Shown here piece by piece: positions 1-44,191 of a DNA stretch of 44,191 nt; positions within the stretch are counted from its first letter, which is position 1, and each line of letters begins with the position of its first letter. Source of the DNA: Bacteroidota bacterium (GTDB taxonomy: Bacteria > Bacteroidota > Bacteroidia > Bacteroidales > P3); assembly GCA_017860255.1 (NCBI GenBank), contig JAFNAR010000022.1, positions 1 through 44,191 of the forward strand, in the 5' to 3' direction. Made by a program: the position numbers and the translations under genes. A model generated the notes under the pieces. It was not told the origin of the DNA and ran no database searches. It saw only the letters and a list, made by a program, of their open reading frames with translations.

Positions 1-52
1 CTTTGTAGCGAAATGCATCGGTAATGGGTTCTTTTCTTAAATTTTTGTCCAT
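1..52 (-). CDS. 5' end of a minus-strand gene leaving the window
   Basis: Reading the minus strand from an ATG at 52 gives 17 codons open to the window edge, starting MDKNLRKEPITDAFRYK. The charged, ordinary amino-acid composition looks coding. It would be divergent from the rhomboid gene, leaving a 235-base gap between them. There is too little sequence to name the product. No clear TAnnTTTG box was found for it. Confidence 0.4.
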   Translation of the reverse strand, partial: MDKNLRKEPITDAFRYK

Positions 53-224
53 GTTGATTTGGGTTTTTGTGTCAACTTTTTTCAGGACAAGTCAGTTTTC
101 AGTGATTTATGTCTTTATTATTTTGCTCCAAAATATGCTTATTTTAATGAGAATTTATTCTAATTTTTTATTCTTATTTATTTTGAATTTCAAATACTCT
201 TTTTTGTTGATACAACAAGGCAAG

Positions 225-257
225 TTTTGGCTGTTTTAAATAAATAATGTACATTTG
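225..257 (+). promoter_or_regulatory. Bacteroidetes-type promoter of the rhomboid operon
   Basis: TTTTG at 225-229 and TACATTTG at 250-257 match the -33 and -7 (TAnnTTTG) elements with a spacing of 20 bases. The expected transcription start is near 262-264, giving a leader of about 25 bases before the ATG at 288. The rest of the gap 53-287 shows nothing else; a 71-codon open frame over 24-239 is low-complexity and T-rich and looks like chance. Confidence 0.6.
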
Positions 258-287
258 CAGGTTAATTACTAAACTTTAGAAACGATA

Positions 288-983
288 ATGTACAATCAAC
301 AGTATAGTCCCAATAAATTTAATCTCTTACCTCCTGTTTGTAAGAATTTGCTCATTATTAACATTTTAATGTTCCTTGCCACTTATGTTCTTAAGCTTAG
401 AGGAATAAACTTGGAGGATTATCTTGGACTTCACTTTTTTATGGCCGACTCTCATCATATATGGCAATATGTTACTTATTCATTCATGCACTCCAGCTTC
501 AACCACCTTTTCTTTAATATGTTTGCTATTTGGATGTTTGGTTATACTTTGGAAAATATATGGGGAACCAAGCGCTTTATCTTTTTCTGTTTTACTGCTG
601 CTTTAGGTGCTGCATTAATGCAACAGATTACTTACTATTTTATGTATAGAGATATTGCTTCAGGAATGTATGACTATATCAATACTGGTTTTGAAAATAT
701 CCCTTACAAGATTTATCTTAATCAAATTAATACTGTTGGAGCTTCAGGTATTGTGTTTGGACTTTTGCTTGCCTTTGGTATGATGTTTCCTAACACTTAC
801 ATTTATTTGTATTTCCTTCTTCCAATAAAAACTAAATGGTTTGTTATTGGATATATTGTTATAGAATTATTTAATGGAGTTGTTGGAACTTCCGATGGTG
901 TTGCTCACTTTGCACACTTAGGAGGTGCTTTGGCAGGTTTTATTTTAATTATGCTTTGGAGAAAAGGCAAGTTTAGATTTTAA
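288..983 (+). CDS. rhomboid family intramembrane serine protease
   Basis: A 231-residue polytopic membrane protein. Rhomboid proteases cleave transmembrane substrates inside the bilayer with a Ser-His dyad. The sequence shows GASG with the probable catalytic serine at residue 153, and FAHLGG with the probable histidine at residue 210, followed by a GxxxG-like helix (GGALAG). The early HxxxN motif (HSSFNHLFFNM) typical of the oxyanion-hole helix is also present. Several hydrophobic helices span the protein and the C-terminus is short and basic. It is the first gene of a compact run (7 bases to the next gene) with its own promoter at 225-257. The substrate is unknown. Confidence 0.9.
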   Translation: MYNQQYSPNKFNLLPPVCKNLLIINILMFLATYVLKLRGINLEDYLGLHFFMADSHHIWQYVTYSFMHSSFNHLFFNMFAIWMFGYTLENIWGTKRFIFFCFTAALGAALMQQITYYFMYRDIASGMYDYINTGFENIPYKIYLNQINTVGASGIVFGLLLAFGMMFPNTYIYLYFLLPIKTKWFVIGYIVIELFNGVVGTSDGVAHFAHLGGALAGFILIMLWRKGKFRF

Positions 984-990
984 AGTTTAA

Positions 991-1842
991 ATGTCAGAAA
1001 AAAAAGAAGTTAAAGACCAATTTATTATTGCTTATCTTCCTGATTTAGAAAATACTCAGACGATAATTAATAATGCAATCTGTTTTGCTAAAATGCTTAA
1101 CAAAGGTCTTATCTTGTTATATATTTCTGATAAAGCTTATAAATGCGTTTCTATTTCAGAAGCAGAAACTGTTCTTAAAGAATTAAGCTCTAAAATAACT
1201 GAAATCAGTTTTCATTCTTATTGTGCAATTGAAGGAGAAACTAAAGAAATAATAAATAAAATACCACATTTGTTGAGTGGAGTTTTGCTTGTTAGTTCTG
1301 CAAGTGGGGAAAGCAAAGGCAAAGAAAAACTTGCTTCAAATTCCAATATAATGCTTAAAAACCTCTACACTTCAAGAATTGCCTATTTCATATCTTCTCA
1401 AAATGTAAACTCAAACTTGTCATTTAATAAGGTTGTTATGACTATTAACAATATGAGAGAGAGCAAAGAAAAAGTTCTTTGGGGTTCATATTTTGGTAGG
1501 TTTGCAAACAGTGAGGTAATTGTCTATTATCACAATTATAAAGATGAGTTTTATCGTCATCAATTACATTACAACATCAAGTTTGTTATGCGCATGTTCG
1601 ATAATTTCAAAATCAAATATAATCTTCATCTTTCTTCTGATTCAAAAACATTTGTTGACTATCAGGCAATTGATTATGCTAAGGAGGTTAATGCAGATTT
1701 AATTATATGTCAAACAACCAAAAACAAGAGTTGGTTTGAAGAATTATTTACCCTTAAGGAAAGAAAGGTTATAAACAATTCTCAACAAGTTCCTGTTTTG
1801 TTTGTTAATCCAAGAGAAGATTTATTTATTTTGTGTGAATAG
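991..1842 (+). CDS. universal stress protein (tandem USP-like domains)
   Basis: A 283-residue soluble protein that reads as two alpha/beta USP-like halves. The first half has a strand then helix pattern around FIIAYLPD and NAICFAKMLNKGLILLYI. The second half ends in the typical USP C-terminal pattern, with NADLIICQT and later VPVLFVNP near residue 270. The ATP-binding GxxGx9GS motif is not clearly preserved, so nucleotide binding is doubtful. It starts 7 bases after the rhomboid stop and 5 bases precede the next gene, so it is probably co-transcribed. Function beyond family level cannot be inferred. Confidence 0.7.
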   Translation: MSEKKEVKDQFIIAYLPDLENTQTIINNAICFAKMLNKGLILLYISDKAYKCVSISEAETVLKELSSKITEISFHSYCAIEGETKEIINKIPHLLSGVLLVSSASGESKGKEKLASNSNIMLKNLYTSRIAYFISSQNVNSNLSFNKVVMTINNMRESKEKVLWGSYFGRFANSEVIVYYHNYKDEFYRHQLHYNIKFVMRMFDNFKIKYNLHLSSDSKTFVDYQAIDYAKEVNADLIICQTTKNKSWFEELFTLKERKVINNSQQVPVLFVNPREDLFILCE

Positions 1843-1847
1843 ATATT

Positions 1848-2063
1848 ATGGTTAATGTATTATTAGGTTTAATATTGTTCTATGTTTTTTTTAGGCTAAT
1901 CACTACTTTGATAATCCCTAAAATAACTCAACATAAAATTAATAAGTATAAGGAAAAGTTAGAAAAAGAAAATCAAGGAATAATTAATCGCAAAGAAAAA
2001 GGAAATAATAACAATATTCACCCCTCTTTAAAAAAGTATTACGAAAATAAGGATAAACAATAA
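1848..2063 (+). CDS. small membrane-anchored protein, DUF4834-like
   Basis: A 71-residue protein with one N-terminal hydrophobic segment (about residues 3-23) followed by a highly charged lysine- and glutamate-rich tail. This layout matches the short Bacteroidetes family DUF4834, which often sits directly before YfhO-type genes, as here (12 bases to the next start). No catalytic motif is visible. The family name is recalled from pattern and context, not from a search. Confidence 0.55.
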   Translation: MVNVLLGLILFYVFFRLITTLIIPKITQHKINKYKEKLEKENQGIINRKEKGNNNNIHPSLKKYYENKDKQ

Positions 2064-2075
2064 ATTATAATAGAA

Positions 2076-4670
2076 ATGAATAAAGAAAACATTTTCAAGA
2101 AATTTTTGCCTCATATAATTGCTATACTAATATTTTTAGCAGTTAGTGCAATTTACTTCTCTCCTATTTTGGAAGGATTGGAACTTCGTCAAAGTGATAT
2201 GTCTAATTTTAAAGGAATGTCAAAAGAGCTTGCTGATTATAAAGAAGCTACTGGAAAAGGTGCATCATGGACAAATTCTTTGTTTGGAGGAATGCCTTCT
2301 TATCAAATTTTGGGTCCAGACACTTATAATGTTTTGAATACATTCTCAAAACCAATTACACTTTGGGGATATAATTTGAATTTGGGAGTAATGTTCCTTT
2401 ATATGTTAGGTTTCTATGTTTTTGTAATAGCAATTGGCGGAAATTATTGGTTGGGAATATTGGCTGCGTTAGCTTATGCTTTAGCTTCTTATAATATAAT
2501 TATTATTGAAGTAGGCCATATAACTAAAGCTTGGGCAATGGCTATGATGGCTCCAATTTTTGCAGGAATGATACTTGTCTTTAGAAAGAAATACATTTCA
2601 GGAGGAGCACTTTTTATAATTGCTTTAGGATTACAAATTAGTTTTTCTCATATACAAATTACCTACTACACAATGTTAGGAGGTATAATTTTAGCTATTA
2701 CATATTTTGTTTTTGCAATAAAAGACAAAAAGATAAAAGATTATGTGATTGGAGGTGTTGTTTTGGTCTTAGGTTCTTTTATCGCATTAATTCCTAATTC
2801 GTCTTCCTTAGCAATGAATCAAGAGTATCTAAAACATACAATGAGAGGTGGTTCAGATATTACTGTTAAACCTAAAGGAGATACACAAACAAAAAATGCA
2901 AAAGGACTAACTATTGATTATGCTTATCAGTGGAGTTATGGAAAAGGTGAAACTCTTACGATTCTAATTCCTGATGCTAAGGGAGGTGGAAGTTCAGATC
3001 AAAGATATGAAAAAAATGCTAAGAATAGGATTTCTTATGCACAATCTAATCCACCAACTCGCCAAAATGATCCAAACATTAATCAAGTTATGAATCAATA
3101 TGTGCAAGCATCATATTGGGGAGAACAACCTTTTACAGCAGGAACAGTATATTTTGGCGCAATTATAATCTTTTTAGCTACACTTGGTTTTATTCTTATT
3201 AAAGGAAGAGAACGTTGGTGGCTTTTAATTGCTACAATACTTTCATTTATTTTGGCATGGGGAAATAACTTTTTAGCTGTAAATGAATGGCTATTCTATA
3301 ATTTACCTTTCTACAATAAGTTCCGTACTCCTTCAATGGCATTGGTTTTAGCTAATGTAACTATAATTATTCTTGCGGTATTGGGTTTGAAAGAGTTTTT
3401 CTCAAAACAAATAGATAATAAGAAAAAGAAAAAAGCTTTGTATATCTCTGCAGGTATAGTTGGAGGAATTTCTCTTTTATGTGCAATAATGCCATCTATG
3501 TTTGCTTCATTTACTTCAACTAAGGATTCAATGTTTGAAGAGTATTTAGGGTCAAGTTTTGTTCAAGCTTTGTATGAAGATAGAAAATCATTGTTTGTTT
3601 CAGATGCTTGGCGTTCTTTCTTATTTATTGCAGGAGCTTTTGCTGCTTTATATTTATTTGCATTGGAAAAAGTAAAAAAAGAATATGTTGTTTCAATTGT
3701 CCTTACAGTACTAATTGTTTTTGACCTTTGGGGAGTTGACAAAAGATATTTGACTAAGGATAATTTTGTTAAATCACAAGAAACACAAATTTATCCTACT
3801 TCTGCAGATGAAGAAATTCTAACTCAAGTAAAAGAAAACAATATTAATCACTATAGGGTATACAACCTTTCTGTAAATACTTTCAATGATGCATCAACTT
3901 CTTATTTCCACCCTTCAATTGGAGGTTATCATGGTGCAAAACTTCAACGTTATCAAGATATAATTGATTTCTATTTCTTGAATAAGAATTATGTTCAAAA
4001 TGATTTAATGGATGAAGTTAAACTAATGAATAATCCAATACGTCAGTTTTTTAAGGCATATCAAGGACAAGCATCTGCGAATATTGGTGTCTTGAATATG
4101 TTAGATACAAAATACTTAATTCTTCCAACTGGAGATGGAGTTAAGGCATATCCTAACACTGAAGCTTGTGGAGCAGCTTGGTTTGTTCCAACAATTCAAT
4201 GGGCTAAAGATGCTAATGAAGAAATTCTATTGCTTGATAATTTTAATCCAAGAGAAAAAGCTATTGTTGATGCTAAATTCAAATCAATTGTAAAACCAAT
4301 AACTTCTTTTGATTCAACAGCTACAATTAAATTTGAAAGAGCAGCAGATAATAGTCCAGAATATTTGAAATATACAACTAATTCAAATAGTGATGCAATT
4401 ATGGTATGTTCTGAAATTTATTATCCTGAAGATTGGAAGGCTTATATTGATGGAAAAGAAGTTGAATATTTTAGAGCAAATTATATTCTTAGAGCAATCA
4501 ATGTTCCAAAGGGAAAACATGTTGTAGAGTTTAAATTGGAGTCAGACACTTTCCACACTTATAAAATAATATCTTTAATAGGTTCAATTATTATTGTTTT
4601 AATAGTTTTAGTTGCCATTTTATTCCCATTTTATCAAAAAAGAAAATTAATAAAGACTGCAAAAAAATAA
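2076..4670 (+). CDS. YfhO family multi-pass membrane protein
   Basis: An 864-residue protein with about a dozen transmembrane helices over the first 560 residues, a soluble beta-rich domain (about 565-830) and a last helix near the C-terminus. The N-terminal GMPSYQ and the loop between helices resemble the YfhO family of GT-C-like glycosyltransferases, implicated in Firmicutes in glycosylation of lipoteichoic acid. Bacteroidetes have no such polymer, so the acceptor here is unknown. The C-terminal YYPEDWKAYIDGKEVE segment is typical of the family's soluble domain. It sits 6 bases before the S9 peptidase gene in the same run. Confidence 0.85.
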   Translation: MNKENIFKKFLPHIIAILIFLAVSAIYFSPILEGLELRQSDMSNFKGMSKELADYKEATGKGASWTNSLFGGMPSYQILGPDTYNVLNTFSKPITLWGYNLNLGVMFLYMLGFYVFVIAIGGNYWLGILAALAYALASYNIIIIEVGHITKAWAMAMMAPIFAGMILVFRKKYISGGALFIIALGLQISFSHIQITYYTMLGGIILAITYFVFAIKDKKIKDYVIGGVVLVLGSFIALIPNSSSLAMNQEYLKHTMRGGSDITVKPKGDTQTKNAKGLTIDYAYQWSYGKGETLTILIPDAKGGGSSDQRYEKNAKNRISYAQSNPPTRQNDPNINQVMNQYVQASYWGEQPFTAGTVYFGAIIIFLATLGFILIKGRERWWLLIATILSFILAWGNNFLAVNEWLFYNLPFYNKFRTPSMALVLANVTIIILAVLGLKEFFSKQIDNKKKKKALYISAGIVGGISLLCAIMPSMFASFTSTKDSMFEEYLGSSFVQALYEDRKSLFVSDAWRSFLFIAGAFAALYLFALEKVKKEYVVSIVLTVLIVFDLWGVDKRYLTKDNFVKSQETQIYPTSADEEILTQVKENNINHYRVYNLSVNTFNDASTSYFHPSIGGYHGAKLQRYQDIIDFYFLNKNYVQNDLMDEVKLMNNPIRQFFKAYQGQASANIGVLNMLDTKYLILPTGDGVKAYPNTEACGAAWFVPTIQWAKDANEEILLLDNFNPREKAIVDAKFKSIVKPITSFDSTATIKFERAADNSPEYLKYTTNSNSDAIMVCSEIYYPEDWKAYIDGKEVEYFRANYILRAINVPKGKHVVEFKLESDTFHTYKIISLIGSIIIVLIVLVAILFPFYQKRKLIKTAKK

Positions 4671-4676
4671 TTTTAT

Positions 4677-7184
4677 ATGAGACGATTAATTTATTTATCT
4701 TTTTGTCTATTTACTATTCTTAATAGTCAAATTGCTTTTTCTCAAATTGAAATTCGTAAACCTTTTATGGTTGATTCAATTAATAATAAAGGAGAAAAAT
4801 TTAATATAAATAATCTTCTGCAAATTCCATCTTTGAAGGATTTAGAGCAAGAGAATTATTTTGAAACAATATTTGTTAACCAAACAACTAATATAGACTT
4901 GCCTAAGGGTAAATCAAATCTCATAAAGACATATATCTGTAAGATAAATACTAATTCTTATTCTAATTCTTCATTTAATTTATATTCAACAGACAAAGTT
5001 AAGATAGCTTTGGATGGAAAAAGTATAAAAGAAAGATTAGATACTAAAGATTCTTTGGGTGAAGGAAGTAAGATTTCTTTTGATTTAAAACTTGAACCAG
5101 GAGAATATACTCTTTCATTTACTTTTTTGATTTCAGATGAAAATAAAGAACATTCATTTCGTTTAGAAAAAGAAAAAGGCAACTTAAATATTGAAAATAA
5201 TGCTAAAAGTGGATTAACTCTTAAGCAAATGTTAACTGGAAAAAATATATACTCAAGTACTATTTCTCCAAGTGGGAATTATGTATTAGTAAAATATTAT
5301 GATGTTGATGAAAAAGGGAAAAGAAGCTATGGTTATACTATATTTAATGTAAAAGATAGTAAGGCTAAATTAGTTTTTCAAAATGAAGGCAACTCTTCAA
5401 TAAATTGGGTAGATGTAAAAGGTGGAATTGAAAAATGGAATGATGTATTATATTATATAGAAAATAAAGATGATAATAATAAATTAATTACTCAAACTGT
5501 TGATGGGATGAAAACAACTTTTTTGGAAAATCTTCCAGAGGGTAGCGTTTCCCTTTCATCTATAAATAATAACATTTTAATTATCTCCCAAACATCTAAA
5601 ATTGATAATTCTAAAGAAGATCTTACTCGATATTTAATGCCTGATGATAGGATTGAAGGATGGAGAAATAGAACAACTTTATCTTTATTTGATGTTAAAA
5701 CAAAAACATTACAACCACTAACCTATGGCTATCATTCTACATACTTGAATGATTATAACCCAAAAACTAATTCAATACTATTTTCTGTTTCTTATGATAA
5801 TATTACAGAAAGACCTTTTGATAAGAAATCTATCTATCAAATTAATCTTTCTTCTTTTAAAGTTGATACCATCATTAATCAAGATGCTTTTGTATCTTAT
5901 GCTAATTATATTCCAAATACAGATAAGATTGTTGTTTCTGGAAGTGGTGAAGCATTTAATTCAATTGGAAGTACTTTAAAAAAAGGAGTTATTCCTAATT
6001 CATATCATGGTTTGTTATTTATTTTAGATACAAAAACAAAAGAAGTTGAATGTATTACAAAAAACTTTAATCCATCTATAAGTGAATTTATTATTACAGA
6101 TAATGGAAAACTATTCTTTAAAGCAGAAAATAAGGATTCTATTTCTGTATTTCAATATGATTTCTCTAAGAAAGTTATAAATAAATTAGAACTTGGTTTA
6201 GATATTGTTTCTTCTTTTTCACTTGATTCAAAAGGTGAGAATATTTCTTTTCATGGTCAGAGATATAATGATTTTCCTATGGTTTTTGTATCTAAAAATA
6301 TTGAAAAAGGTATTTCTCCAATTGAAGTTTATAAGACAAAGAGTAAAGAAAATTTAGCACTTGGAGAGATGAGAGAATGGAATTTTGATTATAAAGGAAC
6401 TAAAATTGAAGGAAGATACTATTTACCTTATGATTTTGATTCTACAAAGAAATATCCAATGATTGTTTATTATTATGGAGGAACTTCTCCAACTGACAGA
6501 AGTTTTGAGATGCGTTATTCCGCATTTCTTTATACAGCTCAAGGTTATATTGTATATGTTTTGAATCCAAGTGGAACAACAGGATATGGTCAAGAATTTG
6601 CTGCTCGACACGTTAATGCTTGGGGAGAAAGAACTGCTGATGAAATAATTTTTGGTGTTAAGAAATTATGTAAGGAAAATTCATTTATTGATGCATCAAA
6701 AGTTGGTTGTATGGGAGCAAGTTATGGTGGTTTTATGACACAACTTCTTCAAACAAAAACTGATATTTTTGCTTGTGCAATTTCTCATGCAGGAATATCT
6801 GATATTACTTCATATTGGGGTGAAGGTTATTGGGGTTACTCTTATTCTTCTGGAGCAACTGCTTATTCTTATCCTTGGAATAGGAAAGATATATATGTTG
6901 AGAGAAGTCCTTTGTTTAATGCAAACAAAATCAAAACTCCTATCCTACTTCTTCATGGAGATTCTGATACTAATGTTCCTATTGGTGAGAGTATTCAAAT
7001 GTTCAATGCTTTAAAAATATTAGGAAAAGATGTTGAATTTATTTCAGTCAAAGGAGAAAACCATGGAATAATTGACTTCGAAAAAAGATTGAAATGGAAT
7101 AATACTATTTATGCATATTTTGCTAAATACCTTAAAGGAGATTCTTCTTGGTGGGAATCAATTTATCCTAATACTAAACTATAA
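4677..7184 (+). CDS. S9 family peptidase (prolyl oligopeptidase/DPP-IV type)
   Basis: An 835-residue secreted serine peptidase. An N-terminal signal peptide ends near residue 22 (AFSQ). A long beta-rich region (about 200-560) fits the propeller of S9 enzymes, and the alpha/beta-hydrolase domain occupies about 580-830. The catalytic triad is visible: Ser682 in GASYGGF, Asp764 in HGDSDTNVP and His796 in GENHG. An extra domain of about 180 residues precedes the propeller. Such enzymes release dipeptides or cut oligopeptides in the periplasm. It is the last gene of the run from 288, and its stop faces the stop of a minus-strand gene 34 bases away. No intrinsic terminator is obvious in that gap. 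Confidence 0.9.
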   Translation: MRRLIYLSFCLFTILNSQIAFSQIEIRKPFMVDSINNKGEKFNINNLLQIPSLKDLEQENYFETIFVNQTTNIDLPKGKSNLIKTYICKINTNSYSNSSFNLYSTDKVKIALDGKSIKERLDTKDSLGEGSKISFDLKLEPGEYTLSFTFLISDENKEHSFRLEKEKGNLNIENNAKSGLTLKQMLTGKNIYSSTISPSGNYVLVKYYDVDEKGKRSYGYTIFNVKDSKAKLVFQNEGNSSINWVDVKGGIEKWNDVLYYIENKDDNNKLITQTVDGMKTTFLENLPEGSVSLSSINNNILIISQTSKIDNSKEDLTRYLMPDDRIEGWRNRTTLSLFDVKTKTLQPLTYGYHSTYLNDYNPKTNSILFSVSYDNITERPFDKKSIYQINLSSFKVDTIINQDAFVSYANYIPNTDKIVVSGSGEAFNSIGSTLKKGVIPNSYHGLLFILDTKTKEVECITKNFNPSISEFIITDNGKLFFKAENKDSISVFQYDFSKKVINKLELGLDIVSSFSLDSKGENISFHGQRYNDFPMVFVSKNIEKGISPIEVYKTKSKENLALGEMREWNFDYKGTKIEGRYYLPYDFDSTKKYPMIVYYYGGTSPTDRSFEMRYSAFLYTAQGYIVYVLNPSGTTGYGQEFAARHVNAWGERTADEIIFGVKKLCKENSFIDASKVGCMGASYGGFMTQLLQTKTDIFACAISHAGISDITSYWGEGYWGYSYSSGATAYSYPWNRKDIYVERSPLFNANKIKTPILLLHGDSDTNVPIGESIQMFNALKILGKDVEFISVKGENHGIIDFEKRLKWNNTIYAYFAKYLKGDSSWWESIYPNTKL

Positions 7185-7218
7185 AGATAAGTTTTGAATT
7201 AAATTGACTTAAAATTTT

Positions 7219-8421
7219 CTATTTGGAAGTAATTTTATGTTTATGATAATTCTTATATATAAATGTGCTATTTTCTAAATCATAAGATTCCCATTGATTA
7301 TTTTGATTAAGCATCATTACTATATTTTTTGAATTGTATTCTATTTTCTTATACTTAGGTTTGATTATTTTATAAGATCTATTTCTTATGCCATAATTAC
7401 CTTCTTTATCTTTAATAATTAAGAATACTTTTTCTCCTTCAAAAGGAACATTATTTGACACTACTCCATATTGTGGATAAGCAAAAATATTGTAACCTAA
7501 AGAGAATGAAGGAATAATAAAAAAGGAAATTATTACAATTATAAATGACTTCATATGAGATTTAGTAAAAGAATAAAATATAAAGTACATGGTAAAGATA
7601 GAAATGATAAAAATATTAATACCCCAGTAAGGAAATCTTTGTGAATATATCAACGCTGTTAACAATATTGCTGCAACTAAAAAGACAAAAAATTTACATT
7701 TAGTATTAATTTTTATGTTTAAATGAATTCTTCTACAAAACTCATATATAGAATACAAAGAAATAGGTACAGCTAAAAAAGACCAATTAATATTAGTTGA
7801 TACTAAGCCAACCCACATAGATATTGCCATAAAAAAGCTTATGACAATAATATCCATTATTCTAAGTTTTTTTGATAAAGTAGATGCATAGAAACCAGAA
7901 AAAACATCAAAAGCTTTTGCCTTGTTATTTAGTTTAACTTTAAATAAAATATATAAAGCATAAATTGTAATTGGAGCATAAAATAGATATAAATATAATA
8001 TGTATGTAATTATTTTGCTAATTCCTTTTGGTATTAAAAAAATAAATTTATTGAAAAAACGAATAAGAGAATCAAAAATTATAATAAATGGAGATGAAGT
8101 GTCAATATATTTAGTTTCAGCATAAATAACTATTAATAAAAATATAATCGCAATAGGTATTCCTAATCGTTGTTTTGAAAAAACTAAAAGTGATAAGTTA
8201 AATCTAAAAACAAATAAAATAAATATCAAAAGCAAAAACATTAATCCATCATAAGTCAAGTATTTGTCAAAATTGCCAATCAAGTATTCTTTAAATGAGA
8301 AAATTGCCAGAATAAGCAAGAAAAAAATATCACATAAAAGAAATAAATATTTTTTCTTATTCTGTTTAAACCAAATAGATGAAAAAGTAAATGATTCTTT
8401 TTCTATTAATTTTTTAGTCAT
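7219..8421 (-). CDS. hypothetical multi-pass membrane protein with C-terminal WG-like tail
   Basis: A 400-residue protein that I do not recognise. About nine hydrophobic helices fill residues 25-325. The last 75 residues are soluble and include NYGIRNRSYKIIKPKYKKIE, which resembles one degenerate WG repeat (the 'G I P YD I' pattern of KWG/WG proteins). The ATG at 8421 is preceded by AT-rich sequence with no SD. The gene is convergent with the S9 peptidase and lies 59 bases downstream of trmD on the same strand. A role in the envelope is only inferred from the helices. Confidence 0.7.
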   Translation of the reverse strand: MTKKLIEKESFTFSSIWFKQNKKKYLFLLCDIFFLLILAIFSFKEYLIGNFDKYLTYDGLMFLLLIFILFVFRFNLSLLVFSKQRLGIPIAIIFLLIVIYAETKYIDTSSPFIIIFDSLIRFFNKFIFLIPKGISKIITYILYLYLFYAPITIYALYILFKVKLNNKAKAFDVFSGFYASTLSKKLRIMDIIVISFFMAISMWVGLVSTNINWSFLAVPISLYSIYEFCRRIHLNIKINTKCKFFVFLVAAILLTALIYSQRFPYWGINIFIISIFTMYFIFYSFTKSHMKSFIIVIISFFIIPSFSLGYNIFAYPQYGVVSNNVPFEGEKVFLIIKDKEGNYGIRNRSYKIIKPKYKKIEYNSKNIVMMLNQNNQWESYDLENSTFIYKNYHKHKITSK

Positions 8422-8480
8422 AATTAATTATTTGCAGCAAAATTAAATAAATTTACTAAGTGAATGTATATTTTTATAAT

Positions 8481-9158
8481 TTATCTTATTAATATTTCTG
8501 GTCGTCTTTCCTTTGTACGCTTTATTGATTGCTCAATATTCCAATTGTCAATTAGTTTCTGATTGCCAGAAAGTAAAACTTCAGGAACCTTCCATCCATT
8601 AAATTCTGATGGACGAGAATACACTGGAGGAGAAACTAAATCATTTTGAAAAGAGTCTGTTAAAGCTGAAGTTTCGTCATTCAATACTCCAGGAATAACT
8701 CTAATTATAGCATCAGAAATTACTGCAGCAGCCAGCTCTCCTCCACTTAAAACATAATTACCAATTGATATTTCTCTTGTAATTAAATGTTCTCTGATCC
8801 TTTCATCAACTCCTTTATAGTGTCCACAAAGAATACATATGTTATTTTTGAGTGAAAGTTCATTTGAAACTTGTTGATTTAATATTTCACCATCTGGAGC
8901 AGTGTAAATTATTTCATCATATTCTCTCTTTTCTTTTAAATCTTTCAAACAATTATATATAGGTTCAATCTGCATAACCATTCCTGCTGCTCCTCCATAA
9001 GCATAATCATCAACACTCTTGTATTTATTTAAAGCATAGTCCCTCAAATTATGAAATTCTACACTAACAATTCCTTTGTTTTGTGACCGTTGCATAATTG
9101 AATGTGAAAAAATATTTGAAAGTAATTCTGGGAAAAGTGTAATTATATCTATATGCAT
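8481..9158 (-). CDS. trmD: tRNA (guanine-N1)-methyltransferase TrmD
   Basis: A 225-residue enzyme that methylates G37 of tRNAs with a G36, using S-adenosylmethionine, to prevent frameshifting. The start [11 protein letters not shown], the [13 protein letters not shown] segment and the knot region [15 protein letters not shown] are the hallmarks of TrmD. The family's length is about 225-250 residues, so this is full length. It lies 19 bases after a small 56-residue ORF on the same strand, and both probably share the promoter at 9389-9396. It is not next to rpsP, rimM or rplS, as in the usual proteobacterial operon. Confidence 0.95.
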
Positions 9159-9177
9159 ATTATTCTTGTTTATTATT

Positions 9178-9348
9178 CTAATTACGATTTATTGATATAT
9201 TAGTTGCATAATCCTTCATCTTTTTTACTAAAAAAACTAATCTATCAAATCTCTTATATATGAATATTCTTTCATTATCCTTCACTATAATATAAAACCA
9301 AGAAGGGCAACTATCTCTTTTACAGAGAATATTAATGAAATAATTCAT
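9178..9348 (-). CDS. small 56-residue protein upstream of trmD
   Basis: On the minus strand an ATG at 9348 opens 56 codons ending in TAG, 19 bases before trmD. The peptide starts [18 protein letters not shown] and ends [12 protein letters not shown]. It has mixed, protein-like composition with two cysteines and charged residues, not the low complexity of nearby intergenic DNA. A TACTTTTG promoter box lies about 40 bases upstream. No family is recognised. It could be a real microprotein co-transcribed with trmD, or a translated leader. Confidence 0.5.
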
Positions 9349-9388
9349 AAAAATACAATCCCCTATTCAAAATAATTTTGCATATTTG

Positions 9389-9396
9389 CAAAAGTA
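9389..9396 (-). promoter_or_regulatory. TAnnTTTG promoter box for the small ORF and trmD
   Basis: The minus strand reads TACTTTTG here, a perfect -7 element. The expected start of transcription is about 9383, giving a leader of about 35 bases to the ATG at 9348. No good TTTG -33 element is seen at the usual distance. Confidence 0.45.
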
Positions 9397-9481
9397 AATC
9401 ATTCATCAGGTTTATTTAGGAATATTTATCCTAAATCCAATTTCCGGAAAATAAACTCCAATCCCTAAAATATATTAAAAA

Positions 9482-9520
9482 AAAGATGCACATCTTTTAT
9501 AGTGAAAGATGTACATCTTT
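9482..9520. repeat. paired 16-bp palindromes forming one hairpin
   Basis: Two copies of AAAGATGNACATCTTT (N is C at 9482-9497 and T at 9505-9520) are separated by 7 bases. The second copy is a perfect 16-bp palindrome, and the two copies together can pair as a 16-bp stem with one mismatch and a 7-base loop. It lies mid-way in the gap 9397-9730 between the trmD promoter and the end of the T9SS gene. The remainder of the gap is AT-rich with a weaker inverted repeat TTTAGGA/TCCTAAA at about 9416-9436. Nothing else coding is seen there. Confidence 0.6.
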
Positions 9521-9730
9521 GGGGTAAAAACTCTTCGTTTAATAAGTTTTTTATAAGGAGTTAGTAGATTTATTCGCCGTTTACATAGAATTATTCCCTA
9601 TTTAATTTCAAAATAATAAGGATTTCTTATTAAGAAAAGTCTTATTAATTATCAAATAAGAAAATCATACTCCATATTAAGAAAAGAAAGAAAAATAAAT
9701 AAATAAAAGATCAGTAAATTTATTCTTTAC

Positions 9731-11155
9731 TTAATTTACGATAAGCTTCTTAGAATTTGAGTATTTTCCACTTCTTAGATTTATTATATAGGTTCCCTTT
9801 CTTAAATTTCTTGTATTAATTACTACCTCTGCCTTTTCGTTAATTAGAGAGGCCTTAATATTTTCAATTAATCTTCCTTTAATATCATAAATCAAAATAT
9901 TCAAGTCTTGATTCAAACCCTCAACCACAAGTTTTGCCTCTGTATTTGCAGGATTTGGGTAAAGAAGAAAATCTTGTCCATTAAAACTAATCACTTCACT
10001 AAGAGAAATAACAATATTCTTTAATGAATAAAATAAATAAGTAGAGTCTTTATTCCAAGAATTTATATCATCATAATTGAATCTTGAGTAAGCAATATGA
10101 GTAAGCATATTATTTAATCCATCTAAATGCTCTGGCTTCAAATTGCCCAATTTATCAGAAAATTGTAAAATATCCTGTTGAGTATAATTATATTCAAATA
10201 AGTTTTTTGTCTTTCTCGTACAAATCATTTCATCATTAAAATCGGTAAATGTATTAATGAGGGTTTGATTATTATTATTGTCGAAATAGAAAGAATCAAT
10301 GCTTTGAAGGACGTAGTCAGTTGTTGTATTGTATGCAAAGGTCTTGCTTGAAACCATTAAATTATTAGGATTATATGTAAATTCTTGTTTCCGAAACGGT
10401 ATCCATGTATTATCATAGGTATTGAAATACTCAAAAATAACCTGAGTTAGTAGATTATTTGTATTATAAGTGTTAAGTGTTTTTGAACCATTGCTAATTT
10501 CTTCTTCACTATAAAACTCGTTGATATTACTAACTATGTTATTATTACTATCGTAAGAATATTCAAACTTGCAATATAATTGTTCTAATCCCTGAATTAT
10601 GTAATATGTTTTTTCCTCAGAGATTAAATTATCTGCATTATAATAATACTCAGTCCTTCCCATATATGTCCAAGAATTAGAGTCAGGGTTGAAATTATAG
10701 TAATCATCTTTTGTTAGTTGATTATTATTGTATTCTTTTAGGGTTTTGAAATTCAATTTTAATGCATTATCAACAATATTACTTATGATTATTGATATTA
10801 AGGTTTGGTTATTATCATAAAGATATTCTGTATTTTCACGTATTCGGTGATAATTTGAGTCATAGTCCCAAACAGAGAATACAGTGTTTATTATATTATC
10901 ATAATTATCATAAGTAAATTCATATTTTTTGATTCTACTTTTACTTATGATTAATCTCCCATATGTATCATATTCATAAACAAAAGGTCTGTCTAAATTA
11001 TAAGCATCAATGACACTGTCTAAAACCATTAATTGTATATTAGTATTGGATAATGTCTGAGAATTTGCATTATCTTTCTCTTCAATGCTTTGAGAAAATA
11101 TATTTTGAGAGCAAATAATAATGATACACAAAATAAGAGAATAAAGCTTTTTCAT
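9731..11155 (-). CDS. secreted protein with YD-like repeats and T9SS sorting domain
   Basis: A 474-residue exported protein. I place the start at the ATG at 11155 (MKKLYSLIL), which begins a clean signal peptide ending FSQS; an upstream in-frame start would put 16 charged residues before it. Residues about 50-340 hold repeats of roughly 40 residues with the pattern EYxYDxNNNLI, like YD/RHS-type repeats. The last 80 residues are a type IX sorting domain: LYPNPANTEAKL, then IYDIKGRLIE, then LRKGTYIINL. Such cargo crosses the outer membrane through the T9SS and is often anchored on the surface. Its function is unknown. The TATATTTG box at 11201-11208 is its promoter. Confidence 0.85.
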   Translation of the reverse strand: MKKLYSLILCIIIICSQNIFSQSIEEKDNANSQTLSNTNIQLMVLDSVIDAYNLDRPFVYEYDTYGRLIISKSRIKKYEFTYDNYDNIINTVFSVWDYDSNYHRIRENTEYLYDNNQTLISIIISNIVDNALKLNFKTLKEYNNNQLTKDDYYNFNPDSNSWTYMGRTEYYYNADNLISEEKTYYIIQGLEQLYCKFEYSYDSNNNIVSNINEFYSEEEISNGSKTLNTYNTNNLLTQVIFEYFNTYDNTWIPFRKQEFTYNPNNLMVSSKTFAYNTTTDYVLQSIDSFYFDNNNNQTLINTFTDFNDEMICTRKTKNLFEYNYTQQDILQFSDKLGNLKPEHLDGLNNMLTHIAYSRFNYDDINSWNKDSTYLFYSLKNIVISLSEVISFNGQDFLLYPNPANTEAKLVVEGLNQDLNILIYDIKGRLIENIKASLINEKAEVVINTRNLRKGTYIINLRSGKYSNSKKLIVN

Positions 11156-11200
11156 AATCCTTGGGTTTTTAGATATAAGGGAACTTCTAATAATATGCGT

Positions 11201-11208
11201 CAAATATA
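11201..11208 (-). promoter_or_regulatory. TATATTTG promoter box of the T9SS cargo gene
   Basis: The minus strand reads TATATTTG, a perfect -7 element, 45 bases upstream of the chosen ATG at 11155. The leader would be about 40 bases. This box supports the downstream ATG as the start. Confidence 0.55.
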
Positions 11209-11270
11209 CAATCTTTTTTTACTAAAGTGAAGTTTTGTGAATTAATTTTTAATTTTATTCTTAGTGCATA

Positions 11271-11299
11271 TTGGCTTATTAAAAATTATTGTATATTTG
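11271..11299 (+). promoter_or_regulatory. promoter of the five-gene operon at 11353-16352
   Basis: TTGG at 11271-11274 and TATATTTG at 11292-11299 fit the Bacteroidetes -33/-7 pattern. The leader to the ATG at 11353 is about 47 bases and contains the short palindrome TCGTTAACGA (11330-11339). This promoter and the one at 11201 are divergent within 200 bases. Confidence 0.6.
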
Positions 11300-11352
11300 C
11301 TTTCTGAATAATATCCTTGCGGGATTGTCGTTAACGATTAAAATTAATAAAT

Positions 11353-12774
11353 ATGAATTTTTTAGTTCAATATAAAAGCATATTAATAGCACTTGTTTGC
11401 CTACCAATTATTGGTTTTTCACAAAATAATTTAGAAAAGTCTTCTCCTGATTTTCAGTATGAAGATTATTCTAATTTCCTTCAATTTATGACAAAACCTA
11501 ATGCACTAACTAACCAAACTCTATACTTACCTAAAATTTCTGATACAATTGGTAAATACTTTTTTGTAGGTGAGATTGCAACTCCAGAAAAAGAAGATTT
11601 TAATAATATAGATTATTATCAGCTTAAAAGAATGTCTGAAAAAAGACTGAAAGAGATGAAAAACAATTGGTTTGTTGTTGTAGGATATATTGCTGATAAG
11701 ATTGCTTACGATAAGGTTTACTATGCTGACAGGGAAAAACAAGACTTCAAAACTTTAAGATATGATTTCATTAAATTAGTTGTTGGAAATACAGAAGATA
11801 CAGTATTTTATAAATATGATGATTTTTGGAATCGTTATAACTTCCCTTTTGTTCCAATGTCTTATTATAATGCTAATAAAAATGAATATCCAAAGAATAA
11901 ATATTCTAATGAAGATTTAAGTTTGGCTACTTATGATAGAAATTCAAATTATGCATTTATTCCTAAAAATCTTGTAGGAGAAAGACTATATTTACCTGTT
12001 TTAACTCAAGAAAACTATGAAAGGCTTTTCAATGGAACAAGATTATATAATTATGATGATGATAGTAGAAAATATTCTTTTGCTCCAATGCCACAAGGTA
12101 AAGCAAAACAAATGCAAGGAAAAACTTATTTAGTTGCAGACTGGGTGCATGATGCAGAAGGATTGACTGATGTTTATTTAAAATTGGTTGTTCCTGGCTC
12201 AAGAGATACTGCTTATTATAAATATCCAATTGTAAGTCAAAGAAGTATTTTCCCTTTTGTTGTTGAATCATTTTTGAAAAAAGCCAAAGAAGATTATTTG
12301 TATAGAGAATTTGTATATAGAGGCGAAAAGTACAAAACAACAGTTATTGATACAAAGCGTAAAACACCTGTTACAATAAATCGTGGAGATGTATTTCAAT
12401 GTATTGATTTCTTGGTAAAAGATGGAAAATTCCAAATGCTTTTAAGAAATAAAAAAGGAAGAAAATTTTATCTTGCTGCTGATTACAATTTGGGAGATAA
12501 ATTAAGTTTTTCTCATTCTTTAATTGAAGGTAATAAAGTGCTGAAATATAAAGATACTTACACTACACATTTTAACTCAATTCTTCAAAAGGAATTAATT
12601 CCTACAATGACAATTAATATGGCTCAAATGTCTTGGGGAAAACCAGAAAGAGAAGTAATGAATAATTTTGATGGAAGTAATCGCCATTGGTTCTATTTTG
12701 GAAATATATATGTTATTTATAAGAACAATAAGCTTTATCGAGTAGCAATGATTCCTAAAGATTTACGTCTATGA
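11353..12774 (+). CDS. exported protein of unknown function with internal duplication
   Basis: A 473-residue protein with a signal peptide ending near residue 24 (IGFSQ). I do not recognise the family. It contains an internal repeat of about 136 residues. Around residue 141 there is KLVVGNTEDTVFYKY followed by FPFV, and around residue 277 there is KLVVPGSRDTAYYKY followed by FPFV. A weaker third copy may cover the C-terminus. The repeated unit is rich in Tyr and Lys and looks like a beta-rich domain. It is the first gene of a chain of five overlapping genes; its TGA overlaps the next ATG in ATGA. Its periplasmic or surface location is inferred from the signal peptide. Confidence 0.8.
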   Translation: MNFLVQYKSILIALVCLPIIGFSQNNLEKSSPDFQYEDYSNFLQFMTKPNALTNQTLYLPKISDTIGKYFFVGEIATPEKEDFNNIDYYQLKRMSEKRLKEMKNNWFVVVGYIADKIAYDKVYYADREKQDFKTLRYDFIKLVVGNTEDTVFYKYDDFWNRYNFPFVPMSYYNANKNEYPKNKYSNEDLSLATYDRNSNYAFIPKNLVGERLYLPVLTQENYERLFNGTRLYNYDDDSRKYSFAPMPQGKAKQMQGKTYLVADWVHDAEGLTDVYLKLVVPGSRDTAYYKYPIVSQRSIFPFVVESFLKKAKEDYLYREFVYRGEKYKTTVIDTKRKTPVTINRGDVFQCIDFLVKDGKFQMLLRNKKGRKFYLAADYNLGDKLSFSHSLIEGNKVLKYKDTYTTHFNSILQKELIPTMTINMAQMSWGKPEREVMNNFDGSNRHWFYFGNIYVIYKNNKLYRVAMIPKDLRL

Positions 12775-14186
12775 ACGAAGAATTTGACGAATTAGATGAG
12801 GATTTAAACGAACTAATTGAAAAGTTTGAGAATTGCTTGTTTAATGACCAAAGTTGCTTTTTTGATTCTGAAGACTTATTAGAAATTATTGATCACTATT
12901 TTGCTTCTGATGCAACTCAAATGGCAAAATCTGCAGTTGAGTTTGCTTTAAGCCTTTACCCTAATGAAATTAAATTTCTAATCAGGCAAGCTCAATGTAT
13001 TTCATTAGAAGAATCTCCACAAAAAGCAATAAAAATTTTAGAAGAGCAAAGAGAAAAAACTCCAAATGACGATAGTTTAATTTTTGCTTTAGCAACATTA
13101 TATTCTCAAGCAGGTTTAAGTTCTAAAGCTATAAATCTTTATAAATATCTTCTTAAATTAGATGATAAAGATATTGAAACATACATATTATTAGGAGAAG
13201 AGTATGTTTCAACTGAAAATTATTCTTCAGCAGTAAAAGTTTTCAAGAAAGCACTTTTAATTAGTCCTACAGATGAATCTTTACTGCAAAATTTTGCTTA
13301 TGCTGCTCAATTTCTTGATGATAATGAATCTTCAGTTTTGTTTTTAAAGAAGCTATGCGAGAAAAAACCTTTTTCAGAACAGAATTGGATAGCTTATTCA
13401 AATTTACTTTTCAATATAGGAAACTATTTTGATTCAATTACAGCATTGGATTTGGCAATTGCAATAAATGACAAAAATGCTGAAGCTTATCTAAGTAAAG
13501 CAGAAGCTTATATTTCTCTGGAGAATTATTCTGAAGCAATTAATTGTTTTCATGAAGCTCTTGAAATAAAACCAGATGAACATATTATTCTTTTCTTTTT
13601 AGGAGATGCTTATGAAAAGCAAAACAATTTTGAAAAGGCTATTTATTATTTTAAAGAAGCAACTAAGAAACTTGAATTTTTCGCAGATGCATGGTTAGGA
13701 TTATCTATGAGTTATTTTGAAAAAAATGATTTTACTAATGCTGAACCAAACATTAAAAGAGCAATTGAACTTGAACCACAAAACATTCATTATAAACTTA
13801 CTTATGCAGAAATGCTATATAAAGAGAATTACATAAGTTTAAGTGAAGATATATATCAAACTCTTTATGAAGAAGGTGAAGAATTGGCAATAGTTACAAT
13901 AAACTGGGCAATGGCAATGGTGTCAAATAATAGACTAATGGAAGCTATTAATCTATTAAGAGAAACCATAGATAATAATAAATTTGAAGAACCGGGTATT
14001 TATTTTACATTAATAGAATTATCTTCAAGAGAATCATATTTAAAAGATCATTTAGAAGATTATCTGTTTAGACTTTTGCTCAATTATGATGTGTCTTTAA
14101 AAATGTTAGAAGAATATTGTCCTTCTCTATTAAAAAATCCTAATTACGAAACCCTAATTAAAACATATATTAATGAAAAAGATTAA
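12771..14186 (+). CDS. tetratricopeptide repeat protein
   Basis: A 471-residue protein made almost wholly of TPR units from about residue 35 to 370, for example AIKILEEQREKTPND and AINCFHEALEIKPDEHIILF. The spacing of Ala, Tyr and Pro is typical. The N-terminus is very acidic (EEFDELDEDLNELIE) and has no signal peptide, so it is probably cytoplasmic and acts as a binding scaffold. Its start overlaps the upstream stop (ATGA) and its stop overlaps the DedA start by 14 bases, so translation is probably coupled. The binding partner is unknown. Confidence 0.85.
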   Translation: MNEEFDELDEDLNELIEKFENCLFNDQSCFFDSEDLLEIIDHYFASDATQMAKSAVEFALSLYPNEIKFLIRQAQCISLEESPQKAIKILEEQREKTPNDDSLIFALATLYSQAGLSSKAINLYKYLLKLDDKDIETYILLGEEYVSTENYSSAVKVFKKALLISPTDESLLQNFAYAAQFLDDNESSVLFLKKLCEKKPFSEQNWIAYSNLLFNIGNYFDSITALDLAIAINDKNAEAYLSKAEAYISLENYSEAINCFHEALEIKPDEHIILFFLGDAYEKQNNFEKAIYYFKEATKKLEFFADAWLGLSMSYFEKNDFTNAEPNIKRAIELEPQNIHYKLTYAEMLYKENYISLSEDIYQTLYEEGEELAIVTINWAMAMVSNNRLMEAINLLRETIDNNKFEEPGIYFTLIELSSRESYLKDHLEDYLFRLLLNYDVSLKMLEEYCPSLLKNPNYETLIKTYINEKD

Positions 14187-14922
14187 GTTAATAACAATAA
14201 TACTTTTATTATCTATAATACTTCCAACACTAAAAGCAAATACAGCAGATACTATTCCAACAAAAAAAACTTCAACCTTTGAAAATGTTGCATCATGGTA
14301 TATGGACAATATGAACTATGGGACAATAACACTTTTTATGACAGTTGAAAGCACTTTCATTCCTTTCCCTTCGGAAATTATAGTCCCTCCTGCTGCATTT
14401 AAGGCTTCTCAAGAAGGTTCTGATTTAAATATTGTATTAGTTGTAATATTTGCAACCCTTGGTGCTTTATGTGGAGCTATGATAAATTATCATCTTGCTC
14501 TATGGCTTGGACGACCAATTGTTCATAAATTTGCTGAATCAAAAGTTGGAAAGATGTGTCTTTTAAGTAGTGCTAAGGTACAAAAAGCAGAAGATTATTT
14601 TGTAAAACATGGAAAGAGCTCTACATTTATTGGAAGATTAGTTCCAGGAATTCGACATCTAATATCAATACCAGCAGGTCTTGCTAAGATGAAATTATTA
14701 CCTTTTACTATATTTACTGTTCTAGGTGCTGGAATATGGAATATAATACTTGCATTAATGGGATATATTGCACAAAATAATACTGATACGATTAATAAAT
14801 ATAGCTCAGAGCTTTCTTATATATTACTTGGACTTGGAGTTTTATTTATTATTTATTTGGTATATAGTAATTTTATTAAGAAAAAGAAAGTTAAAAATCA
14901 AAAATTAAATAATGAAGATTAA
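14173..14922 (+). CDS. DedA family membrane protein
   Basis: A 249-residue inner-membrane protein. The family signatures are present: ESTFIPFPSEIIVPPA near residues 57-72, and GRLVPGIRHLISIPAGLAKM near 156-175, including the conserved arginines and proline of the re-entrant region. DedA proteins are linked to flipping of undecaprenyl phosphate or phosphatidylethanolamine and to membrane potential. An N-terminal signal-like helix precedes the domain and a lysine-rich tail ends it. It overlaps the TPR gene by 14 bases and aroE by 11. The lipid it handles is not shown by the sequence. Confidence 0.9.
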   Translation: MKKIKLITIILLLSIILPTLKANTADTIPTKKTSTFENVASWYMDNMNYGTITLFMTVESTFIPFPSEIIVPPAAFKASQEGSDLNIVLVVIFATLGALCGAMINYHLALWLGRPIVHKFAESKVGKMCLLSSAKVQKAEDYFVKHGKSSTFIGRLVPGIRHLISIPAGLAKMKLLPFTIFTVLGAGIWNIILALMGYIAQNNTDTINKYSSELSYILLGLGVLFIIYLVYSNFIKKKKVKNQKLNNED

Positions 14923-15688
14923 ACTCTTTGGTTTAATTGGTCATCCATTAGAACATTCATTTTCGGAGTCTTATTTTAAAGAGAAATTTCTTAGAGAAGG
15001 AATTGAAAATTGTATTTATAAGAATTTCGAAGTCTCTTCATTGGAAAATTTTATAAGTGAAATAAAATCAAGTAACACTCAAAGTAATTATAGTGAACTT
15101 GAGGGTTTTAATGTTACAATGCCTTATAAAGAAGAGATAATTCCATATTTAGATTTTTTGGATAAAGATGCAAAAGAAATTAGCGCTGTTAACGTTGTAA
15201 GAATAGAAAAAAAAGAAAATCAAAAAATTTTAAAAGGATATAATACAGATACTTTTGGGTTTGAAAAATCTTTATTAGAAAATCTTGAAAATAAAAATAT
15301 TATGGCTCTTATCTTAGGTAGTGGTGGAGCATCTAAAGCAGTTTCCTTTACGCTTAAAAAACTTAATATTCCATATAAAATTATAACTCGAAAAAGTCTT
15401 CTTTTAGACAATGAAATTAATTATGCTTCACTTATTCCTACTTTAATTGAAACACATAAGTTAATAATTAACACAACTCCATTAGGAATGCTACCTTATT
15501 TAATGCAAATGCCAGATATAGACATTGAATATATTACAAACAAACATATTGTTTTTGATTTGATTTATAATCCTGAAGAAACACTTTTACTTAAGATGGC
15601 TAAAACAAAAGGCGCAAAAACAATTAATGGATTTGATATGCTTTGCTATCAAGCAGAACAATCGTGGAGGATTTGGAATGCCAAATAA
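14912..15688 (+). CDS. aroE: shikimate dehydrogenase
   Basis: A 258-residue enzyme that reduces 3-dehydroshikimate to shikimate with NADPH, step four of the shikimate pathway. Visible motifs are the substrate-binding start GLIGHPLEHSFSESYF, GFNVTMPYKE with the catalytic lysine, GYNTDTFGF with the catalytic aspartate, LGSGGASKAV for the nucleotide, NTTPLGM, and the C-terminal GFDMLCYQAEQSW. It is slightly shorter than the E. coli enzyme (272) but complete. It overlaps DedA by 11 bases and the M50 gene by 11 bases. Confidence 0.95.
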   Translation: MKIKLFGLIGHPLEHSFSESYFKEKFLREGIENCIYKNFEVSSLENFISEIKSSNTQSNYSELEGFNVTMPYKEEIIPYLDFLDKDAKEISAVNVVRIEKKENQKILKGYNTDTFGFEKSLLENLENKNIMALILGSGGASKAVSFTLKKLNIPYKIITRKSLLLDNEINYASLIPTLIETHKLIINTTPLGMLPYLMQMPDIDIEYITNKHIVFDLIYNPEETLLLKMAKTKGAKTINGFDMLCYQAEQSWRIWNAK

Positions 15689-16352
15689 GATATTTATTAT
15701 TGTAAGTTTGATATTAATAATCTTAGTTATTAGAATTAAGAATATAGGAATAGCATTTCGTTCAATCAATACTCTAATTCATGAACTTTCACATGCCTTT
15801 ATTGCGCTTTTGACTGGTGGACATGTAAGTGAGATAAAGCTTAATGATAACGCGTCTGGTTCATGCACAACAAAATCAAAAGGCAAATTTAAAGTATTTT
15901 TAGTCTCAAGTGCTGGATATATTTTTTCTGCACTATTCTCCTATTTGCTTTTTTATTCATTAGGTAAGTCTTGGAACCATTATTTCTTTTATTTTTTCTT
16001 GAGTATCTCTATTATTGCTCTAATATTTTGGATAAGAAATCTCTATGGAATACTTTGGACTTTGATTTTTGCTTCATTAAATCTTGCATTAATTCTTATT
16101 CCTAATACAATTCTTAATTTTTCTAACCATATTATAATGGTATTTGGATTTATAATAGCTATAGATAATTTTTTTGCAACCTTATGGCTTTGCTATATTT
16201 CAATAACTCAACCCAAAAAAGCTGGTGATGCTACCAATATAGCCAAAACAACAAAAATTCCAGCAATATTTTGGGCATTGATTTTTCTATCAATATCTAT
16301 TCTAATTGGCTATAAATCATATCTTATATTCTTGCCACTTTTTAAATTATAA
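15678..16352 (+). CDS. M50 family metallopeptidase (M50B-like)
   Basis: A 224-residue membrane zinc peptidase. I choose the ATG at 15678: it is preceded by GGAGG at 15666-15670, one of the few SD-like sites here, and starts right at a hydrophobic helix; the frame extends further upstream only inside aroE. The zinc motif is HELSH at residues 35-39 in a membrane-proximal helix, followed by LLTGGHVSEIKL and GYIFSALFSY, as in the M50B-like family (PF13398). The third zinc ligand is not obvious by eye. It overlaps aroE by 11 bases. It may be an intramembrane or housekeeping protease; no substrate can be named. Confidence 0.8.
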   Translation: MPNKIFIIVSLILIILVIRIKNIGIAFRSINTLIHELSHAFIALLTGGHVSEIKLNDNASGSCTTKSKGKFKVFLVSSAGYIFSALFSYLLFYSLGKSWNHYFFYFFLSISIIALIFWIRNLYGILWTLIFASLNLALILIPNTILNFSNHIIMVFGFIIAIDNFFATLWLCYISITQPKKAGDATNIAKTTKIPAIFWALIFLSISILIGYKSYLIFLPLFKL

Positions 16353-16481
16353 AGATAGAATCAAAACTATAAAAAAGTATATAAAGTTTTTCCAAATAAT
16401 ATCCTTTGATTTTTATAATGCATTTATTCATAAAAAATCATATTTAATACCTGTCTACAAAATATGTTTAATCTTTATTCG

Positions 16482-16510
16482 TTTGGTTTGTAAAAATATA
16501 ACTATCTTTG
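16482..16510 (+). promoter_or_regulatory. promoter of the bamD operon, abutting the start codon
   Basis: TTTG at 16482-16485 (and again at 16487-16490) and TATCTTTG at 16503-16510 form a good Bacteroidetes promoter. The -7 box ends only six bases before the ATG at 16517, so the expected transcript begins at or next to the start codon. The rest of the gap 16353-16481 holds no feature that I can see. Confidence 0.6.
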
Positions 16511-16516
16511 CAACTT

Positions 16517-17314
16517 ATGAATAATAGAAATTTATCCTTAGTAGCTATTTTAATTTGCTTAATACTAACATCTTGCTCAGGAATTAAACATAAAAAACTT
16601 CTTAAAAGCAATGATAATGAAGCAAAATATGAGGCAGCGGTTGAAGCATTTAACCAAAAAGATTATTTTCACTCTACTCAATTGTTTGAAAATCTTTTAT
16701 TGTATTATCGAGGAAGAGATAAGGCAGAAAGTGTTAATCTTTATTACGCAAAAAGTCTTTTAGGTTCTGGTGATTATTATGGAGCTGGCTATCAATTTGA
16801 AAATTTCGTTCGTTGGTTTCCATTTTCAAAAGATGCTCAAGAAGCTCTTTTCCAAGCAGCTTATTGCAAGTATCTTGAATCTCCTGCCTATTCATTAGAT
16901 CAAACACTAACAAAAGAATCACTTCAACAATTCCAGTCGTTTGTTGATAAATATCCTTCTTCTCCAAAGGTTAAGGAAGCAAATGAGTATATGGATATTT
17001 TAAGGGATAAACTTATTAGAAAAGATTATGAGAATGCATACAATTACTATAAGACTGGAAATTATCAATCGGCTCAAGCTTCCTTAAAAACTTTTCTTAA
17101 CACTTATCCTGATGCAAAATTTAGAGAAGATGCAATGTATTATATAATCCTTTCTGGATATAAATTTGCAGACAATAGTATTTCTGACAAAAAACAAGAA
17201 AGATTTCAATCTGTAATAAATGAGTTTCAAAAGTTTGAAGCTCTTTACCCACAATCTTCAAAGCTTCCAGAGCTAAAGAAGATTAATGAAATCTGTTTGG
17301 AAAAAGTAAAATAA
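16517..17314 (+). CDS. bamD: outer membrane assembly lipoprotein BamD
   Basis: A 265-residue lipoprotein of the BAM complex, which inserts beta-barrel proteins into the outer membrane. The signal peptide ends in the lipobox LTSC with the lipidated cysteine at residue 20. TPR-like repeats follow, with the conserved stretch YYAKSLLGSGDYYGAGYQFE and FPFSKDAQEALF. I use the ATG at 16517 because a TTG nine bases upstream lies inside the promoter. The next genes rpoZ, coaBC and the porD-like gene give the order often seen in Bacteroidetes. Confidence 0.9.
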   Translation: MNNRNLSLVAILICLILTSCSGIKHKKLLKSNDNEAKYEAAVEAFNQKDYFHSTQLFENLLLYYRGRDKAESVNLYYAKSLLGSGDYYGAGYQFENFVRWFPFSKDAQEALFQAAYCKYLESPAYSLDQTLTKESLQQFQSFVDKYPSSPKVKEANEYMDILRDKLIRKDYENAYNYYKTGNYQSAQASLKTFLNTYPDAKFREDAMYYIILSGYKFADNSISDKKQERFQSVINEFQKFEALYPQSSKLPELKKINEICLEKVK

Positions 17315-17332
17315 TAATAATAAACATAGAAA

Positions 17333-17740
17333 ATGGATTACAAAAGAACAACAGCGGATAAAACGACTAAAACACGCAATCTTAATGATTTTAATAATAC
17401 AACAGAGAATGTTTATGAAACTGTTAGTATGATTTCAAAAAGAGCGAATCAAATTTCTCAAGATTTGAAACAAGAGCTTTATCGAAAAATTGAAGAATTC
17501 ACTTCTCAATCAGATAATCTTGAAGAAGTTTTTGAAAACAGAGAGCAAATTGAAATCACTCGTTTTTACGAACAACTTCCAAAACCTACACTTATTGCTA
17601 TTAATGAATATCTTAATGACCAAATAGTTTATCGCAATGATGAAAATGGTAAAGGAGTTGTAAGCGAAATGGTACTTGAAGTTCAACAAGCTATTGAAAA
17701 TAAAGAAAATAAAGAAAGAGCAAAAAGAGCAAAGAGATAA
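17333..17740 (+). CDS. rpoZ: RNA polymerase omega subunit, Bacteroidetes type
   Basis: A 135-residue protein. The N-terminal MDYKRTTADKTTKTRNL and the core VYETVSMISKRANQIS match the omega homologue of Bacteroidetes, which assists assembly of RNA polymerase. The motif NREQIEITRFYEQLPKPTLI is also characteristic of that version. The tail is very rich in Lys, Arg and Glu. It lies 18 bases after bamD and 18 bases before coaBC, which supports the call. Confidence 0.85.
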   Translation: MDYKRTTADKTTKTRNLNDFNNTTENVYETVSMISKRANQISQDLKQELYRKIEEFTSQSDNLEEVFENREQIEITRFYEQLPKPTLIAINEYLNDQIVYRNDENGKGVVSEMVLEVQQAIENKENKERAKRAKR

Positions 17741-17758
17741 TATAATTATTGAATTATA

Positions 17759-18949
17759 ATGCTTAAAGGAAAAAAAATTCTAATTGGCATAAGCGGAGGA
17801 ATTGCTGCTTACAAAACACCTTTATTAATAAGAGAATTAATAAAAAGGGATTGTCAAGTAAAAGTGGTTGTTACTAAAAATGCCTTAGAATTTGTTACCA
17901 TTACAACTCTTCAAACCTTATCACAAAATGAGGTTTATTATAATATGTTCTCGAATAATGAATATTCAACAGAACATATATCTTTAACTGATTGGGCAGA
18001 TTGTTTTGTTATTGCTCCTGCAACAGCTAATATAATTGGAAAGTTTTCAAGCGCCATTGCTGATTGCCCTCTTTCAACTTCTTTTTTAGCTTTTGATAAG
18101 GATGTTTTTATTGCTCCTTCAATGAATTCCAAAATGTATTCTAATCCCTTAGTAAAAAGAAATATTCAAACTCTTAAAGAAAATGGAGTGAATATTATTT
18201 CTTCTACACAAGGCTTTTTGGCTTGTGGATATGAAGGAGAAGGAAGAATGCAAGAGCCAATTGAAATAGTTAAATTTCTTGAAGAGTTTTATTCAAGAAA
18301 ACTTCAGTTGAAAAACAAAACCATTTTAGTTACTGCTGGAGGCACACATGAGCAAATAGATGCAGTAAGATATATTGGTAATAATTCATCTGGTAAAATG
18401 GGTTATTGTATTGCTGAAGAATTGGCTTCAAGGGGTGCAAATGTAATTTTAGTTTCTGCAAAGACTCATTTAGAAGTTCAAAACAACAGTATAAATCGTA
18501 TTAATGTTGTTTCTTCTGAAGAAATGTTTGTTCAAACTACCAAACACTTTCCAAAATGTGATGCTGCTATTCTTTCAGCTGCAGTTGCTGACTACAAACC
18601 AATTACTCAAGAAAAAAATAAAATTAAAAAAACTCAAACAAATTTAAACTTAACCCTTACTCCAACTAAAGATATTCTTGCAACATTGGGAAAAGAAAAA
18701 AAGAATAATCAAATTCTTGTTGGCTTTGCTTTAGAAACTAATGATGAATTGGAAAATGCTAAGAAGAAACTGATCAATAAAAATCTTGACTTTATTGTTT
18801 TAAATTCTCTAAATGATAAAGGTGCTGGATTTGGAACTCCAACCAATAAGATTACTATTATAGATAAGAATCAAAAAATAGAACATTTTAAACTTAAAAC
18901 AAAAGAAGAAGTTGCTGTAGATATTGTTAATAAGCTTGTTTCATTATGA
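17759..18949 (+). CDS. coaBC: bifunctional phosphopantothenoylcysteine decarboxylase/synthetase
   Basis: A 396-residue fusion enzyme of coenzyme A synthesis. The N-terminal flavoprotein decarboxylase (CoaC, about 1-180) shows GISGGIAAYK, the conserved HISL histidine, APATANIIGK, PSMNSKMY and the catalytic cysteine in LACGYEGEGRM. The C-terminal synthetase (CoaB, about 185-396) shows VTAGGTHEQID, RYIGNNSSGKMG and the AAVADYKP segment. It is full length. The last four bases overlap the next gene in ATGA, so the two are translationally coupled. PanD, another step of the same pathway, is encoded at 30349. Confidence 0.95.
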   Translation: MLKGKKILIGISGGIAAYKTPLLIRELIKRDCQVKVVVTKNALEFVTITTLQTLSQNEVYYNMFSNNEYSTEHISLTDWADCFVIAPATANIIGKFSSAIADCPLSTSFLAFDKDVFIAPSMNSKMYSNPLVKRNIQTLKENGVNIISSTQGFLACGYEGEGRMQEPIEIVKFLEEFYSRKLQLKNKTILVTAGGTHEQIDAVRYIGNNSSGKMGYCIAEELASRGANVILVSAKTHLEVQNNSINRINVVSSEEMFVQTTKHFPKCDAAILSAAVADYKPITQEKNKIKKTQTNLNLTLTPTKDILATLGKEKKNNQILVGFALETNDELENAKKKLINKNLDFIVLNSLNDKGAGFGTPTNKITIIDKNQKIEHFKLKTKEEVAVDIVNKLVSL

Positions 18950-19926
18950 AGAATATTTTTTTAATATTTACTTTTCTTATTTTTTCAAGTGTTTTATTCT
19001 CTCAAGAGTTTAAAATTCAAGTTAGTGTTTCCTCCACTGTGCAAGGAACTGACAGAAAAATATACGAAAGTATGCAAACCGCTCTTAATGACTTTATCAA
19101 TAATAGAAAATGGACAAATTTCAACTATAAGACTGAAGAAAAGATTGAAGGTTCAATTTCAATATTAGTTAAAGACCGTCCTTCTCAAGAAGATTTTAAG
19201 GCAGATTATATTTCTATTCAACTTCGCCGTCCTGTGTATAATTCTTCCTATACGACAACAATGCTTAATTCCCAAGAAACTGATTATTTTTTCAAATATG
19301 TTGAAGGAGCTCCTTTAGAATTTGAAGAAAATACATATTATGATAATCTTACTTCAACCATAGCTTTCTACCTATATTATTTTCTTGCAATCGATGCTGA
19401 TTCTTTTTCTCCTAATGGAGGTGCTCCTTATTTTAGAATTTGTCAAAACATAGTTACTGCTGCACAAAAGTCAGCTCAAAAAGGTTGGAAGTCATTCGAA
19501 AACCAAAAGAACAAATATTGGATAAGTGAAAATTATAATAACCCAACTTATCGCTCAATGCATGATGTATGGTATAACTATCATGTTTTAGGTTTAGATA
19601 GAATGGCATCAGACAATCAAACTGAGGCAAGAAATAGCATATTGACAGCTTTGGAAGCATTGCAGAAAACTAACAGAGAAAAAACTCAACTAATATGTGT
19701 TCAACAATTTGTTGATGCAAAAGCTGATGAAATTGTACAAATCTTTAAAGAAGCACCAAGTATGGAAAAAGACAGAGTAATTACCATAATGTGCGAAATC
19801 AATCCTGCCAATACTAACAAATATGAACAAATAAGAGTAGCTCAAAATAACCAATTGAATAATCAATTTAACACCCGTTCAGAGGGTGATTACAATAATA
19901 CAACTAATAATCCCTACAATAAGTAG
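18946..19926 (+). CDS. porD: DUF4835 family protein (type IX secretion PorD-like)
   Basis: A 326-residue exported protein with a signal peptide ending LFSQ near residue 20. The segments QGTDRKIYESMQTALNDFIN, RRPVYNSSYTTTMLN and FYLYYFLAIDADSFSPNGG are typical of DUF4835, annotated in several genomes as T9SS protein PorD. The C-terminal 30 residues are rich in Asn and Thr and look disordered. It overlaps coaBC by four bases. The T9SS cargo protein at 9731 shows that the pathway exists here. The PorD name is from memory; the DUF family is the firmer part. Confidence 0.8.
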   Translation: MKNIFLIFTFLIFSSVLFSQEFKIQVSVSSTVQGTDRKIYESMQTALNDFINNRKWTNFNYKTEEKIEGSISILVKDRPSQEDFKADYISIQLRRPVYNSSYTTTMLNSQETDYFFKYVEGAPLEFEENTYYDNLTSTIAFYLYYFLAIDADSFSPNGGAPYFRICQNIVTAAQKSAQKGWKSFENQKNKYWISENYNNPTYRSMHDVWYNYHVLGLDRMASDNQTEARNSILTALEALQKTNREKTQLICVQQFVDAKADEIVQIFKEAPSMEKDRVITIMCEINPANTNKYEQIRVAQNNQLNNQFNTRSEGDYNNTTNNPYNK

Positions 19927-19985
19927 TGATATTAAATTTTAGTAGAAATTTAATTATTAATACAAATCAAAACTCTTAATTATTT

Positions 19986-21305
19986 ATGCAAAATATTCCA
20001 TTTGAAAAAAATCTCATTAATGGGATTTTAGAAAAAAACAAAATTAAAAGTGTTGGAGCTGCTTCAATACGTGAGGTAAAAAAGATTATTGATGATGTTG
20101 AAGGAGCGACTGGTGAAAAATTTATTCGTATGGAAATGGGTATTCCAGGATTACCAGCAACAAAAATAGGATTAGATGCTCAAATAGAAGCTCTTCAAAA
20201 TGGAGTTGCTTCAATTTATCCAGACATATACGGAACAAAAGAACTAAAACAACAAACAGCACTATTTGTAAAGAACTTCATAAATATTGATGTTCCTGAA
20301 GATTGTTGCGTACCAACAGTTGGTTCAATGCAAGGAGGCTTCGCTTCTTTTTTGACAATTTCAAGAATGAATCCAAACAAAAATAAAGTTCTTTTCATTG
20401 ATCCAGGATTCCCAGTACAAAAATCTCAATGTAGAATTTTAGGAATAGAATCAGAACATTTTGATGTTTATGATTTCAGAGGTGATAAACTTAGAGCTAA
20501 ATTAGAATCTTATCTTTCAAAAGGAGACTTTTCTTGTTTACTTTACTCCTCTCCTAACAATCCTGCTTGGTTCTGCTTCAATCATGAAGAATTACAAATA
20601 ATTGCAGAAGTTGCAAATAAATATGATGTTGTAGTTATTGAAGACCTTGCTTATTTTGGAATGGATTTTAGAGAAGATTACTCTCAACCAGGCGTTGCAC
20701 CTTTCCAACCTTCAGCAGCTAATTGGGCAAAGAAATACATTTTAATGATTTCTGGAAGTAAGGCATTTTCTTATGCAGGAGAAAGAATTGCTGTAATGGT
20801 TATCTCTCCAGAACTTTTTGCTTTTGAAAGTGATACTCTTCAAAAATATTTTGCTCAACGCAGTTTTGGTAGAGCCTTAGTTTTTGGTTCTCTTTATGCA
20901 TTAACTTCAGGAACAGCACACTCTCCTCAATATGCACTAACAGCAATATTTAAAGCATGTAATGAAGGAAAGTTCAATTATAGAGAAGACCTTTTGGAGT
21001 ACGAAAGAAAAGCTAAGATAATGAAAAAAGCTTTCACTGACAATGGCTTTAAAATTGTTTACGACAAAGACCTTGATGTTGATGTTGCAGATGGATTCTA
21101 TTTCACTTTCTCTTATCCAAATATGACTGGAATTGAAATGTTAGATGCTTTAGTTTATTATGGAATTAGTGCAATATCTTTAGATATTACTGGAAGTTCA
21201 CGCAACGAAGGTGCAAGAGCATGTGTTTCTTTAGTACCAAATGAATTACTACCAGAATTAGCAATAAGACTAAAAGCCTTCAACCAAGCTCATCCAATTA
21301 AATAA
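19986..21305 (+). CDS. PLP-dependent aminotransferase, class I/II
   Basis: A 439-residue fold-type I PLP enzyme. The cofactor lysine is probably Lys259 in SGSKAFSYAGERIAV, and SSPNNPAWF and EDLAYFGMDF give the usual Asn and Asp/Tyr contacts to PLP. The N-terminal third has RMEMGIPGLPATKIGLDA and YPDIYGTKELKQ, as in aspartate- or alanine-type aminotransferases. Substrate is not evident. It begins 59 bases after the PorD-like gene without a clear promoter. It is the last core gene before the accessory region that begins at about 21340. Confidence 0.85.
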   Translation: MQNIPFEKNLINGILEKNKIKSVGAASIREVKKIIDDVEGATGEKFIRMEMGIPGLPATKIGLDAQIEALQNGVASIYPDIYGTKELKQQTALFVKNFINIDVPEDCCVPTVGSMQGGFASFLTISRMNPNKNKVLFIDPGFPVQKSQCRILGIESEHFDVYDFRGDKLRAKLESYLSKGDFSCLLYSSPNNPAWFCFNHEELQIIAEVANKYDVVVIEDLAYFGMDFREDYSQPGVAPFQPSAANWAKKYILMISGSKAFSYAGERIAVMVISPELFAFESDTLQKYFAQRSFGRALVFGSLYALTSGTAHSPQYALTAIFKACNEGKFNYREDLLEYERKAKIMKKAFTDNGFKIVYDKDLDVDVADGFYFTFSYPNMTGIEMLDALVYYGISAISLDITGSSRNEGARACVSLVPNELLPELAIRLKAFNQAHPIK

Positions 21306-21358
21306 TTTAGATAGAATAATTATTGATTACTATATAAGGACGTATTTTATGAAGTACA

Positions 21359-21566
21359 CCCCAAAAGTTGGACAAAAAACTTTTGGGGTTTATTATTTAT
21401 GTCCAAATACACAATTGAAGAGAAATTGAAAATAGTTTCTCCAGTACAAAATGGAAAATCAATCCATGGTTTATGGTGTGAGACTCATATAAAAGAAAGA
21501 ACAATATTGGAGTGGATTCACAAATATTCAAGAAACTGTTGGATTAGAAAACACAAAAATATATGA
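21359..21566 (+). mobile_element. remnant of an IS3-family element (end hairpin plus start of orfA)
   Basis: An 11-bp perfect inverted repeat, CCCCAAAAGTT at 21359-21369 and its complement at 21378-21388, with the sequence GTTGGACAAA, resembles the terminal repeat of IS3/IS150-type elements. An ATG at 21399 then opens 55 codons to a TGA at 21566, starting MSKYTIEEKLKIV and containing an HTH-like ILEWIHKYSR. This matches the first helix-turn-helix of an IS3 OrfA. Everything beyond about codon 44 is lost, and no orfB or right end is present. The element is therefore dead. Confidence 0.65.
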
Positions 21567-21813
21567 TTTACAAACCAAGCTCTACCATAACCCAACAAAT
21601 GGTGATGTAAATTTAAGTATTTAAGGCTTAAAGAATGATTCAAAGATTATGATTTTCGATATATTTGGAAGAATAATTAAAACCTACAACATAAAAACAA
21701 ACCAAAACCAAATAGAAATAGACGTCAAAAAACTAACCCCAGGAACATACTACATAAAATGCAAAGACACAACAAATGGTTTTTCTACTACTAATAAATT
21801 AATCATACAATAA
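21532..21813 (+). pseudogene. C-terminal fragment of a T9SS cargo protein, broken by TAA
   Basis: One frame running from 21532 to the TAA at 21811-21813 encodes a T9SS sorting domain: ETVGLENTKIYDL, then LYHNPTNGDVNLSI, an in-frame TAA at 21622-21624, then IMIFDIFGRIIKTY and LTPGTYYIKC, ending NKLIIQ. The pattern 'YPNPTNG ... IxDxxGR ... LxPGxYxIK' is complete apart from the stop, so one substitution probably killed it. No upstream protein is left; the fragment is joined directly to the IS3 remnant in another frame. Confidence 0.75.
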
Positions 21814-21831
21814 AGAAAAAGGAATAAATAT

Positions 21832-21878
21832 AGTGGGATTGCTTATCTACTTTGTCACTTTATAAAGCAAAGAAATCG
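21832..21878 (-). repeat. intergenic repeat R, copy 1 (inverted)
   Basis: Read on the minus strand, this is the same unit as copies 2-4: GATTTCTTTGCTTT, ..., GACAAAGTNGATAAGCAATC. It differs from the others mainly at TATAAAGT in place of GCAAAGC. It is followed on the plus strand by a second hairpin (CGGTTT at 21877-21882 with AAACCG at 21902-21907, and CTTGC/GCAAG inside). The stretch 21911-22020 holds nothing else that I can name. Confidence 0.7.
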
Positions 21879-22022
21879 GTTTACCGCTTGCACAGCAAGA
21901 AAAACCGCATTACAAAAAAGAAAATCATAATTATGCAAATGTAGAGATTATTGGGAAAATAGACTAATTTCAATAGTCTGTAATAGCTTGAAGAACAAAC
22001 AACTCTTTATATAAAAGTAGAA

Positions 22023-22123
22023 TAATGCCATTATAATCTTCATATAATGCCATTATAGTTTAAGTTTAATGGCATTATACCATTGGTTTAATGGCATTAT
22101 ACTGAGAATATAATGCCATTATA
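22023..22123. repeat. palindromic word cluster A (five copies of TAATGSCATTATA)
   Basis: TAATGCCATTATA occurs at 22023-22035, 22045-22057 and 22111-22123. The near complement TAATGGCATTATA occurs at 22067-22079 and 22089-22101. Each word is almost self-complementary (only the centre differs), and neighbours in opposite orientation can pair. Spacers of about 10 bases are unrelated to each other. It lies upstream of the aspartyl protease gene. Confidence 0.8.
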
Positions 22124-22125
22124 TT

Positions 22126-22214
22126 GAGATCTAAATAAGGTTTAAATTTTTCTTTTTGAGATTTTAGTATTTTAATTCTTTATCTATTCAGTTCTAAACT
22201 TAGTATTTTATTTC
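22126..22214 (+). repeat. tail repeat, copy 1 (follows cluster A)
   Basis: About 90 bases from CTAAATAAGG through TTCAGTTCTAAACTTAGTAT recur at 26472-26562 with roughly a dozen differences by eye. In both places the tail directly follows a cluster of palindromic words with the core AATGGCATT. It has no open frame. It is probably part of one compound element. Confidence 0.75.
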
Positions 22215-22224
22215 CGTTTTGAGG

Positions 22225-22265
22225 GATTTCTTTGCTTTGCAAAGCGACAAAGTCGATAAGTAATC
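22225..22265 (+). repeat. intergenic repeat R, copy 2
   Basis: GATTTCTTTGCTTTGCAAAG, then CGACAAAGTCGATAAGTAATC. It contains the palindrome CTTTGCAAAG. This copy lacks the GTGCG outer arm seen in copies 3 and 4. It ends about 40 bases before the aspartyl protease start. Confidence 0.75.
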
Positions 22266-22277
22266 AAAATTAATTTG

Positions 22278-22285
22278 TAAATTTG
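22278..22285 (+). promoter_or_regulatory. TAAATTTG promoter box of the aspartyl protease gene
   Basis: A perfect -7 element 20 bases before the ATG at 22305. No -33 element is visible at the usual distance; repeat R copy 2 occupies that place. Confidence 0.4.
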
Positions 22286-22304
22286 TCAGCAAATAAAGTA
22301 AATA

Positions 22305-23528
22305 ATGAATAAGAAAATCATTCTTTTTACATTATCTTTGATAATGTTCTCTTGTGCCATTGCTTCAAACCCTATTACTCTAAATAAACAAGGAAATAAA
22401 GACACATTAAATATTCCTCATGACGCAATTCCTTTTAACTATATACGTAATCACATTAGTATAATAAGTAAGGTTGACTCTGTTACTGGGAATATTATTT
22501 TTGATTCAGGAGCAGATGGATTATATTTAGACAGTATTTTTTTTAGAAATAACCCTTTTGGCCAATTTAAATACATATCTGCAATATTACCTGGGATTGG
22601 TTCTTCTGGAGGACAAAAGGTAGAAGTAATTACTGACAAACTTAATTTTTCTTTTCCTAATTTAGCTAAGACCTTTTTTTCTGTTCCTGTCATTAAACTT
22701 AAACCTATCTTGGGCGATTTTGCAGATGGTTTAATAGGAATAAATGCTTTTTCAAAAAGTATTTTAGAAATAAACTACAAAGATGAATATCTAAGAATTC
22801 ATAAAGATTTTAAAGATATCGATAAATCGACATACTCAAGAATAAGAATGATTAAGAAGAAAAATCGTCTCCATGTACCTGTTACTATTAAAATCAAAGA
22901 GAATATAGTAATCGAAGATTATTTATTATTGGATATTGGTTCAGGAGGAAGTGTAGATATAATAAATCAAACATCAGTAAAATATAATTTTAAAGATGAA
23001 ATTACTGATAAAATAAAATACTTTACAAAGTATGGTGGAGTAAGTGGAAATTCTACTTCTTACAACTTTAGGGCAAATTCATTTGAAATTGGGAACTTTA
23101 AATTAGACAGTGTTATTATGGATTATTCCGTAGATGAGAGTGGTTATTTATCAAAACAAGATCATAATATAGGATTATTAGGTAATGATATACTTGATCG
23201 TTTTGACGTAATAATAGATTTCAATAATAATGATTTATACCTAAGACCTAATTCAGATTACAATTATCCTTTTAAACCAAATAAACATGGATTTAACTAT
23301 GTTGACAGAAGTGAAACTATGAATTCTTGGATTGTAACAGGCTTTTATGAAAACAGCAATGCACAAAAATCAGGATTACAAATTGACGATAAGATAATAT
23401 CTGTTAATGGCAAGGATATCCACAATATATCTTATAAAGAACAAGAAGAACTTTGGGACAAAATAGATAATCTTGTTTTAATAGTTATTAGAAATAACAA
23501 AGAAGAGAAAATAGAATTTAAATTATAA
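22305..23528 (+). CDS. exported retropepsin-like aspartyl protease with PDZ domain
   Basis: A 407-residue protein. The N-terminus is a signal peptide with LIMFSC, so it could be a lipoprotein (Cys17) or be cleaved after SCAIAS. Two aspartyl-protease lobes follow: the catalytic motif FDSGADG with Asp67, and a second lobe with LLLDIGSGGS (Asp210). A conserved GLLGNDILDRFDVIIDF segment lies near 290-306. The C-terminal PDZ domain (about 325-407) has NAQKSGLQIDDKIISVNGK. Such proteins are common in Bacteroidetes and act in the periplasm or at the surface. It stands alone between repeat R copies 2 and 3, as if carried as a module. Confidence 0.85.
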   Translation: MNKKIILFTLSLIMFSCAIASNPITLNKQGNKDTLNIPHDAIPFNYIRNHISIISKVDSVTGNIIFDSGADGLYLDSIFFRNNPFGQFKYISAILPGIGSSGGQKVEVITDKLNFSFPNLAKTFFSVPVIKLKPILGDFADGLIGINAFSKSILEINYKDEYLRIHKDFKDIDKSTYSRIRMIKKKNRLHVPVTIKIKENIVIEDYLLLDIGSGGSVDIINQTSVKYNFKDEITDKIKYFTKYGGVSGNSTSYNFRANSFEIGNFKLDSVIMDYSVDESGYLSKQDHNIGLLGNDILDRFDVIIDFNNNDLYLRPNSDYNYPFKPNKHGFNYVDRSETMNSWIVTGFYENSNAQKSGLQIDDKIISVNGKDIHNISYKEQEELWDKIDNLVLIVIRNNKEEKIEFKL

Positions 23529-23535
23529 TTTTCTG

Positions 23536-23589
23536 TCGTGCGTGATTTATTTGCTTTGCAAAGCGACAAAGTCGATTAACAATCCCACA
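23536..23589 (+). repeat. intergenic repeat R, copy 3
   Basis: It starts TCGTGCGTGATTTATTTGC and continues through CTTTGCAAAGCGACAAAGTC to AATCCCACAT. The arms GTGCGTGATT and AATCCCACAT are partly complementary. It lies in the 92-base gap between two convergent stops, those of the aspartyl protease and the 79-residue ORF. Confidence 0.75.
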
Positions 23590-23620
23590 TGATATGGAAA
23601 TAAAAGTTATTTAGATTCTT

Positions 23621-23860
23621 TTAGAACTTATCAATAAAAAATTTGAAAAACTTAGTTAAAGAACCACTACTAAAAATTTCAACAATTAATCCAGTAATTA
23701 TAGGTAGTATTAAACCTGTTAAAACCCAACTTGACTTCTTTTTATAAAAGTTAGTAATTTTCTTTTTTAAATCTACTCTGATATTTATTCCATTAATAAT
23801 ATTGGATGATGAACCAGTTGTTACATTATTTTTATCCTCATTAATTTCTATTCTTGACAT
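23621..23860 (-). CDS. small membrane protein with N-terminal KNNVTTG tag
   Basis: A 79-residue protein that I do not recognise. Residues about 1-25 carry the tag EINEDKNNVTTGSSSNIING, closely related to the C-terminal end of the protein encoded just upstream. A basic stretch (KKKITNFYKKK) precedes one hydrophobic helix, WVLTGLILPIITGLIVEIF (about 45-63), and a second amphipathic segment ends the chain. It starts 12 bases after the upstream stop, so it is the last gene of the operon. By analogy with other tagged pairs it could be a membrane effector, which is inference only. Confidence 0.65.
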   Translation of the reverse strand: MSRIEINEDKNNVTTGSSSNIINGINIRVDLKKKITNFYKKKSSWVLTGLILPIITGLIVEIFSSGSLTKFFKFFIDKF

Positions 23861-23872
23861 TGCTATTTATAT

Positions 23873-24337
23873 TTAATTATTGATTGGAGAACTATCTCCC
23901 GTAGTAACATTATTTTTATTCCCAAATATGTTTATAGTACAATTAGAAGGTTTGATTATATCTATTGCTTCATCTTTATTAATTAAATCTATTTCATCTA
24001 AATCACATTCATGACATTTATCTTTTTCTGTGCAATCATTTTTTTCGCAAACAATTAATTTTTTATCATAAGATTTTTTACAAGTACTTATAAATATGCA
24101 TTTATTACTTTCATCGGTTTTTGTTATTTTTATAATTTTTTTGTTAACAATTAGCAAGTCTATCCAAGATTCATAATGATACCCTTCTATTTTATCATAC
24201 ATACTTAATATTTCATCATTATAAACAACTCTATTCCTATTCTCATCGTCTGTAAAAGGATATAATAATTTAGACCAGTATTTTTTACTTTTGTTTGCCT
24301 CTAATATAACTTCAGGGCATATTATGAAATCTGCCAT
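23873..24337 (-). CDS. unknown protein with Cys-rich region and C-terminal KNNVTTG tag
   Basis: A 154-residue soluble protein of no family I can name. The N-terminal 100 residues look alpha/beta (ADFIICPEVILEANKSKKYW, then RVVYNDEILSMYDKIEGY). A Cys-rich stretch, CEKNDCTEKDKCHECD near residues 97-112, could bind a metal. The last 20 residues, INIFGNKNNVTTGDSSPINN, repeat the tag found at the start of the next gene. KNN uses the same codons in both, but the VTTG codons differ at all four third positions, so selection on the protein is likely. It starts 3 bases after the ATPase stop. Confidence 0.65.
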   Translation of the reverse strand: MADFIICPEVILEANKSKKYWSKLLYPFTDDENRNRVVYNDEILSMYDKIEGYHYESWIDLLIVNKKIIKITKTDESNKCIFISTCKKSYDKKLIVCEKNDCTEKDKCHECDLDEIDLINKDEAIDIIKPSNCTINIFGNKNNVTTGDSSPINN

Positions 24338-24340
24338 TTA

Positions 24341-26014
24341 TTATTGTCGTTTTAAAAATTCAATATTATCTTCTAACTTATCACAATAAAAATCTTTAGG
24401 CCAGTCAAAATCGCCTGTAGAAGTAATATCAAGCCTTTTTAATATAGCAGATCTTTCATTTTCACCTTTTGATTCTACAAAATAAATAGCAACATCATCA
24501 TTTGAAATAGTTTCATCTGCTATTCTTCTTCTTAATCTTCTTAATAAGTATTCACTGTGAGTTTCAATCAATAATGACTTTCCTTCTTTAATAATTTCTA
24601 TAAATAAATCAGCTAATTCTGCTTGCATTTTAGGATGTAAATGAACTTCTGGTTGTTCTATAATAGTCAAAGTATTTTTTCTTGATAATAAACCTTGTAC
24701 TATAATAGGTAATACTTGTGAAATTCCAAACCCTACATCTGTAATGTCAAGTTTTAATTTATTTTGTGTTACACTTATATTATGAATAACATCTTTAATT
24801 TGAGAAACACTGACATCAAAACCAAATTTATTTAACCAAACATTAACGTTGTTCTTTAATTCTTCATTGTCAAGAAGTACTTCTGCTAGTTGATTACCAT
24901 CTATTGAATCTATTGAATTGTTAACTTTTGAGCTATCTAAAAGATAATATCTTTGAGGGTAAGCTCTTAAAGGACTAACATAATTAATATTGTTTTTATT
25001 AAAATCTTGTTTAATACACCAAACTGCTTCGGCAAAGATATAGTATATTGTTCTTAAAAATATAATTTGGTCTGAATTGGTTGAACTGAATTCATCAAAA
25101 TCATCTTCTGTTCCTAATTTATCTAGGTTTATACGACTTCCAAATTCGCTAGAATATTTTGTTAATATTGATTTGTCTAAAATATCACTATTCAAATAAT
25201 AATGTTTTTTATTCTGAGTATTTTTAAATGAATAGGAAAGAATATTACATGTATTATCACTTATAGTAATATCATTTACTTCTAGTTCATTTACTTCTAG
25301 TTCATTTGCTTCTTGATTATATTTAATACAATAACTTAATTTTGGATTGTCAAATGATTTTGCAAATATATTTTTTATTATTGTATATGCATCTTTTAAA
25401 GAAGAACCATCGATAATAATTTTATTATTTTCATCAATATCGATTTTTATTATTCGAAAAAATCTATAATTTAAAACATTCTCTTTTAAATATGCCTCTA
25501 TTTTATCATCAGAACTAGATATATTATTATTTATTTGGTTATTAAGATCTTTTATTTAATTTATTAGATCATAATAATCCGCGTTTATATTTCCAAACTT
25601 TTCTAATATATCAATCCTATTTTTATATGAATTTTTTTTGTTATTTCTATTATTTTCTAAGAATGAATTCACTTTATTTAATAAATAAAACATCTCACAT
25701 AATTCAGATTTAAATTTATTTAATAAAGTTTCAAGCTTAAAATCTTTAATTGCAAATTTTAACTCTATTTGAGTATCTTTATTTTTATTATGAAGAATAT
25801 TTTCAATTTCGCCTAATTTAACAAGATCACCATTAAGCATTAATGCTGATTTATACGACCCTTCATAATTTAATGTTTGTGTAATCATTAAAAGTAGTTG
25901 AATTAAACTACTTTTCCCAGAACTATTTGCTCCTAATAATATTGTTATAGGTTTAATTTCTAAATTTCCTTCCTCAAAGGCTTTATAATTTTTAAATTCA
26001 ATTTGTTTTATCAT
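24341..26014 (-). pseudogene. AAA ATPase, DUF3696 type, interrupted by one in-frame TAA
   Basis: From the ATG at 26014 to the stop at 24341 there is a single frame of 558 codons broken only by TAA at 25556-25558. The N-terminal part has the Walker A GANSSGKSS with Lys34. The C-terminal part has the Walker B/signature LTIIEQPEVHLHP, LIETHSEYLLRRLRRRI, and a DUF3696-like end with GDFDWPKDFY. I translated the segment 25196-25558 codon by codon and it reads as ordinary protein without other stops. A 15-base direct duplication encodes ELEVN twice in the linker. The two halves could be made separately (a TTG at 25195 begins the second), the stop could be real decay, or it could be a sequence error. 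Such ATPases often drive defence systems. It is the first gene of the operon. Confidence 0.75.
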
Positions 26015-26151
26015 AATATTATAATTCTAAATACTTATTCTATTATTATTCAGTCCTTCAAAGACAGATAATATTTAAAACTTTAAATTTACAAAAAATA
26101 TTAATACCTAATTAGATTTTAAGAAATAATTTAATACTTCTGTTTTCTCCA

Positions 26152-26206
26152 TCGTGCGTGATTTCTTTGCTTTGCAAAGCGACAAAGTTGATAAGCAATC
26201 TCGCAC
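26152..26206 (+). repeat. intergenic repeat R, copy 4
   Basis: The most complete copy: TCGTGCGTGATTTCTTTGC, CTTTGCAAAGCGACAAAGTT, GATAAGCAATCTCGCAC. The arms GTGCGTGATT and AATCTCGCAC pair at nine of ten positions, so the unit folds as one hairpin. It lies upstream of the ATPase operon, in the gap 26015-26680. Confidence 0.75.
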
Positions 26207-26434
26207 TATGACTAATTTATGCAGTAAATCATAAATAGGAATATTAAAATAAAGTGTAAACCTATTTCAGGGATAAACAAATTACACAACTCTAAAAATA
26301 AATAATCAAAAGTCTTTTTTCATTCTAATTATTCATTAGTTACACCCAAATAATCTTTATATAAATCTATTTAAATGAGACTTCTATCTAATCAAAGCTT
26401 ATTTAGAAAAATTTAAACTTCTTTTCAATGTCAA

Positions 26435-26476
26435 AACAATGCGGTTGTTTTGACAAAACAATGGCATTGTTTTGAG
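26435..26476. repeat. palindromic word cluster B
   Basis: GTCAAAACAA and its complement TTGTTTTGAC form a perfect 10-bp stem with the loop TGCGG. They are followed directly by AAAACAATGGCATTGTTTT, a perfect palindrome around one G. The core AATGGCATT is shared with cluster A. The inverted sequence CTTATTTAGAA lies to the left (about 26399-26409) and TTCTAAATAAG to the right, so the cluster is flanked by an outer inverted repeat. Confidence 0.75.
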
Positions 26477-26562
26477 TTCTAAATAAGACTTAATTTTTTC
26501 TTTATTGGATTTTAGTACTTTAATCCTTTATCAATTCAGTTCTAAACTTAGTATTTTTATTT
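26472..26562 (+). repeat. tail repeat, copy 2 (follows cluster B)
   Basis: It matches 22126-22214: TTCTAAATAAG, then GGATTTTAGTACTTTAAT, then ATTCAGTTCTAAACTTAGTA. It has the same orientation and the same place relative to the word cluster as in copy 1. The rest of the gap up to 26650 is a T-rich run of CACTTTT/TAATTTT-like blocks without features. Confidence 0.75.
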
Positions 26563-26668
26563 GTAATCACTACCTTTCACTTTTAATTTTTAATTTTTCA
26601 TTTTTCACTTTCCTACTCTTCCCTTTTACTTTTTGCATTTTATTATATATCGAATTAGAGAATAGTTG

Positions 26669-26676
26669 TATCTTTG
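26669..26676 (+). promoter_or_regulatory. TATCTTTG promoter box abutting the GNAT start codon
   Basis: TATCTTTG is followed by TAGT and the ATG at 26681, so transcription is expected to begin within a few bases of the start codon. The box excludes the TTG at 26666 as a start, because it lies inside the promoter. Confidence 0.55.
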
Positions 26677-26680
26677 TAGT

Positions 26681-27208
26681 ATGAATTTACGTTTGAGAGC
26701 TGTTGAAATTAGTGATGCTGATTTAATTTATAAGTGGGAGAACACCTATTCGCTTTGGGGAGTTAGTTCCACAAGGGCTCCTTTTTCGCATTATGCAATA
26801 GAACAATATGTGAAAAGCACTCAGAATGAAGATATTTATTCTGTTAAACAAATTCGTTTTATGATTGATGTGGAAGATGATGGAGTTGTGAAGACTGTTG
26901 GTTGTGTGGATTTATATGATTTGGATCCTCAACATTCAAGGGCTGGAGTTGGAATCTTTGTTGAAGAAGGCTATTTTAGAAGAAAGCATATTGCTCTTAA
27001 TGCTTTGCTTTGGATTGAGAATTATGCTTTAGAAATTCTTAATCTTCACCAACTTTTTGCTCATATTTCGCAAGATAATTCTTCAAGCATAAAGCTTTTC
27101 AATAAGGCATCATTCACTCAAACTTCTGTTTTAAAAGATTGGATTAGAAAAGAAAATCAGTTTTTAGATGTTCTGGTATTTCAAAAGTTTTTAAGCTCTA
27201 ATCGTTAA
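26681..27208 (+). CDS. GNAT family N-acetyltransferase
   Basis: A 175-residue acyl-CoA-dependent acetyltransferase, RimJ/RimL-like. It begins MNLRLRAVEISDADLIYKWE, typical of this subgroup. The acetyl-CoA site is in the strand-helix around GVGIFVEEGYFRRKHIALNAL, where the usual RxxGxG/A appears as FRRKHIA. The C-terminus has LFAHISQDNSSSIKLFNKAS, with the conserved Asn. The substrate is unknown; SpeG-like diamines or protein N-termini are possible. mltG follows after 22 bases and is probably co-transcribed. Confidence 0.85.
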   Translation: MNLRLRAVEISDADLIYKWENTYSLWGVSSTRAPFSHYAIEQYVKSTQNEDIYSVKQIRFMIDVEDDGVVKTVGCVDLYDLDPQHSRAGVGIFVEEGYFRRKHIALNALLWIENYALEILNLHQLFAHISQDNSSSIKLFNKASFTQTSVLKDWIRKENQFLDVLVFQKFLSSNR

Positions 27209-27230
27209 TAATTAAACTTACCTCTAATTT

Positions 27231-28253
27231 ATGAATTATTTTCAAAAGAATATTGGATGGATTATTCCTGTTTTAATTGTTGTTACTTTTATTGTATTCT
27301 TCAGTATTTACTTCTTTAGTGCAAAGGTTGATGTGCTTGGAGACAAAACTTATATTTATGTTTATCCAAACTCAACGAAAGAAGAAGTTATTGAAAATAT
27401 TAAGAAACAAGATATAGTTTTTAATTCTTTTGTTTTTAAAGCCTATTCTGTTCTCTTAAATTATGACAGAGCACATACTGGACGCTATGAAATTAAAAAT
27501 GGGATGAGTGTTGGACGAATGGTTAATATGCTTGCCAAAGGGAGACAAACTCCTTTAAGACTTGTTATTGGCAATTCGAGAACTAAGGAAGAATTTGCAG
27601 CAAAGATTGATCCAGAATTGGCTTTTTCTAAAGAACAACTTATGGCAAAGCTTAATGATAATGCTTTTCTTAAACAATTTGGATTGGACTCCTCAACTTC
27701 TTTAACCCTATTTATTCCCAACACTTATGAAGTATATTGGGATATTAGTGTCGAAGATTTTTTCAAAAGGATGAATAAAGAGCAGGATATTTTTTGGAAT
27801 AAGCGTCTTGCTAAACTTAATCAAACTGGATTTAATAAGATTCAAGTTATGACAATTGCAAGCATTGTGGAGGAGGAAACTAATCAAGATGCAGAGAAAT
27901 CAATTATTGCAGGAGTTTATATTAATAGGTTAAAAATAAATATGCCACTTCAAGCTGACCCAACAATAAAGTATGCACTAAATGATTTTACAATTAAGAG
28001 AATTGTAGGAAATATGCTTGGCGTTGATTCTCCTTTTAACACTTATAGAAATACAGGACTTCCACCCTATCCAATTTGTATTCCAAGTATAAGTTCCATT
28101 GATGCTGTTCTTAATTATTCAAAGCATAACTACCTTTACTTTTGTGCTAAAGAAGACTTTTCAGGCAATCATAACTTTACTGCCGACATTAATGAGCATT
28201 ATGCCAATGCAAGAAAATATCAAAAAGCTTTAGATGAAATTGATATATATTAG
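27231..28253 (+). CDS. mltG: endolytic murein transglycosylase MltG
   Basis: A 340-residue inner-membrane protein that cuts nascent peptidoglycan strands and so ends their growth. One transmembrane helix lies at about 10-31. A LysM-like part follows (YVYPNSTKEEVIENI). The YceG domain carries IASIVEEETNQDAEK with the probable catalytic Glu214, then IAGVYINRL, LQADPTIKYAL and YNTYRNTGLPPYPI-like FNTYRNTGLPPYPICIPS. The length fits the family (about 340). It is convergent with the DUF1801 gene, 59 bases away. Confidence 0.95.
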   Translation: MNYFQKNIGWIIPVLIVVTFIVFFSIYFFSAKVDVLGDKTYIYVYPNSTKEEVIENIKKQDIVFNSFVFKAYSVLLNYDRAHTGRYEIKNGMSVGRMVNMLAKGRQTPLRLVIGNSRTKEEFAAKIDPELAFSKEQLMAKLNDNAFLKQFGLDSSTSLTLFIPNTYEVYWDISVEDFFKRMNKEQDIFWNKRLAKLNQTGFNKIQVMTIASIVEEETNQDAEKSIIAGVYINRLKINMPLQADPTIKYALNDFTIKRIVGNMLGVDSPFNTYRNTGLPPYPICIPSISSIDAVLNYSKHNYLYFCAKEDFSGNHNFTADINEHYANARKYQKALDEIDIY

Positions 28254-28312
28254 TTTTGTTGTTATAAACCTTAATCAATCTTGACTAAGAAATCAGAGAA
28301 AAAAGTAACAAA

Positions 28313-28735
28313 CTAAAAAGAGTAATCCTTAAGAGAAAGAAGAATTATTTGGCTAAGGATATCAATATTTATATCACTTAATTTTTTAATATAAACACAG
28401 CCTTTACCCAACTTTACTTTGCCCAATTGTTCAATTAAACTTTGAGCCTCGTTTCCATACATCATCATACTAAAGTAAAGTGATATATTGTTTTTTCTTG
28501 GAGCAAAACCAACCTTGAACCATTCAACACTACGTTTTGAAGGTGATGTAATAACATATTTCTTAAACCCAATAATACTATCTCCCCACATTTTCCCTTC
28601 CTCCTTAGCAAGTTGGAGCATAAGATTATAAATTGCAATAGAATCATTTTTCTTTTGCTCATCTTCCAAACTATTGAGATACTCCATAACAGAAGCTTCA
28701 TTCTCTTTAGTTTTAATTTCAGCAAGTTTTGCCAT
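28313..28735 (-). CDS. DUF1801 domain-containing protein
   Basis: A 140-residue soluble protein. Its pattern is that of DUF1801 (a YdhG-like fold): MWGDSIIGFKKY, then VGFAPRKNNISLYF, LIEQLGKVKLGKGCVYIKKL and a final helix. The family's biochemical role is poorly known. The gene is monocistronic by its surroundings, with 78 bases to rfaE2 on the same strand. No clear promoter box was found. Confidence 0.8.
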   Translation of the reverse strand: MAKLAEIKTKENEASVMEYLNSLEDEQKKNDSIAIYNLMLQLAKEEGKMWGDSIIGFKKYVITSPSKRSVEWFKVGFAPRKNNISLYFSMMMYGNEAQSLIEQLGKVKLGKGCVYIKKLSDINIDILSQIILLSLKDYSF

Positions 28736-28813
28736 AAAATTATTGGTTTGAAATTATCTTTTTATTTCTATTTTGCAGCAAAAATAGAGAATTTTGGAAA
28801 TAAAAAAGAAATA

Positions 28814-29308
28814 TTAGTTTGCGTTTTTGATTTTTCTCTCAATATTGCTTGTTGAATAACCATCTAAGAATTCAATTGTAACCACATCCCCTCCTCTTGC
28901 ACTTACAATATCATAACCAACAATATCTTCTTTTTTATAGTCGGCTCCCTTAACCAAAATATCTGGTTGAATTTCTTTAATCAGGGAATATGGAGTTGAG
29001 TCAGAGAAAAGGACAATGGCATCAACAAATTGCATAGCAGCTAAAATAATGGCTCTTGATTGTTCATCTTGAATTGGGCGAGTATTTCCTTTAATGTTTC
29101 TAACAGACAGGTCGGTGTTAAGTCCAATAATAAGTTTATCGCCTAAGTCTTTGGCTTTTGATAAATAGTCAATATGTCCTCTATGAATTATATCAAAACA
29201 GCCATTTGTGAAAACTATTTTTTTATTTTCATCTCTCCATTTTGACACTTCTTGTTTTATATCTTCAATGGAGAATATCTTATTATTAATCTTTTCTAAC
29301 TCTTTCAT
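28814..29308 (-). CDS. rfaE2: D-glycero-beta-D-manno-heptose 1-phosphate adenylyltransferase
   Basis: A 164-residue nucleotidyltransferase that makes ADP-heptose precursor for lipopolysaccharide or other surface glycans. FTNGCFDIIHRGHIDYLSKA contains the HxGH nucleotide-binding motif, followed by VRNIKGNTRPIQDEQSRA and VKGADYKKEDIVG, all typical of RfaE2/HldE-C. I choose the ATG at 29308 (MKELEKIN); an earlier in-frame start lies deeper inside the upstream gene. The start overlaps the flippase-like gene by 23 bases. The kinase half (HldE-N) is not in this window. Confidence 0.9.
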   Translation of the reverse strand: MKELEKINNKIFSIEDIKQEVSKWRDENKKIVFTNGCFDIIHRGHIDYLSKAKDLGDKLIIGLNTDLSVRNIKGNTRPIQDEQSRAIILAAMQFVDAIVLFSDSTPYSLIKEIQPDILVKGADYKKEDIVGYDIVSARGGDVVTIEFLDGYSTSNIERKIKNAN

Positions 29309-30281
29309 TTTCTTTTCTGTCTTTTGAGAAATACACAAATCCAATTAATCCAAAAATAAGTATTCCTATTTGAGAAACTATCCAAAGTAACCATCCTGCT
29401 GCATAACCAACTGGACGAGAAATTGCATACATAAGTAATGTTTCTGCAATAATTGCAGGGAATAATCCAATTCCTCCAGGTGTTACAGCTGGTCCAATGG
29501 CTCCTAACATAGTGGCAACAAATGCAATTTTAAAAGCAAGATGAGATGTTTGCTCAAAACAAAGGAAAATTACATAAGTTCCAAGTACCCATAGAAACCA
29601 AATAAAAAGTGAATTGAAGATAAATAGCCAAGGATTCTTAAGCTTAAAGATAGATTTTATTCCTTCCATAAATCCAGATAGAAATTCTATTATCTTCTTA
29701 TAGAATTTCATTTGCTTTAATCTATTTCTAAGTAGGAAAAGAATAAAACAAAGAATAATGAGAGCTATAAATCCATAAATAAGGAAAACCTTTAGAGAAG
29801 AAAAATTGATAATATTGTTGAAATTGTTGTAGATATAATCCTTTATATAGTTAAACTCTATCATTAGAGCTATAAAAAAGAATAATGCAAAGCATATTGT
29901 ATCAACAGTTCTTTCAACAATTACTGTTCCTACAGTTTTTTCAAAAGGAATTTTTTGATTTTTACCCAATAGTCCACAACGAACAATTTCTCCCAAACGA
30001 GGAACTGCCAAATTGGTTAAATAGCCCGACATAACAGCTAAGAATGTAGGCATTAGTTTAGGGTTATAGCCCATTGGCCTGATAAGTTGTTGCCAGCGAA
30101 ATGCTCTTATAACTGCACTAAAAACATTTACTAATAATGCAACAAAGAACCAAAAGTAATTGGCTTGAGTGAAAGATTCAAATAATTGTTTTATTTCTTC
30201 ATGTGATAGTTTCGATATAAACCACCAAATAAAACCTAAACCAATTAAAAGAAAGATTATTAGTTTTAATGTCTTTTTCAT
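29286..30281 (-). CDS. UPF0104/lysylphosphatidylglycerol synthase-like membrane protein
   Basis: A 331-residue membrane protein with about eight helices. The conserved pieces of the YbhN/AglD/MprF flippase-like family are present: FRWQQLIRPMGYNPKLMPTF, LGEIVRCGLLG, VGTVIVERTVD and TPGGIGLFPAI. It has no synthase domain, so it is the transporter-like half only. The gene lies between panD (67 bases) and rfaE2 (overlap 23), an order that recurs in Bacteroidetes. Its substrate is not known; a lipid-linked intermediate is likely from the family. Confidence 0.85.
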   Translation of the reverse strand: MKKTLKLIIFLLIGLGFIWWFISKLSHEEIKQLFESFTQANYFWFFVALLVNVFSAVIRAFRWQQLIRPMGYNPKLMPTFLAVMSGYLTNLAVPRLGEIVRCGLLGKNQKIPFEKTVGTVIVERTVDTICFALFFFIALMIEFNYIKDYIYNNFNNIINFSSLKVFLIYGFIALIILCFILFLLRNRLKQMKFYKKIIEFLSGFMEGIKSIFKLKNPWLFIFNSLFIWFLWVLGTYVIFLCFEQTSHLAFKIAFVATMLGAIGPAVTPGGIGLFPAIIAETLLMYAISRPVGYAAGWLLWIVSQIGILIFGLIGFVYFSKDRKENERVRKD

Positions 30282-30348
30282 ATACTATTTAAAACTAATA
30301 ATCATATTTCTTCAACTTAACAGTTAATCTAATTAAGAGTTTGTTCTC

Positions 30349-30693
30349 TTATGATAGTTTGTTCTCTTGAGGGAAAACAACTATTGGTTTATGGGTTTTT
30401 GCTTCTTCAAAATCCATTGAAGCATAAGAAACAATTATTACTAAGTCTCCTAATTGAACTTTTCTTGCTGCTGCTCCATTAATTCCAATTTCTCCAGAAC
30501 CTCTTTCTCCTTTAATAACATAAGTGTCAAAACGCTCTCCGTTATTAATATCAAATATATATACTCTTTCGTTTTCAATCAAATTAGCAGCATCCATCAA
30601 ATCTTCATCAATAGTTATGCTTCCAATATAGAGAAGATTCGCACGAGTTACTACTGCACGATGTATCTTCGATTTTAAAACTTCAATATTCAT
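30349..30693 (-). CDS. panD: aspartate 1-decarboxylase
   Basis: A 114-residue pyruvoyl enzyme making beta-alanine for pantothenate. The self-cleavage site is Gly24-Ser25 in [10 protein letters not shown]. Other signatures are [14 protein letters not shown] with the active-site His11, [10 protein letters not shown] and the loop [18 protein letters not shown]. It is full length. It lies 14 bases after DUF2723 on the same strand. With coaBC at 17759 it covers two steps leading to coenzyme A; panB and panC are not in this window. Confidence 0.95.
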
Positions 30694-30707
30694 TAATTAT
30701 TTTTTCT

Positions 30708-33700
30708 TTATAAATTCACACCTGGTACTGCAACATTTGGTTGCCCTTGTTGTTGAGTTTGCATTTGAGATTGTTGCTGACGTGCATACTCTTCAATAAC
30801 TTTTTTGAAAGTTGGATTAGACATAATTTTATCTTCAACAGCTTTTAACTGAAAGTTCATAGAATTAGAATAAACAAACATTAATAGTTCAGCTCCACGA
30901 CTAAATAATTCCTCAGATTGTGTTTGTAATATTTTTTCTAAAGGAACTAAAATCTCAAGGAATTGAGCATTTGCTGCTTCTTTATTTCCTGAACGTGCAA
31001 TTTGTGCTGCAGAATTAACCTTTGAAATTAAATCATTATAATCCTTTTGCATTTCTTGAATTCCTAAGAATGATTGGATTTCAGGAATTGATTTGATTTT
31101 ATTTAATACATTTGTAAGGTTATATGTTTCTGCTAAAGAATAAGCCATTGCAAGATATTGTAAAGATTCATTTTTAACTGATGCTACATTTCTTGCTTTA
31201 GAGCCTGTAAATCGATTATAATATTTAATATCGTTAATGTATAAATCAACAATTTGATTAAACATATCTTCTCCCTTTTTCAATTGTCCATTTGCACAAT
31301 ATTGTTCTGCAAATTGCAAATCATATCTATCAAAATAAATCTTTGATGAAGGAAATTCTTGAAGTGCTTTATCCAATATTTTAATTGCTTTATCCTTTTG
31401 TCCTCTTGCAGAATAATTTCTTGCAATAAACATATGTTGTTGACGCATGTTTCTTGAATTATTCATTGTTACAGCATCTTCCAAATATGTTTTTGGATCT
31501 TTAATTCCTCCCCATTTGAACTTATTTAAAAATAAATTATTGGTTTTTTCTAATGCAATATTTCCTGATTGAGGTTTAGGAGTTATTCTATATAACAAAC
31601 CTTCTTGTTGAATATAATCATTAATGTTTGGAATTAATTTAGTAAAATATGAAGGACTCATTGTATATATTGGACGTTTGAAGGCATTTGTTGCCAAAAT
31701 ATCCAATAGCATCAATTCATTACGAGTAATTTGTTTTCCTTGTTTTGAATCAACAGGTATAGAGAAAGTCATAGTATCTTTATCAGTTGAAATTCTTAAA
31801 TTATTATATAGAAGAACCTTTACTGAATCTCCATTTTGAATGAACATTGTTGTATTAGGATCAGTAGTAAAGCTTTTTAAAGCATCTCTAAGTTCAACAG
31901 TTTGATCAGTATTTGGATAAACTAATGAAGCATTTAGTCCCATTCTATAATATTCTTTTGGTAAAGTAAACGGTGCTTTTTCAGAATCGTAAACCTTACT
32001 GTATAGTTGTTCTACATACCAATGCATTCCAGAAAGAGTAAAATTAAGTATTCTCACATCTGGACGTACTCCTTCAACTTCTTGTATGTACCATAGAGGG
32101 AAAGTATCATTATCTCCAAATGTTATTAAAATAGCATCTTTCTCACAACTTTCTAAATAGTTTCTTGCAAATTCTCTTGTCATATATCTTCCACTTCTAT
32201 CATGGTCATCCCATTCTTGAGATGCCATAAGTATTGGAACAGCTACAAGACAAATAACTGATACGGAAATTGCTTTAATGTTTTCAGGAATTTTTACTTT
32301 CTTTAACCAATCATATAGTCCATAAACACCCAAGCCAATCCAAATTGCAAAAGCATAGAATGAACCAGCATAAGCATAATCTCTTTCTCTTGGTTGAGTT
32401 GGATGTTGATTTAGATAAAGAACAATTGCCAACCCTGTCATAAAGAATAGTAGAAATACTACAAAAGCATCTTTCTTGTCTTTCTTGAATTGATATATTA
32501 ATCCTGCAATACCTAATAATAATGGTAAGAAGAATAAAGTATTTCTACCAGGGTTATTTGCCATTTCTTTTGGCAAATTGCTTTGAGGACCAAGACGCAT
32601 TTCGTCAATAAACTTTATTCCAGAAATCCAGTTACCATTTAAAAGGTCTTTTGTTCCATTAGATTCAGGATCAATATTAGAATGGTTTACTCCAAAGCCT
32701 TGAATATCGTTTTGTCTTCCTACAAAGTTCCACATAAAATAACGCCAATACATATGATTGACTTGATAGCGGAAAAAGTAAGTAAGATTTTCTGCAAATG
32801 TAGGTTTTCTATCTCCGTTTATACCTGCCCAATATTTATAAAATATAATATGTTTTTCTTCTTGAGCAGAATACATTCTTGGAAAAACAGTATTATCTTC
32901 TGGAGCATAAGTGTACTCAAAACCTGAACTTTCTTTAATGTATTTTTTACTTGCTTTATCTTTAATATATTTTGAAGTATTTTCAGTTCCAGTTGGTTGT
33001 GCTGTATAATATGTACCATAAAATACAGGTGTAGAACCATATTGTTCACGATTAAGATAAGTTAGTAGTGCAACTGCATCTTTAGGAGCATTCTCATTAA
33101 TTGGTGTATTTGAATTTGCACGAATAACTAAAATAAAAAATGTTGAATATCCAATTAAAAGGAAAAGGAATGATAGAATAACTGTATTAAGTAATGGTTT
33201 TACTTTATCTTTAGAATATTTTAATCCCCATACAATTATTCCTATTAAAACAATAAAGTAAATAATTGTTCCTGAATTGAAAGGTAATCCAATTGAATTA
33301 ACAAAGAATATTTCAAACTTTCCTGCCAAAGAAACTATCATTGGTATAATAAAATACATAATAACAGCAACCAAAAATACAGATAATATTCCTGCCCAAA
33401 TAAATCCTTTCTTTGTTGTGTTTGGATATTTCTTAAAATAGAAAACATAAACCATTGCTGGAATAGCAAGTAAGTTTAGTAAGTGGACTCCAATTGAAAT
33501 TCCAATAAGGAAAGTAATTAAGATAATCCAACGCAAATTATGTTTATCATCTGCTTGACTTTCCCATTTTAAAATAACCCAAAAAACTAAGGCTGTGAAG
33601 AAAGAACTCATTGCGTAAACCTCTCCTTCAACAGCAGAATACCAAAAAGTATCTGAAAAAGCATAGGCTAAAGCTCCAACAACACCACTTCCAAAGATAG

Positions 33701-34055
33701 CAATCATTTGAGAAGTTGTAATTTCTTGAGTTTTTGCAATAAGCTTCTTTGCAAGCATTGTAATTGTCCAAAATAGCATAAGAATAGTTAATCCACTGCA
33801 AATAGCACTCATTGCATTAACCATATAAGCTACCTTTGTAACATCCCCACCAGCAAAAAGAGAGAATATTCTACCAAAAAGCTGGAATGTTGGTGCTCCA
33901 GGAGGGTGACCTACTTGAAATTTGTATGCTGTTGCAATATATTCTCCACAATCCCACCATGAAGCAGAAGGTTCTGTAGTAACCAAATATACTACACTTG
34001 CAATAAGGAAGACTACCCAGCCTAAGACATTATTAATTAAAGAATACTTTTTCAT
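30708..34055 (-). CDS. DUF2723 membrane protein (GT-C glycosyltransferase-like)
   Basis: An 1115-residue protein. The N-terminal half has about 13 hydrophobic helices and the DUF2723 start: EPSASWWDCGEYIATAYK and GHPPGAPTFQLFGRIFSLFA, with acidic residues like those of protein O-mannosyltransferases. A central soluble domain has DNDTFPLWYIQEVEGVRPDV. The C-terminal region (about 880-1000) has TPR-like helices, and the tail is Gln-rich (QQQSQMQTQQQGQ). In Bacteroidetes this family is suspected of protein or lipid glycosylation. It leads the group DUF2723, panD, flippase-like gene, rfaE2. Confidence 0.85.
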   Translation of the reverse strand: MKKYSLINNVLGWVVFLIASVVYLVTTEPSASWWDCGEYIATAYKFQVGHPPGAPTFQLFGRIFSLFAGGDVTKVAYMVNAMSAICSGLTILMLFWTITMLAKKLIAKTQEITTSQMIAIFGSGVVGALAYAFSDTFWYSAVEGEVYAMSSFFTALVFWVILKWESQADDKHNLRWIILITFLIGISIGVHLLNLLAIPAMVYVFYFKKYPNTTKKGFIWAGILSVFLVAVIMYFIIPMIVSLAGKFEIFFVNSIGLPFNSGTIIYFIVLIGIIVWGLKYSKDKVKPLLNTVILSFLFLLIGYSTFFILVIRANSNTPINENAPKDAVALLTYLNREQYGSTPVFYGTYYTAQPTGTENTSKYIKDKASKKYIKESSGFEYTYAPEDNTVFPRMYSAQEEKHIIFYKYWAGINGDRKPTFAENLTYFFRYQVNHMYWRYFMWNFVGRQNDIQGFGVNHSNIDPESNGTKDLLNGNWISGIKFIDEMRLGPQSNLPKEMANNPGRNTLFFLPLLLGIAGLIYQFKKDKKDAFVVFLLFFMTGLAIVLYLNQHPTQPRERDYAYAGSFYAFAIWIGLGVYGLYDWLKKVKIPENIKAISVSVICLVAVPILMASQEWDDHDRSGRYMTREFARNYLESCEKDAILITFGDNDTFPLWYIQEVEGVRPDVRILNFTLSGMHWYVEQLYSKVYDSEKAPFTLPKEYYRMGLNASLVYPNTDQTVELRDALKSFTTDPNTTMFIQNGDSVKVLLYNNLRISTDKDTMTFSIPVDSKQGKQITRNELMLLDILATNAFKRPIYTMSPSYFTKLIPNINDYIQQEGLLYRITPKPQSGNIALEKTNNLFLNKFKWGGIKDPKTYLEDAVTMNNSRNMRQQHMFIARNYSARGQKDKAIKILDKALQEFPSSKIYFDRYDLQFAEQYCANGQLKKGEDMFNQIVDLYINDIKYYNRFTGSKARNVASVKNESLQYLAMAYSLAETYNLTNVLNKIKSIPEIQSFLGIQEMQKDYNDLISKVNSAAQIARSGNKEAANAQFLEILVPLEKILQTQSEELFSRGAELLMFVYSNSMNFQLKAVEDKIMSNPTFKKVIEEYARQQQSQMQTQQQGQPNVAVPGVNL

Positions 34056-34106
34056 CTATTCTACTTTTAAATATATAATTAATTTCTTTATTTTTATGTT
34101 TCAATT

Positions 34107-35297
34107 CTACCAATTAACTTTTGAACGTTTAATTGGCATAGTCATACATCTTGCTCCTCCTCCTCCTCGAGGTAATTCTGCAGCATCAATTGTAACAACA
34201 AAACGATTATAATCTTTCATATTAATTTTGTCATTACATATATCTTCTGCATTAAGGACTGCAAAACCAGCTTTATTTAACGTATTAATTGTATTTGTAT
34301 TTCTTGAATAGCCAATTATTTTTCCTTCTCCCATACAGAAGAAATTTGCTCCTGAATGCCATTGTTCTCTGTCTTGATATAATTTATTATCTCCTCCACA
34401 GCTAATTGGCTCAAGGTTAAATCCCAAATCCTTCAATCCTTTCATAAAATTAGGTTTTTCATGATAAGTAACCTTTCCATTGTCAATTTCAATATGAGTT
34501 ACTTCAAAACCATCATTATTATTAACAATTAAAGGCTCATATACCATACATTTATCCTTATCTAAGAATGTAAATACCATATCTAAATGAATAAATGACT
34601 CTGGAGAATGAGGAAGATTTTGAACTAAGATATTGAATTTTGGTTTGATTTTGGAATAATGCTCAACTAAATAATCTATTCCTTTTTTATTGCTTCTCAT
34701 TCCATGCCCTACAAGAAGAGTGTTTTCATTAGCAATTAAAATATCTCCTCCTTCTGTATTTGCTTTTGTAGAATAGTTACTTGGACTAAAAGTTTCTGCC
34801 TTAAAATAATATTCAAAAATATAATCCATAATAATGCTTTCTCTGACTCTTACATCAAACTGCATTGAATGAATTAAAACCTTATCATATATTGTTGAAG
34901 AAGCATCACGAGTAAAGAAAAAATTATATAAAGGAGAAAGTTCATCTTTCCATCCTTCAACAAGTACTCTTGCTAATTCTTTTGATTCTACACTAAGGAG
35001 TTCTTCTGCTAAATGGGTCTTTTCTTCTCTTTCTAATATCTCATTAACCAACTTAAGTTTTACATTTTGGTCTTTAAGAATCTCTGTAAGAAGATCCATT
35101 ATTTGATAAGTCTTAGTCCATTTAGATAATACTTTTTCAAAATAAAAGTATTCTTTTTGTGCTATGTTAAGGTTTAAAAGGTCACTATACAAACATTCTT
35201 CAATTGTATTAGGTACCATTTTTTCAATTTCAATTCCGGGTTTATGAAGTATAACCCCCTCTAAATGTCCAATTTCTGAGCTAACGTCAATCGTCAT
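34107..35297 (-). CDS. arcA: arginine deiminase family protein
   Basis: A 396-residue enzyme of the guanidine-modifying superfamily. It most likely hydrolyses arginine to citrulline and ammonia. It begins SSEIGHLEGVILHKPG, as arginine deiminases do. The active-site parts are ANTEGGDIL, FIHLDMVFTFLD with the catalytic His, and the nucleophile Cys384 in RGGGGARCMTMP. No ornithine transcarbamylase, carbamate kinase or arginine/ornithine antiporter gene is beside it, so an ATP-yielding pathway cannot be shown here. Confidence 0.88.
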   Translation of the reverse strand: MTIDVSSEIGHLEGVILHKPGIEIEKMVPNTIEECLYSDLLNLNIAQKEYFYFEKVLSKWTKTYQIMDLLTEILKDQNVKLKLVNEILEREEKTHLAEELLSVESKELARVLVEGWKDELSPLYNFFFTRDASSTIYDKVLIHSMQFDVRVRESIIMDYIFEYYFKAETFSPSNYSTKANTEGGDILIANENTLLVGHGMRSNKKGIDYLVEHYSKIKPKFNILVQNLPHSPESFIHLDMVFTFLDKDKCMVYEPLIVNNNDGFEVTHIEIDNGKVTYHEKPNFMKGLKDLGFNLEPISCGGDNKLYQDREQWHSGANFFCMGEGKIIGYSRNTNTINTLNKAGFAVLNAEDICNDKINMKDYNRFVVTIDAAELPRGGGGARCMTMPIKRSKVNW

Positions 35298-35359
35298 AAA
35301 TAAAAGTATTCGTTGAACTTAACCCTAAAATTTATTAATTATAGGGCATTTGTAAGGTG

Positions 35360-35367
35360 CAAATATA
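35360..35367 (-). promoter_or_regulatory. TATATTTG promoter box of the arginine deiminase gene
   Basis: The minus strand reads TATATTTG, a perfect -7 element, about 63 bases before the ATG at 35297. The leader would be about 57 bases. The stretch 35368-35535 upstream holds nothing else that I can support. Confidence 0.5.
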
Positions 35368-35535
35368 GGAAATTTCTTTAATTTAGTGTATAAAACTAAT
35401 ATTTATCTTGATCTGTATCTAATTTACTCCCTAATCACTAACTAAGGTTTATTCTTAAAGATAAAAGAGAAATCCAAAAACTAACTGAACTCCTCTTTCT
35501 TACTTTAAAAGTTAATCTTTTTTCAACACTTCTTA

Positions 35536-36132
35536 TTAACGTTTCTTAAAATAGTATATAACACCTACTTTAAAAAGATACTGATTAATTCTTTCTTCAA
35601 GAATGCCTGAGTAAATATCTGGTATGATAGTTATTCTTTAAGAGGGTTTTAATTCAGAAAATATTGTAGAGTAATTAAACCCTGCCAATAAATCTACATT
35701 CTTAGACAAATAAAATGAAGAGGATAATCCTCCAACAAGATATAGTCCATTAGTTCTTTGTTCAATATCATTATATACATTTAGTTTGTAATTTACCAAT
35801 GAATATCCTAACTGTATCTCTGGTAATAGTTTTATTTTATTAGTCAGGTTTATTTCATAAATAAAAGAACTATAAAACGATAATATTTTTTTATCAAAAG
35901 TAAAATAAGTATGAGAAGGTAACATATCAATTCCTAAATAAGATGAGCCTAAACCGAAATAAAATTTATTCCAGATATTTGTATTTACCATCAAGTCTAT
36001 ATTGTAATTAAACCCTGACCAGTCAGTTAATCTATTTGGAGCAATTCCAAAATTTGAATTTATTCTAATATCTTGTGCATTACTAATAGATATAAAACAT
36101 AAAAACAATATAATAAAGAATGTCTTTTTCAT
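35536..36132 (-). pseudogene. outer-membrane beta-barrel protein interrupted by one in-frame TAA
   Basis: An ATG at 36132 opens a signal peptide (MKKTFFIILFLCF, ending SNAQ) and alternating beta strands typical of small Bacteroidetes barrels (about 200 residues). The frame stops at TAA 35638-35640 after 164 residues. Translated past that stop in the same frame, it continues RITIIPDIYSGILEERINQ and ends YLFKVGVIYYFKKR, a perfect terminal barrel strand with an aromatic end, followed by TAA at 35536-35538. So the full gene is 198 codons and only one codon is wrong. Without the last strands the barrel should not assemble. Confidence 0.75.
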
Positions 36133-36143
36133 AGCTGTCTTGT

Positions 36144-36257
36144 TTAATCATTTACCATATTACATTCATAAGTACTTGCTTCAAAACTTGCACTAACTTC
36201 TACTTCTAAACCATCTAATAATTCAATATGAGATGCATATAAAATCTTATGAAATAA
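36144..36257 (-). pseudogene. C-terminal fragment of a secreted protein ('ELLxGFEV' domain)
   Basis: On the minus strand, after a TAA at 36258-36260, one frame reads LFHKILYASHIELLDGLEVE, then VSASFEASTYECN and a stop at 36144-36146. The pattern 'IELLPGFEVxxGSxFEA' with a following cysteine is the usual end of the 3-coathanger-like domain found in many secreted Bacteroidetes proteins. Upstream no continuation is found. It is probably the remains of a gene deleted before the barrel gene. The remainder of the gap 36260-36450 is unremarkable. Confidence 0.5.
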
Positions 36258-36452
36258 TTATGCGGCAAACTTATAAACTTATTTCCAATCTTCCAAACAA
36301 AAAAGAAAATTATTCTTTCCCTAAATAATAAATATATTTATCACCACCTTAAAAAAATAGTTGCAAAAGAATAATTATCTGAACTCAAAAAATCCTATCC
36401 CTTGACTTCATAACACTATTGTAAAGAATAATTATAAGCTTATTTTAAGCAA

Positions 36453-36636
36453 AGATAACTATTCCAAACTCTCAAGATAACTATCCAAGAAGCTCAAGAT
36501 AACTATACGAAACTCAAAAAGTCGCACTTTTTAATCAAAAAGTCGCACTTTTTAGACGAAAAGTCCGACTTTTTTAATCCGAGATAACTATCGCAGAGTC
36601 GCCAGATAACTATCTTGGAAAAGCGAGATAGTTATC
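36453..36636. repeat. palindromic word cluster C (AGATAACTAT and AAAAGTCGCACTTTT)
   Basis: AGATAACTAT occurs at 36453, 36475, 36497, 36582 and 36604, and its complement GATAGTTATC at 36627-36636. The first three are spaced exactly 22 bases apart, as are copies four and five. Between them lie AAAAAGTCGCACTTTTT at 36516-36532 and 36537-36553 (21-base spacing) and AAAAGTCCGACTTTT at 36559-36573, each a palindrome. The spacers CAAACTCTCA, GAAGCTCA and similar are only loosely alike. Confidence 0.8.
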
Positions 36637-36647
36637 GTAAACATAAA

Positions 36648-36675
36648 TAACTTTGTTTGAACAATATTGTTTAAC
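36648..36675 (+). promoter_or_regulatory. TAACTTTG box overlapping a 21-bp dyad
   Basis: TAACTTTG at 36648-36655 is a perfect -7 element. It is followed by GTTTGAACAATATTGTTTAAC at 36655-36675 in which the centre AACAATATTGTT (36660-36671) is a perfect 12-bp palindrome, placed over the expected transcription start. This looks like an operator. No -33 element is seen. A short frame from the ATG at 36691 ends after 14 codons. Confidence 0.35.
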
Positions 36676-36801
36676 ATAAAAACCAAAGGAAATGTCTATA
36701 AAGTTTTTCAAATACAAAAGGAATGTTCCATTCTAAGGTCATAAAACGCAAGAGAAGGGTTTCTTTTGAAGGTTTATGGCGAGTTGTTAATCAATTAAAA
36801 C

Positions 36802-36832
36802 AAAGAGAAGCTCATGGAAAGAGCTTCTCTTT
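36802..36832. terminator. strong hairpin, likely terminator
   Basis: AAAGAGAAGCTC at 36802-36813 and its exact complement at 36821-36832 form a 12-bp stem with a 7-base loop. It is followed by GAGGTTTT on the plus strand and by TTTTAATT on the minus strand. It could end a short transcript from 36648, or the opposing ABC gene transcript that reads out at 36980. Confidence 0.6.
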
Positions 36833-36979
36833 GAGGTTTTATAAATATAAATTATTTACTGCAAAAATAAAAAGTTTTAGAGCTTAAAGACTAAAATTAG
36901 GAATAGTTTTCTCTGAAAATATAATTTAATTCACGCATTTAATAAGTCAAATAAATATGATTTGAGATTCAAAAATTAT

Positions 36980-38686
36980 CTATACAGGAATTGAGGATAT
37001 AAGTTTTTTAGTGTACTGAGTTTGAGGATTTGCATAAATTGAGTCAGCTTCACCCTCTTCAACAATAATTCCCTTTTGCATAACAATCATTCTATCGGAC
37101 ATATATTTCACAACAGACAAATCGTGAGAAATAAATATATAAGTAAACCCAAAATCATTTTTTAAATCATTAAGTAAATTCAAAACTTGAGCTTGAACCG
37201 AAACATCTAAAGCAGAAACACTTTCATCACAAATAATAATCTTAGGCTCCAAAGCCAATGAACGAGCAATCCCAATTCTTTGTCTTTGACCACCAGAAAA
37301 CTGATGAGGATATCTATCATATTGCGAAGCATCAAGACCAACCTTATCTAAAAGAGAAATAACTCTTTCTTTTCTTTCTTTTGCGTTTGAATAAATATTA
37401 TGAACAATCAAAGGTTCTTCAATTGCTTGACCAATTGTCAAACGAGGATTTAAAGAAGAATATGGATCTTGAAATATTATTTGAATATCTTTTCTTATCT
37501 TTCTTAACTCCTCCCCTTTCATTTGGTTTAATAGCTTACCATCAAACTCAATTTGTCCACTTGTTGATTCAATTAATTGTAGGATTGCTCTTCCTACTGT
37601 TGTTTTACCACAACCACTTTCTCCAACAAGCCCTAAGGTTTCTCCCTTAAAAACATCAAAGCTAACTTTGTTTGCTGCAATTTTCTTTTTCGTTATCTTG
37701 ACAAATAAATTTTTCTTAACAACATACTCAACAGATAAATCATTAACTCTTAGTAATGGTTCTTGAGAGTAGAGCAATTTATGATTTTCTTGTCTTTGCT
37801 CTTTAGTAATTAGCACTTGCTCTTGATTCTTGTCACTCAAAAAATCTGAAACAGTAAGCAATCTCTTTGGTCTTTCTTCTATTGGGGGGCGAGATGCAAG
37901 CAAACCTTTTGTATAGGAATGCTGTGGATTATAGAATACATCATTTACATCACCCTTTTCAACAATTTCTCCTTTATAAAGAACAATAACCCTATCGGCA
38001 ATCTGTTTAATTACACCCAAATCGTGAGTAATAAATAAAATACCTATTCCATATTTCTCTTGAATGGACTTTAGCAACTCCAAAATAGTTTTCTGAACAG
38101 TAACATCCAAAGCTGTTGTAGGTTCGTCAGCAATAAGTAAGTCTGGATTACAGCTTAAAGCCATTGCAATCATAACTCTTTGCTTTTGTCCTCCAGAAAG
38201 TTCAAACGGATAACTATTATAAATTCTTTCAATATCAGGCAATAAAACTTCCTTAAAAAGCTCTAAAACTCTTTGTTTAGCTTTGCTTTTTGTTGTTTTA
38301 TTATGAAGCATAATCATTTCCTTAACCTGATTGCCACATTTCTGAACAGGATTTAGAGCAGTCATAGGTTCTTGAAAAATCATAGCAACCTTATCTCCTC
38401 TAAAAGATTGGTATTCCTTTTCACTCAATGAAGTTAAATCAATAGGTCTATCCTCGTTTTGATAAAAAAGAATCTTTCCTTCATTGATTTTAGAATATTT
38501 CTCAGGCAAAAGTCCCATAATTGCCAAAGAAGAAACACTTTTTCCTGAGCCACTTTCTCCAACCAAACCTACAATTTCACCTTTATTAATAGAAAAATCA
38601 ATACCTTTAACAACTTCAAACCATTGTTTTTGGCGAAGAAATGAAATTTTTAAATTTTCTACTTGAATAAGTTTTTGGTCTGGCAT
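36980..38686 (-). CDS. ABC transporter ATPase with two fused domains (dipeptide/oligopeptide type)
   Basis: A 568-residue protein with two nucleotide-binding domains, like a DppD-DppF fusion (YejF/GsiA type). Domain 1 has GESGSGKS, LSGGQKQRV and LLIADEPTTALD. Domain 2 has GESGCGKTT, FSGGQRQRI and IIICDESVSALD. The oligopeptide-type C-terminal extensions (YTKGLLASRPP, YTKKLISSIP) follow each. I use the ATG at 38686 (MPDQKL); the TTG at 38710 overlaps the promoter. No permease or binding protein gene is adjacent, so its membrane partners must be encoded elsewhere. Confidence 0.9.
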   Translation of the reverse strand: MPDQKLIQVENLKISFLRQKQWFEVVKGIDFSINKGEIVGLVGESGSGKSVSSLAIMGLLPEKYSKINEGKILFYQNEDRPIDLTSLSEKEYQSFRGDKVAMIFQEPMTALNPVQKCGNQVKEMIMLHNKTTKSKAKQRVLELFKEVLLPDIERIYNSYPFELSGGQKQRVMIAMALSCNPDLLIADEPTTALDVTVQKTILELLKSIQEKYGIGILFITHDLGVIKQIADRVIVLYKGEIVEKGDVNDVFYNPQHSYTKGLLASRPPIEERPKRLLTVSDFLSDKNQEQVLITKEQRQENHKLLYSQEPLLRVNDLSVEYVVKKNLFVKITKKKIAANKVSFDVFKGETLGLVGESGCGKTTVGRAILQLIESTSGQIEFDGKLLNQMKGEELRKIRKDIQIIFQDPYSSLNPRLTIGQAIEEPLIVHNIYSNAKERKERVISLLDKVGLDASQYDRYPHQFSGGQRQRIGIARSLALEPKIIICDESVSALDVSVQAQVLNLLNDLKNDFGFTYIFISHDLSVVKYMSDRMIVMQKGIIVEEGEADSIYANPQTQYTKKLISSIPV

Positions 38687-38707
38687 AAATAAAGTTTTAA
38701 GTATGTG

Positions 38708-38736
38708 CAAAGATAAATAAAAGTTTTATTTTGCAA
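38708..38736 (-). promoter_or_regulatory. promoter of the ABC ATPase gene
   Basis: The minus strand has TTGC at 38736-38733 and TATCTTTG at 38715-38708. Transcription should begin at about 38703, which leaves a leader of about 17 bases before the ATG at 38686 and rules out the upstream TTG. Confidence 0.55.
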
Positions 38737-38797
38737 TATAAATATATGTTGAATTCAAGCTATTTCAAGAAAAATTGCATAAAAAAGTAGAAAAAAA

Positions 38798-38828
38798 TTT
38801 GCAGGTTTAAAAAAATATAGTACTTTTG
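38798..38828 (+). promoter_or_regulatory. promoter of the tRNA-Gln genes
   Basis: TTTG at 38798-38801 and TACTTTTG at 38821-38828 are separated by 19 bases, a perfect match to the Bacteroidetes -33/-7 pattern. Transcription should begin about 20 bases before the first tRNA. Confidence 0.65.
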
Positions 38829-38853
38829 CAACCTCAATTTAAACAAAACTGAT

Positions 38854-38924
38854 TGTCCCGTGGTGTAATGGTAACACATATGATTTTGGTTCATACATTC
38901 CAAGTTCGAGCCTTGGCGGGATAA
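38854..38924 (+). tRNA. tRNA-Gln (anticodon UUG)
   Basis: A 71-base cloverleaf. The acceptor stem TGTCCCG pairs with CGGGATA (one G-U), the D arm holds GTAATGGTAAC, and the anticodon stem TATGA/TCATA encloses TTTTGGT with anticodon TTG. The T arm is CCAAG-TTCGAGC-CTTGG. The discriminator is A and CCA is not encoded. It reads CAA, and CAG by wobble. Confidence 0.93.
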
Positions 38925-38933
38925 CAAAGAAAT

Positions 38934-38963
38934 AAAAGTCAAAGTATTAACTTTGACTTTTTT
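38934..38963 (+). terminator. hairpin terminator after the first tRNA-Gln
   Basis: AAAAGTCAAAGT at 38934-38945 pairs exactly with ACTTTGACTTTT at 38950-38961 around a 4-base loop, followed by TT. The palindrome works on both strands. It separates the two tRNA genes, so the second may depend on read-through or its own promoter. Confidence 0.7.
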
Positions 38964-38979
38964 AATATTACATATTTAA

Positions 38980-39050
38980 TGTCCTGTGGTGTAATGGTAA
39001 CACATATGATTCTGGTTCATTTATTCTGGGTTCGAATCCTAGCAGGATAA
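38980..39050 (+). tRNA. tRNA-Gln (anticodon CUG)
   Basis: A 71-base cloverleaf very similar to the first. The acceptor stem TGTCCTG pairs with CAGGATA, the anticodon loop TTCTGGT gives anticodon CTG, and the T arm is CTGGG-TTCGAAT-CCTAG. The discriminator is A. It reads CAG only. The pair probably arose by duplication and anticodon change. Confidence 0.93.
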
Positions 39051-39058
39051 CTAAGACA

Positions 39059-39093
39059 AAAGCCAAACTATTTATTTATAATAGCTTGGCTTT
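39059..39093 (+). terminator. hairpin terminator after the second tRNA-Gln
   Basis: AAAGCCAA at 39059-39066 pairs with TTGGCTTT at 39086-39093, and CTAT/ATAG extends the stem inside, followed by ATTATTTT. Confidence 0.65.
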
Positions 39094-39099
39094 ATTATT

Positions 39100-39342
39100 T
39101 TAAGCAATTGCCCGACATTTGCCCGTATCCTCTAAATTAAGCAGTCTTTTTGGATTTGGAAGTTGATTTTTTAACTTCCTTTTTTTTGTCTTAGGTTTAG
39201 AAACTTTGAAATTAGTTTCTTTGACAATACCTAAATTGTTAATTGCATCATTCTTCAAAGAGTCGTCATTTTTATTCTCTTTATTATCATCTAAAGACTG
39301 TTTATGTTTCTCGTGTTCCATTTTTAACTTGGCAAAAGACAT
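39100..39342 (-). CDS. possible small basic protein next to the tRNA-Gln pair
   Basis: An 80-residue open frame from an ATG at 39342. The sequence is highly charged (KPKTKKRKLKNQ) with no recognised domain and no promoter box. Its last codons run through two TTGCCCG direct repeats (39108-39114 and 39119-39125). It may be a small mobile-element protein, the end of a degraded gene, or chance. I include it because the composition is protein-like and the surroundings are otherwise empty. Confidence 0.3.
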   Translation of the reverse strand: MSFAKLKMEHEKHKQSLDDNKENKNDDSLKNDAINNLGIVKETNFKVSKPKTKKRKLKNQLPNPKRLLNLEDTGKCRAIA

Positions 39343-39469
39343 ATAAGAATTAATTACACGAAGTGTGTTTTTAGGAAATAAAAAATATTTTAACTAAAAA
39401 TATTAAAAATAGCATATACTTATAAGAAAAAATGTAATTTAGCAACACTATTTATTAATTTGATTGAAT

Positions 39470-40909
39470 ATGGAATATAAGTTTTTTACAAATGATGAAG
39501 CAAATTACATTTCTGAAATGTACAAGGGTACAAATTCTATCAGGAAAAAAAGATTTGAAGAGGAGTTTTTTGATTTGCATTATAATGAATTAATTAAAGG
39601 CTGTATATGGGAAGAATGGTTTAATGATATAATAAAAAATCCTTTATTAACCGAAGATGAGTTACTTAAGTGTAAAATTGGAGTTATTAATCAAGTTATA
39701 TATATTTCCCCAATAAAAACTGATTCTGATTTAGAATATAATAAATATAATTTACGTCTTTGTTTAGCAAATGATAAAGTAGCAGATAATCTATATATCA
39801 ATCTTGTAATTTATATTCTTTATAGCGAAACTTATAGCAAGATTAAAAATATGGATGATTTTCATTCATTTATTACTGAATTATCTTTTATAATGAATAA
39901 TGATATTATAAGAAACTATATAGAACGTATGGCACTTAATAAAGAAAGTGTTAGAAAAGCTATTAGAAAAAAGATAATTGATTTCCTTAATGATTATAAG
40001 AAAGATGGAATGAGTTTGTTTGAAAATCAAAACAAATATTTTTTAGAAATTTATAAAGAAAGAAAGGCAATTAATGATGATGGTATTACAAAGTTTAGAG
40101 AAGCTTTAGTAGATAGTAATAAAGATATAATATCGAAAATTATATCTAATGAATTATACTCCTTATATAATATGCAAGATTTCCCTCTTCTAACTACCAT
40201 TGAACAGAAACACAACCTAAACACAAAATTCGATAAGGCTTATTTAATAAATAGAAAGGATTATAAAGAATCTAATAGACCACCAAAAGGCTATGAATCT
40301 TTAAAATATTCAAATTATGAGCTAATAGACTATTATAATATAGCTAATGAAGATGCTAATGTATTTAGGCATAAAAATGAGTTTGATATTGTAGATATCC
40401 TTTCACATTATTATTTGGAGATAAAAAGTTATAATCAACAATATAAATTTAGAAGTTTTCCTGCATATTTGAATAATGATAAAGAAATGATTACACAACT
40501 AATTATTTCTAATTTCAAATTTCATATAAATCAAGCATTCTTACGAGTTACAAAAAATAAGCTACCAATTATTGATAGTTATTTTATTGAAGGAAAAGCT
40601 CTAATTGAAGATAAATATGATTATGATAAAATGTTTAAAATACTCAAACCTTTTATTTTAAATGGGACAAAGTCGATTTATAAGTCTGTAATTGAAAATC
40701 ATATTTTGCCAAAAGACACACAAAAGCTTAGAATGATAAAACCTAATAAAGCGGATATTGTACGATTTGCAGATTGTTTTGAAATTCCAATTTATAAAAT
40801 CAATAAGATATTTGAAGAAAAAGTTGATTCAAATGACAGGAACAGAGTATCTGTACCTGATTTTTTGAAAGTTTTAAGAGCAAATTATAATAATCGTTTA
40901 TATAAATAG
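39470..40909 (+). CDS. unknown 479-residue protein of a mobile-element region
   Basis: A soluble, Asn-, Lys- and Ile-rich protein that I do not recognise. I use the ATG at 39470; a TTG six bases upstream is in frame. Helical, charged sequence dominates. The C-terminal 60 residues contain RMIKPNKADIVRFADCFEI and then SVPDFLKVLRANY, which could be a small DNA-binding or protein-contact domain. No catalytic motif is evident. It is followed by a terminator at 40947 and then by primase-type genes, so a role in the replication or control of an integrated element is a guess from context. Confidence 0.65.
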   Translation: MEYKFFTNDEANYISEMYKGTNSIRKKRFEEEFFDLHYNELIKGCIWEEWFNDIIKNPLLTEDELLKCKIGVINQVIYISPIKTDSDLEYNKYNLRLCLANDKVADNLYINLVIYILYSETYSKIKNMDDFHSFITELSFIMNNDIIRNYIERMALNKESVRKAIRKKIIDFLNDYKKDGMSLFENQNKYFLEIYKERKAINDDGITKFREALVDSNKDIISKIISNELYSLYNMQDFPLLTTIEQKHNLNTKFDKAYLINRKDYKESNRPPKGYESLKYSNYELIDYYNIANEDANVFRHKNEFDIVDILSHYYLEIKSYNQQYKFRSFPAYLNNDKEMITQLIISNFKFHINQAFLRVTKNKLPIIDSYFIEGKALIEDKYDYDKMFKILKPFILNGTKSIYKSVIENHILPKDTQKLRMIKPNKADIVRFADCFEIPIYKINKIFEEKVDSNDRNRVSVPDFLKVLRANYNNRLYK

Positions 40910-40916
40910 AAAGATT

Positions 40917-40940
40917 TTTCCGACCCTATTTCCGACCCTA
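40917..40940 (+). repeat. 12-bp tandem repeat TTTCCGACCCTA x2
   Basis: Two exact copies of TTTCCGACCCTA in tandem, with a related GTCCGACCCC at 41001-41010. They lie between the 479-residue gene and the primase genes, one on each side of the terminator, and could be iterons or protein-binding sites. Confidence 0.6.
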
Positions 40941-40946
40941 TTACAC

Positions 40947-40984
40947 ACCCTTACTAAGTTATTCATTTAGTGAGGGTTTTTTAT
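40947..40984 (+). terminator. intrinsic terminator of the 479-residue protein gene
   Basis: ACCCTTACTAA at 40947-40957 pairs with TTAGTGAGGGT at 40967-40977 (one G-U), followed by TTTTTATTTT. Confidence 0.75.
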
Positions 40985-41060
40985 TTTTTAATTGCTTTAA
41001 GTCCGACCCCTTTTAATATTAACTCTTTGTTCCTTTGCTCTTTACTCGAATTTTTGTATA

Positions 41061-41068
41061 TATATTTG
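41061..41068 (+). promoter_or_regulatory. TATATTTG box upstream of the primase-type genes
   Basis: A perfect -7 element about 200 bases before the start at 41268. The long leader 41076-41267 has a minus-strand open frame of 78 codons, which I do not support, and a 30-codon plus-strand frame (41200-41292) that overlaps the gene start. Confidence 0.4.
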
Positions 41069-41267
41069 CAGAGTAAATAATATAAAAATAATAAGCATAT
41101 GTATAAGTTGCTCCAATGTAGCCAAAAAATTGTAAATAATATTTTTCCTTTGCAACATATAATACAAACCCTGATGGGAAATAAAAATATTTTAAAATAA
41201 TGAATAATATAATAAATAAGGATGATGCATTTAAGTTGATGCTAATCCTCAACATGAAAACAAAAAA

Positions 41268-42335
41268 ATGGTGCTTAGTTCTACTTCCTTAATTGGGAGT
41301 GGAACAATAGCCCCCACTTCTTCTAATTATGAATTACCTGAATTGCCAAAGGTTCAAATATGGGCTTCGGCATCGGATGTTGTAAATAATAATTATGTAT
41401 CTATTGATAAACTCGTTCAGATGATTATTGAAAGGGAATTGGATAGTTCAATTATTAGTTTAAGGCAATTGAATATAAAGGAAATTGATTGCAAGGATAA
41501 GGAATTAAAGAAGGAATATAAGTTTACTAAAAATAGACTGCCTTTAATAACCTTTACATTTCATCTTAAAGATTACAGAGATGAAAATCATTTGAATTAT
41601 TACACTGGCTATATTGTATTAGATGCAGATTTAAAAGAAAATCCAAACTTACCATTAAGAATTAAAAACATTAAGAGAAACATATCTGATTGTCCTTATA
41701 CATTTCTAATGTTCGATTCACCACGAGGAGAAGGCTTTGGACTTAAGGTGGTTTTAAGAACATTTTTAAATAGTGAAATTGTTAAATGTAATGAGGAATT
41801 AAAAAAGGAAATGGACAATAAGAAAAGGAAAAATTTGATTGATACAATTAAAGATTTTCATTTTCAAGTACATAAAAGAAGTAGAGAATATTATTCTAAT
41901 AAGTTTGATTTGCTATTTGATCAGGGAGCTAAAAACTTTCAAGGTGTATGCTTTTTGAGTGGAGATAGTAATATATATTATAATCCTAATTCTTCCCTTT
42001 TAAAAATAGTTTGGGCAAAAAAGGAAAAAGAAACAACTACTTTTAATACCTATAATGATTTCAACTTTAGCACAACTTCAAATAATGATATTCTTGAAGC
42101 AATACTAAAAGACTTTATCAAAAATTGTAGTGGAAGAAATTCAGCAACTTTTTTATTAGCCGTGCAAGCTAAATACTACAACATAAGTGAGAATGAGATT
42201 TTGAATTTTGTTATGAATAAATGGGGAGATGATGACTTTAACCAAAAGGAAGCTCTTAGAGCAATAAGAAATGGTTTTAAATATACTCCTTATGTTCAAT
42301 ATATTTTTAATAATAATAACTCAAACAATTTATAA
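41268..42335 (+). CDS. BT4734/BF3469-like (VirE N-terminal domain) protein
   Basis: A 355-residue protein. The core resembles the BT4734-like/VirE N-terminal domain, an archaeo-eukaryotic-primase-like fold common next to helicases in Bacteroidetes elements: LPLITFTFHLKDYR, YYTGYIVLDADLKENPNL, and FLMFDSPRGEGFGLKVVL, which match the 'GxIxLDxD' and 'SpSGxGxK' motifs. The start at ATG 41268 lacks a clear ribosome site; an upstream frame (41200) could join it by a -1 slip in the A7 run at 41262-41268. The next gene begins 2 bases after its stop, so the two form a primase/helicase pair. Confidence 0.75.
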   Translation: MVLSSTSLIGSGTIAPTSSNYELPELPKVQIWASASDVVNNNYVSIDKLVQMIIERELDSSIISLRQLNIKEIDCKDKELKKEYKFTKNRLPLITFTFHLKDYRDENHLNYYTGYIVLDADLKENPNLPLRIKNIKRNISDCPYTFLMFDSPRGEGFGLKVVLRTFLNSEIVKCNEELKKEMDNKKRKNLIDTIKDFHFQVHKRSREYYSNKFDLLFDQGAKNFQGVCFLSGDSNIYYNPNSSLLKIVWAKKEKETTTFNTYNDFNFSTTSNNDILEAILKDFIKNCSGRNSATFLLAVQAKYYNISENEILNFVMNKWGDDDFNQKEALRAIRNGFKYTPYVQYIFNNNNSNNL

Positions 42336-42337
42336 TT

Positions 42338-43738
42338 ATGAATACAAATTTAGAAAAGGCAAAAGTGGAAGAAAAGAAAAATACTCAATTTGTTCAAGTA
42401 AGAATAGAAATGACATGCTATATCCTTCAAATCTTAAAAGAAAAAAATGATAATGTAGTTTATAATAATGGATTTTATTTCTATGAGGATTCTCATTGGC
42501 AACTCAAAGAAAAAATTTATGTAAAGAACTTCTTGCGTGATTTTGCTGAAGAATTAGGAATACCAGAAAAGGAATATAAATCATATAAGAAAGCTCATGA
42601 CCTATATGAGCAGGCTAAACTCGATCTCTATAAAGAACTTGAAACAAATAGAGATGTATTAAACTTTCCAAATGGCACTTATGACATAAATACTTTAGAG
42701 TTTCGAGGACATCGTAAAGAGGACTTTCTGAAGTATGTGTTTCCTTACAATTATGATTCTAATGCAACTTGTCCAAGGTGGATTAACTTTATTAATGAAA
42801 TTCTTCCAGAACAAGATTTAAGAAAGCTTATTAAAGAAGTGTTAGCATATCCTTTATCAAATGTACATCTTGAAAAAATCATTTATTTCTATGGAAACGG
42901 AAGAAATGGAAAATCTTTAACTCTTGATGTTGTAAGTTGTGTTTTGGGAGAAAATAATGTAAGTAATGTATCTTTAGGATATATTTTGAAAAATGATGGA
43001 TTGGGGATTCAGCAAATGGAAAATAAATTAATTAATATTTCGGCTGAGAATCTTCCAAAAATTTCAGATAGTTCAGTACTTAAAACATACACTTCAGGAG
43101 AATCAATGACTGTTAAAAAGCTATATCAAGACATATATTCAACAAAGAACTACCCTCAAACAATATTAGCATCAAACCACCTTCCACAAAGTTCAGATTA
43201 TTCTTTTGGATTTTACAGCAGATTATTTATCTTTCCATTTAACTATACCATTCCTGCGGATAAAATCAATCCTAATTTAAAGCAAGAGTTATGCGAAGAA
43301 TTGCCAGGCATTTGCAATTGGTTATTGGATGGCGTGAAATATCTAAGAGAAAACAAAAAGTTTAGCGAAAGTCAAACAATTGAAGCTCTTAAAAATGAAT
43401 ACCGTATTGAATCAGACACAGTTTGTAGTTTTATGGAAGAAAAAATGTATATTCCTTCCAATTCTAAAAAGAAGTTGCTAAAGGAAATATATAATGAATT
43501 TAATAGATTCTGTGATGAGAATAATTATCGTCAAATTAGTACTAAAAATTTATCATCAAGACTAAAAGGATTATGTTATAAAATTGAAAGATTAACAGGA
43601 AATAAAAACTTTGTATGGTGTGAAGTAAGGGGGATAAATGAAATTGAACTTCCTGAAGAATTGGATATTCCAGAAAATAATTCAAAACCAATAGAAGAAA
43701 ATGATTTATTTGGTGATGAATCAGATTTAGATTTCTAA
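42338..43738 (+). CDS. P4-family primase C-terminal/SF3 helicase protein
   Basis: A 466-residue replication protein of phage and plasmid type. The N-terminal D5_N-like domain is at about 90-170 (LNFPNGTYDINT, FPYNYDSNATCPRWINFI). The SF3 helicase follows: Walker A FYGNGRNGKSLTLD near residue 188-201, Walker B KLINISAENLP, and motif C QTILASNHLP. The C-terminal part has helices found after the P4-type helicase (IEALKNEYRIESDTVCSFME), and the end is very acidic. It has no primase domain of its own; the preceding gene may supply it. It marks an integrated satellite or plasmid-like element. Confidence 0.85.
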   Translation: MNTNLEKAKVEEKKNTQFVQVRIEMTCYILQILKEKNDNVVYNNGFYFYEDSHWQLKEKIYVKNFLRDFAEELGIPEKEYKSYKKAHDLYEQAKLDLYKELETNRDVLNFPNGTYDINTLEFRGHRKEDFLKYVFPYNYDSNATCPRWINFINEILPEQDLRKLIKEVLAYPLSNVHLEKIIYFYGNGRNGKSLTLDVVSCVLGENNVSNVSLGYILKNDGLGIQQMENKLINISAENLPKISDSSVLKTYTSGESMTVKKLYQDIYSTKNYPQTILASNHLPQSSDYSFGFYSRLFIFPFNYTIPADKINPNLKQELCEELPGICNWLLDGVKYLRENKKFSESQTIEALKNEYRIESDTVCSFMEEKMYIPSNSKKKLLKEIYNEFNRFCDENNYRQISTKNLSSRLKGLCYKIERLTGNKNFVWCEVRGINEIELPEELDIPENNSKPIEENDLFGDESDLDF

Positions 43739-43749
43739 ATTTCATGAAA

Positions 43750-43853
43750 AATAGTTACCAAAGTTACTTAAGTTGCTATGTTAAAAAAAGGTTTTAAAAT
43801 TTTTTCTCAAACCTTTTTTTTAGGGGTTAATTTAAGTAACTTAAGTAACTATT
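43750..43853. repeat. 25-bp inverted repeat enclosing a terminator hairpin
   Basis: The arm at 43750-43774 (AATAGTTAC...AAGTTACTTAA) pairs with 43829-43853 with three mismatches. Inside lies a perfect 12-bp hairpin, AAAAAAAGGTTT at 43783-43794 and its complement at 43809-43820, which reads as a bidirectional terminator. The arms themselves hold repeated GTTACTTAA words. It could be an origin, a plasmid-like iteron site or a large terminator. Confidence 0.7.
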
Positions 43854-43910
43854 AGAAACTAATAATTAGAGAATAGTTAGTGATAATGATTAATGGTTAA
43901 TGATTAATAC

Positions 43911-43944
43911 AAAAAAAGAAAGGCAACCCAATTAAGGATTGCCT
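43911..43944 (-). terminator. terminator of the right-edge minus-strand gene
   Basis: AGGCAA at 43921-43926 pairs with TTGCCT at 43939-43944. On the minus strand the stem is followed by TTCTTTTTTTG. It lies about 125 bases beyond the stop at 44071. Confidence 0.6.
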
Positions 43945-44024
43945 AACTTTTCACTTACCCCTCATTCCACTAAAGGGGGAGAAGTTTTTATCTCCGATGC
44001 TCTCGAACTTCGTTCTTCGGGTCA

Positions 44025-44078
44025 CTTAAGGAGCTTAAAGAGTTTAAGGTCTTTAATGTCCTTAGACTCCTTACGGTG
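44025..44078. repeat. 9-bp minisatellite, six degenerate units
   Basis: The units CTTAAGGAG, CTTAAAGAG, TTTAAGGTC, TTTAATGTC, CTTAGACTC and CTTACGGTG follow each other without gaps. The last unit overlaps the stop codon of the minus-strand gene at 44071. The period of nine bases is kept although the bases drift. Confidence 0.65.
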
Positions 44079-44191
44079 CAACTGGAGCATCAGCAGCAGG
44101 TAAAACCAAACCCTTAGGCATTGGATTACGATATTCGTAATAAGCACTCTTAAGTTTGTTTTTAAAACGAACATTTGGCTTGAAATTAACC
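44071..44191 (-). CDS. C-terminal end of a protein, possibly HU-like DNA-binding
   Basis: The minus strand is open from the window edge to a TAA at 44071-44073 and encodes about 39 residues: VNFKPNVRFKNKLKSAYYEY, then RNPMPKGLVLP and an Ala/Pro-rich end. The 'VNFxPxxxxKxxLxxAxY' pattern resembles the end of Bacteroidetes HU-related proteins, but this is a weak match. The terminator at 43911-43944 supports a real gene. Confidence 0.5.
   Translation of the reverse strand, partial: VNFKPNVRFKNKLKSAYYEYRNPMPKGLVLPAADAPVAP

Follow-up and report, generated by a model that had tools for sequence, protein, structure and literature searches.

Clusters A and B of the window, the 44,191-nt stretch of DNA analysed here, are best read, with a probability of about 0.58, as members of a BIME-like compound repeat that lies between genes and is confined to one lineage. 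On this reading, a head cassette can be lost, inverted, copied or swapped in place, and the palindromic words act as double-stranded sites. Each copy would consist of a head of up to five such words, about two helical turns apart, set between two outward-facing tails. From the comparisons described below we infer both the function of the arrays and the mechanism by which heads are exchanged. The window is contig C27 of a Bacteroidales genome (the own genome, G000; 2.58 Mb in 72 contigs) and has a GC content of 28%. The relatives compared include G002, G006 and G007, which correspond to UBA5515, UBA4866 and UBA5371, respectively (100% aligned stretches).

Cluster A has a head of five class-A words (22021–22123, no strand) with a 22-nt period and 7-nt spacers. 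Its ortholog in the sister species UBA5515 also has five words, with two spacer differences. The right tail of head A (22126–22215, plus strand) is a divergent beta-like sequence that is 88% identical to 26474–26562 and 93% identical to its UBA5515 ortholog; its best score to another locus is 38, against a genomic maximum of 27. A possible left tail (21921–22020, minus strand) scores at best 27 against a genomic maximum of 26, and the left flank of head A is indistinguishable from background. Cluster B contains two class-B words (26433–26474, no strand; centres TGCGG and TGGCA). Both palindromes that a sequence-only reading of this DNA had described here are present: the first (26429–26455) has 11-bp arms and the 5-nt centre TGCGG, the second (26454–26474) has 10-bp arms and a 1-nt centre, and the word centres are 22 nt apart. 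The right tail of head B (26473–26562, plus strand), whose first bases overlap the last word, is 94% identical to its UBA5515 ortholog, and its proposed match to the tail of cluster A holds at 88% over 89–90 nt (22125/22126–22213). The left tail of head B (26330–26429, minus strand) is aligned in UBA5515 and scores 36 to other loci against a genomic maximum of 30. Excepting the left flank of A, the window tails are weak beta-like members, with scores of 30–38 against genomic maxima of 26–27.

The same reading had taken an outer inverted pair around head B as a sign of defined ends. The pair is real, with CTTATTTAGAA beginning at 26398 (26398–26408) and TTCTAAATAAG at 26477 (26477–26487; neither assigned a strand), but it does not delimit the element. 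Its left half lies inside the left tail rather than at the end of similarity, tail similarity passes outward beyond the pair and fades, by eye, at ∼80–100 nt, and at cluster A only the right partner is present. The reading had also named an outcome that would count against it, namely only two such tails, carrying simply duplicated heads. The first part is borne out, as tail 26473–26562 used as a genome query has only two close copies, followed at some distance by a 44-nt match (E 2e-4). The second is not, since one head is of class A and the other of class B.

Other features of the window were recorded alongside the clusters. A dispersed repeat, GATTTCTTTGCTTTGCAAAGCGACAAAGTCGATAAGYAATC, occurs at 21815–21877, 22225–22287, 23544–23588 and 26160–26209; it brackets cluster A, one copy is inverted, and UBA5515 has one more copy where cluster A lies. 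An AAA_15 (OLD/AbiEii-like) ATPase is matched in its C-terminal part by the ORF at 24341–25195 and in its N-terminal part by the ORF at 25556–26014, both on the minus strand; the gene therefore looks split. An Rfam search of the window returned no structured RNA at gathering scores except two tRNAs, a tandem tRNA-Gln pair (38854–38925 and 38980–39051) with anticodons TTG and CTG.

Two main classes of word make up the heads. Class A comprises TATAATGSCATTATA words, usually five per head, and class B comprises CAAAACAATG..TTGTTTTG words in which TGSCA and TGCGG alternate. The pattern AATGSCATT-N(4-20)-AATGSCATT matches 70 places in the own genome and its backwards control none; exactly 13 nt separate the cores in 69 of the 70 pairs (again 0 in the control). 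This figure is the unbiased measure of spacing, because the count of head lengths allowed steps of 22 or 44 nt only. Twenty-two class-A heads, some of which are two halves of one locus split by an insertion sequence (IS), contain 90 words, including 39 TATAATGCCATTATA and 32 TATAATGCCATTAAA in one reading orientation. Many words are not exact palindromes because arm and centre are coupled: T is the second arm base in 38/90 half-sites with centre G and in 9/90 with centre C. At the three loci where it was compared, the five-word B head has one and the same order of palindromic, TGCGG, palindromic, TGCGG and palindromic words. A third word class, CGAAATGSCATTTCG-like, forms four-word rows with symmetric spacing (21, 22, 21) in UBA5515, UBA4866 and UBA5371 (L052, around 6967–7040 of the reverse strand; L091; L172).

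The arrays are restricted in distribution and very uneven within it. UBA5515 contains 91 class-A pairs, the own genome 69, UBA4866 28, G010 9 and UBA5371 4, and the other six genomes of the genus 0–2; two genomes of another genus have two pairs each, with different flanks. Class-B words are limited to the same five of the genus's 11 genomes; the remaining six lack them, and the control is 0 in all eleven. Among 393 genomes of the order, the class-A core was found in 10. Only the own genome stands out in this sample, because the nine others have one or two places each and the control matches in five genomes; an order-wide spread of the core was accordingly rejected. A wider contig scan for the core returned at least 112 stretches, many of them single chance matches in unrelated phyla, and from it only metagenome-assembled genomes (MAGs) with several rows were used. 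In two of these, UW_MP_BACTE7_1 and RUG12994, as many as five words with the same core stand in a row at a spacing of 21–22 nt, between flanks of another kind; the shared core was imposed by the search pattern, the row length was not. The five-word rows of UW_MP_BACTE7_1 (L036, L058, L062, L103, L107 and L109) are mostly spaced symmetrically (22, 21, 21, 22). In the open-licence literature, no description of these words was found among the string matches listed, as judged by titles.

Orthologous words are more alike than the DNA around them. Across ten comparisons of orthologs, which together give 50 word pairs and draw on two loci twice, identity is 97% for words, 86% for spacers and 87% for tails, though word conservation is overstated because loci and ortholog pairs were found via intact-word patterns. 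Change in the word core is rare: only 2/400 core positions (positions 4–7 and 9–12 of the word) differ, compared with 13% in tails. Of the 25 word mismatches, seven each fall at position 2, at the centre and at position 14, two fall at position 15, and one each falls at positions 6 and 7, these final two both in one word that now reads AACCGCATT. Such a pattern could point to a platform for a dimeric DNA-binding protein, in which the words are sites on one helix face, the arrays serve to organise the chromosome or to tune the genes nearby, and exchange is a by-product. The exact 22-nt phase, the arm–centre coupling and a near-invariant core, in which all but one word change only at the centre and at positions 2, 14 and 15, all suggest sequence-specific recognition; the five-word rows with this core but other flanks in other Bacteroidales MAGs also favour the platform. 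However, array numbers differ widely among species of one genus, gene orientation shows no preference, the reading has no candidate protein, and the search pattern itself dictated that the core be shared with other genera. We therefore hold the platform as a whole to be possible but tentative. The compound-repeat reading shares with it the idea that words are kept as double-stranded, sequence-specific sites and not as one long hairpin; among the functions weighed, a double-stranded binding role is the likeliest and folded RNA the least likely.

A folded transcript, acting as a terminator or RNA stabiliser, is improbable on several grounds. Both regions do fold better than shuffled sequences (z-scores of −3.89 and −4.23), but palindromes alone yield such scores. 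A permutation test on 24 distinct five-word heads shows spacers 2 and 3 to be less complementary to each other than expected (1.54 versus 2.72 of 7 when permuted) and spacers 1 and 4 to be no more complementary than permuted ones (4.25 versus 4.47); likewise, in 21 pairs of tails, the left and right tails of one head are less complementary than crossed tails. With neither covariation nor compensatory changes in these permutation tests (24 heads, 21 tail pairs), a whole-array hairpin was rejected. The arrays are intergenic and lie between tandem, convergent and divergent genes alike, which also argues against a transcribed hairpin. Long perfect palindromes are unstable, and this instability plausibly explains the mismatched central spacers.

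The tails face outward from the head and are built of degenerate 21-nt units. Both flanks show this periodicity, with values at lag 21 of 0.436 (right) and 0.427 (left) against a mean of 0.33 (sd 0.022). After removal of one duplicated stretch and of IS remnants, which left 47 of 64 flanks, 136 of 1081 own-genome flank pairs scored above the 99.9% level of window DNA, where 1.1 were expected. Of the 136 matching pairs, 122 run the same way with respect to the head, and 65, out of 522 A-to-B pairs, join an A head to a B head. By best score, 27 flanks fit a tail profile termed alpha and 17 a profile termed beta, with six flanks matching both. Both tails could be assigned for 12 heads, and every one of these pairs an alpha tail with a beta tail on the opposite side; in this set, five heads seeded the profiles and two are mutual orthologs.

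These results divide the proposal that a constant tail is attached to a variable head. As a single constant tail it fails, because other heads have other tails, mostly of alpha or beta type; it holds at single loci, where the head changes while the tail stays (the orthologs of C54 and C14). At C54, where both flanks are aligned, the own genome has three A words, G010 and UBA5515 five A words each, and UBA4866 four B words; the switched stretch takes in ∼30–40 nt of the inner tail. At C14, the own genome has five A words and G010 four B words beside a nearly identical left tail, a swap known from the left side alone because the G010 contig stops just past the head. Other loci have lost or altered units. 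The UBA5515 ortholog of cluster B (L206) has, within the same flanks, five B words and the window two, with exactly three units (66 nt) missing, and head B is what remains of an ancestral five-word row. Two A words of the own genome at C42a correspond to five words in UBA5515, again a difference of 66 nt, and four words at C61 correspond to five there. At C38, the second and third spacers are swapped in order in UBA5515, and one of them is changed. Cluster A of the window, C57, C42b and C52 are stable.

Differential loss from longer, mixed rows of A and B words could in principle account for all head differences. Unit losses are seen, and B-like words occur within or beside A rows (C54; UBA4866 L177). 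In particular, the C54 heads of G000 and G010 retain the B-like word AACCGCATT in 22-nt phase, and the C54 swap could therefore be mimicked by loss from a longer mixed row. Nevertheless, the longest perfect A row among the 22 own-genome heads is five words; at one locus shared by UBA4866 (L177) and UBA5515 (L067), all four spacers of the five-word head differ (50% spacer identity); and at C54 the 22-nt unit that runs from the centre of word 2 to that of word 3 is exactly inverted in G010 relative to UBA5515. We consider it unlikely that loss alone explains the heads.

Copying across loci gives the complementary picture, in which the head is the copied part and the tail the part that differs. 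A five-word B head is 92–94% identical over 113 nt at three loci (the UBA5515 ortholog of cluster B, C35 and C42a), while the tails are 71–78% identical. Random 90-mers have a mean of 75% (5–95% range 67–85), and the tails at the three loci match no better than random DNA. C35 and G010 C12 also have the left tail in common (95%) and are probably orthologs. Under the compound-repeat reading, the head would be a cassette renewed by non-reciprocal exchange, which may proceed by gene conversion or by template switching at palindromes. A more specific version, in which a dedicated word-reading recombination activity writes the five-word head, with its fixed class-B word order, into resident tails, would amount to a dispersed cassette swap without a known recombinase; we think this improbable. 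For most described families of palindromic repeats, the copies that have been compared come from a single genome. Here, loci followed across several species as orthologs show the head changing between tails that stay, including an exact one-unit inversion and a class switch, and the renewal of mosaic palindromes is therefore directly testable.

Heads are also a preferred neighbourhood of an insertion sequence. A repeated IS end occurs at 20 places in the own genome, 13 of them recent (100% identical) and seven diverged. Eight of the 13 recent left ends lie 2–25 nt from a word core (C15, C20, C57, C52, C69, C2, C26 and C22); roughly 30 heads are present, and DNA no more than 30 nt from one of them makes up ∼0.2% of the genome. 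A ninth recent end, at C35, starts ∼34 nt from a variant B word, the first of its head. By eye, those at C37 and C65 are in tail-like DNA, and C37 resembles the far side of C61; the recent ends at C3 and C5 have no words nearby. Six of the seven diverged remnants are within ∼165 nt of a head, including the old left-end remnant of the window (26251–26271, minus strand), which is ∼160 nt from head B and recurs at G002:C12:106810; the seventh, C34, has no head within the stretch examined. In G010, a 97% identical copy adjoins a B head. Its products are an integrase-core protein (PF00665, 4e-20) and a helix-turn-helix (HTH) protein just below the HTH_Tnp_1 cut-off (23.5 versus 24.1 bits). This layout, as predicted from the encoded proteins, is that of the IS3 family. 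Contigs C15 and C48, compared with an intact head in UBA4866, suggest a 3-nt target duplication (TAA). At contig ends of UBA5515 (L165 and L166), two A heads adjoin another repeated end, CCGTCCTGAATAAGG, which is perhaps that of a second IS with the same target.

The presence of a multi-copy IS in the genome invites a further explanation, that tail, head and tail form a miniature inverted-repeat transposable element (MITE) with an internal minisatellite, like BrickBuilt of P. gingivalis, moved by an IS transposase. The size, intergenic position, repeats between two different flanks and copy number of the arrays would all suit such an element. However, 16 alpha and 16 beta flanks, when aligned, show no terminal inverted repeat, sharp outer edge or common end, and their similarity fades at ∼80–100 nt. 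The IS inserts into heads and shares no ends with them, and at the sole candidate presence/absence site, a five-word B head at C42a without a counterpart in UBA5515, the edges are messy. A MITE origin is thus doubtful.

Taken with these results, the arrays look like a previously undescribed variant of the mosaic palindrome repeats of other bacteria. Like REP and BIME sequences, they are short intergenic palindromes in regular mosaic rows or clusters; they differ in having rows of up to five words, 22 nt apart, with degenerate 21-nt tails. The GTAG/CGTC tags given for REPs in the portions of PMC3733652 consulted are not seen by eye, as opposed to by systematic count, beside A or B words. A pairing of REP with a RAYT was rejected, as the Y1 transposase (PF01797) has no match in G000, G002 and G006, the three richest genomes (G010 was left out, and this profile could overlook a Y1 class of atypical sequence); within the genus, PF01797 matches occur in G004, G007 and G008. 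According to the sections of PMC1525189 consulted, REP palindromes are targets of IS elements, IS3-family members among them, and the heads described here are similarly targeted by an IS3-family element. Palindromes targeted by IS elements are thereby known also from a Bacteroidales repeat for which no REP transposase was detected. Within the Bacteroidales, the closest parallels come from Porphyromonas gingivalis, as described in the relevant parts of PMC4596501. BrickBuilt, a MITE with ∼20 intergenic copies, has short tandem repeats with a leader on one side and a tail on the other, much as the 22-nt rows here lie between different alpha and beta flanks. Its repeats, however, are 23-nt direct repeats in up to 22.8 copies, bounded by IS5-like terminal inverted repeats, and that account has it bisected by no autonomous element, whereas an IS3-family element lies in or beside the heads here. 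MITEPgRS likewise combines tandem repeats with flanks that are themselves repetitive; by its description in the same source, it is set apart from the present arrays by a 41-nt unit and IS5-type ends.
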